From: Archangium violaceum
GTDB lineage: Bacteria > Myxococcota > Myxococcia > Myxococcales > Myxococcaceae
Direction: 5' to 3'
Assembly: GCF_016859125.1 (NCBI RefSeq)
Contig: NZ_CP069338.1
Coordinates: 8,435,501-8,499,500 of the forward strand
DNA length: 64,000 nucleotides
A program made the position numbers and the translations under genes. Within the stretch, counting starts at the first letter, position 1. Every line of letters starts with the position of its first letter. Under the pieces are notes generated by a model. That model ran no database searches. It was not told where the DNA came from and saw only the letters and a list, made by a program, of their open reading frames with translations. Shown piece after piece: positions 1 to 64,000 of the stretch.

Positions 1-1136
1 GCGCGCAGCGCCTCGGTCAGCCGCTTGGAGAGCGCGGCGGGATTCACGCGCTCGGCGGCCACTCCCGAGGCGGCCCACTGCTCGGGCACCGCCGCGCCGC
101 CATGGTCCGCCGTGAGCACCACGAGGAGGTTGGCCCGTCCTCCCGCGGCGCGCTCGGCCAGGGCCACCAGGTCGCCCACCGCCTTGTCCAGCCGGTACAA
201 CGTGTCCTGCATCTCCCACGAGTTGGGGCCGTACTGGTGGAAGACGCGATCGGTGGCGCTGAAGCTCACCGCGAGCAGGTCCGGCACCTCGTCCTTGCCC
301 AGGTTCTCGCCCTCGATGGCGGCCCGGGCGGCCTTCACCATCAGGTCCAGGGACAGGGGGGAGATGGCGAAGGCGGAGTACGACAGGGGGCCGGGGGCGG
401 TGAGGCCGCCCGTGAGCGGATGGGGGAAGGTGCGGCCCAGCCCGTAGAACTCGCCCTCGTAGCTCCGGTCATCCTCTCCCATGTACCCGGTCCGTGGCAG
501 CAGCGGCTCCCACGTCTTGCTGAACCAGGCATCGGGCGGGTTGGCGGCGTTGAAGGTCTTCAACCAGCCGGGTAGCTCCTTCGTGTACCAGGTCCCCGTG
601 ACGAACTTCCCCACCGTCTCGTCGTACCAGTAGGCCTGGCCGAGTCTGCCGGCCAGTGGAATGGCCGAGCGCGCCTTGCCCGAGAGGGCGATGGCCTTGC
701 CCTGCTCCTGCGTGGCGAGCCGGAGCTTGTCCGCCACCGTCTCCGCCAGGAGGTTGGCGGGGCTCACGTCCTCCTGGGAGAGCGGCGCCTCCAGCACCGG
801 GTGCGAGGGATCCGGGAAGACGCGCTCCGGCTTGCCCGTGGCCCGGTTGATGATCCGGTTGTCCACGATGCCGTGGCGCCAGGGATTTGCCCCGGTGGCC
901 AACGTGGCGTGGCCGGGCGCGGTGCGCGGCTTGGCGTAGTCATAGCGAGCGTACGGGTAGAAGGCCCCCGAGTCGGTCAGCTGCCGCAGCCCTCCCTTGA
1001 GGCGTGGCCGGGTGCGCAGCAGGAGATCCGAGCCCAGCGCGTCCACGGTGATGAAGAGCGTCAGCCGGGGCGGCTTCGCCAGCGCGGGCAGGGTGATGAG
1101 CAGCAGCAGGAAGGGGAGGGCGCGGAAGCGGAACAT
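1..1136 (-). CDS. Exported alkaline-phosphatase-superfamily hydrolase (type I phosphodiesterase/nucleotide pyrophosphatase-like), 3' end cut by window
   Basis: The reading frame is open on the minus strand from ATG at 1136 to the window edge, so the C-terminus is missing. It begins with a Sec signal peptide (MFRFRALPFLLLLITLPALA). The superfamily's metal and nucleophile motifs follow in order: LFITVDALGSD (metal Asp), KPRTAPGHATLATG (likely Thr nucleophile), SATDRVFHQYGP (Asp and His ligands) and VVLTADHGG (Asp and His ligands). This fits the family that hydrolyses phosphodiesters or phosphomonoesters in the periplasm; the substrate cannot be told. It is divergent from the thioesterase gene with about 95 bp between the starts. 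Confidence 0.82.
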   Translation of the reverse strand, partial: MFRFRALPFLLLLITLPALAKPPRLTLFITVDALGSDLLLRTRPRLKGGLRQLTDSGAFYPYARYDYAKPRTAPGHATLATGANPWRHGIVDNRIINRATGKPERVFPDPSHPVLEAPLSQEDVSPANLLAETVADKLRLATQEQGKAIALSGKARSAIPLAGRLGQAYWYDETVGKFVTGTWYTKELPGWLKTFNAANPPDAWFSKTWEPLLPRTGYMGEDDRSYEGEFYGLGRTFPHPLTGGLTAPGPLSYSAFAISPLSLDLMVKAARAAIEGENLGKDEVPDLLAVSFSATDRVFHQYGPNSWEMQDTLYRLDKAVGDLVALAERAAGGRANLLVVLTADHGGAAVPEQWAASGVAAERVNPAALSKRLTEALR

Positions 1137-1231
1137 GGCCTCGATCCTCCATGCCTCGTGCTCAGAAGCAACCAACTCCCGAGCGTCACGCTTTCCGGTC
1201 GAACACTGCCCTGTTACGGTCGCCGCGACTC

Positions 1232-1633
1232 ATGGTCGAGGCACGCGTTCGAGTGATCTACGGCGATACGGACCAGATGGGGGTCGTGTATCACGCCAAT
1301 TATTTCCGCTACTTCGAGTTGGCACGTGGCGAGTACTTCCGCGCGCGTGGCGGCAGCTATCGCGAGCTGGAGCGCGACGGGCTGATGCTGCCCGTGGTGG
1401 AGGCCACCGCCTCCTACAAGTCGCCTGCCCGCTACGAGGACGTGCTGGTCGTGCGCACCCTCGTCAGCGAGGTGAAGAGGGTGTCACTGACCTTCACCTA
1501 CGAGATCTTCCGTGAGGGGAGCCCGGACATCCCCTTGTGCACGGGGCGCACCGTCCATGCCTGTGTGAGCCGCGAAGGCAAGCCCACCCGTCTGCCGGAA
1601 GCCATCGTGCGCATGTTGCAGGAAGCGCCCTGA
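1232..1633 (+). CDS. Acyl-CoA thioesterase, 4HBT/YbgC-FadM type hot-dog fold
   Basis: The 133-residue product has the YbgC/4HBT signature near the N-terminus: YGDTDQMGVVYHANYFRYFE, in which the Asp of DQMG is the usual catalytic acid and the Tyr-His-Ala-Asn stretch lines the pocket. Length matches the family (about 130-150). The ATG at 1232 is chosen because family members begin a few residues before this motif; an in-frame ATG at 1151 would add 27 residues with no family character. The likely role is hydrolysis of acyl-CoA or acyl-carrier thioesters in the cytoplasm. It lies 40 bp upstream of glpX and may be co-transcribed with it. Confidence 0.85.
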   Translation: MVEARVRVIYGDTDQMGVVYHANYFRYFELARGEYFRARGGSYRELERDGLMLPVVEATASYKSPARYEDVLVVRTLVSEVKRVSLTFTYEIFREGSPDIPLCTGRTVHACVSREGKPTRLPEAIVRMLQEAP

Positions 1634-1672
1634 GTTCCCACTTCTTCCCAGCGTTTCAAGGAGACACCCACA

Positions 1673-2638
1673 ATGGATCGCAACCTGGCAATGGAGGCCG
1701 TGCGCGTCACCGAGATGGCGGCCATCGCCTCCGCCCGTCTGATGGGCCGCGGCAACAAGAACGAGTCGGATCAGGTCGCCGTGGACGCCATGCGCAAGGC
1801 CTTCGACGCCCTGCAGATCAACGGCACGGTGGTCATCGGAGAGGGCGAGCGCGACGAGGCCCCCATGCTCTACATCGGCGAGAAGGTGGGCCGGCGCAAT
1901 CCGGAGGATCCGGAAGTGGACATCGCGTTGGATCCGCTCGAGGGCACCAACCTGTGCGCCTACGGCCGGCCGGGTGGCATCTCCGTGGTGGCCATGGCCA
2001 GCAAGGGCAATCTGCTCAACGCGCCGGACACCTATATGGAGAAGATCGCCGTGGGCCCGCGCGCCAAGGGCGCCATCGACCTGCGCCGCAGCCCCACCGA
2101 GAACCTCCACGCCATCGCGGAGAAGATGCGGGTCTACGTGTCGGACCTCACGGTGGTCATCCTCGACCGTGAGCGGCACGCGGACCTCATCAAGGAGGTG
2201 CGAGCCGCGGGCGCGCGCATCCGCCTCATCGAGGACGGGGACGTGGCCGGCGGCATCGCCACCTGCTTCGAGGACACCGGCGTGGACGTGCTGATGGGCA
2301 TCGGCGGCGCTCCCGAGGGCGTCATCACCGCCGCGGCCATCCGCTCGGTGGGCGGTGACATGCAGGGCCGGCTCGTGCCCCGCAACAACGATGAGATCGC
2401 TCGCGCCAGGCGCATGGGCATCTCCGACATCTCGAAGATCTACTCGGCCGAGGAGCTGGCCGGCGGCGAGGTGATGTTCGCCGCCACCGGCGTCACCACG
2501 GGCGACTTCCTGCGCGGTGTGCGCTTCTTCGGCAGTGGTTGCGAGACACACTCGGTGGTGATGCGTAGCAAGACCGGCACGGTGCGCTTCGTTCAATCCC
2601 GGCACCGGTTCGACCAGAAACCGGGTTACAACTTCTAG
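1673..2638 (+). CDS. glpX: Class II fructose-1,6-bisphosphatase GlpX
   Basis: The 321-residue protein matches class II FBPase in length. It carries GEGERDEAPMLYIGE (metal site) and DPLEGTNLCAYGRPGG (the lithium-sensitive phosphatase signature with Asp and Glu ligands), and the usual GGAPEGVITAAA segment. It removes the 1-phosphate from fructose-1,6-bisphosphate in gluconeogenesis. AAGGAG lies 8 bp ahead of the ATG. The START-like gene follows after 27 bp in the same direction. With eno about 2.3 kb downstream this is a small patch of central carbon genes, although the two are separated by an oppositely oriented gene. Confidence 0.95.
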   Translation: MDRNLAMEAVRVTEMAAIASARLMGRGNKNESDQVAVDAMRKAFDALQINGTVVIGEGERDEAPMLYIGEKVGRRNPEDPEVDIALDPLEGTNLCAYGRPGGISVVAMASKGNLLNAPDTYMEKIAVGPRAKGAIDLRRSPTENLHAIAEKMRVYVSDLTVVILDRERHADLIKEVRAAGARIRLIEDGDVAGGIATCFEDTGVDVLMGIGGAPEGVITAAAIRSVGGDMQGRLVPRNNDEIARARRMGISDISKIYSAEELAGGEVMFAATGVTTGDFLRGVRFFGSGCETHSVVMRSKTGTVRFVQSRHRFDQKPGYNF

Positions 2639-2665
2639 GCAACCCCGATTGCGGAGGTACGAACC

Positions 2666-3091
2666 ATGGCTGGCGCCACTCGCTCCATCGTCATCAACGC
2701 TCCCCCGGAGAAGGTCTTCGACGTCATCGTCGACTATGATCACTACGCGGAATTCATCCCCGAGGTGAAGAAGCTCCGGACCTCGGACCGCAAGGGCAAC
2801 GAGGTCAAGCTCCACTACGAAGTCAACATCGTGAAGACGATCCACTACACCCTCCTCGCCAAGGAGGAGCGGCCCAAGCGGATGTCCTGGACCTTCGTCG
2901 AGGGCGAGGTGATGAAGGACAACCAGGGCAGCTGGGTGCTCGAGCCCGAGGGCGAGGGTCGCACCAAGGCCACCTACACGGTGGACATGGCCCTGGGGCC
3001 CCTGGTGCCCAAGGCCATCATCAACGGGCTGGTGGAGCAGTCGCTGCCGAAGATGCTGGAGGCCTTCAAGCGCCGGGCCGAGGGCGCCTAG
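2666..3091 (+). CDS. SRPBCC/START-like protein (RatA/Coq10 type)
   Basis: The 141-residue protein is a single SRPBCC domain: MAGATRSIVINAPPEKVFDVIVDYDHYAEFIP at the N-terminus is the typical first strand and helix of Coq10/RatA-like lipid-binding proteins, and the C-terminal helix ends in MLEAFKRRAEG. The family binds hydrophobic ligands such as quinones or lipids; the ligand here is unknown. GGAGG sits 8 bp before the ATG. It is probably the last gene of a unit with glpX, because a strong hairpin follows 18 bp after its stop codon. Confidence 0.85.
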   Translation: MAGATRSIVINAPPEKVFDVIVDYDHYAEFIPEVKKLRTSDRKGNEVKLHYEVNIVKTIHYTLLAKEERPKRMSWTFVEGEVMKDNQGSWVLEPEGEGRTKATYTVDMALGPLVPKAIINGLVEQSLPKMLEAFKRRAEGA

Positions 3092-3109
3092 TCCGCCATC
3101 TGGCAAGTA

Positions 3110-3130
3110 CCCCCCGGTACGACCGGGGGG
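3110..3130 (+). terminator. Hairpin after the SRPBCC gene, likely terminator
   Basis: CCCCCCGGT at 3110-3118 and ACCGGGGGG at 3122-3130 form a perfect 9-bp stem around a 3-nt loop, 18 bp after the stop codon at 3091. No T-run follows, so it may act as a factor-dependent terminator or an RNA-stabilising end. Confidence 0.55.
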
Positions 3131-3475
3131 CAGGCGGGAGGCCGGGCCAGGGCCTGACGGTCCCGTGACATTGGATGTGCTCAGGACTCCTACGAGTTGG
3201 AGCGCTTGCGGGGATCGCTGGCTCGATTACAATCGAGTCAACGTTCTCGGCGTCCAGTGGTTCAAGGCCACTTCGACTACCAGACATTTCCGCCAGGTCT
3301 GGTCGTCGGGTGGTAGACGGGCAGGCATACGAGGTTGCAGGCACGTACTCAGAAAGGAACCAGGGCCCTTACTTTGCATCTGAAGAACTCAGAAGCCGAT
3401 AGGGTGGCAGGAAACCAGGAGCGGGATGGCGGGCGTACACATCCGGGTACGTAGGCTGAGGGAGAAATCGAACCC
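3131..3475. other. Intergenic region of about 345 bp
   Basis: No coding pattern, repeat or recognised RNA is seen here. It presumably holds the promoter of the 59-residue protein gene that starts at 3476. Confidence 0.5.
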
Positions 3476-3655
3476 ATGCTCGACGCCTTCATCATCGAGG
3501 AAATCAAGCGCCGGGAGAGGAACCGGGAGGAGCGGGAGCGTCCCGTGCTCGAGATTCCGCTTCCGGTGCCCGAGGAGCGCCCCCGGCGCCGGTCGGAGGC
3601 CGAGGATGACGAGAAGCCCCAGCGCGGCGTCATCATCATCGACATGCTCGGCTGA
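3476..3655 (+). CDS. Small charged protein, 59 residues, function unknown
   Basis: ATG at 3476 opens a 59-residue frame: an acidic/basic helix (MLDAFIIEEIKRREREN-like start), a Pro-Glu-Arg-rich middle and a hydrophobic end (GVIIIDMLG). GGGAGAAATCGAACCC precedes the ATG. The shape, a helical start with II-EI-R and a C-terminal VIIID, resembles small myxobacterial hypothetical proteins I recall, but no function is known. Codon use has strong GC3, which supports coding. It stands alone between two intergenic stretches. Confidence 0.6.
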   Translation: MLDAFIIEEIKRRERNREERERPVLEIPLPVPEERPRRRSEAEDDEKPQRGVIIIDMLG

Positions 3656-3754
3656 GCGACCGCTCCGCTCCGTCTTCCGAGGCCCGCAGTGGACGTCCCT
3701 TCCCGGGGACGGTTCCACGCGGGCTTCGTGCTTCCTGGCACGGGTATAAGCCCG

Positions 3755-4819
3755 TCACTCCGGTGCTAGCAGCAGCAGGTTTCGAGGGTGGTAGAGGCTC
3801 CAGAGGGCTCCCGCGCTCGGGCCCGGGGACTCCAGCACCCCGTGCCGCCAGTCCGACGGGATGGCGTCCTCGCCATGGAATGCGCCCAGGAGCGCTCCCG
3901 CGACGGCCCCGTTCACGTCCGCGTCCCCGCCCCGGTTGACGACGTCCACCAGCCCGGCCTCGAAGCTGGGGGCGTGGAGCAATTCCCAATACGCCAGCCG
4001 GAAGGCCACCCGCACATGGTCCTGCTTCCGGAGCATGTGCAGCTCCGGCCAGTAGAGCATCGGATCATCCCGTTGCGCCGCGGCCAGGTCCTCCTTGAGG
4101 AAGGCGGTGGCGGTCGAGACCTCGTGGACGAATTCGGCCGCCGAGCGGCCCAGGGTCGCGCTGGCCACCGTGAGTCCACTCAGCGCGGCCGTGAGGAGAT
4201 CCTCCTTGCGGAGCTGCTCGCCCGCGGTGAGGGCGTGTGCGATGGAGCCATTGAAGGCGGCGCACGCCAGCTGGCAGCGTGGGTCGAAGTGGGTGAGCGC
4301 GGAGTCGGCCAGCGAGGCCTGCACCCGGGCCTGGGTGTCCTCGTGGAAGAAGACGCCAATGGGCGCGGTGCGCGCGAGGCTGCCGTTGCCGGCCACGCGC
4401 CTCATGCCACGCAGCCAGACGCGGCGCCCGGCCGTCGCCTTGGGCAGGCCGGACTCGAGCATCTCGGTCAGCACCTCCTGGGTGGAATCGCTCATGCCCA
4501 CGGCGTGGCCCTGCCAGGCGAGGTAGCGGCCCAGCATGTGGGTCGCGTCGTAGCTCCCCAGCTCGCGCAGGCCCACGCCCAGACAGCTCGCCATCTGCCC
4601 GCTCTCGCCCACCTGGCCCGGCCGGAGCTCGAAGGGGCCGCCGCCCTTGAGTTTGCGGTGGGGCCCCTCCACGAGCTGGGGGAAGGCGGGGGCGAAGAGG
4701 GCCCGTGTCTTCAAGGGGACACCGAGCGCATTGCCCACGGCGAGCCCCAGGAGCGCGCCCCGGCCACGCAGGTGGGGGGACAGATCGGGCTCGGGTGGGG
4801 GAGGGCGGCGGGGGGGCAT
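3755..4819 (-). CDS. ADP-ribosylglycohydrolase-family protein with degenerate metal motif
   Basis: The product is 354 residues if it starts at ATG 4819; an upstream ATG at 4876 would add 19 residues. The fold is recognisable from GALLGLAVGNALGVPLKTR near the N-terminus and NRGGDADVNGAVAGALLGAF near the C-terminus, as in DraG/ADP-ribosylglycohydrolases that remove ADP-ribose from protein side chains. The N-terminal metal site that normally reads TDDTQM is here GESGQM, and the C-terminal GGDTDT site reads GGDADV. Two of the usual dimagnesium ligands thus look lost, so it may bind ADP-ribose without hydrolysing it, or have a changed activity. It is convergent to the small gene at 3476 and divergent from eno. 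Confidence 0.75.
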   Translation of the reverse strand: MPPRRPPPPEPDLSPHLRGRGALLGLAVGNALGVPLKTRALFAPAFPQLVEGPHRKLKGGGPFELRPGQVGESGQMASCLGVGLRELGSYDATHMLGRYLAWQGHAVGMSDSTQEVLTEMLESGLPKATAGRRVWLRGMRRVAGNGSLARTAPIGVFFHEDTQARVQASLADSALTHFDPRCQLACAAFNGSIAHALTAGEQLRKEDLLTAALSGLTVASATLGRSAAEFVHEVSTATAFLKEDLAAAQRDDPMLYWPELHMLRKQDHVRVAFRLAYWELLHAPSFEAGLVDVVNRGGDADVNGAVAGALLGAFHGEDAIPSDWRHGVLESPGPSAGALWSLYHPRNLLLLAPE

Positions 4820-4904
4820 GAGGTGAGCGGGGGGGCTTCGGTGGGTCGACAGTGTAGCAGTCCCACCAACGAGCAAGCTTGCGAGTGACGGGAGCGTCCT
4901 CTAG

Positions 4905-6212
<1,308 letters not shown>

Positions 6213-6242
6213 ACAACGAACGAAAGAGAGGGAGAAAGAGCC

Positions 6243-7037
6243 GTGGCCGACAAGAAACCCCGCATCCTGGTCTCCAACGACGACGGCTATTTCTCCGAGG
6301 GCTTGCGCGCCCTCGTGGACGCGGTGAGCCCGCTGGGGGAGGTGTGGGTGGTGGCGCCGGATCGCGAGCAGAGCGCGGCCTCGCACGCCATTTCCCTGCA
6401 CCGCCCCCTGCGCCTCACCGAGGTGCGTGAGCGCTGGTTCGCCGTGGACGGTACCCCGGCGGACAGCGCTTATCTGGCGCTCAACCATCTCTTGAAGGAT
6501 GATCGCCCGCAGCTCATGGTGTCCGGCATCAATCACGGGGCCAATCTGGCCGACGACGTCAACTACTCGGGCACGGTGGCCGCCGCCCGCGAGTCGGCGT
6601 TGCTGGGCATCCCGTCGATTGCCTTCAGCCTGGTGTCGCGCGCGCCGTTCGACTTCCAGCACGCGGCCCGGTTCGCCCGCTCGCTGGTGGCGGCGGCGCT
6701 CGCCCAGCCCCAATTGCCCCCGCGGATGCTGCTCAGCGTCAACGTCCCCCGCGGTGAGCCCGCGGGCTATGCCATCACCCGGCTGGGCCGGCACTCGTAC
6801 GGCTACAACGTGGTGGAGAAGGAGGACCCGCGCGGTCGCAAGTACTACTGGATCGGCGGCAACGAGTATGAGCACGAGGACATCCCCGGGAGTGACTGCA
6901 ACGTCGTGCACCTGGAGCGCCGCATCTCGGTGACGCCGCTCAACTTCGAGCGCACCGATACCCAGGCCATGACGGCGCTGATGAGCTGGAACCTCGAGGG
7001 CTTCCCACGTTTCGATGTGGGCAGGGGAGGCGACTGA
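6243..7037 (+). CDS. surE: 5'/3'-nucleotidase SurE
   Basis: The 264-residue product starts at GTG 6243, preceded by a purine-rich GAGAGGGAGAAAGAG. It carries the SurE metal motif VSNDDGYFSEG, the GTPADS loop and SGINHGANLADDVNYSGTV, all diagnostic. SurE dephosphorylates nucleoside monophosphates and is linked to stationary-phase survival. The downstream LysM/M23 gene begins 2 bp after the stop, the same surE then nlpD order seen in many Proteobacteria (where pcm often lies between). Confidence 0.95.
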   Translation: MADKKPRILVSNDDGYFSEGLRALVDAVSPLGEVWVVAPDREQSAASHAISLHRPLRLTEVRERWFAVDGTPADSAYLALNHLLKDDRPQLMVSGINHGANLADDVNYSGTVAAARESALLGIPSIAFSLVSRAPFDFQHAARFARSLVAAALAQPQLPPRMLLSVNVPRGEPAGYAITRLGRHSYGYNVVEKEDPRGRKYYWIGGNEYEHEDIPGSDCNVVHLERRISVTPLNFERTDTQAMTALMSWNLEGFPRFDVGRGGD

Positions 7038-7039
7038 GG

Positions 7040-7930
7040 TTGGCGGTGGCGGGTGTCATCCAGGCGCGGCCGGCGTTGTTCCTGCTGCTCGCGTTTCTCG
7101 GTGCCACCGGCTGCGCGGTGGGGCCGACGTCCGCTGCCACCCGTCCCTCCTCCCTGGAGCTCGTCTCCGAGCCGCCGCCCCCCGTCATCCTCGGGGAACT
7201 GCGCGAGCCCCACCCCGAGCCGGAGCTCGTCTCCGTCCGGCACAAGGTGGCTCCCGGCGAGACGATGTATCGGATCTCCCGGAACTACGGCATCAGCGTT
7301 CAGGAGCTGTCCGAGGCCAACGGCATCGATGATCCGCGCACCCTGGCCGTCGGCCAGGAGTTGATCATCCCCGGCATCGAGAGGCTGGTTCCGGTGGCCA
7401 CCGAATCCTCTCCCACTCCGGCGCGGGACGTGAAGTCACCCCCGTCCAGGACTCCGGCCAGGGCTCCGGTCGTCGTCACGGCTCCGTCGCGCCAGGTGCC
7501 CCGGCCCGCTTCCCAGCGAGCGCCTGCGCGCCCCGAGCCGGAGACGAAGGGGATGTTGGATTGGCCTCTGCGGGGTGTGCTGTACGCCCGTTTCGGAAAG
7601 AAGGGACGCGAGCCTCACGACGGTATCGACCTCGCCGTGCCGGTGGGTACCCCGGTGAAGACCGCCCAGGAAGGGGTGGTGCTGTACGCGGGCGAGCAGC
7701 GCGGCTACGGCCTCATCGTCATCATCCGGCACTCGGACCGGCTCATCACGCTCTACGCGCACAACCGCGACCTGCGTGTGCGCACCGGCCAGAAGGTGCG
7801 GCGCGGGCAGGTCGTCGCCACCGTGGGCGAGTCCGGCAAGACGAGTGGTCCGCAGCTCCACTTCGAGGTCCGTGTCGACGGCAAGCCGGTGGACCCCCTC
7901 GACTATCTGGGTCCGCTGCCCTCCTCGTGA
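7040..7930 (+). CDS. NlpD-like LysM/M23 lipoprotein
   Basis: The 296-residue protein starts at TTG 7040, 2 bp after surE. A lipobox (LLAFLGATGC) predicts lipidation. One LysM domain (about residues 67-113, VRHKVAPGETMYRISRNYG) binds peptidoglycan; a Pro-rich linker leads to an M23/LytM domain (about 175-292). The M23 residues are partly kept: HDGID has the His and Asp ligands, but the final HLHFE reads QLHFE, so the catalytic His is replaced. E. coli NlpD is similarly degenerate and acts by activating an amidase. The same envelope-division role is inferred here. Confidence 0.88.
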   Translation: MAVAGVIQARPALFLLLAFLGATGCAVGPTSAATRPSSLELVSEPPPPVILGELREPHPEPELVSVRHKVAPGETMYRISRNYGISVQELSEANGIDDPRTLAVGQELIIPGIERLVPVATESSPTPARDVKSPPSRTPARAPVVVTAPSRQVPRPASQRAPARPEPETKGMLDWPLRGVLYARFGKKGREPHDGIDLAVPVGTPVKTAQEGVVLYAGEQRGYGLIVIIRHSDRLITLYAHNRDLRVRTGQKVRRGQVVATVGESGKTSGPQLHFEVRVDGKPVDPLDYLGPLPSS

Positions 7931-8039
7931 GGCCCTGGTGGGCCTCGGGGCCCGGTGGCAGACCGGGCGAGCAGGTGTGCCGCGCGTGGCCTCTCTCCCC
8001 GCTCCACGTTAGGCTGTCTGGTACTAGAGTGGCGGCCCC

Positions 8040-9083
8040 GTGAGCCGTCTCTCGCCGCTACTCCTCGCCCTTCTGCTCGTCCCGGCTGCCCGGGCGCAGT
8101 CGTCCTCCGCGGAACCGGAGACCGCGACGCCCTCGGAGGCGGCTCCCTCACAGGTTCTCGTCGTCACCTTCCTGCCCCTGGAGTCCAACGAAGAGGCCCG
8201 GGACCAGGCGCCGGGCGTGACGGCGCTCATGGTGAGCCGGCTCGCCGAGTCTCCCCAGCTCGCGGTGTCCACCACGTCGGATCAGGCGGCCGTGCGCGTC
8301 GCGGGAGACTGCGCGGAGGACCCCTGCGACGAAGCCACTCCGGGCACCCCTGGCTCCACCAGGGCGCGCTACATCATCACCGGCCGGCTCGATGGCTTCG
8401 GCTCGCGCTACGTGCTCACGAGCAGCGTCGTGGACGCGGAGAGTGGTCGAGCCCTGCGTCGGCCTCGCATCGAGGTGTCCGCCAGGGAGGCCCTGCCTCG
8501 TGCCGCCGTGTCGATCGCGGACCAGCTCCTCGCCACGCTCGTTCCGGATGAGGAGGGGCAGGAGGCCGGGGAATCTCCGGCCGTCGCGACGAAGGATCCC
8601 GGAGCGGGCTCGTTCCTCGTCGGCCTGCGGTTCAGCAACAGCGCCATCACCAGCCTCTCCACGTTCAACCCCGGCGGCGACGTGGAGCTCGGCTTCCAGT
8701 TCCATCCCGAGTGGGTCGTCTTCGGGCAGGTGGGTTTCTCCTACGTCACCTCCACGGAAGAGGGCCGCAAGGGCGGCCTCAGCATCCTGCCCAGCGTGTT
8801 CGGCCTGCGCCACTACCACAACGTCGAGCGTCCCTTCCGACCGTACTGGGGGCTGGGGCTCGGCGTGCAGCTGTCCTTCGGTGAGTTCGGCATCTTCCGG
8901 CAGACCGGCCCGCTCCCCACCGTCATCGGCTTCGTCGGCTTCGAGTACCTCATCATCGGCCACCTCGGGCTCCAGCTCGAGGCCTCCACCAACATCGCCC
9001 AGGCCATGCTCGGTCTCACCGACGGGGGCCTCGGCAGTGGTCTCAACCTCGACCTCAACGCCGGCATCGCCTGGCACTTCTGA
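8040..9083 (+). CDS. Exported protein with TolB/CsgG-like N-domain and C-terminal outer-membrane barrel
   Basis: The 347-residue product starts at GTG 8040 with a signal peptide (MSRLSPLLLALLLVPAARA). Residues about 35-180 look like the alpha/beta domain that often senses or assembles in periplasmic TolB/CsgG-like proteins (QVLVVTFLPLESN, ARYIITGRLDGFGSRYVLTS). Residues 195-347 alternate in amphipathic strands and end in IAWHF, the terminal aromatic expected of a BamA substrate. The role is unknown. The TPR lipoprotein gene follows after 18 bp, so the two are probably an operon. Confidence 0.7.
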   Translation: MSRLSPLLLALLLVPAARAQSSSAEPETATPSEAAPSQVLVVTFLPLESNEEARDQAPGVTALMVSRLAESPQLAVSTTSDQAAVRVAGDCAEDPCDEATPGTPGSTRARYIITGRLDGFGSRYVLTSSVVDAESGRALRRPRIEVSAREALPRAAVSIADQLLATLVPDEEGQEAGESPAVATKDPGAGSFLVGLRFSNSAITSLSTFNPGGDVELGFQFHPEWVVFGQVGFSYVTSTEEGRKGGLSILPSVFGLRHYHNVERPFRPYWGLGLGVQLSFGEFGIFRQTGPLPTVIGFVGFEYLIIGHLGLQLEASTNIAQAMLGLTDGGLGSGLNLDLNAGIAWHF

Positions 9084-9101
9084 GCCCGGAGTCTCCCGCA
9101 C

Positions 9102-10238
9102 ATGCACTCGCGCTGGCGTGTCCTGCCGCTGCTCGCCCTCCTCGCCGCTGGTTGCGAGGAGCGTCCTTCACAGCCTGGCCCCAAGGAGCAGGCCGAGGGC
9201 TACTACGTCAAGGGCACCTCCGATTACCTCCAGGGCCGGTTCGAGGAGGCCCTGACCTCCTTCAACACCATGAAGGAGCTCTCTCCGGATGATCCCCGCC
9301 TGCCCGCGGCCATCGGAGAGGTCTACCTGTCCATGGGCCGTCTCAACGAGGCCGCTGCCCAGTTCGAGCTCGCCCTCACGCGCGACTCCAAGCGCTCCAC
9401 CAACTGGAGCCGGCTCGGCTTCATCCAGGCCCAGCTCGGCAAGCTCGACGAGGCCCGGAGCGCCCTGAACAAGGCCCTCGCCCTCCACCCCAAGGACTTC
9501 AACGCGCTCGAGCAACTCGCGGAGATTCACGTGAAGCGCGGCGAGAAGGATGCCGCGGTGAAGCACTTCGTCCTCGCCGCCGAGGCCAGCCCCGATGCCA
9601 GCAAGAGCCCCCTCGTGCTGCGCGCCGTCGAGGTGCTCACGGGAGAGGGGCGCCGCGCCGAGGCCCTCCTGCTCCTGGGAGATTGGGTGGGGAAGGGCGT
9701 GCGGACCCCCGAGCTGCTCACCGCGCTCGGCGACGAGCAGGTGCGCGACGGCCAGCTCCTTCCCGCCGCCGCGTCCTACCGTGAGGCCGCCAGCAAATCG
9801 CCCAGGGATCCCACGCTGTGGGAGCTCGTTGGGGAGATCTACACGAAGCTGGACAAGCCGCAGGAGGCGCTCGCGGCGTACCGCGAGTCCCTGCGCGTGA
9901 AGGACCGGGCCGTCGTCCACGTGGCCATGGCGCGCCTCCACCTGGGGCGCAACGAGCGTCAGGCCGCCGAGGAGCAACTGGGGCAGGCGCTCGAGTCCGT
10001 CTCCGGCTCCGACGTGCACGAGCTCACCGCGCTGGCCGAGCTGCTCTCCACGCTCGGGCGCAAGCCGGACGCCCTGCGCATCCTCTCCAACCTCAGCGCC
10101 GAGCCGGACCACGCGAAGGACCTGGAGCTACAACTGCGCACGGCGGCCCTCGCCCGGGAGCTCGAGGACGAGGCCATCGTGACCACCGTGTGCAACCGGA
10201 TCGCCAGCAGCGGGGTGAAGCTCAAGAAGTGCCCTTGA
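9102..10238 (+). CDS. Tetratricopeptide-repeat lipoprotein
   Basis: The 378-residue protein has a lipobox (LLALLAAGC) and then TPR motifs along nearly its whole length, for example YLQGRFEEALTSFNTMKELSPDDP and QLGKLDEARSALNKALALHPKD. Such lipoproteins act as assembly platforms in the envelope. It follows the barrel gene closely and converges on lexA with a 1-bp gap, so no room remains for a terminator between them. Confidence 0.85.
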   Translation: MHSRWRVLPLLALLAAGCEERPSQPGPKEQAEGYYVKGTSDYLQGRFEEALTSFNTMKELSPDDPRLPAAIGEVYLSMGRLNEAAAQFELALTRDSKRSTNWSRLGFIQAQLGKLDEARSALNKALALHPKDFNALEQLAEIHVKRGEKDAAVKHFVLAAEASPDASKSPLVLRAVEVLTGEGRRAEALLLLGDWVGKGVRTPELLTALGDEQVRDGQLLPAAASYREAASKSPRDPTLWELVGEIYTKLDKPQEALAAYRESLRVKDRAVVHVAMARLHLGRNERQAAEEQLGQALESVSGSDVHELTALAELLSTLGRKPDALRILSNLSAEPDHAKDLELQLRTAALARELEDEAIVTTVCNRIASSGVKLKKCP

Positions 10239-10239
10239 G

Positions 10240-10902
10240 CTAGACCTTTCCGCCCGGCAGCTTGCGGTACACGCCCACCACCTGGCCCAGGATCATCGTC
10301 GAGCGGAAGTCCGCCTTGCTCACGTAGATGGGCTGCATGGTGGCGTTCGCCGGCTGGAAGCGGATGCGCTCCCCCTCGGGGTAGTAGCGCTTCACCGTGG
10401 CTTCGTCCTCGATGAGCGCCACCACGATGTCCCCGGCCTGGGCCTGCGGCGTCTTGCGCACGAAGAGGTAGTCCCCGTCGAAGATGCCGTCCTCGATCAT
10501 CGAGTTGCCCTTCACCCGAAGTGCGAAGACCTCGCGCCCCTGGCCGCCCAGCAGGAAGCTGTCGATCCGGACGGAGTCCTCCACGTTCTCCTGGGCGAGC
10601 AGGGGAGCGCCCGCCGCCACCTTGCCGAGCAGGGGGACTTCTACCATCCCGGATTCCTTCTTCACCCCCAGGCCCAGCAGCAGCCGGGCCCGCTTGGTCG
10701 GTACCAGTGAACGGCTCTGCTGCTCGCCGCGGTTGAGGTACCCCTTGCGCTCGAGTGCCTTGAGGTGATCGTTCACCCCGTTGGTCGAGCGGATATCCAT
10801 CTCCTCGCCAATCTCCCGGATGGTCGGCGGGAAGCCCCGTGACTCCGTCTCCTTGACGATGAAGGCCAGGATCTCACGCTGGCGTTCGGTCAGCTCTTCC
10901 AT
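10240..10902 (-). CDS. lexA: LexA SOS repressor
   Basis: The 220-residue product starts at ATG 10902 (GAGGGAGCGAGGC just upstream); the longer upstream frame has no family character. The N-terminal winged helix-turn-helix reads [20 protein letters not shown]. The autocleavage site is AAGAP (Ala-Gly bond), the catalytic Ser is in [14 protein letters not shown] and the Lys in EATVKRYY, so the S24 self-cleavage machinery is complete. RecA nucleoprotein filaments would trigger cleavage and derepress SOS genes. A LexA box lies 64-80 bp upstream, indicating autoregulation. Confidence 0.96.
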
Positions 10903-10965
10903 GCCTCGCTCCCTCGCTCGGTGGGCAGCCCACCGGCGCAACAGGCTTTCAGTACCGTCATGCTC

Positions 10966-10982
10966 CCTGAACATACGTATAG
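10966..10982 (-). promoter_or_regulatory. LexA (SOS) box in the lexA promoter region
   Basis: On the minus strand this reads CTATACGTATGTTCAGG. It fits 16 of 17 positions of the Myxococcus LexA-box consensus as I recall it (CTRHAMRYBYGTTCAGS). A weaker, oppositely oriented match (13 of 17) ends at 10998. The site lies between divergent lexA and the sensor-kinase gene at 11085, so it could affect both. Confidence 0.7.
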
Positions 10983-11084
10983 AGTCAATTCGTTCAAGGT
11001 TGAGCACGTACAATCCGTGTGGGTCCTCCGGTGCCCAACAGGGTCTGGGGTCCCCCTGCGTCTAGGCGTAGAATTCCCAACATC

Positions 11085-14000
11085 TTGTCCGAGCCTCGAA
11101 ACACCCTTCTGTTGGTCGATGACGAGCCCGACGTCATCGATCTGCTCGTACGCATGTTCCAGAAGCGCTACCACGTGCTGTCGGCCAACTCCGGCCGCGA
11201 GGCACTGGGGCTTCTGAGGCAGCACTGCGTGGACGTGCTGATCACCGATCAGCGCATGCCGGAGATGACGGGCATCGAGTTGGTGGCGGCCGCGCGTGCC
11301 GAGGGCATCGACGTCACCGCGCTGCTCCTCACCGGCTACACGGATCCCGAGGACATCATCGCGGCCATCAACCGGGGCCAGGTGTACCGCTACATCACCA
11401 AGCCCTGGGACCTGAACGACCTCCTCATCACCGTGAAGAACGCGGTGGAGTACACCCAGCTGCGGCGGGACAAGGAGCGGCTGCTGCGCAAGCTCCACCA
11501 GCGGGTGGAGGCGCTCGGCGTCCTCTACGAGGTGAGCCGTGCCAGCGCGGGCGAGCCGCTCGGCTACGACGCCATCATCGACCGCGTCCTCACCGCGGTG
11601 TCGCGTGTGTTGCCCTATGACTGTGGCGCGGCCCTGATCGCGCTCGGCTGGGATCGCACCGCCACCCTGCGCCTGCGCTGCCAGGGCACCGTCGTCGGCG
11701 AGCAGTCGTTGTTGGGCGTGAAGGAGTCCATGCTGGCCGCGTGGGGACAGCGCTCGGGGCTGGTGCTGCCCGAGGATCGCGTCATCACCCACGTCGCCGG
11801 CACCACCTCCCAGGACGATGCCGCCCCGGCCGCCTGGGCCAGCCAGGTCACCGTGGCCCTCACCGCCGGGGGCCGCCCGGTGGGCCTGTTGTCGCTCTTC
11901 TCCCAGCGTCCCAACGTCTACTCCGAGGAGGATGGCGCGCTGCTCGACACGCTCGCCAACCAGACGGCGGACGCCATCCAGTCCCTGCGCGCTTCCGAGG
12001 AGGCCTCGCGCCAGCGCATCGACCGCATGGTCGAGTCCATGGCCGATGGTGTCATCCTCACCGACGAGAAGAACGAGATCGTCGTGCTCAACCCCGCCGC
12101 GCGCCGCATGTTGATGCTGGGGGAGGGCCCCACCACCCCGGACGCCAGCAAGCGGTTGCGGGAGAAGCTCGGGTTCGATCCCTTCGAGCTGGTGCGGGGC
12201 TGGGAGTACGGCGGCGCCCAGGTGCTGCGCGAGGAGCTCAAGCTCGACGAGCGCACCATCCACACCACCATCACCCCGGTGAACGACGCGCGCGGGGTGC
12301 TGCGCGGCGTGTGCGTGGTGCTGCGCGACGTCACCGAGCAGAAGCAGCTCGAGGAGCGCAAGGACGAGTTCGTCCACATGGTGAGCCACGAGCTGCGCAC
12401 GCCGCTCACCTCCATCTCCGGCTCGCTGGATCTGGTGCTCAACTTCCTCTCCAGCGACATGAACGAGAAGCAGCGCCGGTACCTGATGTTGGCGCGCGAC
12501 TCGACGGAGAAGCTCAACGCCATCGTGGATGACCTGCTGGACCTGGCGAAGTTCGCGAAGGGCCGGCTGCGGATGAACTTCGAGTGGGCCTACGTGGACG
12601 AGCAGGTGCGCCGCGCGGTGGAGAAGTACGGCCCCGCCTTCATGGATCGGCGCATCAAGGTGTCCGCCGGGCTGCCCCAGCACGGTCTGCGGGCGCTGGC
12701 GGATCCCAACCGGCTCACCCAGGTGCTCAACAACCTGCTCACCAACGCCACCAAGTTCACGCCCGAGGGCGGTGAGGTCCGGCTGGAGCTCAAGGCCACC
12801 TCGGCGGTGCCCGGCTTCGTGGCGCTCACGTGTTGGAACAGCGGCGAGCCCATCGCCGAGGAGAACCTGGAGCGCATCTTCGACCGCTTCGAGCAGGCGC
12901 GCACCAAGGCCAATCGCACCGTGCGCGGCACCGGGCTGGGTCTGGCCATCTGCCGCAACATCGTGGAGGCCCACGCCGGTCACATCTGGTGCGAGCCCTG
13001 TCACGATGGCGTGCGCTTCGTGGTGGTGCTCCCCGTGGAGCCGCCCGCCGAGTACCTGCGGCCGGACGGCCTGGACTTCACGCAGAAGCGCAGCCCCGAG
13101 CGGCGCGGATCGCTGGTGCTCGTCGAGGCCGAGCCGGACATCGGCTACATCACCAAGGCCCTGCTGCGTGCGCGCGGCTACGAGGTGCGTCTGGCCACCA
13201 GCGCCGAGGAGGGTCTCACCCTGGCGCGCGCCCACAGCCCGGACGCCCTGCTGGTGGACGCCCGGCTGCCCGTCATCGACGGCCTGCGCCTGGCGGAGAT
13301 CCTCCGGCATGATCCGGAGACGCGTCAGGTGCCGCTGCTGCTCTTCTCCGCCTTCGACGAGCGCCAGCGCGCCTTCCGGGCCGGGGCGGATGCCTTCCTG
13401 TCCATGCCGCTGCAGGCCGACAGGCTGCTCGCCACAGTGGACTCGCTGGTGCGCGGGCGCGCCGGTCAGCACCACGGGCGCGTGCTGGTGGTGGACGACG
13501 ACGAGAAGGTGGCCGCCATCTGCCGCGAGGTGCTGGTGAGCCTCGGCTACGAGGTCGAGGCATGCTTCACCCTCGCGGAGGCTCACCGGGCCCTGCGCGA
13601 GCGCCGCCCGGATGTGCTGCTGCTGGACGTGCAGCTGCCCGACGGTGACGGCTACCACTTCCTCGAGGAGCTCAAGGCCGAGCGCGCCAGCGGCTACATC
13701 TCCGTCATCTTCATCTCCGCCCTCGCGGAGACGAGCGCCAAGGTGCGCGCCCTCAAGCTCGGTGCCGACGACTACCTCACCAAGCCCTTCGACGCGTTGG
13801 AGATGGGGGCTCGCGTGGAGACGGTGCTGCGCCGCAAGGAGCAGGAGCTGGGCGCCTCGCCCACCACGCAGCTGCCCGGCTCGGGCGCCATCGAGCGCGA
13901 GGTGCATCGCCGGCTCGTCGAGCGCAAGCCCTTCGCCTTCTGCTACCTCGACCTGGACAACCTCAAGGCCTACAACGACTACTACGGCTTCGCGAAGGCC

Positions 14001-14416
14001 GACGGCGTCATCCGCCAGACGGGCGATCTGCTGCGCGAGGTGTTCGGCCAGGAGGGCCTGCCCGGTGACTTCCTCGGGCACGTGGCGGGGGATGACTTCG
14101 TCTTCGTCACCGCCCTTGAGAGCGTGGATCGCATCTGCCAGCGCGCCATCGAGGCCTTCGATCGCATCATCCCGCTCTATTACGACAAGCAGGACCGGGA
14201 GCGCGGCTACATCGAGACGGACGACCGCTACGGGGAGAAGCGCAAGTTCCCCATCATGAGCGTGTCCGTGGTGGCCGTGCTGAGCGATGGCGTGTCCAAC
14301 GATCATGCCGAGCTGGCCCGGCGGGCCGCGGACATGAAGAAGCGCGCCAAGGCCATCCAGGGCTCCGTCTACCTGCGCAGTGACAAGGAGCTCGCGGTCC
14401 TCCGGACGGCCGCTGG

Positions 14417-14420
<4 letters not shown>
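11085..14420 (+). CDS. Hybrid sensor kinase: REC-GAF-PAS-HisKA-HATPase-REC-REC-degenerate GGDEF
   Basis: TTG at 11085 gives MSEPRNTLLLVDDEPD, the natural start of a receiver domain; the frame is open further upstream into the lexA promoter but without family character. Of 1111 residues: REC1 (about 4-120, phospho-Asp in LITDQRMP), GAF (140-300), PAS (305-420), HisKA with His-435 in VSHELRTPLTS, HATPase (500-660, GTGLGLAICRNI), REC2 (LLVDARLP), REC3 (LLLDVQLP, KPFD) and a C-terminal GGDEF fold. The GGDEF motif is AGDDF at 1001-1005, so diguanylate cyclase activity is doubtful. It is a cytoplasmic signalling hub; the next kinase overlaps it by 4 bp. Confidence 0.88.
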
Positions 14421-16255
<1,835 letters not shown>

Positions 16256-16289
16256 GCGAGGGGGCCGGGTGAGGTAGTTTCGGAGCCCC

Positions 16290-17255
16290 ATGGACGCCCC
16301 TCGCTCCAGCCGGCGCAGCGCGCCCTTCCTGATCGGCCTCGTCGCCATCCTGGCGGCGTTGCCGTTGGGCTATTTCCTCTTCCTGCATCAACCCCCCGCG
16401 CCTCCGCCTCCGCCTCCGCCCCGTGTGGTGGAGGCCCCGGGCCCCACGCTTCCTCCGGTCAAGCGTCCGGAGAGTCTGACGCTGGAGGAGATCCGCGGCA
16501 CGGTGCAGGTGCGCCGCGGTGGGGAGTGGCGCGCCGCCAGCGTCGGCGAGGCGCTGCGCCCCTCGGACGCGGTTCGCACCCTGGACGGCGCCTACGCGGT
16601 GCTCATTGGTGGCGAGGCCGTGGAGGTCCGCATGGACGCCGGCACCGAGGTGTCCGTGGAGGATCTCACCGACTCGCTCTCCCGCCTCCTGCTCGGCAAC
16701 GGTATGACGACGGTCCGCGTCAAACCCGAGGCCGGACAGGCGATCGAGGTGATGGCCGCGGGCAGCGACGCCGTGGCCCGCACCGAGGGCGGTACCTTCA
16801 CCTTGAGCAACAACGGCGCGGGCACCGTCGCCCTGGCCACCCTCGCGGGCGAGGCCTCCTTCAGTGGCGCGCGCAAGGTCGTCATCGTTCGTGCCGGCCA
16901 GCAGTCCATCGTCCGTCCGGGCCGCGGTCCCTCGGATCCCACCCCCATCCCCACCAGCCTCCTCCTCAAGGTGAACTGGCCCGCCCGTCCCCGGCGTCAG
17001 GTCGTCGTCTCCGGACAGAGCGACCCCGGTGCCCGGGTGGAGGTGGCGGGTCGCGTCGTCCCCACCGACGATCAGGGTCACTTCTCCGAAGTCGTTTCCC
17101 TCAAGGAAGGCACGAATGCCGTGCGGGTCCATGCCTCGTCCGTCGGGGGGCTCCGTCAGGAGGAGAAGCGTGAGCTGACCGTGGACACCACTCCGCCCAA
17201 GAAGGTCACGGTTGACCCAGGGATATGGGATGACCCACCCTCCAAGGCCCCGTGA
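16290..17255 (+). CDS. FecR-like domain protein with Ig-like C-terminus
   Basis: The 321-residue protein has one N-terminal membrane anchor (PFLIGLVAILAALPLGYFLF), a poly-Pro stretch, a FecR-like domain at about 60-210 (IRGTVQVRRGGEWRAASVGEAL, LATLAGEASFSGARKVVIV) and a beta-sandwich at about 225-310 (VVVSGQSDPGARVEVAGRV). FecR domains of this kind are common in myxobacterial envelope proteins and are not tied to iron here. It is 34 bp downstream of the kinase gene and lies just upstream of the riboswitch-led operon. Confidence 0.8.
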   Translation: MDAPRSSRRSAPFLIGLVAILAALPLGYFLFLHQPPAPPPPPPPRVVEAPGPTLPPVKRPESLTLEEIRGTVQVRRGGEWRAASVGEALRPSDAVRTLDGAYAVLIGGEAVEVRMDAGTEVSVEDLTDSLSRLLLGNGMTTVRVKPEAGQAIEVMAAGSDAVARTEGGTFTLSNNGAGTVALATLAGEASFSGARKVVIVRAGQQSIVRPGRGPSDPTPIPTSLLLKVNWPARPRRQVVVSGQSDPGARVEVAGRVVPTDDQGHFSEVVSLKEGTNAVRVHASSVGGLRQEEKRELTVDTTPPKKVTVDPGIWDDPPSKAP

Positions 17256-17337
17256 GGGCAGGCTGACAGACGAGCGCCTTGATGCCTGATTGCCAGGCCT
17301 GTTACTTGCATGACCTCCTGACCCGAGAATCACCCTT

Positions 17338-17467
17338 GTTCAAGGGCAATCCCGAGCGAAAGCCCGGGTGCGCAAAGCCGTGGGGCCCGGAGTACGGCCG
17401 GCTGTGGCTGCCGTGGGAACTGGCGCTGGTTGGCGCTTGGGGGGGGCTGAGCCCGGGATTGCCCTTG
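17338..17467 (+). ncRNA. Candidate c-di-GMP-I (GEMM) riboswitch with antisense switching strand
   Basis: The leader of the gene at 17520 contains the GEMM-I core: AAGGGCAATCC (17342-17352), a stem CCCGAGC/GCCCGGG closed by a GAAA tetraloop (17358-17361), GCAAAGCC (17372-17379), a GGCC-paired third arm and a 3' GGCTGCCGTGGGAACTGGC (17406-17424). This parallels the Vibrio Vc2 aptamer, including the G equivalent to G20 (17345) and the A equivalent to A47 (17374); a G at the first position suggests c-di-GMP over cGAMP. CGGGATTGCCCTTG at 17454-17467 is exactly complementary to 17341-17354 of the aptamer and so can compete with ligand binding. CCCTTG at 17333-17338 can also pair with 17341-17346. 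Confidence 0.62.
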
Positions 17468-17519
17468 GTCACAGGGGTTTGGGGCCTGTCGCCCGAAGTG
17501 CAACCGGAGGTCAGCCACG

Positions 17520-19205
17520 ATGCTGCGGACACTCACCACCCTCGCGTGTCTGATGCCTGTGATGGCCCTGGGCCAGAATGTGGGGGCGCCCCTGCGGGGC
17601 ACGTCCCTGGTCGTCAACGAAGGGCCGGGAGACCAGACGGATCCCCACGTGAGCGGGTCGCTGGTGGCCTACACCAATCAGCTGAGCCTCAGCAGCAGTG
17701 AGATTCGCTATCACGATCTGGCCTCGGGTAGGGACCAGGCCATCCCCACCGAGGGGGGATACGACGCCATCTCCGACATCAGCGGCGAGGTGGTGGTCTT
17801 CACCCGCTCCACCAGTTCCAGCCGCGTCTTCCGCTTCGATGTGAGCAAGGGCGGCCTCGCGGAGGAGCTCGCTCCCCGTTCCGGCGCGGACCGGCGCGCC
17901 GCCACGGTGGGAGGCCAGACGGTGGTCTGGCAGGAGCTGGGCTACACCGCCGAGTCCGCGCCGCCGGAGATCTTCGCCTACCGCATGGACTCGCTCGCGC
18001 TCACCCGGCTGTCCGAGGACTCGAGCGTGGATCGCGCGCCCGCGGTCAGCGCGGACGGTCAGGCGGTGGTGTGGACGAAGTGCGCCACCAGCATCGATGG
18101 GTGCGACATCTGGGCGGCCCAGGCGGTCGAAGGGGGCTACCGGGTCTCCCAGCTCACCGGGGCGGAGGGCGAGGAGTCCCTGCCCGATACCAACGGCGAG
18201 GTCGTGGTGTACGTGACGCGCAGCACCGTCGACGGCGCGCCGGAGGCGGACATCGCCTGGCAGCCGGTGGGGGGCGGTGAGGTCCATCGGCTCTCGCTCC
18301 CGGGCACGGACACCAACCCCAACATCAGTGGTCCGATCATCGCCTTCGAGCGGTGGGGGGTGTCCGAAGGGACCCCCAACTTCGATCTCATGCTGTACGA
18401 CCTGCGTACGCAGACGTACTACCGGCTCACCGAGACGCCGGGCAGCGAGTCGCTCAGCGACATCAGCGTGGATGCCAATGGCCAGGCGCGGGTGGTGTGG
18501 ACGGAGCGGCAGGACGGCCACCTCAACGTGTACGCCTACATGTTCCGCGTGCCGAGCGACTGCGAGTTGTCGCCCACCGACGCGGATCCCGCCGCCGTGT
18601 GCGCCTCGCCCGGTGTGCGGCCGTTGTTGGGCACCCTGGTGGTGAGCAACGCCAACGGCGAGTCGGAGGTGGTCTCCTCCGAGGTCGAGGGCATCGGCAC
18701 GGGCGTGCTGTGCGTGGACAATGGCTTCGAGGGGACGCGTGCCAGCGCGGGGAGGGTGTGGCTCGGCAGGGGCCTGCTGGTGGGGCCCTCCGAGCTCGGG
18801 CGGGACGTCGCGGGCATGGCGCGGGCGGTGCCGCTCCAGGGCCGACGCATGCTGTCCGCCCGGCTGGACGACAAGCCCGGCAGCGCCTTCCGGGTGCGCC
18901 TCTATGGGACGCTGTCGTGCGAGGACAGCCAGAAGGACGAGTCATTCGAGGGCTCGGAGCTCCGTTATGGCGAGCTGGTGCCCGCCGAGTCCCTGGGGAC
19001 GGGGTCGGACAAGGGCGGTTTCACGCACTACTTCGTGCCGAGCGGGTACGAGGGGGAACAGGCCTCGGCTCCTGGCCTGACGGAGGGCGACGAAGCGTCG
19101 AATCACGCCTCTCCGGGTTGCAGCGCGGGGGGCGGCTCGGCGTCCCTCCTGGGGGTGTGGATGCTCGCCGTGGTGCTGCTCCGAGGCAGGGCCGCTCGGG
19201 CGTGA
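17520..19205 (+). CDS. Exported TolB-like beta-propeller protein with MYXO-CTERM anchor
   Basis: The 561-residue product has a signal peptide (MLRTLTTLACLMPVMALGQ) and repeats of about 50 residues of WD40/TolB type, such as DPHVSGSLVAYTNQ, ISDISGEVVVFTRS, NISGPIIAFERWG and ISVDANGQARVVWTE. It ends with CSAGGGSASLLGVWMLAVVL followed by RGR, a MYXO-CTERM sorting tail (Cys, membrane span, basic end). It is therefore probably displayed on the cell surface. GGAGG lies 9 bp before the ATG. It is the first gene after the riboswitch and leads a group of four exported proteins. Confidence 0.8.
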   Translation: MLRTLTTLACLMPVMALGQNVGAPLRGTSLVVNEGPGDQTDPHVSGSLVAYTNQLSLSSSEIRYHDLASGRDQAIPTEGGYDAISDISGEVVVFTRSTSSSRVFRFDVSKGGLAEELAPRSGADRRAATVGGQTVVWQELGYTAESAPPEIFAYRMDSLALTRLSEDSSVDRAPAVSADGQAVVWTKCATSIDGCDIWAAQAVEGGYRVSQLTGAEGEESLPDTNGEVVVYVTRSTVDGAPEADIAWQPVGGGEVHRLSLPGTDTNPNISGPIIAFERWGVSEGTPNFDLMLYDLRTQTYYRLTETPGSESLSDISVDANGQARVVWTERQDGHLNVYAYMFRVPSDCELSPTDADPAAVCASPGVRPLLGTLVVSNANGESEVVSSEVEGIGTGVLCVDNGFEGTRASAGRVWLGRGLLVGPSELGRDVAGMARAVPLQGRRMLSARLDDKPGSAFRVRLYGTLSCEDSQKDESFEGSELRYGELVPAESLGTGSDKGGFTHYFVPSGYEGEQASAPGLTEGDEASNHASPGCSAGGGSASLLGVWMLAVVLLRGRAARA

Positions 19206-19258
19206 AGCCGTGTCGAATCGGGGAGATAGGATTTCGGGCGCGGTATGGAGGCTGATAA

Positions 19259-21196
19259 ATTACCAATGCTCTGAACCGTTTCCTGCCAGTCCTGCTGCTC
19301 GTCGCTTCTGCGGCCTCGGCGGAGACCCTTGACATCCTGGGGCCGTCCGCGGCCGTCCCACCCGAGGGCTTTTCCATCGCCCTGGTGCGGAGGGACGCCA
19401 CGGGTGCGCCCGTGTCCGCGGCGGGAATCTCCGTGTCGGCGAGCGGGGCGCGGTTGTCGCCAGGGCCCGAGCAGCCTCCCTTGAAGACGTTCCTCGTCAT
19501 CCCCGAGCCGGGAGCGCGGGAGGTGAGGGTGGCCGCCGAGAGCGCCGGGTCGCGTGCCGAGGCCCGGTACGTGTTGGGCCCGCCGGCCACGCAGGTGTCG
19601 CTCACGTTGGATCCGCCCGCGCCCGTGAAGGGCCGGGACAAGGAGGCGCTGCTCACGGTGCGGATGCTCCAGCCGGATGGAACACCGGATGACACCGGGG
19701 CGCCCCCCGTGCTGCGGGCCAATGTGGGCCGGGTGGAGGAGCTCGCGCGCACCGGGCCCGGTACCTGGCAGGCTCGCTACGTGCTACCGGACACGCGCTA
19801 CCCGGAGGTGGCCATCCTGGTGGCCCTCTCGGCGTGGCCCCATCCGCAGTCGATTCACGGGGCCTACGGCAAGGTGCTGGTGCCGCTCGCCACGTCGGTG
19901 GAGCTGCCGGGTCGCACCGAGCCGAACGTGGAGATCTCCGTCACCATCGCCGGGGAGACCTTCGGGCCCACGAAGGCGGCGCCGGACGGGCGCTTCCGGC
20001 TGCCCGTCATCGTTCCGCCGGGCCACAGCATCGGGCAGGCGCGCGCGGTGGACGCGGCGGGCAACGTGCGACGCTCGCGGATGAACCTGGCCTTGCCTCC
20101 CACCGACGGGCTGGCGTGCGTCCTCAACCCCCAGCGTCTCCCGGCGGATGGGGTGTCCCAGGCGCGCCTGCTGTGTGCCTCCAGTGATCCCCAGGGCCGG
20201 CCGGTGAAGGACGCACGGGTGAAGGCCTCGGCACGTCATGGCACCCTGCGCGGCCCGACGCGCGCCGAGGGAGGCCTGCTCGAGTGGATCTACACCGCCC
20301 CGCGCACGCTGCCCGCGGAGCCGGAGCGGCTGGTGGCCACCTGGCCGGAGCGGGGCAGCAGCTCGCGCGAGGAATTGTCGCTGCAACTCGTGCAGGGGCC
20401 GGCGGCGCGTGTCGCCCTGTCCCTGGCCGAGCCGATGGTTCACCTCGGCTCGACGGTGCCCGTCACCGTCACCGCGTGGGACGCCTTCGGGCGGCCGAGG
20501 CCGGGAGCCGTGGTGGTGGCGCGGGCGGACGAGGGCTCGTTCAGCCCGCCACGCGAGGACGCCCGGGGGGTGTTCACCAGCGACTGGACGTTGCCTCCGC
20601 ATGGCCAGGTGGGCGAGGCGGAGGTGAAGGTGCTCGCGTATGGCCCGGTCGGTACGGAGCCGGCGCGCCTGCACGTCTGGGTGGAGGGAGGCGTCCTGTA
20701 CGCGGGCGTGACGGACCTGGCCGGACTTCCGGTACCGGGACAGCCGCTGCGTGCCGGGGGTGAGGAGCGGGTGACGGGGGAGGAGGGCACGGTGGTGCTC
20801 GGCCCCGTGCGTCCGGGCCGCATGGAGGTGGTGCACGGCCAGTGGCCCGGGCTCCGTCAGACGGTGGAGGTGGTGGCCGAGGGAGGGCCCGTGTTCCCCC
20901 TGATGCGGCCCCTGGCTCCGGCCACGGCGGAGCAGCGGGTGCGGCTGGTGCCCGCCGTGCCGGTGAACGTGCGGTTGAGGGTGGAGGGCCCGCGCGTCAC
21001 GTTCTGGATGGAGGACGCTTCGGGCCGGGTGCTGGAGGGTCGCGCGGCCCACGTGTGGCAGTCCGCGGGTGAGCGGAGCCCCGTGGAGGTGAAGGACGGA
21101 CGCGGCAGCTTCCTCGTGCGGCATGGGGGGCCCGTGAGCGTGTCGGTGGGGGACGTGGCCACTGGAGTCACCGCGCTCGCCGAGGTGCTGCCTTGA
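19259..21196 (+). CDS. Exported Ig-like surface protein, probable ATT start codon
   Basis: The frame is blocked by TAA at 19256-19258, so it can only begin at ATT 19259 or CTG 19271. ATT sits 7 bp after a GGAGG (19247-19251) and gives MTNALNRFLPVLLLVASAASA, a good signal peptide; starting at the first GTG (19385) would remove it. The ATG at 19266 is in another frame and stops after two codons. The 645-residue protein is built of Ig-like/invasin-like beta domains (PADGVSQARLLCASSDPQG, HLGSTVPVTVTAWDAFGRP). Function is unknown; adhesion or matrix binding is inferred. Its end overlaps the next gene by 4 bp. Confidence 0.72.
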   Translation: MTNALNRFLPVLLLVASAASAETLDILGPSAAVPPEGFSIALVRRDATGAPVSAAGISVSASGARLSPGPEQPPLKTFLVIPEPGAREVRVAAESAGSRAEARYVLGPPATQVSLTLDPPAPVKGRDKEALLTVRMLQPDGTPDDTGAPPVLRANVGRVEELARTGPGTWQARYVLPDTRYPEVAILVALSAWPHPQSIHGAYGKVLVPLATSVELPGRTEPNVEISVTIAGETFGPTKAAPDGRFRLPVIVPPGHSIGQARAVDAAGNVRRSRMNLALPPTDGLACVLNPQRLPADGVSQARLLCASSDPQGRPVKDARVKASARHGTLRGPTRAEGGLLEWIYTAPRTLPAEPERLVATWPERGSSSREELSLQLVQGPAARVALSLAEPMVHLGSTVPVTVTAWDAFGRPRPGAVVVARADEGSFSPPREDARGVFTSDWTLPPHGQVGEAEVKVLAYGPVGTEPARLHVWVEGGVLYAGVTDLAGLPVPGQPLRAGGEERVTGEEGTVVLGPVRPGRMEVVHGQWPGLRQTVEVVAEGGPVFPLMRPLAPATAEQRVRLVPAVPVNVRLRVEGPRVTFWMEDASGRVLEGRAAHVWQSAGERSPVEVKDGRGSFLVRHGGPVSVSVGDVATGVTALAEVLP

Positions 21197-24100
21197 GGCG
21201 GGTCACCTGGGCATTGTGCCTCGCCCTGCTGCCGGGTGCCGCCGGGGCGCAGCTCGCGAGGGTGGAGCCCCCGGAGCTCGCGGCGGCCATCGCCGGGCGC
21301 GTGTGCAGGGATCTGGACGGGGACGGACGGTGTGCCCCCGAGGAGCCGGGCCTGTCCGACGTCCGTCTGGTGCTGGCCACCGGCCGCGAGGTGCGCACGG
21401 ACGCCTCGGGTCGCTACCACTTCGCCGAGGTGGACGCGCGCAGCCCGGATGTGACGGGCGGGGTGCACCTGCGGCCTGGCCGGCAACGGCTGCGGTTGGA
21501 TCCACGGACGCTGCCGCCCGACAGCGAGGCCAGCCCCGCGGCCGTCACGGTGGAGGTGCCGTGGGCCGCCCTGGTGCTCCAGGACTTCGCGGTGCGCACC
21601 CGGGCCGAGGCCCTGTCTCCCCTGTCGCTCTCGTACGACGCGTCACCGCCCACGGCGGCGGTGGTGCCGGGTGGGGTGGAGTTCCTCGTGGCCGGGCAGG
21701 CCTCTCCGGGCGATGAGGTGACGGTGGGCGTCGGCCCGGCGGAGGTGGACGCGCGCGGCGGCTGGAGTGCGCGTGTCCGGCTCGTTCCCGGGGAGAACGT
21801 GCTGCCTCTCACCGTCCTCGGTTCCGAGGGCTCCCTGCGCCTCTTCCGTCAGCGCATCGACGTGGTGTCGCGACAGGGGAACCTGCTCGTCATCCCGCGT
21901 GAGCCCGAGCCCGAGGGGACACTGCGGCTGCCGGGCCGTGAGGGCGAGCCGCCGGCCAGTGGTCCCTCCTCGCTGCTCGTCGAGTTCCCCGCGGGTACGC
22001 GTGTGCGCTCGCCTCGGGGCGAGGTGACGGTGGGGCCCGAGGGGTCCGCGCTGGTGCCGGTGGTGCTCGCCGTGGGCCGCAACCTGGTGGCGCTGGAGAT
22101 CCAGCCGCCGGGCATGCCGGCCCGGACGGTGTCGGTGCAGCTGGAGGCGGTGCCCCGGTCCTTCGCGGTGGGGTTGTTGGACATGGAGGCCACGTTCTCT
22201 CCCTCCACGAGGGACTTCCGGTTGAGGGGACGGGGGGCGGCCCATGGCGAGGCGCGCCTGGGTTCCTTCTCGCTGACGGGTGAGTTGGATCTCCGGGACA
22301 CGGACGTGGACAACCTGCGCGGGAGCCCGGTGGCGGACTGGTTGCGCCCCCGCATTCCGCGGTTGGGCCGGGTGCCGGATCCGGACCTCGCCATCCCCGA
22401 GTGGGGAGATGCGTCCGTGGGCTTCACGCCCAACCCCGCCGAGGGCCGTCTGCGGCTGGAGGTTCGCCACGACGAGCTCGGCCGGGTGGGCCTGGGGACG
22501 TACCGGGCGTTGCAGGTGGAAGGGGAGGTGGGCCGCTACCACCGGCCGCTGTTCGGCCCCTTCGCGGAGCTGGCGGCGGAGCTGGGCCAACTGCGCGCGG
22601 GCGTGAACGCCTTCGCCGGAGGGCTGGCGGATCCCACGCGCTCGCTCTCGGCCCTGCCGGCGTACGAGGAGCTGCGCGGCACGGGCGGGAGCCTCTACTA
22701 CCTGGGCTCGGTGCCGGTGGCGGAGGGCTCGGAGCTGCTGCGCGTGGAGCTGCGCGACGGCGTCACCGGGTTGCCGCTCGCCGAGCGCCACCTCGTTCGG
22801 GGGCGGGACTATGAAATCGACTACACGGCGGGTCGCGTCTTCCTCGCGCGCCCGCTGTCCTTCCTCTCTGGCGAGTCGTTGCTGCGCACGGATCCGCTGA
22901 CGGCCACGCCCGAGCCCGTCCTCACCGTGCAGTACGCCGTGCTGCAGGCGGCCTCCCCGGTCGACTCCGCTGGAGGCGAGGCGTGGGCGGAGTGGAAGGG
23001 GGGACGGGTGTCCGTGTCCGCCGTGCACGAGCAGCGAGCCGGGGCTCCCTACCAGCTCCTCTCGGGGCACGCGCGCACCACCCTGGGGGGCTACACGCTC
23101 ATGGCGGAGGTGGCCCGGAGCCGGGGCTCGGCGGTGCTGGCGGAGCTGTTCGGCGTCTCGGATGACGGAGGCCTCTCCTTCCTCCGGCCGGACGAGGAGC
23201 GGGACGTGCGGGGCGGAGATGCCCTGGGGTTGCGCCTGCGCGGGCCGGGCCTCTTCGGTCAGGGCTCGGTGGACGCGGCCTTCCGCCGGCGCACGGAGGG
23301 CTTCTCCGATGGGGCGCACGCGGACACCTCCTCCTTCCGCCAGTGGTCCCTGCGTGCCGTGCAGCCGCTGGGGTCCTGGCGCCTCACGCTGCTCGGGGAT
23401 GATCGGCTCTCGACGGATCCGCGGCGGCCCTTCGAGCAGGGGCTGTTGGAAGCGCGCACGCTGGGACTGGGGCTCGGCTACACATGGGAGCGGTGGGGCG
23501 TGAGCGCGGAGCTGCGCGACGCCAGTCTGCGCGCCAGCGAGGTGCCTGGTGAGGGGCCGCTGCTCGAGGGCGGACGCACCTCCGCGGGGCTCCAGGGCCA
23601 CTACGTGGTGAACGACTGGCTGCGTGTGTCGGCCGGCCACCGGCAGGCGCTGGTGCTGCGCGGCGAGGGCCCGGGCCGGGTGGACGACACCTTCTCCTCG
23701 GCGGGCGTGGACGTGACGGTCGACGAGGCCGTGGTGGGCGTGCGGGGCGGCTGGGGTCCCCAGCTGGGACCGCTGGCGTGGGTGCGGGGCACGTGGCAAC
23801 GGGGCCAGGACGTCTACTACGGCGGCTACTCGGTGGATGTGGACGGGCCGGACTTCGGCGCCAGCCGCGCGGTGAGCGGGGCGAGCACGGAACTGGCGGA
23901 CGGGACGAGCCTCTTCGTGGAGGACGTCGCCTCGCACGACACGAACGCCGTGCGCCTGGCGCGGGCGGTGGGCTTCCATCAGACCCTCTTCGGCGCGCTC
24001 GACGTGGGCGTGCGCTACGAGCGGGGCGTGAGGAGCGTGCTCGACGTGCCGGGCTCGCTGCGGCGCGACGTGGCGAGCGTCTCCGGAAACCTCGTCCTGG

Positions 24101-24777
24101 AGCGCCTCCGGGCCGATGGCCGCCTGGAGATGCGCTTCGATCGCGGCACGCCGGAGCGGGGTGTGTCGGAGCCGGTGGATCGCATCCAGGCGATCCTGGT
24201 GCTCGCGGCGGAGGCGGTGCTGCGCGAGGACCTGTCGCTCTCGTTGCGGATGAACTACGGCCGTACCTACGAGCGGGAGAGCAGGGTGGCGGAGGCCCGG
24301 TTGCTCGAGGGGTACACGGCACTCGCGTGGAGGCCAGGTCCCTTCCTCCTGGTGGCCCGCTATGGCATCACCCGCGAGCTGCAGCCCGGCGTACGCTCCG
24401 TCTTCGGGGAGCGGGCCCAGCAGGTCTTTTCACTGCTGCCGGCGGTGCGCCTGGGAGACCGGTTCGCGCTGGCGGCGGGGCTGCACGCGAGCCGGAGCAA
24501 CCAGGATGACGTCGCGATATGGGTCTTCACCGGCTCGTTGCGTCCATCGGTCCGGGTGGTGGGAGGGCTGGAGGTGGCGGTGGAGGGAGCGGCGCGGTCG
24601 GTGGTGCCCGAAGAGGAATCGTTGGGTTCGCTACGTGGCGAGGTGGCGTACCGCGTGGACGAGAAGCTGCGTGTGGCCCTGGGCTATACTCTGCTGGGGT
24701 TCACGGGAACGGGCTTGCCGGAGGAGGCACAGAATGGTTCCGACAGGCTCTATCTTCGGGCGGAACTGGCGTACTAG
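21193..24777 (+). CDS. Large outer-membrane protein: SdrD-B-like domain, Ig-like domains, C-terminal barrel
   Basis: TTG at 21193 overlaps the preceding stop (TTGA). The 1194-residue protein has a signal peptide (MRRVTWALCLALLPGAAGA), an SdrD-B-like calcium-binding module (CRDLDGDGRCAPEEPGLSDV, about 38-60), two Ig-like domains (to about 330), and from about 340 to the end a long series of amphipathic strands that closes with LYLRAELAY, typical of an outer-membrane barrel. It most likely anchors or exports the neighbouring surface proteins, by inference from co-transcription. The usual calcium-site acidic residues are present. Confidence 0.75.
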   Translation: MRRVTWALCLALLPGAAGAQLARVEPPELAAAIAGRVCRDLDGDGRCAPEEPGLSDVRLVLATGREVRTDASGRYHFAEVDARSPDVTGGVHLRPGRQRLRLDPRTLPPDSEASPAAVTVEVPWAALVLQDFAVRTRAEALSPLSLSYDASPPTAAVVPGGVEFLVAGQASPGDEVTVGVGPAEVDARGGWSARVRLVPGENVLPLTVLGSEGSLRLFRQRIDVVSRQGNLLVIPREPEPEGTLRLPGREGEPPASGPSSLLVEFPAGTRVRSPRGEVTVGPEGSALVPVVLAVGRNLVALEIQPPGMPARTVSVQLEAVPRSFAVGLLDMEATFSPSTRDFRLRGRGAAHGEARLGSFSLTGELDLRDTDVDNLRGSPVADWLRPRIPRLGRVPDPDLAIPEWGDASVGFTPNPAEGRLRLEVRHDELGRVGLGTYRALQVEGEVGRYHRPLFGPFAELAAELGQLRAGVNAFAGGLADPTRSLSALPAYEELRGTGGSLYYLGSVPVAEGSELLRVELRDGVTGLPLAERHLVRGRDYEIDYTAGRVFLARPLSFLSGESLLRTDPLTATPEPVLTVQYAVLQAASPVDSAGGEAWAEWKGGRVSVSAVHEQRAGAPYQLLSGHARTTLGGYTLMAEVARSRGSAVLAELFGVSDDGGLSFLRPDEERDVRGGDALGLRLRGPGLFGQGSVDAAFRRRTEGFSDGAHADTSSFRQWSLRAVQPLGSWRLTLLGDDRLSTDPRRPFEQGLLEARTLGLGLGYTWERWGVSAELRDASLRASEVPGEGPLLEGGRTSAGLQGHYVVNDWLRVSAGHRQALVLRGEGPGRVDDTFSSAGVDVTVDEAVVGVRGGWGPQLGPLAWVRGTWQRGQDVYYGGYSVDVDGPDFGASRAVSGASTELADGTSLFVEDVASHDTNAVRLARAVGFHQTLFGALDVGVRYERGVRSVLDVPGSLRRDVASVSGNLVLERLRADGRLEMRFDRGTPERGVSEPVDRIQAILVLAAEAVLREDLSLSLRMNYGRTYERESRVAEARLLEGYTALAWRPGPFLLVARYGITRELQPGVRSVFGERAQQVFSLLPAVRLGDRFALAAGLHASRSNQDDVAIWVFTGSLRPSVRVVGGLEVAVEGAARSVVPEEESLGSLRGEVAYRVDEKLRVALGYTLLGFTGTGLPEEAQNGSDRLYLRAELAY

Positions 24778-24790
24778 GTGGAGCGCGCGC

Positions 24791-27700
24791 ATGCGGCTCC
24801 TCTCCCTGGGTGCGGTGGGGGGCCTGGTGATGTTCGCCGCCGCCCACGCGCATGCCGACTGGCGCACGGGGATGTCCGTGCCGGAGCGGCCCAACGACGT
24901 CCTGGAGGTGTGGGGCCCCGAGAAGGTCTCGTTGGGGTTCTCGGAGGCGGGCAGGTCCGGGGCCTATCTGTTCGTGGACGGGGGCGTTCCCTGGAGGATC
25001 TCCGCGCCCACGGCCTCCGCTGAGTCGGCCGGCACCTACTACGTTCCGTCCGATGACTGCTTCCTGTCGGTCAGGAGGGATGGCCTTGGGACGCGCAATC
25101 TCCTGGGGGCGGATGGGGGCACGTGTGGAAAAGACTCCCTGGATAACAGGTCCATCACCCTTCCCGAGTCGGATGTCCTTCGGGTGAAGCACGCGGCCCA
25201 GGGCGGAGCCGCCGCGCTGGTGAGCAGCTTCGGCTCCTTCGGGGTCTATCTGTCGGAAACCAGCATCTACGACTCCCTCCCCTTCACCCCGGCCTACAGC
25301 CCGCCGGATTCGCTCAGCAGGGCCCTGGGGGTGGTACGGACGGACGGCGGGCTCCATGCGCTCGTGGGTACGCCGAGCTCCAACTCCCTAGTCTACTGGA
25401 TCACCAGCAGCGGGTTGAAGGAGAAGCGGTCTCAGTCTCCGTCGATGGGCGCCGTGATGGCGATTGACATGTTCCCCGCGGGCAGCCCGGTGGCTCCCCA
25501 TGCCGTGGTGGGCACTCAGCAGGGCTTCCTTCAAGGGACGTTGCAGGATGCTGGGACCCCGCTCAGAGCGGTCCAGGTGCTCGACGGCTGGAGCGTGAAG
25601 AGCCTGTCCATGAACGTGATGGCCGGGGGTGATGCCGGGACCGGGTTTGGCATGGCCGTCGTGTCGCGGGCGGATGGCGGTACCGGGGTGATGGGCTCCG
25701 TGCCCATGCTCGCGGACACGGAGGCGGGGCGCATCTGGCGCTTCAGGCCGCTTCCGGCGGAGGTCGCATCGGCTCCGTTGAAGGAGGTCGCCTGCACGGG
25801 CGCGAGCTACTGCGTCTTCACCGTGGACCGGGCTGGTGGGAACAACATCTTCGTCTATACCAACGATGCGGGGCCGAGCATCTCCGCGAGCGCCCTGTCG
25901 GCGACCGTGGTGGATGACCCGATGGGCGCCTCGGTGACGTTCGACGAGAGCGTGCCTGGCCAGCTCACCTTCGCGGCGAATGATCCGGAGGGAGATCCGG
26001 TGCTGGTGACGGCCTCGCATCAGCTCGTGGGCTCGACTCCATGGACGGTGACTCCGGTCAGTGGTGCGCCGGGAGATCCCGTCGTATTTCAGGTCACCCC
26101 CGGCGCCATCTGCCAGCGCGAGGCGCACGTGGGCACCTTCCTGGTCCGGGCCGCGGACGGCCTGCCCGCGCACGACGCCTCCAAGACCTTCCAGGTGTAC
26201 GTGAAGCACACGCGGGCTCCGGGGTTTCCCTCGGTGGTGTTCCCCGATGGCAGAGAGGTCCCGAGCGGTCCGGTCGCGATCGAGCTGGCCGCGGGCGGAG
26301 CCCCCTTGCTTCTGCGGGCGCTCGGTGGCGACACGACGGCCGCGGGATGTCGGATCCAGAAGCGCTGGGAGCCCCGGTTCTCGGGCACGGGGGTCCCGTC
26401 GCTGGAGCAGGACGGGGGGACCGCCGTGATCACACCTCCGCGGGTCTTCTGTCAGGCGGGGGGCGGGGACTTCGGCTTCCGGCTCCAGGTGGAGGATGAG
26501 GGAGGGCTCTCCACCTTCAGGGATTACAAGGTGCACGTGGCGCCCTGGGGCCAGCCGAACGTGGTGTTCAGCGCGGACTCGGGAGTGGAGTACCTGAACG
26601 CCGGGCAGTCGTTGGCGCTCACGCCCGACAACCCGCGCCCCCACGACTGTGTGGACAGCCCCTCCTTTCCGGGAGTGGTGCGCCTGTGGCACGTGACGTC
26701 GTCCGACGGAGGCGTGCCCGGTGGTGGCGTCACGTTCCGGGATGGGAGCGGCGGGCCGCCGATCCAGGGCTTCCCGGCGCCAGCATCGGCGCTCGTGGTG
26801 GAGGCACCGCACTGCGTCGATACGACCCAACTGATGATCCGCACCGAGCACCACGTGGGAGCCGCCGATGGTCTCGCCGGTCCGTCCTCGGTGCGTCAGG
26901 TGATGATCCAGACCGACAAGGAGCCGTTCGACGCGGGCGTGCTCGTGCTCGAAGAGGACCCGAAGCCCTCGGGCGAACTGGTCGTGAGCGTGATGTCGAA
27001 CCTCAACTGCGCGGCGGAGCGTGGCCTGCGTGCCGACCTCCAGCTCGAGCCCATGGACGGAGGGGGGCCGACGCAGGTGGCACAGGTGGATATTCCAGGC
27101 GAGTGGCGGTTCCCTCTGGGCCTGGGCTGCCAGGGCGGGGACTTCCAGTTGAAGGCCTCGATGACGGAGGAGACGGGTCTGCGTTCCCTCGTGATGACGA
27201 AGGACGTGGCTGTACCCTCGTTCGATGCGGGGCTGGAGCCGCTACCACCAGAGGATGCAGTGCTGGTGGCCCGCTGCAACGAGGGCGTTCGCGCCACGCT
27301 GACCCAGACCTTCCCTCCGGAAGCCTGTCAGACGCCGGCCGTCACCTGGACACAGGTGGATGGCCCAGAGCTCGAGCAGGGCTCCCTGTCCGGTCACACG
27401 GTGTCGTTGGCCACGCGGGACACCGGGCTGGATTCGCTGGTGGGCAGGTCCGTGGTGATGCAGGTGACGGCGGACGCGGGCCCGGAGAAATCGACCGGGA
27501 TTACGCACACGCTGCCCATCACCGTGGAGCCCTTCGTGAAGCTGCGCCGCCGTACCGAGGTTCCGGCGGCGTCGGAGACGGGGCTCGTCGGCGTCTCCGT
27601 GGAGATGCTCAACACCACCGCGTGTGGCGTGACGGACGTGCGCTACGTGGAGCGCATGGAGGGCATGACGTACGTGGAGGGCAGCGCGAAGTTCGACGGC

Positions 27701-27982
27701 CAACCCGTGATGGCCACCTGGAACGAGGGGGCGCTCACCGTGACGGGGCTGTCCCTGGGGAGTGAGGTCCCTGGGACGTTGACCTACGTGGCGCGTCCCC
27801 ACCTGGTGGGCGAGCGGCGCATGGAGGGCGAGGCCCGGCTGCGCGACGTGCCCATTTCGATCGTCACGACTCCCGGGCCCCAGGTGCCGGACTCCGGTTG
27901 TGGCTGCACGAGCTCGGGTCCGGGCCCGGTGCTGTTCGCGCTCGGGGCGCTGGTGGCGGCCGTGCGCCGCCGGCGTCGGTGA
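24791..27982 (+). CDS. Large exported protein with Ig/PKD-like repeats and MYXO-CTERM anchor
   Basis: ATG at 24791 follows GGTGGAG by 8 bp; the frame is open further upstream but is there a shadow of the barrel gene. The 1063-residue protein has a signal peptide (MRLLSLGAVGGLVMFAAAHA), a first half without clear repeats, several cadherin/PKD-like beta domains (LTFAANDPEGDPVLVTA), and a textbook MYXO-CTERM tail: SGCGCTSSGPGP, a hydrophobic span and RRRRR. It ends the riboswitch-led operon 18 bp before a convergent gene. A role at the cell surface or in the matrix is inferred. Confidence 0.78.
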   Translation: MRLLSLGAVGGLVMFAAAHAHADWRTGMSVPERPNDVLEVWGPEKVSLGFSEAGRSGAYLFVDGGVPWRISAPTASAESAGTYYVPSDDCFLSVRRDGLGTRNLLGADGGTCGKDSLDNRSITLPESDVLRVKHAAQGGAAALVSSFGSFGVYLSETSIYDSLPFTPAYSPPDSLSRALGVVRTDGGLHALVGTPSSNSLVYWITSSGLKEKRSQSPSMGAVMAIDMFPAGSPVAPHAVVGTQQGFLQGTLQDAGTPLRAVQVLDGWSVKSLSMNVMAGGDAGTGFGMAVVSRADGGTGVMGSVPMLADTEAGRIWRFRPLPAEVASAPLKEVACTGASYCVFTVDRAGGNNIFVYTNDAGPSISASALSATVVDDPMGASVTFDESVPGQLTFAANDPEGDPVLVTASHQLVGSTPWTVTPVSGAPGDPVVFQVTPGAICQREAHVGTFLVRAADGLPAHDASKTFQVYVKHTRAPGFPSVVFPDGREVPSGPVAIELAAGGAPLLLRALGGDTTAAGCRIQKRWEPRFSGTGVPSLEQDGGTAVITPPRVFCQAGGGDFGFRLQVEDEGGLSTFRDYKVHVAPWGQPNVVFSADSGVEYLNAGQSLALTPDNPRPHDCVDSPSFPGVVRLWHVTSSDGGVPGGGVTFRDGSGGPPIQGFPAPASALVVEAPHCVDTTQLMIRTEHHVGAADGLAGPSSVRQVMIQTDKEPFDAGVLVLEEDPKPSGELVVSVMSNLNCAAERGLRADLQLEPMDGGGPTQVAQVDIPGEWRFPLGLGCQGGDFQLKASMTEETGLRSLVMTKDVAVPSFDAGLEPLPPEDAVLVARCNEGVRATLTQTFPPEACQTPAVTWTQVDGPELEQGSLSGHTVSLATRDTGLDSLVGRSVVMQVTADAGPEKSTGITHTLPITVEPFVKLRRRTEVPAASETGLVGVSVEMLNTTACGVTDVRYVERMEGMTYVEGSAKFDGQPVMATWNEGALTVTGLSLGSEVPGTLTYVARPHLVGERRMEGEARLRDVPISIVTTPGPQVPDSGCGCTSSGPGPVLFALGALVAAVRRRRR

Positions 27983-28000
27983 GGAGGGGGCGCCCGCGCC

Positions 28001-30025
28001 CTACAGGCCGAAGCTGATGCGGTTGCGGCTGCTCGGCTCCTCGCGCCGCTCCTCCAGCACGCCAATCAGCTCCAGGCCCCGCAGCGTGGCGAGCACGCCG
28101 CGCTCGGGGAGCTCCGTGAGGGTGAGCAGATCCTCCACCGTCTTGCTGCCGTCCGCGTAGGCCAGCAGCAGGGCCTGCGGTCCCCTCAGCTTCAGCTCGT
28201 GCAGGGCATAGGGTGGGGCCGCGGTGGGGAAGAGCCGGCGCGAGCGCGGCATCCGCTGGCGCAGCGACTCCAGGGGCTCGGAGCGGAGGATGCCCTCGAG
28301 GATGAGATCCCCGGGAAACACCGACAGCTTCACCAGTCCCGCGCGAGGTGGGCGCGTGGGGCTGAAGCCATAGGCGCCCTCGGTCCACGAGAAGGTGGAC
28401 CAGAGGATCTCCTTCACCTGCTCCTCGATGAGCTGTGGGTGCCGCCGCGCGTCCAGCAGGCCCAGGCGCATCATCGCCTCGCTGGTGCGGATGTTCTGCT
28501 CGCGAGCGAGTGAGCCCACCTCTTGCAGCTTCGCTTCCGGCAGCACGCCGCGGCGCACGCAGAAGCGGGCGAAGCGCTCATGGGCGAGATTGGAGGCGGC
28601 GTACACCGGGCGGCCCGCCTCGAAGTAGACGACCTTCAAGACGGAGCCCTGCCGGAGCTTGAGCTCTCCGCTGTGGCGCGCCTCGTAGTAGGCGTTGAGC
28701 AGCCGGGGAACGCTGGTGTTCTTCAGGTCTCCGGAGAGTGACCACTCGGGCGGAGGACGGCGGCCGGGAGCCGAGGGGTCCGTCTTGGTCCACACCTTCT
28801 CGCGCTCACCGAAGGGCAGGGCGAGTCCGGGCTCGGGTTCCAGCGTCTCGGACGTGTCCGCGGACGAGGCGGTCGGCGCTGGCACTTCATCGGCCGGACC
28901 GAGTGCCGCCAATGCCGCGTGCTCCTCGGAGTACGCCGCGGGTGCCGGTTGCTCCTCGGATGGACCGAGTGCCGCCAATGCCACGTGCTCCTCGGAGTAG
29001 GCCGTGGGTGCCGGTTGCTCCTCGGATGGGCCGAGTGCCTCCAGCGCCGAGTGCTCCTCGGAAGAGGCGGCCTCCGCCGGCTGCTCCTCGACGGAGCCGG
29101 GTGCTTCCAGCGCCGCGTGCTCCTCGGAGTAGGCCGCGGGTGCCGGCTGCTCCTCGACGGAGCCGAGTGCTTCCAGCGCCGCGTGCTCCTCGGAAGAGGC
29201 GGCCTCCGCCTGCTGCTCCTCGGCCGACTCGAACGCAACCATCGTCTCGAGCTCCTCGAGATCCTCCGGCTTGAGGGTGATGGGCGTCTTGCTGTGGTCG
29301 GAGGGCTCCTGCTCGGGCGGAACGGTGTCTGGCGCGAGGGGGGCGGGCTCTTCCTCGCCCGGGGACCCGGCTGGAGGCGCCTCGGCCTGGTAGAGGTAGT
29401 TCGGGACGTATGCCTCCGCGTCCGTGGCGGCCGCTGGGGCCTCCTGGCCCAGGGGATCCTGAACCTCCTCGACGACCACGAGCCCCTGCACCAAGGGGGC
29501 AGGCCCCTCTGGCTGCGGACCGAAGACGGGCTCGTCCTCGTGCGAGGTGAAGCCGGGCTCGTCTTCCTGGGAGGTGAAGACGGGCTCGTCTTCCATGTCC
29601 AGGAGCGAGGCGTCCTCGAAGACCACCACCTCCTCCTCGTCGACATCAGGGGAGGACAGCGGGCGGGTCAGGCCGCACAGCTGCTCGACGGATTCCAGGA
29701 GCTGGAGCAGCTCGAAGGGTTTCTCGAAGAAGGCGCGCGCGCCATGGACCTCGGTGGCCTCGCGGGCGAAGCGGTCTCCCTTGAAGACACCGCTGACGGC
29801 CACGGAGGGGATCGCATGATCCCGGAGCGCGGAGAGCACGGCGCTGCCCCGCATGTCGGGCAGCAACAGGTCCACCACCGCGGCGTGAAAGGCCGCCGGG
29901 CGCAGGAGTGCCAGCGCGGCCTCGCCGGTGTGGACAGCAGTGGCCTCATGACCGCGGCTCTCGGCTGCGGCGACCATGAGGGAGGCCAGTTCAGGGTGGT
30001 CCTCGACGATGAGCAGTCGCGCCAT
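28001..30025 (-). CDS. Response regulator with acidic repeat linker and C-terminal DUF4388 (PATAN) domain
   Basis: ATG at 30025 gives MARLLIVEDHPEL, the start of a REC domain (about 1-120, phospho-Asp in VVDLLLPDM, Lys in FEKPFE). A Glu/Ala/Pro-rich linker of about 250 residues contains five tandem 22-residue repeats. The C-terminal part (about 425-674) starts SLSGDLKNTSVPRLLNAYYE, typical of DUF4388/PATAN domains that myxobacteria and cyanobacteria use as signalling outputs for motility or polarity. The kinase partner is not encoded next to it. It is divergent from the VOC gene with 28 bp between starts. Confidence 0.85.
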   Translation of the reverse strand: MARLLIVEDHPELASLMVAAAESRGHEATAVHTGEAALALLRPAAFHAAVVDLLLPDMRGSAVLSALRDHAIPSVAVSGVFKGDRFAREATEVHGARAFFEKPFELLQLLESVEQLCGLTRPLSSPDVDEEEVVVFEDASLLDMEDEPVFTSQEDEPGFTSHEDEPVFGPQPEGPAPLVQGLVVVEEVQDPLGQEAPAAATDAEAYVPNYLYQAEAPPAGSPGEEEPAPLAPDTVPPEQEPSDHSKTPITLKPEDLEELETMVAFESAEEQQAEAASSEEHAALEALGSVEEQPAPAAYSEEHAALEAPGSVEEQPAEAASSEEHSALEALGPSEEQPAPTAYSEEHVALAALGPSEEQPAPAAYSEEHAALAALGPADEVPAPTASSADTSETLEPEPGLALPFGEREKVWTKTDPSAPGRRPPPEWSLSGDLKNTSVPRLLNAYYEARHSGELKLRQGSVLKVVYFEAGRPVYAASNLAHERFARFCVRRGVLPEAKLQEVGSLAREQNIRTSEAMMRLGLLDARRHPQLIEEQVKEILWSTFSWTEGAYGFSPTRPPRAGLVKLSVFPGDLILEGILRSEPLESLRQRMPRSRRLFPTAAPPYALHELKLRGPQALLLAYADGSKTVEDLLTLTELPERGVLATLRGLELIGVLEERREEPSSRNRISFGL
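28892..29221 (-). repeat. Five tandem 66-bp in-frame repeats in the REC-DUF4388 gene
   Basis: Five consecutive 66-bp units encode 22-residue repeats of the pattern EEQPAPAAYSEEHAALEALG plus two residues; a sixth partial unit (DEVPAPTASS) follows. Units keep the frame and differ at a few codons, so copy number can change by slippage without breaking the gene. Confidence 0.85.
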
Positions 30026-30053
30026 GGGGGCCGGACACCATAGCATTCCGTTC

Positions 30054-30440
30054 ATGGACGTTCAGGGCTTCCACCATTTAGCCATCCAGGTTCGGGACGT
30101 AGAGAAGGTCACCGCTTTCTATAGAGAGGTGCTGGGCTTATCCGAGCTCAAAAGACACCACAGGCCGGATGGCTCGCTACGCAGCGTATGGGTCGGCGTC
30201 CCGGGCGGGGGTTTCCTGGCGCTCGAGGAGGTGTCGGGCGAGCCCGAGCCCGGCCCCTTCCGGAACGAGCGGCCGGGCCTCTTCCTGCTCGCCTTCCGCA
30301 TCGCCAGGGCGGAGCGGGCCCGGGTGGTGGAGGAGCTCGCGCGGGCGGGGCTCGCGCTGGAGCACGAGACGAAGTGGACGGTGTACGTCCGGGACCCAGA
30401 GGGGAACCGGGTGGCGCTCAGTCACCACCCGGAGGACTGA
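30054..30440 (+). CDS. VOC/glyoxalase-fold protein
   Basis: The 128-residue protein has the glyoxalase/bleomycin-resistance fold: HHLAIQVRDVEKVTAFYREVLGL at the start and VYVRDPEGNRVALSHHP at the end, with the usual metal-site His near residue 7. It is short, as for a single VOC module pair that works as a dimer. The substrate is unknown; lactoylglutathione lyase-like activity is only one option. ATG 30054 is chosen over an upstream start that would overlap the divergent regulator gene. Confidence 0.82.
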   Translation: MDVQGFHHLAIQVRDVEKVTAFYREVLGLSELKRHHRPDGSLRSVWVGVPGGGFLALEEVSGEPEPGPFRNERPGLFLLAFRIARAERARVVEELARAGLALEHETKWTVYVRDPEGNRVALSHHPED

Positions 30441-30505
30441 GCATCCCGGGGCCGCAGGCACGCCTTGCGGAAGGCGGCGCGGGGCGGCTACAAGCCGGAG
30501 GCGTC

Positions 30506-31876
30506 ATGCGCCTGGGCGAACTGCTCCTTCAGGAAAAGCTCATTACCCCCGAGGCGCTGGAGGAGGCGCTCGAGTCGCAGGTCGTCCATGGTGGGCGGCT
30601 CGGGACGAACCTCGTCGAGCTGGGGCTGCTGTCCGAGCAGGACCTGGCGCGGGTGCTGGGCAAGCAGTACAACGTGGCGTCCGCCTCGGGTGAGATGACG
30701 CCGGACCCACGCGCGCTGGAGTTGGTGGACCTCGACCATGCGGACGAGAAGGACTACCTGCCCATGCGCGTGGACGCCACGCGCATGAGCGTGGCGGTCA
30801 TCAACCCCCGCGACATCGAGACGCTGGACGCGTTGGCCTTCAGGACGGGCAAGCGTGTGGTGCCGGTGGTCATCCCCGAGTTCCGGATGAACCAGCTCCT
30901 GCGGCGTTACTGCAAGGCGTTCCGGGCGATGCGGGCCATCGACATGAACGCCGTGCGGCCCACGCGCGCCGAGCAGGAGCGGCTGAAGGCGGCCTCGCAA
31001 TCCGAGGATCTGATCAGCGAGGAGGAGTTCCAGTCGCTCTACGCCCAGGCGCTCAAGGGTGGGGGCAAGGCCCTGGGCGAGGAGCCCGTGTTGGACCTCG
31101 TGGAGATGGTGGCGGAGGAGGAGGAGCCGCCCGCGCCCATCGTCGAGGGGTACGCGCCCGAGGTTCCAGTGGAGCCTGTGGCTCCGCCCTCCGAGGCCGC
31201 CGAGGAGCAGAACCTGCCCGAGGCTCAGCTCGTGGAGGAGGAACCCGTCATCGCGCCTCCGCCGGAGCCCATCGTGCCTCCGGTCGTGGTTCCGCGCATC
31301 GCGCCCGTTGCTCCACCTCCCGTGGCGCCCGTGCGACCCCGCCCTCAGCCCCGCCCACAGGTGCCGGTGGCGGCGGAGTCGCGGCCCACACCGCTCACGT
31401 TCGCCGAGGCCCAGGCCGAGCTGTCGCGCAGCTCGGATCGCGAGCAGGTGGCCACCACGGTGCTGCGCTTCGCGCTGGGCAAGTGGAAGCGCAGCCTGTT
31501 GTTGAGCGTGCAGGGAAACATCGTGACGGGCTGGCGCGGCATGGGGCAGGGGGTGCGCGAGGCCGCGGTGAAGCGCATCGGCATCGGCCTGGCGGCGCCG
31601 AGCACCTTCCGGTTGGTACGGGACACGCGCGCGCACTACGTGGGGCCGGTGCGCAAGGACGCGGCGTCGGGCTTCTTCTACAAGCTGCTGGGCGGGGACT
31701 ATCCGACGACGGCCGTCATCCTCCCTCTGCTGGTGCGCGGGAAGCTGGTGCACCTGCTGTACGTGGACAATGGCCCCGGCCAGCTCACTCCGCCCGACGT
31801 GGGCGAGCTGCTCATCCTCTCGCAGGGCGTGGGCCGCTCGTACGAGGCGATGATCCGGCGCCGCAAGAGCGTGTGA
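30506..31876 (+). CDS. MshEN (GspE/PilB N-terminal) domain protein
   Basis: The 456-residue protein begins with an MshEN domain (MRLGELLLQEKLITPEALEE and DYLPMRVDATRMSVAVINPR, about 1-160), the module that precedes type II/IV secretion ATPases and binds c-di-GMP in MshE. There is no Walker ATPase; instead a Pro/Glu-rich linker (220-310) leads to a GAF-like C-terminal domain (about 315-456). It is thus a stand-alone signalling protein, possibly a c-di-GMP effector. GGAGG lies 5 bp before the ATG. It is convergent with the barrel gene at 31899. Confidence 0.82.
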   Translation: MRLGELLLQEKLITPEALEEALESQVVHGGRLGTNLVELGLLSEQDLARVLGKQYNVASASGEMTPDPRALELVDLDHADEKDYLPMRVDATRMSVAVINPRDIETLDALAFRTGKRVVPVVIPEFRMNQLLRRYCKAFRAMRAIDMNAVRPTRAEQERLKAASQSEDLISEEEFQSLYAQALKGGGKALGEEPVLDLVEMVAEEEEPPAPIVEGYAPEVPVEPVAPPSEAAEEQNLPEAQLVEEEPVIAPPPEPIVPPVVVPRIAPVAPPPVAPVRPRPQPRPQVPVAAESRPTPLTFAEAQAELSRSSDREQVATTVLRFALGKWKRSLLLSVQGNIVTGWRGMGQGVREAAVKRIGIGLAAPSTFRLVRDTRAHYVGPVRKDAASGFFYKLLGGDYPTTAVILPLLVRGKLVHLLYVDNGPGQLTPPDVGELLILSQGVGRSYEAMIRRRKSV

Positions 31877-31898
31877 GCCGGCTGGAGTCCGCGGCGGC

Positions 31899-32594
31899 TC
31901 AGAGCCGCAGGCCGGCGAAGAACTGCACGTTGAAGCCGCTCAGGCTCCAGGAGGACTGGGAGTCGGACAGGGTCACGTTGCCCGACCGGAGGGAGTAGGT
32001 GTACTCGCCGGCCGAGTAGCGCAGGCGGCCCTCGGCGCCGAGGAAGAAGTCGTCCTGGAAGAAGTATTTGCCGCCGACACCCAGGCCCACCGAGGGGCCC
32101 ACGTCGCTGCCCGCGTAATCGAAGTCCGTGCCGGTCACGCGGGTGGTGGTGAGGGTGAGGCCCGCGAGCACCAGCCCGTAGAGGTCCACCTTCTCCATGC
32201 CGGGCGATTGGCTCGGCAGCAGGTGGTAGGTGGCGCGCGCATGGGGCGAGTAGAACAGGTGGCTGAAGCTCCAGCCGGTGGCCAGGTTGAGCGCGATGCA
32301 GGGCGAGACACAGGCGCCGGCCTCGAACTCACCTCCGAGCGCGAGCACGCCGGGGCCCAGCCGTAGCACGCCCACGTCGAGTCCCACGCCCAGGTCGACG
32401 AAGGCCAGCACGATGTCCGCGTTGGCCATGACGCGCGCGTCGATGTCGCCCACGTCCTGGAGACGGTTCATCCGGGGCGCGGCGGGCTCCTCCACCACCT
32501 GGGGCTCCGTCGCGAGCACCTGGGCCTCCTGGGCCCACGCGGACGTCGTCACCAACAGAGCGCCCAGCAACAGCACCGTGATTCTGGCTCTCAT
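31899..32594 (-). CDS. Small outer-membrane beta-barrel protein
   Basis: The 231-residue product has a signal peptide (MRARITVLLLGALLVTTSAWA) and then alternating hydrophobic strands (VDLGVGLDVGVLRLGPGVL, GPSVGLGVGGKYFFQDDFFLGAEGRL), ending FFAGLRL. This fits an 8-10 stranded barrel of OmpW/OmpA-like size. Function is unknown. It is 22 bp downstream of the PEGA pseudokinase gene in the same orientation. Confidence 0.75.
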   Translation of the reverse strand: MRARITVLLLGALLVTTSAWAQEAQVLATEPQVVEEPAAPRMNRLQDVGDIDARVMANADIVLAFVDLGVGLDVGVLRLGPGVLALGGEFEAGACVSPCIALNLATGWSFSHLFYSPHARATYHLLPSQSPGMEKVDLYGLVLAGLTLTTTRVTGTDFDYAGSDVGPSVGLGVGGKYFFQDDFFLGAEGRLRYSAGEYTYSLRSGNVTLSDSQSSWSLSGFNVQFFAGLRL

Positions 32595-32616
32595 CGTCTT
32601 CCCCCCTCGATTCGTC

Positions 32617-34707
32617 TCACTGTTTCTCGTAGGCGACGTCGAACGTCACCTTCTGGCGGGGCTCCAGCCGGAAGGACTTCTCCCAACGGTCCTTTCCGGA
32701 GGTGACGACGAGCCGGTGCTCGCCCTCGTAGATCGAGAGCTTCGGCCCCGCCTTGCGTCCGTTGAGGAAGATGCGGGAGCCCGCCGGGGCACGCACCTGC
32801 ACGGTGCCCTTGCGCAGCAGGATGCGCTGCTTCGTCGTGCCCTTGTCGAGGACGGTGATGGCCCGGGTGGTCCTCACGCCCTTCGTCGGGTTCGTCAGCT
32901 CCAACGTGTACGGGCCGGGAGCGAGCGGCACCGCCAGGGGCGTACGGCCGAGCCGCTTGCCGTCGAGCGAGACCTCCACGGGTGGCATCACGAAGAGCTG
33001 GAGCCGGGTGGTCACCGGAGCCTGGGGGATGCTGGGCGCCTCGGGAGTCTCCGTGCTCGCGGAGGTGGGCGGGGTAGCGGGGGCCGTACCCGAGGCGGGC
33101 ACCACGGTGCCTCCCGGCGTGGAGGGAGACGCTCCACTCGCGACGACCACGGCCGGCGTCTCGCTCCCGGTCCCTTCAGCCACTTCAGGGGCGGCGAGGG
33201 CGAGCCCTTCCGCCTTCTCCGGGGCGGGGACCTCGGCGGGTGGGGTCTTGGGCGGAGCGGGAGTGACGGAGGCCACCTTCGGAGCCGCGGGCTTCTCCCG
33301 GGCCTGCTGGCGCTCGGTCCACAGGAAGAAGCCACCGGCGGCGGCCGCGGTGGCCAGCGCTCCAATGAGCAGCGGGACGCGCGAGCGCCGCTTCGGACTC
33401 CGGGGCTCGTCTTCCACCTCGGCGGGCTCCTCGGGGGACGTCCCACGCGCGGACGGCGGACGCGACTCCTGGGCCAGGGGAGGAGTCCGGGGCTCCTCGT
33501 TCAGCGGCTGCGCGCGGGGCTCCTCACGAGGCGGCAGGGGTCGGGCCACTCCGGGACGGGCGTGGCGGCCGGTGATCTCCAGGACCGAGTCGACGGCGTC
33601 CGCGTCCTCCTCCTCGAAGGACACGTCATGGAAGGCCTCATCCAGCTCGGCGTCGTCGATGGCCGCGAGCGGGGTGAGGGGGCGGACGCTGCCGGAGGGC
33701 CGCTGGGACGTGGGGGGCGGAGGCGGCGCGGCCACGGGAGCGGGCTGCACGGCCGGCATTCCCGTGAGCGAGGCGCGGCGGGCCATGTCCACCAGGCCGA
33801 TCTCCAACATCTGGCGCCGGGTGGCGCGCGCGTCGCGGTCGGCCGGGAAGAGCTGGGCGAGGAACTCGGAGAAGGTCTCGGCGGAAGGGAGCCCCTCGAC
33901 GGCGGCCACCACGGCCTCGCGGAACTCGAGGGCGGTGGCGTAGCGCTCGTTGGCGAGCTTGGCGGTGGCGCGGCGCACCACCTCGACGAGGGGGCGCGGG
34001 ATGTCGGCGGGCAGGGGCGGGAGTTGCCGGTGGATGACGGCTTGATCCGCGTCCGGCGAGTCCTGGAAGGGCATGCGCCCCGAGAGGCACTCATGCAGCA
34101 GCAGTCCCAGGAGGAACACGTCGGTGCGGGCGGTGATGGCCTCGCGACCGCCCATGAGCTGCTCGGGGGCGGTGTAGTTGCGGCGGTTGCGCACGCGGCG
34201 GCCGTTGCGCTCGCGTGGGGCGACGTTCAGCGCCCCGTAGCCCGTCACCTTGCAGACGCCGCTGAAGGAGACCATCACCGTCTCGGGGCGCAGGTCCCCG
34301 TGCACGAGCGGAGTGCCGTCGTCATTGCCAGCCAGGTGCGCGTAGTGCACGCCCATGGCCACGTCCGAGACGATCAGCGCGGCGAAGGCGGGGGGAATGC
34401 GCGGGCGCACCTCCAACACCCGGCGCAGCGACTCGCCATCGGCGAACTCGGTGACGCGGGCCAGGCCGGCCTCCAGGTTCACCATTCCGTGGACGCGGAG
34501 GATGTTGGGGTGCTCGAGCGCGGAGGCGCGCCGCGTCTCGCGCTCGAGCTGGGCGCACAGCTCCGTGTCCCGTGTGACCTCGGGAAGCGCCCACACCAGG
34601 ACGACGGGACGCGGCGGAGCACTGGCCTCGAGTGCCAGCCCGAGGAAGGCCCGAGAGCCCTCGCCCGCCAGGAGGGGCCCGAGCGGATGGTAGCGAACCT
34701 GACTCAT
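32617..34707 (-). CDS. Membrane-anchored Ser/Thr pseudokinase with PEGA domains
   Basis: The 696-residue protein has a protein-kinase fold (about 10-260), a disordered Pro/Glu region, one membrane span near 425-445 (VPLLIGALATAAAAGGFFLW) and two PEGA domains (555-695; VEVSLDGKRLGRTPLAVPL and SRIFLNGRKAGPKLSIYEGE). Catalytic motifs are lost: the VAIK Lys is absent (VVLVWALPEV), HRDLKPEN reads HGDLRPET, and DFG reads TGY. It should bind partners but not phosphorylate. PEGA domains would face the periplasm. Myxobacteria have many such kinase relatives. Probable operon with the barrel gene downstream. Confidence 0.88.
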   Translation of the reverse strand: MSQVRYHPLGPLLAGEGSRAFLGLALEASAPPRPVVLVWALPEVTRDTELCAQLERETRRASALEHPNILRVHGMVNLEAGLARVTEFADGESLRRVLEVRPRIPPAFAALIVSDVAMGVHYAHLAGNDDGTPLVHGDLRPETVMVSFSGVCKVTGYGALNVAPRERNGRRVRNRRNYTAPEQLMGGREAITARTDVFLLGLLLHECLSGRMPFQDSPDADQAVIHRQLPPLPADIPRPLVEVVRRATAKLANERYATALEFREAVVAAVEGLPSAETFSEFLAQLFPADRDARATRRQMLEIGLVDMARRASLTGMPAVQPAPVAAPPPPPTSQRPSGSVRPLTPLAAIDDAELDEAFHDVSFEEEDADAVDSVLEITGRHARPGVARPLPPREEPRAQPLNEEPRTPPLAQESRPPSARGTSPEEPAEVEDEPRSPKRRSRVPLLIGALATAAAAGGFFLWTERQQAREKPAAPKVASVTPAPPKTPPAEVPAPEKAEGLALAAPEVAEGTGSETPAVVVASGASPSTPGGTVVPASGTAPATPPTSASTETPEAPSIPQAPVTTRLQLFVMPPVEVSLDGKRLGRTPLAVPLAPGPYTLELTNPTKGVRTTRAITVLDKGTTKQRILLRKGTVQVRAPAGSRIFLNGRKAGPKLSIYEGEHRLVVTSGKDRWEKSFRLEPRQKVTFDVAYEKQ

Positions 34708-34757
34708 TGGAGCCCCATGCTAGAGGCCCCAGCCCGAGGACCGCTAGGGCCCCCGAC

Positions 34758-36077
34758 TCAGAAGGGCAGGGTAACGTGGTACCCGTAACGCCCGCGCCGT
34801 ACGAGCAGCAGCACGCTCCGTGAGCCTCGCGCGGAGAGCACGACCTCCTGGAAGGCCGCGGGCTCGGCCACGGGCCGGTTGTTGAGTCGGAGGACCAGGT
34901 CTCCGGGCTGCAGTCCCACCTCGTCCGCCGCCGAGCCGGGGCGCACCGACTGGACGACCATGGCGCCACGCGCTGGCTTCACCCTCAGTCCCAACCGGTT
35001 CCACACCAGCGCCTCCACGAGATGGGGCGGGAACTCGACGGGCGTCACCTGCACGGTGCGCTGTCCTCCGTCGCGGAAGATGACGAGCGGGAAGGCGGCG
35101 CGGGCGGGGTAGCCGCGAGCACGGGTGAGGTAGTCCTCGGCGTCGGAGATGCGCGAGCCTCCCATCTCGGCCAGGATGTCGCCCCGGCGCACACCGGCCT
35201 GCTCGGCGGGGCTGCCCGGCTCCACCTCGCTGACGACGACACCGTAGGTGCGGTCCCACCCCAACTGCCGGGCGAGCCGCGGCGACAGCTCCTGCACCTC
35301 GAGGCCCACCCAGACCGGGCGCACCTTTCCGAAGCGGGTGAGCTCGTCCATGATGCGGCGCACCTTGTCCGCGGGGATGGCGAAGCCGATGCCCTGGGCG
35401 CTGGCGAAGATGGCCGTGTTGATGCCGATGACGTCTCCGTCCACGTTGAGCAGCGGCCCTCCCGAGTTGCCCGGGTTGATGGCCGTGTCCGTCTGGATGA
35501 AGTCGTTGTAGGTGCGCCCGTCCGCCTTGAAGGTTCGGCCGGTGGCGCTCACCACGCCCGACGTCACCGTCTTGCTCAGCCCGAAGGGGCTGCCGATGGC
35601 CACCACCGTCTCGCCGATCATCAGATCCGAGCTGGTGCCCAGCTTCGCCGCGGGCAGCGGCTGCTTGGAGCTCACCTTGAGCACGGCCAGATCGTTGTTC
35701 GCGTCGCTGCCGATGACCTCGGCCTCCATCTCCCGCCCGTCCGCCAGGATGATGTGGATGGCGGAGGCGCCGCGGATGACGTGGTCATTGGTGATGATGA
35801 TGCCGCTGGGATCGACGATGACGCCGCTGCCCAGGCCCTGCTTGCGCTGCACCTGCGGGGGCGCGCCGAAGAACTCCTCCATGAGGGAGCGGCGTCCACG
35901 GAAGGGTGACTCCTCCACCTGCTCGGTGCCGATGAACACGACGGCGGGGGAGACCTTCTGCACCACTTCCACGATCTCATTGCGTCGCCGGGCCAGGTCG
36001 GCTCGGGCGCTGGTGCTTCCGGTGAATACCACACATACCGCGAGCAACAGTCCCCACCGGATTGCCTGGGTCTTCAC
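34758..36077 (-). CDS. HtrA/DegP-like periplasmic serine protease with two PDZ domains
   Basis: The 439-residue protein starts at GTG 36077, 6 bp after GGAGG, with a signal peptide (MKTQAIRWGLLLAVCVVFTG). The S1C triad is complete: NDHVI, NNDLAVL and GNSGGPL. Two PDZ domains follow (about 245-340, WVGLEVQELSP and VVVSEVEPGSPAEQAGVRRG; 350-439, MVVQSVRPGSAADEVGLQPG). It would degrade misfolded envelope proteins. It lies upstream of the pseudokinase gene (50 bp apart) in the same direction. Confidence 0.93.
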   Translation of the reverse strand: MKTQAIRWGLLLAVCVVFTGSTSARADLARRRNEIVEVVQKVSPAVVFIGTEQVEESPFRGRRSLMEEFFGAPPQVQRKQGLGSGVIVDPSGIIITNDHVIRGASAIHIILADGREMEAEVIGSDANNDLAVLKVSSKQPLPAAKLGTSSDLMIGETVVAIGSPFGLSKTVTSGVVSATGRTFKADGRTYNDFIQTDTAINPGNSGGPLLNVDGDVIGINTAIFASAQGIGFAIPADKVRRIMDELTRFGKVRPVWVGLEVQELSPRLARQLGWDRTYGVVVSEVEPGSPAEQAGVRRGDILAEMGGSRISDAEDYLTRARGYPARAAFPLVIFRDGGQRTVQVTPVEFPPHLVEALVWNRLGLRVKPARGAMVVQSVRPGSAADEVGLQPGDLVLRLNNRPVAEPAAFQEVVLSARGSRSVLLLVRRGRYGYHVTLPF

Positions 36078-36208
36078 GTCAGGTCCTCCCTCTGCATGAG
36101 TGCAATGTCGGATGCGTGACGCAGTGATTGTCGGGAACCCCGCAGCGTGTGCGGCATTCCCGACGAGCGCACTGGACGTTCACGCCCCGGGTTGAATGGA
36201 ATGGGCCC

Positions 36209-37216
36209 ATGAGTCTCGTCCTCGTCGCGGACGATGAGCCCGCGGTGCTCGAAGTGTTGAGCCAGGTCGTCGAGGACCTGGGCCACGATGTCATCCAAGC
36301 GCGTGACGGCGAGGAAGCATGGAATCTCGCGCGAGCGCGCCGGCCGAACCTGGTGGTCACGGACCACATGATGCCGCGCCTGAGCGGACTGGAGCTCTGC
36401 CGCAAGCTGCGCAACGACGAGCTCCTCGGCGGCGTACCCATCATCCTGTTGAGCGCGGTGCTCCCACATGGTGCACCCGAAGCGCACGCCTTCCTGCACA
36501 AGCCCTTCGAGATCACGGATTTCGAGGCGTTGATCCGCGATGCGTTGGCGGCGGTGCCGAGGCCGAAGTCGCTGGAGGGTGCGTCGGCGGTGGAGGCGCT
36601 GGGTGACTGGGTGGCGAGGGGCTTCGAGGGACCGCTGTCGACGGCGCGCGGCGAGGTGGAGCGGCTGCGCAGGGAGGGGAAGGCGGATGGAGGAGCGCTG
36701 GAGACGCTCGGGGCGCAGCTGAAGACGCTGGAGAACCTGACGAGGGATCTCCAGGAGGCGGCGCACCTGACGGCGAGGACGATGACGCTGCACCCGGTGG
36801 TGGCGGACCTGGGGGCGCACCTGCGCCAGTCGCTGGCCACGTGGAAGCAGCGGCTGCCCGAGGTGGGGTGGAGGGAGGAGCTGCCGACGGGGCCGGTGGA
36901 GCTGCGGTTCGATCCGGAGCGGATGCACCGGGTGGTGGACGCGCTGCTGGGCCAGGCGGGGCGGCACGGAGGCGAGGTGCGGGTGGAGCTGGAGTACACG
37001 CCCTCGCTGGTGACGCTGAGGGTGAGGGACTGGGGGCCGGGCATTTCGGATGAGGAGTTGCAGCACATCTTCGAGCCGTTCCGAGCGGGAGGGACGGGAG
37101 GAGGGCTGGGGCTCTACATCGCATCGGAGCTGGCGCGGCTGCATGGCGGCGGGCTCTCGGTGGAGTCGAAGAGGGGGCAGGGCACGACGTTCAGCGTGGT
37201 CCTGCCCCGAGGCTGA
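36209..37216 (+). CDS. REC-HATPase signalling protein without an H-box
   Basis: ATG 36209 gives MSLVLVADDEPAVLEVL, the start of a receiver domain (phospho-Asp in VVTDHMMPRLSG, Lys in LHKPFE). The 335-residue protein then has a helical region (135-215) and a C-terminal HATPase (DWGPGISDEELQHIFEPF, GGGLGLYIASELARLHGG). The helical part has no HE-[L/I]-R/N-P phospho-acceptor motif, so the usual autophosphorylation site is missing. It may act as an ATP-binding output domain controlled by REC, or as a split kinase. It is divergent from htrA. Confidence 0.82.
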   Translation: MSLVLVADDEPAVLEVLSQVVEDLGHDVIQARDGEEAWNLARARRPNLVVTDHMMPRLSGLELCRKLRNDELLGGVPIILLSAVLPHGAPEAHAFLHKPFEITDFEALIRDALAAVPRPKSLEGASAVEALGDWVARGFEGPLSTARGEVERLRREGKADGGALETLGAQLKTLENLTRDLQEAAHLTARTMTLHPVVADLGAHLRQSLATWKQRLPEVGWREELPTGPVELRFDPERMHRVVDALLGQAGRHGGEVRVELEYTPSLVTLRVRDWGPGISDEELQHIFEPFRAGGTGGGLGLYIASELARLHGGGLSVESKRGQGTTFSVVLPRG

Positions 37217-37217
37217 A

Positions 37218-37252
37218 CCCCCTCTCCCCCTGGGAGAGGGCCGGGGTGAGGG
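37218..37252. repeat. REP-like palindromic repeat, copy 1
   Basis: CCCTCTCCC and GGGAGAGGG (37220-37228, 37232-37240) form a perfect 9-bp stem with a 3-nt loop, followed by CCGGGGTGAGGG. The same unit recurs at 38377-38409 and, in degenerate form, at 45175-45207. Here it lies between two convergent genes and could also end transcription. Confidence 0.7.
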
Positions 37253-37269
37253 TCTCCCAGCCCTGGGTG

Positions 37270-38310
37270 TTACTTGCGCTGCTCGGACTTCAGCATCCAG
37301 CCGATCATCTTGTAGAGCATCCGGGCGCCCACGTTGCCATCCCACTCGCCGCCATCGGGATCCGGGGCGACCTCGGTGAGGTCGAACCCGACGATGGTGC
37401 GGCCGGAGCGGACGACGCCGGAGATGAGCGCGATGGCCTCGGGGAAGGACAACCCGCCGGGGACGGGCGTGCCGGTGTGGGGGCAGAGCACGGGATCCAA
37501 CCCATCGATGTCGAAGGACAGGTAGACGTGCTGGGGCAGGTCCTTGACGATCTCATCCACCTGCCGATTCCAGGGGATGCCGTCGAAGCGCTTGTGGTTG
37601 ATGTCCGAATCGAAGAAGGCGCGGACGCGGCCGTTGGAGGACTCGATGTAGCGGTGCTCGTCCTCGCTCATGTCGCGGATGGCGACCTGGACGAGCGACT
37701 TCACGCCGGGGATGCGCTCGGCGACGTTGTACATGATGGAGGCGTGGGACCAGGTGAAGCCCTCGTAGGCGTTGCGCAGGTCCGCGTGGGCATCGAGGTG
37801 GAGGACGCCGAGGCCGGGATACTTCTCGGCATGGGCGCGGATGATGCCGAAGGAGATGGAGTGGTCACCGCCGACGGCGCCGACGCGCTTGCCCTTGTCG
37901 AGCCACTCCCTGGCGGTGCGGTAGACGGCGTCGTGGAGCTGCTCGCAGAGCTGGTTGACCTCGGCGGAGGCGGCGCGGAGCTCGGGGTTGGAGTGGTCGA
38001 TACCACCGGCCTCGATGATGGGGGCGGCGCGCTCCTTGGCGCGGGTGTTCCAGGCGCGCCACTGCTCGGGCTCGGGGATCATGGCGATGCCGCGCTCGTA
38101 GGGGCGGCCGGTCTCGACGTCGAAGAGATCGACCTGGCGGCTGGCCTCGAGGACGGCGGAGGGGCCATCGGAGGTGCCACCGCCGTAGCTGGTGGTGGCC
38201 TCGAAGGGAACGGGGATGAGGACGACGTGGGCCTCGTCGGGGGAGTGGGGGAGGCCGAAGATGCCGGAGCCGGGGGCCGCGGCGGCGCTGGGGTCGAAGG
38301 CGGCAGACAT
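37270..38310 (-). CDS. Ureohydrolase (agmatinase/arginase family)
   Basis: ATG 38310 gives a 346-residue protein; the longer frame to 38346 has no family character. It has the dimanganese motifs in order: GGDHSISFG, LHLDAHADLR and SFDIDGLDP, plus GFDLTEVAPDPD. The family hydrolyses guanidino compounds (agmatine, arginine, formimidoylglutamate) to urea or formamide. Agmatinase is the best guess but the substrate cannot be fixed from sequence. It is divergent from the P450 gene, with a REP-like repeat between them. Confidence 0.86.
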   Translation of the reverse strand: MSAAFDPSAAAAPGSGIFGLPHSPDEAHVVLIPVPFEATTSYGGGTSDGPSAVLEASRQVDLFDVETGRPYERGIAMIPEPEQWRAWNTRAKERAAPIIEAGGIDHSNPELRAASAEVNQLCEQLHDAVYRTAREWLDKGKRVGAVGGDHSISFGIIRAHAEKYPGLGVLHLDAHADLRNAYEGFTWSHASIMYNVAERIPGVKSLVQVAIRDMSEDEHRYIESSNGRVRAFFDSDINHKRFDGIPWNRQVDEIVKDLPQHVYLSFDIDGLDPVLCPHTGTPVPGGLSFPEAIALISGVVRSGRTIVGFDLTEVAPDPDGGEWDGNVGARMLYKMIGWMLKSEQRK

Positions 38311-38376
38311 GGTGGCGGAGGATAAGGGGACGTGCGAGCGAAGCAACGATCCTCTTCACCCGGACAATCCAATCAC

Positions 38377-38409
38377 CCCTCTCCCTCTGGGAGAGGGACG
38401 GGGTGAGGG
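38377..38409. repeat. REP-like palindromic repeat, copy 2
   Basis: The stem CCCTCTCCC/GGGAGAGGG (38377-38385, 38389-38397) with a TCT loop is followed by ACGGGGTGAGGG, as in the copy at 37218. This copy lies in the divergent intergenic region between the ureohydrolase and P450 genes, where a terminator would not be expected. Confidence 0.7.
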
Positions 38410-38538
38410 TAGGCGCCCCCCTGTTCCCACCCGTGTCACGAAAGACTCCGAGCCCTTGCCTGAATACCCCCCACCCATGGTGACTGGGAGCTGTCGGAGG
38501 GCTGCTCTACCGTCGAGCCACCTACAACGGAGGACACC

Positions 38539-39726
38539 TTGCGGACCTACAACCTGTTCGACCCAGCGGTTCTGGCCGATCCCCATGCCGTCTTCGCGCA
38601 GATGAGGAGCGAGCCCGGGCTGTGCCGGGTGGAGCCCTTTGGGGCCTTCGCGGCGGCGCGCTACGAAGACGCCGCGGCCATCTTGAAGGATCCCCAGCGC
38701 TTCTCGTCCGAGGCGCTCGCGATCACCGCGGAGCCGCCCTGGCTCGGACCCAACCCGGTGGCCCAGGCGTTGATCTCGAAGGATCCCCCGAACCACGCCC
38801 GGCTGCGCGCGCTGGTCAACCGGGCGTTTGGCCCCGCCGGGATGGCCCGACTGGAGGCGCAGGTCTGGAAGGTGAGCGAGGAGCTGGCCGAGGCGGCCGT
38901 ACGGCGGCGCGAGGTGGAGCTCGTGGATGCCTTCACCTTCGTCCTGCCGCGGGACATCATCGGGTACCTGCTCGGGCTGGATCCGAGCACCTTCTCGAAC
39001 TTCAAGCGGTGGTCGCTGGCCATGGGCCTGATCACCTCGGCCACGACGCCCGAGCAGCACGAGGAGATCCGGTTCGTGGTGCGGGAGATGAAGGGATACC
39101 TGACGGAGGTCATCGAGGCACGCCGCCGCCAGCCGGGAGAGGACATGGTGAGCGATCTGCTCCGGGCGGAGGTGGACGGGCGGAAGCTCACCGATGAGGA
39201 GATCCTGTCCTTCCTCTTCCTGCTGCTGCCGGCGGGGATGGAGACGACGTCGCAGTTGCTCGGCAACGCGATCATCTACCTGGCCCGGCATCCCGAGCAC
39301 CTGGCGCGGGCGAGGGAGGACAAGACGCACATCCCCCGCTTCGTGGAGGAGGTGCTGCGGTACGAGTCGCCCGTGCAGCTGAGCTTCCGCATGGCCACGC
39401 AGGACGTGGAGCTATCGGGGACGAAGATTCCGGCGGGGAGCTTCGTGCTGGGTCTCGTGGGGTCCGCCAACCGGGATGAGCGGGTGTTCGAGCAGCCGGA
39501 CCGCTTCCTCCCGGGACGGGACAAGGGCACCCAGCACCTCACCTTCGGGTACGGCATCCACTTCTGCCTGGGTGCGCAGCTGGCGCGGATGGAGGCGCGG
39601 CTGGGCCTGGAGGCGCTCGTCTCGCGGGTCGGCGCGATCCGGCTCCGCTCGCCGGAGGTGCAGTGGCTCCCCGGGTACACCATCCATGGGCCCGCGACGC
39701 TGCCGGTGGAGCTCATCCCCGCCTGA
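38539..39726 (+). CDS. Cytochrome P450
   Basis: The 395-residue protein starts at TTG 38539 after GGAGGA. It has the I-helix segment LLPAGMETT, the ExxR motif in EEVLRYES and the heme loop FGYGIHFCLGAQ with Cys-343, all intact. Length and lack of a membrane anchor fit a soluble bacterial class I P450 that needs ferredoxin partners. No biosynthetic genes flank it, so the substrate is open. Confidence 0.93.
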   Translation: MRTYNLFDPAVLADPHAVFAQMRSEPGLCRVEPFGAFAAARYEDAAAILKDPQRFSSEALAITAEPPWLGPNPVAQALISKDPPNHARLRALVNRAFGPAGMARLEAQVWKVSEELAEAAVRRREVELVDAFTFVLPRDIIGYLLGLDPSTFSNFKRWSLAMGLITSATTPEQHEEIRFVVREMKGYLTEVIEARRRQPGEDMVSDLLRAEVDGRKLTDEEILSFLFLLLPAGMETTSQLLGNAIIYLARHPEHLARAREDKTHIPRFVEEVLRYESPVQLSFRMATQDVELSGTKIPAGSFVLGLVGSANRDERVFEQPDRFLPGRDKGTQHLTFGYGIHFCLGAQLARMEARLGLEALVSRVGAIRLRSPEVQWLPGYTIHGPATLPVELIPA

Positions 39727-39909
39727 GTACGCGGGGCGGAGGCAGGGAACCCGAACGCTCATGGGCCGGGCGGCGCGGCGAGCCTTCGGGGGACGCTGGA
39801 TGGTGGCGGAAGGGGCTCCGCGTTCCTGAACGGATGCCCTGGGGCTCGAGCCCGGAATGACTCACGCCTGCTTGCGCGGACGCCCGATCCCCGGCATGGA
39901 TTGCCTCAG

Positions 39910-41019
39910 ATGATTGCCCGCCTGCCCACCGCCACCGCGTCCGCCGTGCCGAGCCACCGTCTGTCCGTCGCGCCCATGATGGACTGGACGGATCGGCACG
40001 ACCGCTACTTCCTGCGCCTCATCTCCAAGCGCACGCGGCTCTACACCGAGATGGTCACCATGGGCGCCATCCTGCACGGGGACAAGGCCCGGCACCTGGA
40101 CTTCTCCAAGGAGGAGCACCCCGTCGCGCTGCAGCTCGGGGGGAGTGAGCCGGAGCAGCTCGCCGAGTGCGCCCGCATCGCGGAGCAGTGGGGCTACGAC
40201 GAGGTGAACCTGAACGTGGGTTGCCCCTCGGACCGCGTGCAGAACGGCATGTTCGGCGCGTGCCTGATGGCGAAGCCGGATCTCGTGGCCCGCTGTGTCG
40301 AGGCGATGCGCGGCGCCACCCGCCTGCCCGTCACGGTCAAGCACCGGCTCGGCATCGACGAGCTCGACTCGTACGAGCTGCTGACGCACTTCGTGCGAAC
40401 GGTCCACGGGGCGGGCTGTGACACCTTCATCGTGCATGCGCGCAAGGCGTGGCTGCAGGGGCTCAGCCCCAAGGAGAACCGCGAGATTCCTCCACTGCGC
40501 TACGAGGTCGTGCGGCAGCTGAAGACGGACTTCCCGCACCTGACGATCGTGCTCAACGGCGGCGTGAAGTCCCTGGCGGAGACGCGTGCGCACCTCGAGT
40601 GGGCGGACGGCGTCATGATTGGCCGCGAGGCGTACCAGAATCCGTACATGCTGGCCCTGGCGGACGCCCAGGTGTTTGGCGAGGAGCACCCCGCGCCCAC
40701 GCGGCGCCAGGTGGTGGAGGCCCTGCTGCCGTATGCCGAGGACCTGCTGTCGCGCGGCGTGCACCTGTCGCGGCTCACCCGGCACATCCTGGGGCTCTTC
40801 GCCGGACAGCCGGGGGCGCGTGGCTGGAGGCGGGTGCTGAGCGAGCGGGCCTGCCGGCCCGGGGCGGGGATGGAGGTGCTCCGGGATGCGCTCGCGCAGG
40901 TACCGGAGCGCGTCCTGGACGAGCCGGCGCTCGGTGACGGAATCCCCGACGGCGTACGAGCGCAGCCAGCCACGGTCGCGCGGGAAGCGCAGGAGGGGAC
41001 CGCGCAGAGCCGCGCGTAG
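39910..41019 (+). CDS. dusA: tRNA-dihydrouridine synthase DusA
   Basis: The 369-residue protein has the Dus N-terminal sequence [17 protein letters not shown], the catalytic region [19 protein letters not shown] with the active-site Cys, and VKHRLGIDE and [11 protein letters not shown]-binding segments. The RHDR and QNGMFGACL features fit DusA rather than DusB/C. It reduces U20/U20a in tRNA D-loops. ATG 39910 is used; a TTG three codons upstream is also possible. No clear Shine-Dalgarno is seen. Confidence 0.92.
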
Positions 41020-41095
41020 CCGCCGTTCCCCCCCAGTCCCATGACTCCCGTCACCCCTCCTCGCGGCATTCGCCAGAGGAGGGGACCTCCGGCAC

Positions 41096-42085
41096 TCACT
41101 CCCAGCGCAGGACGAGCTTGCCCACGGTCTCGTTCCGGGCCATCCGCTCGAGCGCCTCGCGGGCCTCGCGCATGGGGTACACGGCATCGACGACGGGCGT
41201 GAGCGTTCCGGCCTGGAAGAGGGGGAGGAGGCTCCTCTCCGCGGCCTGGGTGAGGGCCATCTTCTCCTCGGGAGGCCTGCTGCGCAGCACGGTGCCGGTG
41301 ATGCGCAGGCGCCGGGTGAGGATGACGTTCAGATCCGAGGTGGCCTGCCGGCCGGCCACGAGGCCCACGAGCAACACCCGTCCCTGGGGAGCCATGGCCA
41401 GGAGCGTCTCCGGCAGGTAGTCCCCGCCCACGAGATCCAACGCGAGCTCCACGCCGCGTCCCCCGGTGGCCTCGCGCACGGCGTCGGCGAAGCGCGGGGG
41501 CGAGGTGTCACACAGCACCGTCTTCTCCACGCCCCACGCGGAGACGCGGGAGAGCTTCTCCGCGTTCCGCCCCGTCCCGATGACCCGGGCCCCCATGGCG
41601 CGGCACAGTTGCGCGCCGGCGGAGCCCACACCGCTCGCGACGGCATGGATGAGCACGGACTCGCCCATGCGCAGCCCGCCCTGGAGCACGAGCGCGTCGA
41701 AGGCGGTGAGGTACGCCTCGGGGAGCGCGGCGGCCTGGGTGGGGTCCAGGTTCTCCGGGGCGGGGAGGGCCTCGCGCTCGTGGGTGATGAGCTGCTCGGA
41801 GAAGGCTCCGCCGCCCACGAGCCCCATCACCCGGTCGCCCACCTTGAACCGGCGCACGAGCGAACCGGTGGCGATCACCTCACCGGCATACTCGAGGCCG
41901 GGGACATCGGCGGGGACGCCCGCGGGGGCGGGGTAGGCACCCCGGATCTGGAGGAGATCGGCGCGGTTGAGGGCGGTGGCGCGGACGCGCACGAGGAGCT
42001 CCCAGGGGCCGGGAGTGGGGGCGGGGCGCTCCTCGAAGTCGAGCACCTCGGGGCCGCCCGGGCGGGTGATGCGGAGGACCTGCAT
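41096..42085 (-). CDS. NADPH:quinone oxidoreductase-like MDR protein
   Basis: The 329-residue protein belongs to the zinc-free quinone reductase branch of the medium-chain dehydrogenases: MQVLRITRPGGPEVLDFEER at the start, NRADLLQIRGAYP, and the nucleotide loop VLIHAVASGVGSAGAQL. ATG 42085 follows GAGGTG; the longer frame upstream is less likely. It reduces quinones or enones with NADPH. It is 57 bp downstream of the MgtE-like gene in the same direction. Confidence 0.9.
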   Translation of the reverse strand: MQVLRITRPGGPEVLDFEERPAPTPGPWELLVRVRATALNRADLLQIRGAYPAPAGVPADVPGLEYAGEVIATGSLVRRFKVGDRVMGLVGGGAFSEQLITHEREALPAPENLDPTQAAALPEAYLTAFDALVLQGGLRMGESVLIHAVASGVGSAGAQLCRAMGARVIGTGRNAEKLSRVSAWGVEKTVLCDTSPPRFADAVREATGGRGVELALDLVGGDYLPETLLAMAPQGRVLLVGLVAGRQATSDLNVILTRRLRITGTVLRSRPPEEKMALTQAAERSLLPLFQAGTLTPVVDAVYPMREAREALERMARNETVGKLVLRWE

Positions 42086-42142
42086 GAAGGACACCTCTGT
42101 GTTTGTTGAACCGGGGCAGTCGAACACACCTCACGAGGGACT

Positions 42143-43129
42143 TCAGATGACGAGGTGCGTGACGAGGGTGAAGTACGTGAAGAGGGTGATGTTGTCGGAG
42201 ATGGCGAGCACCAGGGGGGCCGAGGCCAGGTGGGGGTCCACGCGGAAGCGGTGGAAGAGGAAGGGGAGCACGGCGCCGAGGCCGGCGGCGAGCGCGGTGG
42301 ACAAGGTGATGGCGATGAAGAGGGCGAGGGGGAAGGTGAGGTTGTGGGCGTAGAGGCTCCCGAGGAGGGCCACCACGGCGGCGGCCATCATCCCGGCCAG
42401 GCTCGTGCCGATCACTTCGCGGCGCACCTGGGGCGGGTCCACGCGTTGCTCGGCGAGCATGGTCGCGGACACGGCGGTGGTCTGGACGCCGAGGCTCTCG
42501 GAGAGGACGAGCACCATGGGGATGAAGGCGGCGACGACGACGAGCCGCTCCACGGTCTGCTCGAAGAGGCGGGACACGGTGGCGGCGAGGAAGCCTCCGA
42601 CGATGTTGACGAGCAGCCAGGGAAAGCGCCGCAGGGCCATGTGGAGCGGGCGCGTCTCCTTCATCTCGTCCTCGGGGAGGCCGACGAAGCGGAACACCTC
42701 GTCGCGCACGCGGCCCTCCACCTCGTCGAAGAGGGTGTCGGAGAAGGTGTCGACGAAGTTGCCCACCTCCACCACGCCGACGATGCGGCCCTCGGCGTCC
42801 ACCACGGGGAAGGCGAGGAAGCGGTAGGTGACGAAGAAGTCCTCCACCAGCGAGTCCGGGGCATCCGCGGGCAGCTTCACCACACGGGTGAACATGAGCG
42901 AGGAGATGCGCTCCTCGGGCGCGGCGCGGATGAGCTTGCGGATGGGCACCACGCCCACCAGGCGGCCGGCCGGATCACACGCGTAGCAGTAGAAGATCTC
43001 ATTGGTCCCGGGGGTGGAGCGGATCTTCTCGAGGGCCTGGGCGACGGTGTCCTCGACGCCCACTGCGACGAAGTCACGCGAGAGCCTGTCACTGCGCAAC
43101 AACGAATGTTCTTCGTCGGGGGTGGCCAC
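42143..43129 (-). CDS. MgtE-like magnesium transporter lacking the N-domain
   Basis: Starting at GTG 43129 the 328-residue product has two CBS domains (about 10-135, FYCYACDPAGRLVGVVPIRK and FPVVDAEGRIVGVVEVGN) and the MgtE membrane domain with five helices (PWLLVNIVGGFLAATVSRLF, FIPMVLVLSESLGVQTTAV, SDNITLFTYFTLVTHLVI). The acidic N-domain that normally precedes CBS is missing. In MgtE that domain helps close the pore at high magnesium, so gating may differ. No good Shine-Dalgarno is seen, leaving the start less certain. Divergent from yacG. Confidence 0.85.
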   Translation of the reverse strand: MATPDEEHSLLRSDRLSRDFVAVGVEDTVAQALEKIRSTPGTNEIFYCYACDPAGRLVGVVPIRKLIRAAPEERISSLMFTRVVKLPADAPDSLVEDFFVTYRFLAFPVVDAEGRIVGVVEVGNFVDTFSDTLFDEVEGRVRDEVFRFVGLPEDEMKETRPLHMALRRFPWLLVNIVGGFLAATVSRLFEQTVERLVVVAAFIPMVLVLSESLGVQTTAVSATMLAEQRVDPPQVRREVIGTSLAGMMAAAVVALLGSLYAHNLTFPLALFIAITLSTALAAGLGAVLPFLFHRFRVDPHLASAPLVLAISDNITLFTYFTLVTHLVI

Positions 43130-43183
43130 GCGGGGACTGTAAACGCGCTGGCCCGAGCGGGGATCAAGGCTTATGAGTACCGC

Positions 43184-43396
43184 GTGTCCACGACTGTCCG
43201 AGAGTGTTCCATCTGCCGGAAGCCGGTCGCCCCGCGTGCCGAGAACCCGGCGTTTCCGTTCTGCTCCAAGCGCTGCCGCATGGTGGACCTGGGGCGTTGG
43301 CTGGGAGAGGAGTACCGGGTGCCGGATCGGCAGGCGGATGAGCAGGAGGACGAGCTCCCCGTCGATCAACACCCCGAGCGCGGCGGCGACGCATGA
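43184..43396 (+). CDS. yacG: DNA gyrase inhibitor YacG
   Basis: GTG 43184 gives a 70-residue zinc protein: CSIC near the start and CSKRCRMVDLGRWLGEEYR, the YacG zinc finger (C-x2-C, then C-x3-C) and conserved LGRWLGEEY. YacG binds GyrB and blocks gyrase. An acidic tail follows. It overlaps the next gene by 4 bp (ATGA), so the two are translationally coupled. The ATG at 43173 is in a different frame. Confidence 0.88.
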   Translation: MSTTVRECSICRKPVAPRAENPAFPFCSKRCRMVDLGRWLGEEYRVPDRQADEQEDELPVDQHPERGGDA

Positions 43397-44130
43397 GTGG
43401 GCTGTGCGATCTGCACTGCCACCTGGTGCCCGGGGTGGATGACGGAGCGCGCACGGTGGAGGACGCGCTGGAGATGGCGCGGGCGCTGGTGGACCTGGGC
43501 TTCACCACGGTGGCGCCCAGTCCGCACGCGCGGCCGGAGTACCCCTCGCACTCGCGCGAGACGGTGGAGGCGAAGCTGGCGGAGCTGCGCGAGGCGCTGG
43601 CGCGCGCGGACGTGAGGCTGACGCTGGGGACGAACGCGGAGAACTTCCTGGACGAGGCCTTCCTTCGCGGGCTGGGCACGCCGGAGGCGCGGCTGCTGGG
43701 CGCGGGGAAATACGTACTGGTGGAGCTGCCCTACACCGCGCCGGTGCCAGCGCTGGCGGACATCCTCTTCCGCATCCGCGTCAAGGGCGTGACGCCGGTG
43801 CTGGCGCACCCGGAGCGCTGCCTCGAGTTCGAGCGTCCGGGCCGGGCGGCGGAGGCGGTACGCGCCGGGGCGCTGCTGCAGTTGGATGTGGGCGCGCTGA
43901 CGGGGCGGTATGGGAGGACGGCGAAGAAGCTGGCGAGGGCCTTCCTGGAGGATGGACTGTATGCCCTCGGAGCCACGGACCTGCACGGGCCGGTGGGCGC
44001 ACGGGAGTGGGTGGGGAAGGCGCTGACGGAGCTGCGGAGCAGGGTGGGCGAGCGGGCCTTCACCCGCCTGATGGCCACGTCGCCGGCCCGCTTGCTGGCG
44101 GGGGAACCCCTGGAGTCCGGGGAAAGGTGA
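43393..44130 (+). CDS. CpsB/YwqE-type PHP phosphatase
   Basis: The 245-residue protein shows PHP motifs: CDLHCHLVPGVDDGARTVEDAL (metal His residues), VAPSPHARPEY, VLAHPERCLEFE and GATDLHGP. This matches manganese-dependent tyrosine phosphatases CpsB/YwqE/Wzb-like, which dephosphorylate bacterial tyrosine kinases and so tune capsule or exopolysaccharide export. No kinase gene is adjacent. It is coupled to yacG and followed after 15 bp by a flippase-like membrane protein. Confidence 0.87.
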   Translation: MSGLCDLHCHLVPGVDDGARTVEDALEMARALVDLGFTTVAPSPHARPEYPSHSRETVEAKLAELREALARADVRLTLGTNAENFLDEAFLRGLGTPEARLLGAGKYVLVELPYTAPVPALADILFRIRVKGVTPVLAHPERCLEFERPGRAAEAVRAGALLQLDVGALTGRYGRTAKKLARAFLEDGLYALGATDLHGPVGAREWVGKALTELRSRVGERAFTRLMATSPARLLAGEPLESGER

Positions 44131-44145
44131 CGATATACGGGCGCC

Positions 44146-45174
44146 GTGAACCGCGCCGTCAAGCTGATCGCCAGCCTGCTCGTCACCCTCGTCTTCTCCT
44201 GGTGGGCCTTCCGGGATACGGACTGGCAGTCCCAGGTGTCGAGCCTGAAGTCCGCCAACTACCTCTGGGTGGGGCCCTACTTCGTCATCCTGACGCTCAT
44301 CCACGTGGCGAGGACGCTGCGGTGGGGCTGCCTGCTGTCGGGCATGGAGCGGGTGCCCTTCCGCAAGCTGAACGAGGCCTCGGGCATCGGCTTCATGATG
44401 CTGCTGGTGCTGCCGTTCCGGCTGGGCGAGTTCGCGCGGCCCCTGCTGATCGCCCAGCGCAGCTCCATCCGCCGCAGCGCGGCGATGACGTCGGTGGTGC
44501 TCGAGCGCATCACGGACGGCATCTCGGTGGCGGTGCTGATGCGGGTGCTGCTCTTCTTCGTGCCGGCGGAGGTGCCCGAGGTCCGCTACGTGAAGCTGGG
44601 CGCGAACCTGATGTTCGCGGTGTTCGCCGGCGGGCTCGTCTTCCTCCTGTTCGCGCTGTGGCACCAGGCGCGCGCGGTGCATCTGGTGCGGGCCACGGTG
44701 GGCCGGGTGGCGCCGGGCGTGGCGGACAAGATGGCGGACGTCGTGGACACCTTCGTGGGAGCGATGCGGCAGTTGCCGGATCGGCGCCAGATGGTGGGCT
44801 TCTTCGTCTACACGGCCCTGTACTGGGGGCTGAACGGCGCGGGGATGGCGGTGCTGTCGCGGGCGTTCGGCTTGAACCTGTCGCTGTTCCAGGCCTACGT
44901 GGTGATGTCGGTGCTGGTGGTGGGCGTGATGATTCCCGCGGCCCCCGGCATGGTGGGCACGTTCCAGGCGGCGATAAAGGTGGGCCTGTCGCTGTTCGTC
45001 CCGGCCACGGTGGTGAACGGCAGCGGTCTGGCGTACGCGAACGTGATGTGGCTGTGCCAGACGGTGCAGCAGATCGGCTTCGGCGTGGTGCTGATGTCGC
45101 TGGGGCACCTGTCCTTCAAGGACATCGCCGGCAAGCTCGACAAGGAGCAGCAGGCCTCGGTGCCTTCGGCGTGA
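44146..45174 (+). CDS. Lysylphosphatidylglycerol-synthase-TM / flippase-like membrane protein
   Basis: The 342-residue product starts at GTG 44146 and has about eight membrane spans. LRWGCLLSGMERVPFRKLNEASGIGFMMLLVLPFRLGEFARPLLI is the LPG_synthase_TM/UPF0104 signature region (only its ends are quoted as key residues: R-W at the start, P-x-R-x-G-E-x-x-R-P later). No catalytic C-terminal domain is present, so it is a stand-alone membrane domain of the type thought to flip lipids or lipid-linked sugars. It is probably co-transcribed with the CpsB-like gene, which suggests envelope polysaccharide work. Confidence 0.85.
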   Translation: MNRAVKLIASLLVTLVFSWWAFRDTDWQSQVSSLKSANYLWVGPYFVILTLIHVARTLRWGCLLSGMERVPFRKLNEASGIGFMMLLVLPFRLGEFARPLLIAQRSSIRRSAAMTSVVLERITDGISVAVLMRVLLFFVPAEVPEVRYVKLGANLMFAVFAGGLVFLLFALWHQARAVHLVRATVGRVAPGVADKMADVVDTFVGAMRQLPDRRQMVGFFVYTALYWGLNGAGMAVLSRAFGLNLSLFQAYVVMSVLVVGVMIPAAPGMVGTFQAAIKVGLSLFVPATVVNGSGLAYANVMWLCQTVQQIGFGVVLMSLGHLSFKDIAGKLDKEQQASVPSA

Positions 45175-45207
45175 CGTCCCCCTCCGGGGGAAGAGGGACG
45201 GGGTGGG
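45175..45207. repeat. Degenerate REP-like repeat, copy 3
   Basis: CCCCCTCCGGGGG (45178-45190) forms a hairpin and is followed by AAGAGGGACGGGGTGGG, matching the 3' half of the repeats at 37218 and 38377. It lies just after the flippase-like gene stop and may serve as its terminator. Confidence 0.5.
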
Positions 45208-45246
45208 CGCTCACGGGCCTCGCGCTCGAGCACGGGCCCGGGTCCC

Positions 45247-45393
45247 TCACAGCTCCTCGTTGAGCCAGCGGATGATGGCGTCGCGGATGGACGCGGGACG
45301 CTCGTTGCTGCCGCGGGTGCCGAACCCACGGGAGTCCGCGGGCGGTGGCGCCTTCTCGCGGGCCAGCGCCTGATTGCGTCCCTGCATGGGCAT
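45247..45393 (-). CDS. 48-residue protein downstream of a ribbon-helix-helix gene
   Basis: ATG 45393 begins 8 bp after the stop of the ribbon-helix-helix gene. The product starts MPMQGRNQALAREKAPPP and ends with an amphipathic helix RPASIRDAIIRWLNEEL; the middle is Gly/Pro/Arg-rich. No family is recognised. Tight spacing after a DNA-binding-type protein suggests a joint function, perhaps a small partner or toxin-like peptide, but nothing in the sequence proves it. Confidence 0.6.
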   Translation of the reverse strand: MPMQGRNQALAREKAPPPADSRGFGTRGSNERPASIRDAIIRWLNEEL

Positions 45394-45401
45394 GGCGGTC
45401 C

Positions 45402-45644
45402 TCACTGGTTGCCTCCAGTGGTCGGACGGCCGTACTTGGCGAGCAGATCCTCCACGGCTTCGCGGAGATACTCGCTCTGATGGATGCGGGTGCGGCGGGC
45501 GAGCTCGCGCAGCTTGTGGACCTGCTCGATCGGAACGAGCACGTGGGTGGAGACCACGGACTCGGAGGCGTCGGAACCACCGTTCGAGTCGGCTGAGGCG
45601 GGGGTGGCCTCGGAGCTCATCGGGCTGGCGCTGGCATCCTGCAT
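45402..45644 (-). CDS. Ribbon-helix-helix DNA-binding protein
   Basis: ATG 45644 follows GAGGAGG by 7 bp. The 80-residue protein has a disordered Ser/Ala/Glu-rich N-terminus (1-30) and a C-terminal RHH fold: strand THVLVPIEQVHKLRELARR, then RIHQSEYLREAVEDLLAKYG. RHH proteins are dimeric repressors, often antitoxins. It likely represses its own promoter, where an 8-bp inverted repeat (45669-45688) is found. Confidence 0.8.
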   Translation of the reverse strand: MQDASASPMSSEATPASADSNGGSDASESVVSTHVLVPIEQVHKLRELARRTRIHQSEYLREAVEDLLAKYGRPTTGGNQ

Positions 45645-45668
45645 CGGAACATCCTCCTCGGGGCTGCT

Positions 45669-45688
45669 ACAGGCCACTACTGGCCTGT
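45669..45688. promoter_or_regulatory. Inverted repeat upstream of the ribbon-helix-helix gene, candidate operator
   Basis: ACAGGCCA (45669-45676) and TGGCCTGT (45681-45688) form a perfect 8-bp inverted repeat with a 4-nt gap, 25 bp upstream of the start codon. It fits an operator for the encoded RHH dimer; it could instead be a hairpin ending transcription of the upstream kinase gene. Confidence 0.5.
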
Positions 45689-45760
45689 GGGGGGCATTAG
45701 GGGGGCAGGCGAGCGAGCCGTCAAAAAAACCACCGATGCCTCCGAGGGAGCGTCTCCGGC

Positions 45761-47515
45761 TCACCGTGAGGTGGGATCGCGGGGCAGTCGCACGGTGAAG
45801 GTGGTTCCCGAGGCCGCGTTGGAGTCCACGGAGATGGAGCCCCCGTGGGCCAGGACGATCTGCTGCACGATGTAGAGCCCCAGTCCCAGTCCCTGGCGCG
45901 AGCTGCTCGCGGCGCGGCGGAAGGGATCGAAGATATGGGGCAGCAACTCCTCGGGGATGGGAGAGCCCTGGTTCGTCACCGTGAGGACGTATGTCCCGTC
46001 CTCTTCGCGGAGGGAGATCTCCACCGGGAGGTTCTCGGAGCCGTGTTGCAGCGCATTGCCCACCAGGTTGGAGACGACCTGGGCGAGCCGGTCCGGATCC
46101 CACTCCCCGGTGTACGGGCCCCGCCCCGGGGAGAAGACGACACGGCCCGGGTGCGTCACCTCGAACTCCTCGAGCGTGGCACGCACCAGTTCCACCAGCT
46201 CGCCGGGCCGGCGCTGCAGGGGAAGTCCACTGCCCATGCGTGCGCGGGTGAAGTCGAGCAGATCGGTGATCATCCGAGACATGCGGTCCGCGCTCCGGGC
46301 GATGCGCCGCACCCCGGCGAGCACGGGCTCGGGGACATCCTCCCGGCGCAGGAGCAGCTCGGCGGCCAGGGAGATGCTGTGGAGCGGGTTGCGCAGATCA
46401 TGGCTGACGATTCCCACCAGCCGATCGCGGAACTGCTCGGCGCGCCTGTGCTCGGTGCTGTCCCGGAAGAAGACGGCCAGCCCCCCCTCGGTGGTGGGGA
46501 AGGCGCTCACGCTCGTCCAGAGATCCAACGGGGCGTAGTACTCCTCGAACTGCACCGGCACCTTCTGTTCCACCACGCGGTGATACTCGGTCCAGTACCG
46601 CGATGTGGGCGTGGCGGCCGCGGGGAAGACGTCCCAGAAGACACGGCCGAGCGTGTCCTCGCGATGCGTCTGGGAGAGTCGCTCCTGGTTCTCGTTCACC
46701 AGGATGAAGCGGAAGTCCTTGTCGAGCATGAAGAACGCCTCGCCGTGCTCCAGTGCCTCGAGGGTGCGCTGTTGCTCGCGTAGCACCTTCTGGGTCAGCT
46801 CGCGCAGGTGGGTCTGCTCGCGAAGGAGCCGCTCGCGCTCCGCGTCGTGGAGTTTGCGCTCGGTGATGTCGTGGAAGTAGACGGCGATCCCTTCCTCGGT
46901 GGGGTAGACGTGGAGCTCGAACCAGCGATCCCACGGGCCGTAGTGATTCTCGAAGAAGATCGGGATGCGCTCGGCGGCCACGCGACGGTAGTTGTGCTCG
47001 ACGGGAGTGCCCAGGCTGGCGGGGAAGGCCTCCCAGTGGTTGCGGCCCAACAGCGCCTCGCGTGGCTGTCCCAGGAGGCGCTCTGCCTCGCGGTTGACGT
47101 AGATGAAGCGCCACTCCCGGTCGAAGGCCTCGAAGGCCTCGGAGATGCTCTCCAGGATGGTGGCGGCCCGGTTCTTCTCACGCTTGATGGCCTCGCGCTC
47201 GCGCACCCGGTCGGTGATGTCGAGCACCGTGCCGAGGAAGCGCACCGCCCGGCCGTTCGCATCGAAGAAGGCGCGGCCGGTGGAGGCCAACCAGCGCTCG
47301 CTCCCGTCCTGTGGGTTCACGGCGCGGTAATCGTCCCGGAAGGTGCCGCCGCTGGCCGGCTCCAGGGACTGCCGCACCAGGAGCTGCACGCGCTCACGGT
47401 CCTCGGGGTGCACGCGGGAGAGGAAGGTGTCGTAATCGATGGGGGCATCCGGAGGCAGGCCGAAGAGGGCCTTGCAGCGCTCGTCCCAGAGCAGCGCGCC
47501 TGTCAGGGGATCCAT
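45761..47515 (-). CDS. PAS-PAS-PAS histidine kinase, C-terminal part of a frameshifted gene
   Basis: The 584 residues from ATG 47515 start inside a PAS domain (DPLTGALLWDERCKALFGLP). The same frame, open upstream to about 47620, encodes the missing PAS start LNEERLRLAVEATHLGTWDM, so the true N-terminus lies in the adjoining RsbRD-like piece. Domains: PAS (to about 110), PAS (115-230), PAS (250-345), HisKA with His in GIVSHDLRNPLHSISLA and HATPase (GSPIPEELLPHIFDPF, QGLGLGLYIVQQI). It is a soluble sensor kinase. If the shift is real, this fragment alone would lack its first PAS strand and N-terminal regulator. Confidence 0.8.
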   Translation of the reverse strand: MDPLTGALLWDERCKALFGLPPDAPIDYDTFLSRVHPEDRERVQLLVRQSLEPASGGTFRDDYRAVNPQDGSERWLASTGRAFFDANGRAVRFLGTVLDITDRVREREAIKREKNRAATILESISEAFEAFDREWRFIYVNREAERLLGQPREALLGRNHWEAFPASLGTPVEHNYRRVAAERIPIFFENHYGPWDRWFELHVYPTEEGIAVYFHDITERKLHDAERERLLREQTHLRELTQKVLREQQRTLEALEHGEAFFMLDKDFRFILVNENQERLSQTHREDTLGRVFWDVFPAAATPTSRYWTEYHRVVEQKVPVQFEEYYAPLDLWTSVSAFPTTEGGLAVFFRDSTEHRRAEQFRDRLVGIVSHDLRNPLHSISLAAELLLRREDVPEPVLAGVRRIARSADRMSRMITDLLDFTRARMGSGLPLQRRPGELVELVRATLEEFEVTHPGRVVFSPGRGPYTGEWDPDRLAQVVSNLVGNALQHGSENLPVEISLREEDGTYVLTVTNQGSPIPEELLPHIFDPFRRAASSSRQGLGLGLYIVQQIVLAHGGSISVDSNAASGTTFTVRLPRDPTSR

Positions 47516-48018
47516 GTCCCACGTCCCCAGGTGGGTGGCCTCGACGGCGAGGCGCAGGCGCTCCTCATTGAGGTGCAGTACCTCGAGGCTGGGGAGGGCA
47601 GGGGGCGGGGTCTGGATTTGATGCCGAAGAGGTAGACGGTGTGCTCCCTGGCGGCCTGGAGCTCGGCGAAGAGGCGCTGGGTGTCCTCGGGGGGCGGCTG
47701 CTGGTCGGGAGGGAGGGACTCCAAGAGCTGCGAGAGGAGCTGGCCGAGGAGGACGAACTCGGCCGTCACGTCTTCCCGGGTGTAGCCCAGTCGGAGACGC
47801 AGGCCGAGGTGGGTCTCCTCCATTCGCCGCCGGATGGGGTCGGGCTCCCTGTGCTGCTCCCGGAAGAGGGCGATCAGGGAGTCGAGGTACTCGGGGAGGT
47901 TGTCGAGGACGTCCTGGGGCTGGACGTCACGAGCGGAGGGGAGGCGGCTGGCCTCTTCGAGGTAGCGCTGGAGCAGGAACTCGCGGTGTTGCTCGATGAG
48001 GTCGGCAATGGATGCCAT
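47503..48018 (-). CDS. RsbRD-N-like sensor piece, N-terminal part of the frameshifted kinase gene
   Basis: ATG 48018 gives MASIADLIEQHREFLLQRYLEE, an RsbRD N-terminal (globin-like helical) domain of about 135 residues ending EHTVYLFGIKS. From there the frame encodes about 35 residues of Pro/Arg/Ser-rich nonsense (out-of-frame PAS codons) and stops at 47503. One extra base, or two fewer, between about 47590 and 47630 would join it to the PAS kinase downstream. The tract is C-rich on this strand, where indels or sequencing errors are common. Confidence 0.7.
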   Translation of the reverse strand: MASIADLIEQHREFLLQRYLEEASRLPSARDVQPQDVLDNLPEYLDSLIALFREQHREPDPIRRRMEETHLGLRLRLGYTREDVTAEFVLLGQLLSQLLESLPPDQQPPPEDTQRLFAELQAAREHTVYLFGIKSRPRPLPSPASRYCTSMRSACASPSRPPTWGRGTWIP

Positions 48019-48442
48019 AGGCGGAGTGACCCCACACCCCGCGCCAGAGTCCACCGGTTCCAGACCCGTTGGGGGAGAAATCGTCCAGGGGAGTCACGCG
48101 CCCGACAGTGGGTGGGAAGAACCCTCGTTACCGAGTGAACCCGGAGACGGGGATGGGTCCCTCCAGTGTCACCGAAGAGGGGAGGGTGGCCGTGCTGTTG
48201 GGAGTGGGGTCACGCACGTTGCCGAGTCACTTCTCCACACCGTATGGGGAGGTGAAGCTCGTCACCGTCAAGGCGCTGCTGCCCTCGGAGCTGGCGTACC
48301 AGCTGGGTCGAGGAAAGCGGCGAGGAGCACCTGTCCCGTGCCCAGCGGCGCCCGGTGGTGTAACCCCGGGCCGGCTCGAGATTGGGTCAGTTACGCTCCG
48401 GGTGGGCCGGGAACTGCTCCGAACCCGTCCGGACGCTCCGGG
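48019..48442. other. Intergenic region of about 425 bp between kinase gene and tRNA-Met
   Basis: No convincing gene is seen. A plus-strand frame at 48069-48476 is open but its composition changes along its length and it lacks a family match or a good ribosome site. The region contains the kinase promoter at its left end. Confidence 0.4.
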
Positions 48443-48484
48443 CAAAAGAAAACCCCGGAATCACTTGGGAAAGTGACTCCGGGG
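48443..48484 (-). terminator. Rho-independent terminator of tRNA-Met
   Basis: On the minus strand, CCCCGGAGTCACTT and AAGTGATTCCGGGG (48471-48484, 48453-48466) form a 14-bp stem with one mismatch and a 4-nt loop, followed by TTTTCTTTTG. It begins a few bases after the tRNA 3' end. Confidence 0.85.
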
Positions 48485-48487
48485 CCT

Positions 48488-48561
48488 TGGCCAGGGTCGG
48501 ACTTGAACCGACTACCTGCGGATTATGAGACCGCCGCTCTAACCAGGTGAGCTACCTGGCC
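48488..48561 (-). tRNA. tRNA-Met (anticodon CAT)
   Basis: The minus strand folds into a 74-nt cloverleaf: acceptor stem GGCCAGG/CCTGGCC with discriminator A, D-stem GCTC/GAGC, anticodon loop CTCATAA, variable AGGTA, T-stem GTCGG/CCGAC with TTCAAGT. CCA is not encoded. An A-starting, G1-C72-paired acceptor fits elongator Met rather than initiator. The gene is the integration site of the neighbouring element, whose 45-bp repeat covers the 5' half including the anticodon. Confidence 0.95.
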
Positions 48562-48564
48562 AAA
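48520..48564. repeat. Attachment-site repeat, tRNA-side copy (attL)
   Basis: Identical over 45 bp to 59632-59676. It runs from the anticodon stem through the tRNA 5' end plus three flanking A residues. The copy here completes a functional tRNA. Confidence 0.93.
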
Positions 48565-48636
48565 TGGTGCAACCGGCTGCTTTTACTGCGGAACTTCGAC
48601 TGCTTTCTACCGCCCCTCCAGTCGATGCGCAACTTC

Positions 48637-48654
48637 GTACTGACTTCGTACGGA
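48637..48654 (+). promoter_or_regulatory. Candidate integrase arm-type site, left end
   Basis: GTACTGA (48637-48643) and GTACGGA (48648-48654) are direct repeats with an 11-bp period inside CTTCGTACTGACTTCGTAC, 73 bp inside the left attachment repeat. The same motif and period recur near the right end (59521-59538). Confidence 0.45.
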
Positions 48655-48667
48655 CTGGAGAACTTCG

Positions 48668-49885
48668 ATGCCCCGCTGGACGGGACGATGGGACGGTGGA
48701 CGCACCTACGTGAACAAGCAGGGCGACACCGTGTGGGTCCTCGAAAAGCAGGTCCACGGGCGGCTCTATACCACAAGGCTTTCGGCGGGCAACGAGAAGG
48801 ATGCGCTCGCTGAGCTGGCCCTCTTCCGGAGGGACCCAGCCGCCTACGTGGCCCGTGCCCAGGAGGCCAAGGCCGCCGAGGAGACCACACCGGGCAACGC
48901 GCCGGTCCTCCTGGACCTTCCCACCGTGGAGAGGTTCCTCGGCTACCTGAAGAGCCAGGGCCGCACCGAGCGGCACCGGAAGAACGTCCTCCACTACCTC
49001 GCGCAGTGGGCCGAGGTGCTCTACGGGAAGGACCTGCGGACGCTCCGTCTCCAGGACCTCAAGCAGGCACTCAACGGCTGGTTCGACGCGGAGGCGGGGG
49101 ACATCCCGGCCAAGCGGCATCGGATCGCGGCCATCAAGGCGTTCTGCTCCTGGCTCCGCGAGGAGGAGGCGGTGCTCACCACCGCCGAGGACGCCACGCT
49201 CGCGCTCAAGGTGCCACCGGCCCGGCCCGAGAAGGCCCTCCGCGACAAGGGCTACTCCATGCGCGACGTCGAGCGCATCTACGCCGCCATCAGCGGGTGG
49301 GAGTCGGCCAGGTACGGGTGGAAGGGGACGGGCCGCGTCACCGAGGTGCAGTGCGTGCGGGACGTGCTGATGCTCCACGCCAAGTGCGGGATGCACGGCA
49401 CCGAGATTGACCGGCTGGCTCGCGGCGAGGGGAAGGTGAAGGTGCTGCAAGGGCAGGGGGCCATCGCGGGCACCATCACCTTCATCCACAAGTCGGGGCG
49501 GGTCCACGTCCAGTCCGTGGATGCTCAGGCCCTCGCGGCGGCCATGCGCCTCCAGGCCAGGGGCTCGGCTCCGGCGGACTGGTGGATTCGACAGGTGGTG
49601 AAGCGCGCGGCGAAGTCCGTGGGACTGGAGCCGCTATGCATGGGCGAGCTGCGCCACTCCTTCGTCACCTGGGCCGCCGAGTGTGGCACCGAGGTGCGTC
49701 CGGTGGACGGGGGCGTGCCGCTGACGCGCATCGCGGCCACCATCGGGCACCAGTCGGCGGTGACAACCAAGAAGTTCTACGAGGGCGTGAAGGTGCCTCC
49801 GATGATTCAGCTCCCCATCCGGCTGGAGCATCCGGAGGATCCCATCTCGCTATTTGAGCGGCAGCTTCGAGATGGCAGCCGCTAG
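48668..49885 (+). CDS. Tyrosine recombinase/integrase with unusual active-site residues
   Basis: The 405-residue protein starts 104 bp from the attachment repeat. An N-terminal core-binding domain (about 75-165, VERFLGYLKSQGRTERHRKN) is followed by the catalytic domain. Kept: Arg of ELRHSFVTW, His of IGHQSAVTT and Tyr of KKFYEG. Changed: the box I Arg of TGxRxxE is His (CGMHGTEIDRL), and the box II first His is Gly (MGELRH). It would catalyse integration into tRNA-Met; the changes may lower activity or mark a divergent branch. A decayed relative lies at 59879-60091. Confidence 0.88.
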   Translation: MPRWTGRWDGGRTYVNKQGDTVWVLEKQVHGRLYTTRLSAGNEKDALAELALFRRDPAAYVARAQEAKAAEETTPGNAPVLLDLPTVERFLGYLKSQGRTERHRKNVLHYLAQWAEVLYGKDLRTLRLQDLKQALNGWFDAEAGDIPAKRHRIAAIKAFCSWLREEEAVLTTAEDATLALKVPPARPEKALRDKGYSMRDVERIYAAISGWESARYGWKGTGRVTEVQCVRDVLMLHAKCGMHGTEIDRLARGEGKVKVLQGQGAIAGTITFIHKSGRVHVQSVDAQALAAAMRLQARGSAPADWWIRQVVKRAAKSVGLEPLCMGELRHSFVTWAAECGTEVRPVDGGVPLTRIAATIGHQSAVTTKKFYEGVKVPPMIQLPIRLEHPEDPISLFERQLRDGSR

Positions 49886-50626
49886 GGCCTTCGCATCCTT
49901 GGCCTGGGTCTTCGCCGGAGCTGCCTTCTTCGGACGCTCCGGCGTGGACCCGATTCCTCCTCTTTGCAGCAGTGCCTCCACGGATGCCCGGAGCACCAGG
50001 CGCTTCCGGCCGATCTTCGAGGCCACGAGCTGGTCATGACTCAGAAGTTCATAGACCTTGGTAGTCCCACACCCGAGCAAGGCGGCTGCCTCCTTCACGG
50101 TACAGGTCAGGCCCGGCCTGCTGCTCGCTGGGGATGCCTCCGGGCCTGGAACGGCCAGGGGGGAAGGTCTGCCTGCAAGGTGGGCAAGGAGCTGGCGTTG
50201 CACCTCCACGGCTCGCTCTTGGAGGTCGAGCACCTCACCGCACTCAACACAGGGGTCATCGAGTTGGGCTTCCGTTGGGAACTTGTACGGCTTCCATCTC
50301 CACCGTTCCGTGCATCTTCGGCAGACCCACTCCTGGGGCCGGGATTCCGAGAGGTAGTGAGCCGGGGCCGAGTACACGGACCACCTTCCACGGTCGTCGA
50401 TAACCCGAATCAAGGGATTTCTGACGGAGATTACAGGGGGGCAGATGGGGCATCTGTAATCTGGCGGGAGCACAGGCGGTGGTGGGCTGATGCCCTCCGA
50501 CTTCCGGCGCTTGGGCTTCTTGGTGACGCCACGCTGATTGGCAGGAGCCAGCTCGTCAGCTTGGTCGTCCTGTGTCTGGGAAGCCAGCGAGGAACCGGCC
50601 CCCTCTTCATCTGGCAAGGGTTTCAT
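49850..50626 (-). CDS. Zinc-ribbon and excisionase-type HTH protein
   Basis: Three ATGs are stacked after GAGGG; the third (50626) has the best spacing and gives 258 residues. The middle has Cys pairs (CPIC, CRRC, CVEC) that look like a zinc ribbon; the C-terminal part is a MerR/excisionase HTH_17 (CTVKEAAALLGCGTTKVYEL, then RKRLVLRASVEALLQRGG), followed by a Lys/Ala tail. It overlaps the integrase gene end by 36 bp in convergent orientation. A role as recombination directionality factor or element regulator is inferred. Confidence 0.75.
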   Translation of the reverse strand: MKPLPDEEGAGSSLASQTQDDQADELAPANQRGVTKKPKRRKSEGISPPPPVLPPDYRCPICPPVISVRNPLIRVIDDRGRWSVYSAPAHYLSESRPQEWVCRRCTERWRWKPYKFPTEAQLDDPCVECGEVLDLQERAVEVQRQLLAHLAGRPSPLAVPGPEASPASSRPGLTCTVKEAAALLGCGTTKVYELLSHDQLVASKIGRKRLVLRASVEALLQRGGIGSTPERPKKAAPAKTQAKDAKALAAAISKLPLK

Positions 50627-50706
50627 CATCATCCCTCAAGACGGGGACAGCACACCCTCTGAACTACTCATGCTCCTCCGGAGGTGGGGAGCTTTGGAGC
50701 GACACC

Positions 50707-51723
50707 ATGAACCTCAGAACCAAGAACAACCCAGGAGACGAGCCTCCTCTCCATCGCCTGCTGGAACTGCCTACTGGCAGCGTGCTGGATGCCTACCCGC
50801 TCATCGGGTACATCGACGATGGGCTCCGGAACATCTCCAACGTCCAGGAACTCGTCAGGTTTTGCGAGCGCGGGTTCGGCACCTACTTTTACAACGTCTA
50901 CTGGCAAGAGGCGGCGATCTCCCGGTTCCTGGCTACGCGCGACATATCGGATGCGGAGTTCAACTGGCTGGAGAGTCTGGACCTGGGCATCCACCCTCGT
51001 CACCCCCTCTTCAACATGCGCCAGTCGCTGGTGGGGGTGGCCGAGCAGAACAGGAGTATTGACGTGAACTCACTCCTGCTCGTCTGGGGGACCCTCTTCA
51101 CGAAGGGCAAGCCCTTCTTCAAGCTGGTGGGAGTGCTCCTCCAGGACCACTCCCTACAACTGGTGGTGGAGCGTCCGGACCACAACCTCGATCTCCACAC
51201 CTGCATCCGCTGGTGGGCTCTTGCTTCCGGCGTTCGGCACGCCAGCACGTTGCGAGGCCTGGAGAGGCTGCTCCGGGCCCATACCCACAGCGAGCTCAAC
51301 GCGCTTCCGGAAAACTCCTTCGCCAAGCTTTCGCATAAGCACATGCGGCTCGCCGAGGACATCGCCCGGGTTCACGGGCCCATGGTGGCCTTCTACTTCT
51401 TCCGCGCCATGCAGAGGATCCGAGCCTGTATGAAGTGGGTTGCCGAGGATGGGGCCTACCACGTCCGTTGGCGTTCGACCTGGTTGCGTGGGGCCAAGAC
51501 CAATTCGGACGCCATTCGAGGGGCTTCCACGTACCAGCACCTGTTGAAGCCGCTGCTGCTGGAGCATGTCCTTGAGAAGGTGGCGGGGCACCGCGCAGGG
51601 AAGAGGGCGGCTACCTACAGGTTGAAGCTCGTCCTGGAGGATGGCCGCTACGACGAGCAGGAGGCCGCCAAAACCCTCGGGTTGACGTTCACAGGGACGG
51701 GGCTGGTGAGGCCGGCAGGGTGA
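50707..51723 (+). CDS. Element-encoded protein of unknown function, 338 residues
   Basis: ATG 50707 follows TTGGAG by 8 bp. The protein starts MNLRTKNNPGDEPPLHRLLE and is mostly helical with many Trp, His and Arg residues; no family is recognised. It is divergent from the HTH gene (80 bp) and ends 27 bp before the iteron-like array, a place where a replication or partition protein might sit, but no replication motif can be pointed to. Confidence 0.68.
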   Translation: MNLRTKNNPGDEPPLHRLLELPTGSVLDAYPLIGYIDDGLRNISNVQELVRFCERGFGTYFYNVYWQEAAISRFLATRDISDAEFNWLESLDLGIHPRHPLFNMRQSLVGVAEQNRSIDVNSLLLVWGTLFTKGKPFFKLVGVLLQDHSLQLVVERPDHNLDLHTCIRWWALASGVRHASTLRGLERLLRAHTHSELNALPENSFAKLSHKHMRLAEDIARVHGPMVAFYFFRAMQRIRACMKWVAEDGAYHVRWRSTWLRGAKTNSDAIRGASTYQHLLKPLLLEHVLEKVAGHRAGKRAATYRLKLVLEDGRYDEQEAAKTLGLTFTGTGLVRPAG

Positions 51724-51749
51724 TTCCGAGAGCCAAGCGGAGGAGGTCC

Positions 51750-52168
51750 TTTGAATGTTGTAAATCTGGGGACTTCTCCACTGTCGAGGAGCAAGTAGAG
51801 GGAGAGGAGGAGAGCCCGTCGAGGGCATCTAGTATGTTGCAGATCCTCCAACCCTTACTTGTCGAGGAGGTTCTCCTCTCTCTTCTCCGCGGAGTCCTTC
51901 CAAGGCTCATAGTATATTGGAATTCCTCTGCCTTCTTCTCAACGAGAGAACCCTCGGCTTTCTCTCGGGTTCTCTTCTAGTCCTATAATATGATGTAATT
52001 ACATGATATAATAGAAGATAGATGAGGAGAGGGAGGGAACAGTAGGTCCCTCCCTCGAAGAGAAAGAGTCAAAGGATTTACAGGATACTATCTGTCCTCG
52101 ACTGAGCTTCAGCGGAATGGAGGCAGCTCTCGTCTCCTGAGTGTGTCCCGGAGAATTGCAGCATATTA
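51750..52168. repeat. Iteron-like array in an AT-rich intergenic region
   Basis: Six related 18-21-bp sites share the core TAGTATNTTGNAAATCCTC: plus strand at 51751-51771, 51830-51849, 51910-51928 and 51984-52002; minus strand at 52071-52090 and 52148-52168. The fourth overlaps a near-perfect 22-bp palindrome (core ATGTAATTACAT, 51993-52004), which adds a minus-strand copy. The stretch is much richer in A+T than its surroundings. The whole gap 51724-52363 has no gene. Confidence 0.65.
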
Positions 52169-52363
52169 GGGGACGGTTGCTCTCTTCCTCGTCTTCTCCA
52201 CCCGCTCGAAGTGGAACATCTGCCTCGTCCTGATGAACAGGGAGAGCAACCCTGGTGGATACCGAGACCCGTTGAGGCTCGAAGAGCCCTGCTCTCGGCA
52301 ACCTGCTCGGAGGCGAGAAGTTCCCCTTCCCACAGAGGATGGCCCTGCTGGACAATCTCTCGC

Positions 52364-53239
52364 ATGTCCGCCCCCTCTATCCGTGCTACTGTCCAGACCG
52401 CCAGGTCCGCCATCAACGAGTTCAAGAAACGCGGTGGTCCGAAAAGTCCCGAGGGGAAAGAGCGGAGTTCATTCAATTCCTTACGCCACGGTCTGAGTGC
52501 CAAGCATCTGCTCCTACCTGGAGAGAATGCCGCCGAGTACGAGGCGCACATGGACTCGTGGTTCTCCACTCTGGCGCCCACCAGCCTGCCCGAAGCCACC
52601 CTGGTGGCGCAGCTCGGGGATACGGCCTGGAAGCTGGAGCGATTGAGTAAGCTGGAGAATGGACGGAGCCTTGCCAGTTTGGAGGAGGCTCTGGAGAAGA
52701 CGCCCGAGTTCGAGAGGTTCGTCCTCACCCGCCGCGCACTCCAGGCCGTGAGCGCCTTCGTGGAGATCGTGGACGCCTGCCCGGCGCCGCAGGATGCGGT
52801 GCAGACCGACGCCTTGCTGGTCGCTGTGGATGGCACCACGAAGATCGTCCGTGAGGTGCCGGAGCTGCCGGAGGCAGTGATACAGCCCCTCGCTTTCTCG
52901 CTCGGCCATGCCCGGGAGACCTCCAAGGAAGGGCGGATGCACCCGGACGCCTACCGGGCCCTGGGAAACGCCGCCAAGGTACTGAAGGGGGCCCTTTCCG
53001 CGAAGCTGGCTGAGGACGAGGGTGCGCTGGCGGCGGTACGCGAACGGCTGGCCGCCGAGGTGCTGCTGCTGGACGACGCGGACCTGCGGAAGCTGGAGCG
53101 GCACCGCAAGCTGCTGGAGACCGCCATGCAGCGGCAGCTCGGGCTCCTCGACCAGCTCCGCGCCCAGGTGGCCGCCGTGAAGGCCCAGAACCCGGCCGAG
53201 GCCAAGGAGCTGCGCGTGCGCCTGCGGCTCGTGAAGTGA
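52364..53239 (+). CDS. Mobile-element-associated protein with GGPKSPEGK-type N-terminus
   Basis: ATG 52364 gives a 291-residue protein. The segment KKRGGPKSPEGKERSSFNSL followed by RHGLSAKHLLLPGE is a widespread motif in hypothetical proteins next to integrases and phages; its function is unknown to me. The rest is helical and charged (SLEEALEKTPEFERFVLTRR, LRKLERHRKLLETAMQRQL), suggesting a coiled or DNA/RNA-associated protein. It is the first gene after the iteron-like array. Upstream in-frame starts run into that array and are unlikely. Confidence 0.75.
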   Translation: MSAPSIRATVQTARSAINEFKKRGGPKSPEGKERSSFNSLRHGLSAKHLLLPGENAAEYEAHMDSWFSTLAPTSLPEATLVAQLGDTAWKLERLSKLENGRSLASLEEALEKTPEFERFVLTRRALQAVSAFVEIVDACPAPQDAVQTDALLVAVDGTTKIVREVPELPEAVIQPLAFSLGHARETSKEGRMHPDAYRALGNAAKVLKGALSAKLAEDEGALAAVRERLAAEVLLLDDADLRKLERHRKLLETAMQRQLGLLDQLRAQVAAVKAQNPAEAKELRVRLRLVK

Positions 53240-53743
53240 TTCCTCGGGTTCGTTCTGACGCCTCTTCCGGGCCCTCTTCGCCCTGGCTCGCTAATCGGTA
53301 GCCCTATCCAACCTGGGTGAGCACTCCCGGGATGGGGGGGACAGGGGTTCCCTTGTCGCAGGTCCACCTGTAAGCCCCCTGGTCTTCTTCCAGACCCTGG
53401 GGGATGGGGGCTCTCAAGATTTTTTTGGGGGATTCTCCAGCGGGCTGCTCCCGGTACGCGATCCCTGGAGGGCTTCGCCCAGGGGTTACTGATGGCCGTA
53501 CCCAGTGTTCGCCCTCCAGCTCCTCGCGCACGAGGGGGTAGGGCACCCCTGATACTTAAAAATCTGGAGGACCACCGGCAGAAGTGACCGGGGACCTCCG
53601 GCGATGGAACTGCACCGGAGCTGGTGCCACCGGGATCGGGGCCCGTGGAGACGAACCGGCCCCCGCCACACCACCCGGCCAAGACCGGGAGCATCATCGC
53701 TGGTATTGGTGCGACAGGGGCCGTGCTTCAACTCCGGGCATCT
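53240..53743. other. Gap of about 500 bp
   Basis: Open frames here lack family character and codon bias. A run of seven T at 53411-53417 within AAGATTTTTTTGGGGG is the only notable feature. Confidence 0.4.
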
Positions 53744-53857
53744 TCACCGCCCGTGCCGCGTCACCTCGCGCAGGTGCTCGGCCAGCCCGATCAAAATGGC
53801 CGCTGCCACCCGTAGGGTGATTGGTGAGGCGGCCAGCTTCTTCACGGCACCCAGCAT
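53744..53857 (-). CDS. 37-residue small membrane protein
   Basis: ATG 53857 is preceded 6 bp upstream by GGGAGGTG, an almost ideal ribosome site. The peptide begins MLGAVKKLAASPITLRVAAA and continues with ILIGLAEHL and a basic tail EVTRHGR: one short membrane helix with positive ends. It is 53 bp downstream of the gene at 53911 in the same direction and may share its transcript. Function unknown; size and shape would fit a toxin or holin-like peptide, but this is a guess. Confidence 0.55.
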   Translation of the reverse strand: MLGAVKKLAASPITLRVAAAILIGLAEHLREVTRHGR

Positions 53858-53910
53858 CGTCGTCACCTCCCTTCCCCTGGAACTCCAGGCACGATACAGG
53901 CCGCAGCCGA

Positions 53911-54348
53911 TCAGTCCGGCTCCCCGATGGAGGGCGATTGCGCCCCCTGCGTGCCGGGCTGGGCGGGAGGGCTGTCCTCACGAGGAGGCTCTATTCCCGC
54001 TACTGGACCGGGTTGCTCGGTTTCCTTCTTCTCGGACGGAGACGGCCTCGGCCCTGCGCTCCAGTCCCAAGGCCGCAGAACCACATCATCCCTGTCCGCG
54101 TTCTCCCCGGCGGTGACGTTGTGCGGCGTCAACAGGTGCGCCGGGTTCTCCTCGCCTCGGAGCACACGGCCGAGCTGATGCAGCCTGGTCTCCACCAGCA
54201 GCAGGATGGCGCTGATGATGACGGGCGCGCTGTGCACCCGCTCCGGGTCGGGCACCGCGCCCATGGCGACGCTGTCTGCGATCCAGTGGGCGCCCTCAAT
54301 GGCATAACGAATTTCCCCTAACTCGGCGGAGAGGCTGACGTGTTCCAT
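53911..54348 (-). CDS. Element-encoded hypothetical protein, 145 residues
   Basis: ATG 54348 follows GAGGAGG by 7 bp. The N-terminal 65 residues form a helical pair (MEHVSLSAELGEIRYAIEGA, VHSAPVIISAILLLVETRLH); the C-terminal half is Pro/Glu/Ser-rich and disordered. No family is recognised. Likely co-transcribed with the small membrane protein downstream. Confidence 0.6.
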   Translation of the reverse strand: MEHVSLSAELGEIRYAIEGAHWIADSVAMGAVPDPERVHSAPVIISAILLLVETRLHQLGRVLRGEENPAHLLTPHNVTAGENADRDDVVLRPWDWSAGPRPSPSEKKETEQPGPVAGIEPPREDSPPAQPGTQGAQSPSIGEPD

Positions 54349-54653
54349 CTGGATTCCTCCTCGGGTGGATTGGATGAAGACGCACTGGCCAACCAGTCAG
54401 GACGTCAGCGGAGATGACCGCCATGAGCCTTATTCCGAGGAACACGCGGGTTTAACCGGCCACTCTCCACGGAGTTGCCGGGCCGCATGGGAGCTGATTC
54501 GGGGCCACGAGGGCAAGTTCAAGAGGGGGTGGTTTGTTCTCCTACTATGGGCTACGGTCGCTCACCGGCTCTTTTTCGGGTCGGCATCCAACTATCCTTG
54601 GTAACTTGCTTCGCTTGGCTACATGCCCGGCTTCCTGACGAGGGTAAGGATCG
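54349..54653. other. Gap of about 305 bp
   Basis: No supported gene. Base composition drops toward AT here. It should hold the promoters of the divergent genes at 54348 and 54654. Confidence 0.4.
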
Positions 54654-55061
54654 ATGATGGTGGTCGCAGTCTTCGCAAAGGACGGCCAAAGCGTCTTCCG
54701 CGCCATGAAGGAGGACCCTGATGGCCTACCGACTGTGGCACCAACGGCTCGAACGCTCGGCGTCCGACCTGGCGAGCCGCCCCTTGTTGATGGAGTCATT
54801 GTTCCGCTGATGGGCGGAATGTCCGTCGCTATCGACGATCCGAAGGCGCTGCCGGAGCATCGTCGACCACCTTCGCTCGGCGGCACGGGGCGCGACCCGG
54901 TATTCTCGGCTACCGTGCCAATTTCGAGCAGCCTGTGTATCCATCAAGAACGGCCGCCGCATAAGCACGCGAGTGTCGAGCCGATCAAGGCCTGTGGTCG
55001 TGACGAGTACGAAGGACTCCTGGCCGCCACACGTTCTCGGTGGAGGAAGATCGCGTCATGA
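54654..55061 (+). CDS. Toxin-like protein, possibly of the Tse2/ADP-ribosyltransferase-fold type
   Basis: The 135-residue protein starts MMVVAVFAKDGQSVFRAMKE. Its order of motifs, FRA near the start, VPLMGGMSVAIDD in the middle, HRRPPSLGGTGRDPVF, then HASVEPIKACGRDEYEGLL, matches a hypothetical family I recall, and loosely the Tse2 toxin layout (xYRA ... GGTSV ... HY-x-I-x-P). That link is inference from pattern only. Its stop overlaps the ATG of the next gene, as in toxin-partner pairs. GC is lower than in the core genome. Confidence 0.6.
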   Translation: MMVVAVFAKDGQSVFRAMKEDPDGLPTVAPTARTLGVRPGEPPLVDGVIVPLMGGMSVAIDDPKALPEHRRPPSLGGTGRDPVFSATVPISSSLCIHQERPPHKHASVEPIKACGRDEYEGLLAATRSRWRKIAS

Positions 55062-55351
55062 CAGTGCCCCTTGATCAATACCTGAGGCTTCGTGCTGAAC
55101 TGGCGCGAATCAGATGGGCTCATGCCGGGTTCGAATCACCGGAAGAGGATGCACTGCTCGACCGGATGGACGAGGCTTGGGCAGCATTGAGTGAGTCGGA
55201 CCTCGCTGAACTGGAGCGGCGACCGCCGCCTATGCAGTTAACTCGACCGATGGCGCGACGGGTGCCCGGTCAAGTCGTCCGGCTCGACACAGATGTTTTC
55301 GCATTCGCACACGGGGCCATCGCTCCGCGCCGACTCGACGAGGTGGCGTGA
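55058..55351 (+). CDS. Small acidic helical partner protein, 97 residues
   Basis: ATG 55058 overlaps the previous stop by 4 bp and follows GGAGGAAG. The segment RLRAELARIRWAHAGFESPE then EDALLDRMDEAWAALSESDL is a helical, acidic motif seen in many small hypothetical proteins paired with others in mobile DNA. A role as immunity or antitoxin for the preceding gene is inferred from the coupling. The C-terminus is a short beta-like segment (VPGQVVRLDTDVFAFAHG). Confidence 0.68.
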   Translation: MTVPLDQYLRLRAELARIRWAHAGFESPEEDALLDRMDEAWAALSESDLAELERRPPPMQLTRPMARRVPGQVVRLDTDVFAFAHGAIAPRRLDEVA

Positions 55352-55352
55352 T

Positions 55353-56234
55353 ATGTATTTGACTGCTCACCGCATCTTTTCACCCGCAACCGGTCGCACT
55401 GGAATCAACGCCTTCCGGTATCGGCACGGCGAGGGGGCAAAGGTTGATTGGACGAACCCGGACCCCACCGTCGTGCCTGAGACTGAGCCCGGTGAACTCG
55501 CCAGCGATGAGGTTGAGGTTGCTCCCGGAGGCAATCTCGTCCGCAGTTATCTCGATGTGGTCGCTCATGACTCGACAACTGTGACCGCGATTACGCAAGC
55601 GCTCGATCGATTTCGCGCATCGGACTTCGGCTCGCTTCCTGCCGTGCTTCGGGGCGCAGTAGGTGTCCGATTCAGCGCCGAAGTAGGCCTTGCCCCAGAG
55701 GCACGACCCGCTGAGTTCGATGCTCTCCGCGAGAGGCTGGACCGTCTGCTGCGCTCACCGCCCGCATCAACTTGGCGTGGCCTTGAGCCGCTGACGATTG
55801 AAATGAAAGTATCGCCAGACGAAGAAACCTCGTTCCAACTGACCCACCCTGCTGTGGAGAGGCTCCGTGTTGTCGCTGGTCCCGACTGGAGGCCGACAAC
55901 AATCCGCGTGCGCAAGGAGGTCCGTGAAGATCTCGCATTCTACCAGGGGGACATCCTTCGCGAACTCGTACGCTCTCTCGTTCCAAATGTGGGGGCAGAA
56001 GAAATTCTGCGACTTGGCGGGGTGCGCGTGGTCGACCCCGCTGGTAAACTCATCGCGGAGTGGCCGATCCGTCGCACCATCGGAACCGGGTATTGCCTCA
56101 ACTGCCACCAGCACAACACTCTAATTGGCAGCGGGGCGGCGTGGACATTGGTTGGCGGCGGGGCGGTGTGGAAATGCACTTCATGTGGCTCGGTTCAGAA
56201 TAATAACGGTCTGTGGGTGGCTACGCTGAGCTGA
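55353..56234 (+). CDS. Hypothetical protein with C-terminal zinc ribbon, 293 residues
   Basis: ATG 55353 begins one base after the previous stop, with GAGG 8 bp ahead, so this is the third gene of a tight operon. The first 60 residues look like a beta-rich module (MYLTAHRIFSPATGRTG). The C-terminus has CLNCHQHNTLIGSG and WKCTSCGSVQN, two CxxC pairs that form a zinc ribbon. No family is recognised. It could be a structural or nucleic-acid-binding partner of the toxin-like pair. Confidence 0.68.
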   Translation: MYLTAHRIFSPATGRTGINAFRYRHGEGAKVDWTNPDPTVVPETEPGELASDEVEVAPGGNLVRSYLDVVAHDSTTVTAITQALDRFRASDFGSLPAVLRGAVGVRFSAEVGLAPEARPAEFDALRERLDRLLRSPPASTWRGLEPLTIEMKVSPDEETSFQLTHPAVERLRVVAGPDWRPTTIRVRKEVREDLAFYQGDILRELVRSLVPNVGAEEILRLGGVRVVDPAGKLIAEWPIRRTIGTGYCLNCHQHNTLIGSGAAWTLVGGGAVWKCTSCGSVQNNNGLWVATLS

Positions 56235-56385
56235 CGCGCAGGCTGGAGGTAAGCACGGCCTTGAATGCCGGGCCTCCGATTTCAGATAGCCTCCCGACAC
56301 CTGTGTTGCAGCAAGGGGGCGGCGGAGTGATGTATCCGATTGCCGCAGGGCTGAAGCTTGCATCCAACATGCGCTTGCGCGCAGG

Positions 56386-56574
56386 ATGCTCGCGCGGCCC
56401 TTGCAGGAGTTCGGTTGGCAAATCGAGAAGTTGGGGCTTCTGCCTGGAACCATTCGGGACATGGTCCACGCGGACCGCGTCATCGTTCCTGGCTTTGGCC
56501 GAGGTGGTGCGGTCGTCTATCAGCTCAGGGATGGTGTATTGAAGCTGAAGACCGTTTTGCAGTGGAGGCCGTGA
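56386..56574 (+). CDS. Short frame upstream of the DUF2283-like gene, possibly a toxin C-terminus remnant
   Basis: The 62-residue frame ends in TGA whose last base is the A of the next gene's ATG. It reads MLARPLQEFGWQIEKLGLLP at the start and GGAVVYQLRDGVLKLKTVLQ near the end, a hydrophobic beta pattern resembling the tail of small nuclease toxins. There is no good ribosome site and another frame overlaps upstream, so it may be a broken remnant of a longer toxin gene. Function is not assignable. Confidence 0.4.
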   Translation: MLARPLQEFGWQIEKLGLLPGTIRDMVHADRVIVPGFGRGGAVVYQLRDGVLKLKTVLQWRP

Positions 56575-56798
56575 TGGGGCAGACGGATTCCAAGAAGAAG
56601 CTCGGGCGCTTCGAGCTGCGAGTCTCCGAAGACAATCAGGACGTGGCCTATTTGCGCCTCCCGAGTCACCCCGGTGAGACCTGCAAGATGCAGAAATCGG
56701 TCAGGCTGGCCGAACTCATGGGGTCCTACACGGGCCCCGATGTGGTGCTCGACTTCGACCAAGATGGAGTTCTGGTCGGAATCGAGATCCTGGCGTGA
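56574..56798 (+). CDS. DUF2283-like small protein, copy 1
   Basis: ATG 56574 follows GGAGG by 6 bp and overlaps the upstream stop. The 74-residue product ends LMGSYTGPDVVLDFDQDGVL followed by VGIEILA, the DUF2283 pattern. Members of this family often sit beside toxin-like genes as apparent antitoxins. A near-identical copy is at 62043-62267; the duplication covers about 240 bp including the ribosome site. Confidence 0.78.
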   Translation: MGQTDSKKKLGRFELRVSEDNQDVAYLRLPSHPGETCKMQKSVRLAELMGSYTGPDVVLDFDQDGVLVGIEILA

Positions 56799-56925
56799 TG
56801 CCCTGCCGATGATGACGCGCATGGCCCCGCTTTGAGCTGAGCACCCAGTAGTGGGCCTCTACTGGCCGGGGGAATGAATCTCCCCCCAGCAGTCTACACT
56901 ATCTGTGTATTGCGCCGATTCGTTC

Positions 56926-59265
56926 TCACTCCACACCGTTCTCGTCTACCAATTTGGAGGATGAGAGGGCCTGTTGCACCTCTTTCAATAGCTCGTCTCT
57001 TTGCGCGTAAGCAACTCTGAGCTTTTCGATGCTCGGCTCGCTGCTGTCGAGTGTGAGTTCGGCTGCACTAATCTGATCTCCAAGATCTAGCAACCGGGCC
57101 GTGAGTTCTTCATTTACCAAGCCAGATGCTGCAAGCTGCTTCAGCGGACTCATCGCGTAGCGGGGAATCGTCAGTCGGGCGTCTGAAAAGCTCCAGACTA
57201 CATCATCCACGAAATAGGACTTCCACACGGGGCCATATAGTTTTGAATCCTCTGATAGATAATCCTCAAGATCATCCGCCGTGAAGCGATCGCCCTTCCA
57301 ATTTCGGACTGCATGTTTGAAGTTCCCAATCAATAGGCGACTCTCGCCAGTATTGATCATGTTGAACAGTTCGCGAATCTGACGGATGGGGTGCCCACGG
57401 AACGATGCGCCGGACATCAATCTGTGGCTGAGGACAATGCAGGTGGAAAGATCGCACGAAGAAAGATCCCAGCCGAGTCGTCCGCCAAGGTACTTTCTGA
57501 ATCCAGGGTCCTCCCATAGATTCTTCACTCGGTCGAGTTGCAACGCGGCCTCTTCCAGATAGTCCCAGGTTGTCCGTAGTTCGAACGCACTACATGGATG
57601 CAGTGGGCGCTTGCATTCAAATGCGAATACGCGATTTCCGATTTTGGCGAAAACGTCAAGATCGCCATTGATAGGATCGCCATTGAGTCCAGGGTATTCG
57701 TATTGAACTTCAGCCTTTACCTGGGCGCCCGATTTCTCGAGCACATCAGCAAGGGTCTTGGGGAGCGGATCATTGCGCCCGTCCGAGTGGAGGCGAGTTT
57801 TCGAAACTTGCAGGGCATTGCGGACCACATTTGATGAGGCCAAGATAAAAAAGGGCAAAGCTACTGCATCTCCAAGCTGGAGCAAGGGTTGGTATTGCAG
57901 GTCCAGAAAGGATTTTCTTCCCGCTTTCCAGGAGAAAAGTTTAAGAAATCCAGTTACGGACTGTTCCCGAAACCCAAGAGAGACGAGCATGCTGGTTAAG
58001 CCCTCTTCGGTCATTACACCTAGAAGGGAATTCCAGAGCACGCGCTCATCGACCTGTTCCTTTGCGAGAGCTTGACGACGCGCGATAGCCAGGAAGACAA
58101 AGACGCGCTGGAGTCGGATTGTTTCGCCCAGGGTTAGGCCAGGATTGGGTTGGAATGATTCCAGCGTGCTCGCGTCGGTCATCAGTTCCTGACAGGTCAA
58201 TCCAAGCGCGGCTCCCTCCTCAGCGAAGTATTCTTCGGTTGAGAATATTTCTTTTCCCAACAGCTTCCAGGCGGGCTCAGGAAGTTGGAATCGTAGTGCC
58301 TCCTCTCCTGGATCGCCTTTCAGAGCCATTACTTTGCTGCCTAGTCGTTCGACAAAGTCGCCGCACAATTGAATAAGCGAGACCGCGTTGGAGGGAGGGG
58401 TTGGAGCGTGCAGGAACGGTGCGCCTGCTTGACGCGCGTATCCAAACGAAAGAGCCATGCCGATACGGCTATCGGGCGGGCTGATCTGGTAGTGCCCCTG
58501 TGATGAAGCGGTGCAGCGGTAACCCATTCGATATACATACGCCTCTAAATCGATGAGTTCGCGCAGTCGATAGGCCAGCAGGACGTCTTCTTGGAATGTG
58601 CTTGGATGCGGGTCGCTCTCTTTGAAACGCCCAAACTGGGAAAGAGAAAGACCATGCATCTTGTCGTACGCTTCGAGGGCATAGGAGACACCGGATGCAA
58701 TTGCCTCCCTTTCTAGTAAGTCAAAGGAGCGCGCATGTGGCACCGATGGGCGCGGTCGCCAATCAAAGAAGGCGATCTCGGCAAGGGAGAGTAGTGCGTG
58801 GAGAGAAACGTCGGAGTTCTCTTGGAGACGGCTGAGCAGCGCTGCCTCATCTTTACGGGTCGCCCTGTACAACTCGACGTAATTCTGAAAATCCGAGAGA
58901 GCCTCTGCGCTCTTCTCCAACTCGGGTAGGAGAGATGCGCGTTGGCGGAGTTGAGTCAGTACCGCCGTCAGGATTGGCAGTTGTCCCTCGGGGTACACTG
59001 AAGCACGCAGCGCCTCGGTGTACCGGGCCATTCGAATCAGAGCGCCGTCAGAAAGTAGAAGCCCGAGCAGTCCCCAGTTGACTGCTACCCCCAAATTTCC
59101 GGCAGCTACAGCCTTTTGGAGCTGGCTTCCAATACCTCGAACGGCATCCTCTTCTAGAAGAATGCGCGTGTAACTTCGCCGGAATTGGATTGCAGCCTGC
59201 TCCCAGTCACTAGGCCATCCCTTTACGAGCTTTCGGAGTTCCTTGTCGTTAAGAAGCTTATCCAA
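56926..59265 (-). CDS. Large protein with PD-(D/E)XK nuclease motif, candidate phage-defence gene
   Basis: The 779-residue product has clearly lower GC and different codon use from its neighbours. The N-terminal 450 residues are helical with no recognised family. Residues about 505-585 carry a PD-(D/E)XK core: NGDPINGDLDVFAKIGNRVF then AFECKRPLHP, with Asp-535/537, Glu-550 and Lys-552. The end is a charged helix. This architecture, a long helical sensor followed by a restriction-like nuclease, fits single-gene defence systems. It is alone on its strand near the right end of the element. Target specificity is unknown. Confidence 0.78.
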   Translation of the reverse strand: MDKLLNDKELRKLVKGWPSDWEQAAIQFRRSYTRILLEEDAVRGIGSQLQKAVAAGNLGVAVNWGLLGLLLSDGALIRMARYTEALRASVYPEGQLPILTAVLTQLRQRASLLPELEKSAEALSDFQNYVELYRATRKDEAALLSRLQENSDVSLHALLSLAEIAFFDWRPRPSVPHARSFDLLEREAIASGVSYALEAYDKMHGLSLSQFGRFKESDPHPSTFQEDVLLAYRLRELIDLEAYVYRMGYRCTASSQGHYQISPPDSRIGMALSFGYARQAGAPFLHAPTPPSNAVSLIQLCGDFVERLGSKVMALKGDPGEEALRFQLPEPAWKLLGKEIFSTEEYFAEEGAALGLTCQELMTDASTLESFQPNPGLTLGETIRLQRVFVFLAIARRQALAKEQVDERVLWNSLLGVMTEEGLTSMLVSLGFREQSVTGFLKLFSWKAGRKSFLDLQYQPLLQLGDAVALPFFILASSNVVRNALQVSKTRLHSDGRNDPLPKTLADVLEKSGAQVKAEVQYEYPGLNGDPINGDLDVFAKIGNRVFAFECKRPLHPCSAFELRTTWDYLEEAALQLDRVKNLWEDPGFRKYLGGRLGWDLSSCDLSTCIVLSHRLMSGASFRGHPIRQIRELFNMINTGESRLLIGNFKHAVRNWKGDRFTADDLEDYLSEDSKLYGPVWKSYFVDDVVWSFSDARLTIPRYAMSPLKQLAASGLVNEELTARLLDLGDQISAAELTLDSSEPSIEKLRVAYAQRDELLKEVQQALSSSKLVDENGVE

Positions 59266-59631
59266 AATCGTACCCTCGGGCGCGCGTTTCGGGCGCGCAT
59301 AGGCATAGGTCGAGATGAAACAAGATCGTGCGAATCACCCGTGAAGAATGGGTGAAGCGGGAGTAGAGCGGCGCAGTACCGACGGAGATTATTTGGTGAT
59401 AAAACGAAGGGCTAGCCAAGCGGATTCCAGGTCACCGCCGCCCCTCTTCAACAGCCCGAACGGGAACCGTACCGGTCAATGCTCGGTCGCCCAACAGGCT
59501 GGAGATCGAGTTCGTGGTCTGTACGGATTCTGTACGGACCCGGCCGGTGGCGAGTGAACGCCAGCGAACAGCCACGGTCAGGAAGAATAGGGGGTTATGG
59601 CCAGGGGTTCAGCAGGTGAGGGGCAGTGCCG
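59266..59631. other. Gap of about 365 bp: promoter of the nuclease gene and right-end sites
   Basis: Contains two direct GGGCGCGC repeats (59278, 59291) and an inverted repeat TCACCC/GGGTGA (59335-59340, 59350-59355), a possible operator, followed by the GTACGGA repeats. No gene is supported. Confidence 0.45.
59521..59538 (+). promoter_or_regulatory. Candidate integrase arm-type site, right end
   Basis: GTACGGA occurs at 59521-59527 and 59532-59538 with an 11-bp period (in TGTACGGATTCTGTACGGA), 93 bp inside the right attachment repeat. Motif and period match the pair at 48637-48654. Confidence 0.5.
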
Positions 59632-59676
59632 GGATTATGAGACCGCCGCTCTAACCAGGTGAGCTACCTGGCCAAA
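59632..59676. repeat. Attachment-site repeat, distal copy (attR); partial tRNA-Met
   Basis: Identical to 48520-48564 over 45 bp. It contains only the tRNA 5' half and cannot form a tRNA. The original upstream flank of the tRNA should lie just to its right, unless the next element in tandem has replaced it. Confidence 0.93.
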
Positions 59677-59878
59677 AAGTGGGCCCTCTCATAGCGGGAC
59701 CTTCGCCCCACTGCAAGAGGATAGGTGAGCCGATGTGAATCTGACTGCCTTGGGGACGGCCAGCCGGGCCCTGGAGCCGGGCTTCGAGACCGGCCTTCCA
59801 CACTCCTGGGATGGGAACAGCGGACCGCGCCGCTTCACTTCCCAGGACATTCCGCCGGGTACCCATAAGCCGAGCTTT

Positions 59879-60091
59879 TCGAGCGGAGCCGGAGGAACGT
59901 CCTCCACTACCTTGCGCAGTGGCCGAGGTGCTCTGCGGGAAGGGCCTGCGGCAGCTCTGCCTTCAGGACTTCAAGCAGGCACTCAACGGCTGGTACGACG
60001 TGGAAGTGGGGACATCCCAGCCAGGCGGTACCGGAGCGCGGCCATCAATGCATTCTGCTCTTGGCTCCGCGAGGAGGCGGCGGTGCTCACA
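59879..60091 (+). pseudogene. Decayed integrase fragment related to the 48668 gene
   Basis: About 213 bp align with 48967-49180 of the intact integrase gene at high identity (shared GGAACGTCCTCCACTACC, TTCAAGCAGGCACTCAACGG and GCTCCGCGAGGAGG). A one-base deletion after CGCAGTGG and later indels break the frame. The fragment lies on the same strand, 203 bp from the attachment repeat, as the intact gene does from its own, suggesting a second older element in tandem. Confidence 0.8.
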
Positions 60092-60239
60092 AGGTCCTTA
60101 TGCCGAAGCACCGGCGTTTTTGATGCTCCCCTCGGATGACGCCGCCGAGAACGGGGAGGATCGGAAACTGTCAGACCAATAGGGTACCAGATTTGAATGG
60201 CTACTCATCAGGGTGTGGCCATCATCGGGGGTAATTCCC

Positions 60240-61553
60240 ATGAAGCTGGGCTGGACGGCGGCGCTGCTGGTGCTCCTCGCCGGGTGTGGTACCGCTTCTC
60301 GGGCCGTGCTCCTGGACACGGGTCAGGCCGACACTCTCGTTTTCACCCCACGTACTGGTGCCAGGCCGGTGAACTTGAACGGCGACGAGTTCAAGGAGGC
60401 CGTGGCGAAGCGTGCCTGGGAGGTTCAGCCCTCCACTCGACCCCAGGACGCCGCCCGGAAGTTGTTCGATGTCGAGGCGCGGAGTGGTTCGTACACGTAC
60501 GAGACACTCAGCCGTCGCGTCACTCCGCTAGGGCCGGACGAACATCAGGACAGGGCACCACCGGCGGCGGAGGTGGAGTTGACTCGCGCCTACCTGCGCT
60601 GGTGCGAGCGCACCGGCAGACCCGGAGACTGTCTCCGCCTGTTGACGGAGAGCCCCATCATCAACGGGGATGGCCGTTTCGCTCTGGCCCTGGCCCTCGC
60701 CAAGGGCGCCGTGCTCGATGAGATGCTGGAGGCGTTCAAGGACATGGCCGATCCACACGCCATGGTGGCGGCGGTTCTCTGGACCTGGACCACGTACATG
60801 GTCCTCATCTCGCTTCCCGACGTGACGGTCTCGAAAGGCCTGGCGGCGGTGATGACCGCCACACTCATCTCGTACGTGGGCGTCGACACCTTCTGGGGTC
60901 TCGTCGTGGGCTTCAAGCGACTGATGGACGAGGCGGATCGGGCCATCACGTTCAACGAACTGCGTGAGGCCGGGGAGCGGTACGGCAAGGTGATGGGCCG
61001 CAACGCGGCGCGTGCGTTCGCCATGCTGGCCATGGTGGCCATGGTGGTGCTCGGCAACACGGCGCCGGGGTTGGTGGCGAAGGTGCCGACGCTGCCCGGT
61101 GCGATGCAGGCGGCGGCACAGGCGGAGACGCAGGTGGGTATCCGCCTCGCGGCAGTGGGGGAGGTGGAGACGGTTGCCGTGAGTGCCGAGACCATCACCA
61201 TCGCACTTGCTCCGGGCGTCGTGGCGATGTCGGCTCAGGGGTCGGGTGCCACGAGCGCTCCGCTCCCGGCGCGCGGTGATGACATTTCGGTCAAAGATGC
61301 GCACGTAGACGTTCCCAAGCACAACCTTGACCGCCTGGCTCCAACGTGGCCAGAGCAACGACGGTTTCTCATCGACGCTGTCCGCCAGCTCGATGGGAAG
61401 GTCAGCGCATTGGCCACAACCCCCCAAGGGTCCATCTTCGAGAGCACCCTCAAGATCAATGATAGGTTCGGGGGGATTGCGAACCTGACCATTCGCTGGT
61501 TCAAGTACACGGACGGTCGAATCACCATCAACACCGCTTTCATTCCCCCATGA
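60240..61553 (+). CDS. SitA-like polymorphic lipoprotein toxin
   Basis: ATG 60240 gives MKLGWTAALLVLLAGCGTAS, a lipobox lipoprotein signal. The 437-residue protein follows the layout of myxobacterial SitA-type toxins as I recall them: LDTGQADTLVFTPRTGARPV, WCERTGRPGDCLRLL, a conserved hydrophobic central region with long helices, and after about residue 335 a variable C-terminal domain (HNLDRLAPTWPEQRRFLID, IRWFKYTDGRITINTAF). Sit lipoproteins are passed between kin cells by TraA/B outer-membrane exchange and poison cells lacking immunity. The C-terminal toxin class is not identified; a small nuclease fold is possible. Immunity is probably one of the two genes downstream. Confidence 0.68.
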   Translation: MKLGWTAALLVLLAGCGTASRAVLLDTGQADTLVFTPRTGARPVNLNGDEFKEAVAKRAWEVQPSTRPQDAARKLFDVEARSGSYTYETLSRRVTPLGPDEHQDRAPPAAEVELTRAYLRWCERTGRPGDCLRLLTESPIINGDGRFALALALAKGAVLDEMLEAFKDMADPHAMVAAVLWTWTTYMVLISLPDVTVSKGLAAVMTATLISYVGVDTFWGLVVGFKRLMDEADRAITFNELREAGERYGKVMGRNAARAFAMLAMVAMVVLGNTAPGLVAKVPTLPGAMQAAAQAETQVGIRLAAVGEVETVAVSAETITIALAPGVVAMSAQGSGATSAPLPARGDDISVKDAHVDVPKHNLDRLAPTWPEQRRFLIDAVRQLDGKVSALATTPQGSIFESTLKINDRFGGIANLTIRWFKYTDGRITINTAFIPP

Positions 61554-61590
61554 GCGCATTCGCGCCTGGGCCCGTGATGGGAAAGAGCCC

Positions 61591-62022
61591 ATGGACCATC
61601 TCGAATTTCTGGCGAAGCGAGTGCTGGAGACAGGAGGAGCAGAGGCAGAGCGGGCCTTCCGCAGTGCGCTCCATCACGTTTCCGACCCCGCTGTACTCCG
61701 GGCGCTTGCAGGAAAGTTCTACGCTGAGCCCGAGGTATCGGTGCTCACCTATGAACGACTCCTGGAGCTGTTGCCCAAGGATCTGCTCGCACGGGTTGAA
61801 TTCGGATTCATCTATTTCCTCATGGGAGAAGACGGCGAGGCGAGTCGGCAACTTTGCATGGCCCAGGCGTTGGACCCGGAGCACGTGCAGGTTCTCACCT
61901 TGGAGGCGGCGCTGGCACGTGAGCCGGCCGAGAAGGTGCGGCTCTATCGCCGCATCCTCCAGAAAGAGCCGCTGAACGAGATTGCACGCGGCAAGCTCCG
62001 TGAGCTGGGGGAAACGCCGTAG
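61591..62022 (+). CDS. TPR-like small protein next to the SitA-like toxin, candidate immunity protein
   Basis: The 143-residue protein is all-helical with TPR-like pairs (LLELLPKDLLARVEFGFIYF, AQALDPEHVQVLTLEAALAR). It starts 37 bp after the toxin stop. Genes immediately after Sit toxins usually encode immunity, which is the basis for the guess; no family of immunity proteins is recognised. No signal peptide, so it would act in the cytoplasm. Confidence 0.65.
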   Translation: MDHLEFLAKRVLETGGAEAERAFRSALHHVSDPAVLRALAGKFYAEPEVSVLTYERLLELLPKDLLARVEFGFIYFLMGEDGEASRQLCMAQALDPEHVQVLTLEAALAREPAEKVRLYRRILQKEPLNEIARGKLRELGETP

Positions 62023-62042
62023 TTCTTGGCCTGGAGGCCGTA

Positions 62043-62267
62043 ATGGAGCAGACGGATTCCAAGAAGAAGCTCGGGCGCTTCGAGCTACGAGTCTCCGAGG
62101 ACGATCAGGCCGTGGCCTATTTGCGCCTCCCGAGTCACTCCGGTGAGACCTGCAAGATGTCGAAGTCGATCAGGCTGGCCGAACTCATGGGATCCTACAC
62201 GGGCCCCGATGTGGTGCTCGACTTCGACCAGGATGGAGTCCTGGTCGGAATCGAGCTCCTGGCGTGA
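62043..62267 (+). CDS. DUF2283-like small protein, copy 2
   Basis: The 74-residue product differs from copy 1 (56574-56798) at only a handful of residues and also follows GGAGG by 6 bp. The family pattern LDFDQDGVLVGIELLA is intact. It lies 20 bp after the TPR-like gene. Two copies beside different upstream partners suggest a mobile immunity-like cassette. Confidence 0.78.
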   Translation: MEQTDSKKKLGRFELRVSEDDQAVAYLRLPSHSGETCKMSKSIRLAELMGSYTGPDVVLDFDQDGVLVGIELLA

Positions 62268-62477
62268 TGCCCTGCCGAGTAGGGTGTTGAGCCCTCGCGG
62301 CGTGGGGTTGTCAACACGTTCGAGCAGAACGTCTCACGGCGAAAGGGGAAGAGGGCCGGAGGCTAGTGGAGTGTCTTGCAAATTTTTCGACATAGTCAGG
62401 AGCGGTGTCGATCGACCCATTCGTGCATCTTGGCGGTAAATGCTCGCCGGAGCCCGTCGTGACGTGAAGGCAGAGGC

Positions 62478-62891
62478 ATGAGCATGTCCGCCACCACCAA
62501 GGAGGCGGAAGAGATGGACATGAAGGAGCAGGCAGAGAAGTTCCGGAAGGTGGTGCTCGAGAGGGGAGGAGTGGGCCCGAGAGCGCGCTACACGACGGAG
62601 CAGAGACAGGAGGCGTTGGAGTACGTGCGAGCCCGGCAGAAGCAGGGGGCGAGCGTGGAGGAAGCGGCGAAGGAGTTGGGCATGAGCAGCTGGACGCTCA
62701 GCCGGTGGGGAAGCGCGGCGCGGCGAGCCGGCCAGCAGCAGCCCGCGAGGGCGGCGCTGGTACCGGTGGAGGTGAAGGCCGAGCGAGCCCCAGTGCGAGG
62801 AGGGGGGCTGGTGGTGCACGGGCCCGGGGGAGTGCGGGTGGAAGGGCTGTCGCTGGAGGACGCGGTGCGGCTGTTGCGGGGGCTTTTGTGA
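62478..62891 (+). CDS. tnpA: IS66 accessory protein TnpA
   Basis: The 137-residue protein has a helix-turn-helix (YTTEQRQEALEYVRARQKQG, EEAAKELGMSSWTLSRW) as in IS66 OrfA/TnpA, then a Pro/Val linker and a hydrophobic end (LSLEDAVRLLRGLL). Upstream start candidates lie nearby. It overlaps tnpB by 4 bp (GTGA). Confidence 0.82.
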   Translation: MSMSATTKEAEEMDMKEQAEKFRKVVLERGGVGPRARYTTEQRQEALEYVRARQKQGASVEEAAKELGMSSWTLSRWGSAARRAGQQQPARAALVPVEVKAERAPVRGGGLVVHGPGGVRVEGLSLEDAVRLLRGLL

Positions 62892-63286
62892 TTGGCTCGA
62901 CGCGTCGGCTCGCGGTGTACGCCTACGGGCAGCCGTGCGACATGCGCAAGAGCTTCGACGCGTTGTGCGGGCTGGTGACGCAGGCGCTGGGGCGGGACTT
63001 CCTCTCGGGAGACGTCTTCCTCTTCGTCGGACGGGACAGGAAGAGGGCCAAGGCGCTCTTCTGGGATGGCTCCGGCCTGTGCCTGTACGCCAAGAGGTTG
63101 GAGAAGGGACGCTTCGCCCCGCTGTGGCAGCGCGAGAGCGGCGAGCAGCCGCTGGCGCTGACGGTGTCGGAGCTGGCCCTCTTCCTGGAGGGCAGCGAGC
63201 TGGTGGGGCGAGCGCCGCTGTCGCCTGAGCCGTACAAGCTGGTGCCTCTCTTCCAACCCCAGACAGCGCAGGGGGTGACTTCGTGA
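62888..63286 (+). CDS. tnpB: IS66 accessory protein TnpB
   Basis: GTG 62888 overlaps the tnpA stop. The 132-residue protein has the diagnostic VYAYGQPCDMRKSFDALCGL and VFLFVGRDRKRAKALFWDGS motifs of IS66 OrfB/TnpB (Pfam IS66_Orf2). Complete length. It helps transposition; it is not the DDE enzyme. Confidence 0.93.
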   Translation: MIGSTRRLAVYAYGQPCDMRKSFDALCGLVTQALGRDFLSGDVFLFVGRDRKRAKALFWDGSGLCLYAKRLEKGRFAPLWQRESGEQPLALTVSELALFLEGSELVGRAPLSPEPYKLVPLFQPQTAQGVTS

Positions 63287-63342
63287 GTCATGCGGCACGG
63301 ACTACTTGCGCGGGAGGGTAAAGCCATGTCACTACCGGGTGC

Positions 63343-63776
63343 ATGAGCTTCCACCTGGAAACAGAGAAGGACGTGGAGAGGCTGCGACAGGCGGCCCTCC
63401 TGCTGGAGGCGGAGAACAAGCGCCTGGTGGCGCGAGTGGTGGAGCTCACGCGCAAGCTGATGAGCGCGCAGGGCCAGGACGCCAAGGAGCTGCAGCTGCG
63501 CTTGCAAGAGTTGGAGCGGCAGTTGGCCCAGCGCACCGAGGAGTTGTTCGGCCGCTCCAGCGCGCCATGCGCGGGCTGGCCCTGGGCCGCAAGAACCACT
63601 ACGGCAGCCGGAGCCTGCGCGGCACCGAGGTGGCGGCCCTCTACTACAGCCTCATGGAGACAGCGAAGCTGTGCGGGGTGGACCCCAAGCGCCACCTGCG
63701 AGAGGCCGCGCTGGCGGCTCTGCGTGGAGACCCGATTCCCCTGCCCAACCAGCTCGAGCAGTCCGAGGTGGGCTGA
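63343..63776 (+). pseudogene. IS66 transposase TnpC, internally deleted and frameshifted
   Basis: The N-terminal coiled coil (ALLLEAENKRLVARVVELTR, to about residue 75) is intact, but after LAQRTEELFGRSSAP the frame changes at about 63563 and continues directly with the C-terminal segment RGLALGRKNHYGSRSLRGTE through AKLCGVDPKRHLREA. The zinc-finger and DDE catalytic region (roughly 1.1 kb) is missing. The element cannot move on its own. Confidence 0.85.
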
Positions 63777-63907
63777 CGCACCGCACTCTCTGCTGCATGT
63801 CCTGAGTGGACCGGGCGCCGCAGTGGCCATCGCACCGCGGTGAGCGTCCCGTCATGCCCTGCGCTCGTCGTCAAGCTCCTCGGTCACGGGGACCGGCGAG
63901 CATTTAC

Positions 63908-64000
63908 GGACCTCAAGCAGGCACTCAACGGTGTGGCCCCTGGAGCCCCTCCTGCCGGGGAGGTCGGGCGCATCGTGGTCGAGCTGAACGCGGCGGAGCG
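63908..64000 (+). pseudogene. Integrase fragment at the window end
   Basis: GACCTCAAGCAGGCACTCAA followed by CGG (63909-63931) matches 49057-49080 of the integrase gene, right against the IS66 end. Downstream the sequence diverges (VAPGAPPAGEVGRIVVELN in the same frame) and runs off the window, so what follows is unknown. Confidence 0.55.

Follow-up and report, generated by a model that had tools for sequence, protein, structure and literature searches.

A putative class I c-di-GMP riboswitch with an antisense switching strand ahead of a conserved exported-protein operon in Archangium violaceum

In the 64-kb stretch of Archangium violaceum DNA analysed here (the window, whose numbering is used throughout), the leader of an operon of predicted exported proteins likely functions as a class I c-di-GMP (GEMM-I) riboswitch, which would act by strand exchange and lower operon expression at high c-di-GMP. 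Sequence comparison revealed a GEMM-I aptamer with its contact bases, a complement of the pocket strand that recurs in relatives, and a constant place before an orthologous operon. The riboswitch class is known; what is new is a further member whose switching strand is unusual compared with the comparators checked. The features of the leader and of the operon are collected in Table 1.

Table 1. Features of the leader and the downstream operon (window coordinates).
Feature	Position	Strand	Basis or remark
Sigma-54-type promoter candidate GGCCTGTTACTTGC, GG-N10-GC	17296..17309	+	start predicted near 17321
Flank ACCCTTG, can pair with CAGGGGT (17472-17478)	17332..17338	+	MFE, ungapped inverted repeat, six-leader consensus fold
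GEMM-I (c-di-GMP-I) aptamer	17335..17416	+	cmscan, own model, covariation, contact bases
Aptamer 5' core strand CAAGGGCAATCCCG (ligand-pocket G and 5' side of GAAA-capped stem); putative switch-helix partner	17341..17354	+	
GGGCAA motif	17344-17349	+	read from sequence
GAAA-capped stem	~17351-17368	+	sequence; GAAA near 17358-17361
GCAAAGCC (GCAAAG core)	17372-17379	+	sequence
GCCGTGGG	17410-17417	+	sequence
Platform hairpin, 17420-17442 with 17492-17514	17420..17514	+	predicted; platform MFE -55.5 kcal/mol
Putative antisense switching strand CGGGATTGCCCTTG	17454..17467	+	exact complement of 17341-17354
Small hairpin CCCTTG-GTCA-CAGGGG	17462..17477	+	platform fold; incompatible with switch helix
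Shine-Dalgarno GGAGG	17506..17510	+	sequence
Gene 1, exported TolB-like beta-propeller protein, 561 aa	17520..19205	+	NCBIfam TIGR04275, TIGR02800 sub-cut-off repeats
Gene 2, invasin D3 / Big_1 Ig-like domain protein, start codon uncertain	19385..21196	+	Pfam PF09134, PF02369
Gene 3, 1194-aa exported protein, possible outer-membrane barrel C-terminus	21193..24777	+	conserved synteny
ORF 4, MYXO-CTERM sorting signal at end	24362..27982	+	TIGR03901 24.7 bits, cut-off 20

At curated thresholds, an Rfam search of the entire window returned tRNA only. In an E-value-thresholded cmscan of the leader, the c-di-GMP-I clan was the sole significant match, with RF03167 ranking highest (31.2 bits, E 1.1e-5, at 17335-17416), and a whole-genome search found RF01051 at this leader with 32.8 bits and nowhere else in the genome. 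Both values lie under the gathering cut-offs (35 bits for RF01051 and 59 bits for RF03167). Among the orthologous leaders of the same genus, RF01051 scored above its cut-off in three (G001, 35.2; G003, 36.6; G004, 37.2 bits) and just under it in a fourth (G002, 34.7 bits). The covariance-model match anticipated in the original prediction was therefore found, below threshold in the window and above it in these three orthologues, and it was reinforced by our own covariance model, built from 27 myxobacterial aptamers, in which the window, itself a model member, reached 92 bits (E 2.8e-23) against no second aptamer copy above 22 bits anywhere in its genome. Matches of the leader to NLPC-P60 RNA (E 2.1) and to WT1-AS_7 were discarded as chance.

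The 27 myxobacterial aptamers adopted the GEMM shape in an unaided consensus fold, with two-sided changes in 8 of the 16 pairs, a number reached by none of 500 shuffles, and with 96.8% of cells paired as compared with 26-46% in slid controls. The GGGCAA motif, the GAAA-capped stem, GCAAAGCC and GCCGTGGG, on which the original prediction was built, were all present as described; the GAAA of the first hairpin is a GNRA tetraloop, as in GEMM-I, and an A-C mismatch is found in the aptamer stem of the window. The equivalents of the ligand-contact bases G20, A47 and C92, mapped through the Vc2 sequence, are G at 17346, A at 17375 and C at 17411, and all three were unchanged in the 27 aptamers. The correspondence of these bases to the c-di-GMP contacts has been published (PMC4744006, PMC11218506). 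Position 17345, which had been proposed for mutation, is adjacent to the G20 equivalent at 17346 and does not coincide with it. By every computable sequence feature but the formal Rfam cut-off in one genome, the segment 17335-17416 is a class I c-di-GMP aptamer. A local hairpin CCCTT/AAGGG (17333-17337/17342-17346) overlaps the 5' strand of the aptamer and competes with the aptamer fold in isolation.

A GEMM-like aptamer for another ligand, either cGAMP or the ligand of the c-di-GMP-I-GGC variant family (RF03167), was also considered. RF03167 was the top clan match in the window and matched in 38 of 96 family genomes, all under its cut-off. However, the 59-bit cut-off was reached in none of the 96 genomes (31.2 bits in the window), and the window contains the canonical GCAAAGCC core where the RF03167 consensus reads GCGAAgCc. 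RNAs of the cGAMP-type GEMM-Ib have an A at the position equivalent to G20, whereas this position is a G in 27 of 27 sequences, so that c-di-GMP is favoured over cGAMP. Another ligand is therefore very improbable, and we infer from the sequence that the leader RNA binds, and almost certainly senses, c-di-GMP.

About 100 bases downstream of the aptamer 5' core strand (17341-17354, CAAGGGCAATCCCG) lies its exact reverse complement at 17454-17467. This 14-nt perfect complement, the central element of the original prediction, is real, and as RNA it is extended by a U17340-G17468 wobble to a helix of 15 bp. Five short-range inverted repeats were found in the 64-kb window, and the match is situated inside the longest and strongest of them, a 30-nt repeat (17328-17357/17451-17480) with 77% complementarity. 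When the downstream segment was shuffled 400 times at the dinucleotide level, no shuffle attained the energy of the switch helix (z about -7 for the ungapped helix). Ungapped helices and local scores were used in these comparisons in place of gapped duplex energies, which were too noisy because large internal loops hide the signal. Pairing of the flank ACCCTTG with CAGGGGT lengthens the switch helix past a short internal loop, and the same long helix was obtained in the consensus fold of six genus-level leaders. The strand-exchange riboswitch group defined in PMC10907184 is characterized by a platform strand able to take the place of an aptamer strand, the two helices excluding each other, and the predicted pairing would place the leader in this group. 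Elsewhere in the window, a further exact 14-nt inverted repeat was found at 63037-63050/63174-63187 (123 nt apart), and an AT-rich imperfect palindrome CTATAATATGATGTAATTACATGATATAATAG at 51983-52014, unusual in this GC-rich genome, is a possible operator.

In orthologous leaders of the same genus, the complementarity comprises 9 bp and 7 bp flanking one mismatch (G002 and G004), 6 bp and 5 bp flanking one mismatch (G001), or two blocks flanking three mismatches (G003). A second clade (g16) combines the aptamer strand TCAGGGCAC with the platform GTGCCCTGA, and in a swap test its own-clade duplexes gave -20.1 kcal/mol as compared with -12.4 kcal/mol against CAAGGGCAAT-type platforms. In the swap test, own and cross pairings gave -15.1 and -12.8 kcal/mol, respectively. 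The reverse swap with the CAAGGG group showed no discrimination (-13.5 vs -13.1 kcal/mol) because this group includes many Myxococcus-type leaders with 5-10 bp only. The combined p values were 1.2e-5 for Archangium, 3.0e-5 for g16 and 0.005 for the others, and are indicative since related sequences are not independent. The expectation that homologous leaders keep the pairing held for the genus Archangium and for the second clade; it was weak in the Myxococcus-type leaders, whose complementarity of 5-10 bp was not significant as a group (p 0.20). The antisense feature was not enriched among 110 GEMM-like loci from many phyla (mean z -0.19), which ruled it out as a general GEMM-I trait, though single cases exist. 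Isolated downstream complements of the aptamer 5' strand, 8-12 bp in length, were seen in Acidimicrobiia, Omnitrophota and Clostridia (L098, L071 and L059). In family f5 (L018, L027, L029) the aptamer precedes a different gene, and L018 and L029 have a strong terminator whose loop contains TGCCCTGA, complementary to the aptamer strand TCAGGGCA.

The platform hairpin is predicted to enclose the antisense strand, to embed the Shine-Dalgarno region and to cross the switch helix; therefore the two exclude each other. The sequence GAGGTC ahead of CCACGATG is kept in all seven leaders of the genus-level comparison. When the switch helix was enforced, the unpaired probability of the Shine-Dalgarno sequence increased in five of five Archangium leaders (from 0.25 to 0.51 in the window). 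In the same five leaders the start codon was predicted to be more paired with the helix, which is evidence against an OFF reading. No intrinsic terminator (GC-rich hairpin and U-tract) was found downstream of the window aptamer. The hairpin 17462-17477 occupies the position of the relatives' intrinsic terminator, but has a poor U-tract, and a classical U-tract was not seen in the Archangium leaders (window and orthologues), so that the output step in these leaders is predicted from energies. In other genera, hairpins followed by U-rich sequence are present (e.g., L042, L038, L008, L018), and the intrinsic terminators of L008, L022, L042 and L044 contain CCTTG or TGCCCTGA, complementary to the aptamer strand, within the 5' arm or loop, that of L018 within the loop. 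By contrast, the Shine-Dalgarno region is the pairing partner of the antisense strand in L032 and L035. Retaining the aptamer stem was calculated to cost about 0.4-5 kcal/mol as long as the antisense strand has not been made, 13-19 kcal/mol once it has and about 6 kcal/mol in the full leader, with similar curves for G002 and G004. These folding energies suggest that the decision is taken during transcription. The simple two-state switch initially envisaged is thus too simple, while its core of strand exchange was supported.

The sequence of events may be as follows. The aptamer is transcribed first and could adopt its fold and bind c-di-GMP while the antisense strand is still to be made. In the absence of ligand, the antisense strand would invade the aptamer 5' strand and form the 15-bp helix, which would block the platform hairpin and leave the ribosome-binding region freer (ON). 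With c-di-GMP bound, the 5' strand would be locked in the aptamer, the antisense strand would remain in the platform, and the platform hairpin would then cover the ribosome-binding region (OFF). The location of the antisense strand in the relatives, in the terminator 5' arm or loop or on the Shine-Dalgarno region, would give OFF polarity either way. We infer that operon expression is probably turned down at high c-di-GMP, a polarity that the original prediction did not specify.

The same aptamer and switch helix could also make an ON switch, in which expression is blocked by the long antisense helix, or by Rho loaded behind it, and restored by c-di-GMP. GEMM-I switches of both polarities have been published (PMC9262584, PMC4744006), Vc1 of Vibrio cholerae and the pilM cGAMP switch being ON, and the poor U-tract in Archangium, which weakens a terminator reading there, as well as the more paired start codon in the antisense state would agree with it. 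This polarity is nevertheless unlikely: in relatives with clear intrinsic terminators, pairing of the antisense strand with the aptamer is predicted to prevent termination, in L032 and L035 the antisense strand is the very strand that covers the Shine-Dalgarno region, and Shine-Dalgarno accessibility rose with the helix in every Archangium leader. A further reading would make the entire leader a fixed long hairpin, with the region up to 17318 as anti-Shine-Dalgarno strand (TGACCTCC with GGAGGTCA at 17507-17514). This pairing is present in the minimum-energy fold of 17300-17520; its strand (17311-17318), however, is not retained by the orthologues and is situated upstream of the predicted transcription start. 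It was rejected, and the fixed hairpin is extremely improbable.

Comparison of the preferred OFF switch with known systems revealed shared and distinct elements. The aptamer architecture, the GAAA-capped stem, the invariant GCAAAG core and G20/A47/C92 are shared with RF01051 and with Vc2 and Vc1, and, as with Vc1 and gbpA, the window aptamer precedes an exported surface-protein gene. In contrast to RF01051 and Vc1, the window scores below threshold and its platform pairs with the aptamer 5' core strand; moreover, it is predicted to be OFF, whereas Vc1 was reported to be positive-acting (PMC4744006). Cd1 of Clostridioides difficile is OFF, as is predicted for the leader, and decides during transcription; its logic is also alike in that an antiterminator-type fold competes with both the aptamer and the terminator or platform hairpin, which can exist side by side (PMC9262584). 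However, it is the 3' strand of the aptamer that enters the Cd1 antiterminator (strand A with T and H), whereas the leader would use the pocket-bearing 5' strand (P). The pilM cGAMP riboswitch of Geobacter (GEMM-Ib, ON) has the aptamer fold in common with the leader and differs in position 20, in polarity and in a terminator built with the 3' aptamer strand, so that Cd1 and pilM both exchange the 3' strand (PMC9262584). It is quite possible, though we propose it tentatively, that a myxobacterial GEMM-I platform type exists in which the partner is the pocket-bearing 5' strand, a single conserved antisense element can act on either a terminator or a ribosome-binding site, and c-di-GMP shuts a surface-protein operon across Myxococcaceae including Myxococcus xanthus.

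The GG-N10-GC arrangement with TTGCA upstream of the leader presumably represents a sigma-54-type promoter, and no sigma-70 site was found at the promoter region of the window. GGCC and TTGCA were unchanged in seven of seven genus-level leaders, including the one that has no aptamer. Myxococcus-type leaders carry TTGACC-N17-TACACT-like sites instead, as read by eye. The promoter class upstream of the conserved riboswitch thus apparently changed between Archangium (sigma-54-type) and Myxococcus-type leaders (sigma-70-like).

Behind the aptamer, nearly all Myxococcaceae loci have a gene of one and the same beta-propeller family, and the order of upstream gene, aptamer, propeller gene, Ig-domain protein gene and gene for a 1.2-kaa protein is conserved. 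In L033, from another family, a propeller gene with 27% identity also lies behind the aptamer. Of the 96 family genomes, 49 carried both the aptamer and the gene and 36 carried neither, while the gene stood alone in 11 and the aptamer in none (Fisher 5e-17, uncorrected for descent); the aptamer is hence present before the orthologous propeller gene in 49 of 60 gene-bearing genomes, a count from which a marginal 28-bit match in G100 was left out. The aptamer also occurs in M. xanthus AM003 and in several other named strains of Myxococcus and Pyxidicoccus. It is present once in nearly all relatives, whereas four to five GEMM-like copies were noted in G014 (L016, L043, L044). The gene is kept without a usable aptamer in G005, g11, g15 and G012. 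In G005 (L012/L218) the aptamer alone is deleted, with promoter, platform and gene kept. The g11 genomes (L220, L221, L222, L223) have eroded GEMM-like remnants (GGGACAATCC ... GCACGAGGCC) ahead of the propeller gene, and in three of these four genomes the gene is interrupted by an in-frame stop; the remnant is either a relic or a variant aptamer. In the g15 and g8 leaders no aptamer was seen. So the switch is old in the family, single-copy and dispensable in some lineages.

Such losses raise the question of whether the riboswitch of this lineage is in decay, with the perfect inverted repeat as a by-product that has no regulatory role, e.g., a templated copy of the aptamer strand. The clean loss in G005 of the same genus, the erosion and in-frame stops in g11 and the restriction of the perfect 14-nt match to the window's genome are in line with decay. 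Nevertheless, the window and five close relatives have an intact aptamer sequence with all contact bases, the orthologues retain complementarity despite differing platform strands, and a separate clade has complementarity with a different sequence, which makes decay improbable. For the strand-exchange switch favoured here, the clades that differ in output, by terminator, by ribosome-binding site or with the aptamer deleted, offer a natural series in which the evolution of switching strands can be followed.

The operon downstream is conserved and consists of predicted exported proteins. The link to a surface-protein operon made in the original prediction proved stronger than anticipated there. 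The C-terminus of the beta-propeller protein is Cys/Gly-rich and hydrophobic, contains Arg and resembles MYXO-CTERM, but the curated MYXO-CTERM cut-off was passed by the last protein of the cluster only. The gene for the Ig-like protein is conserved behind the propeller gene, and the 1194-aa protein had no family match. The true start of ORF 4 is probably near 24780, as the listed frame overlaps the preceding gene. c-di-GMP is essential for the development of Myxococcus xanthus, where it acts via protein receptors; in the literature on c-di-GMP in M. xanthus, as far as checked, riboswitches are mentioned in general terms only. A single-copy riboswitch before one conserved operon of predicted surface or exported proteins would represent a direct and testable c-di-GMP output in social bacteria. 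Past the operon, a response regulator with DUF4388 is encoded on the opposite strand (28001-30055), and a protein with the c-di-GMP-binding MshEN domain is encoded 2 kb beyond the operon end (30188-31873).
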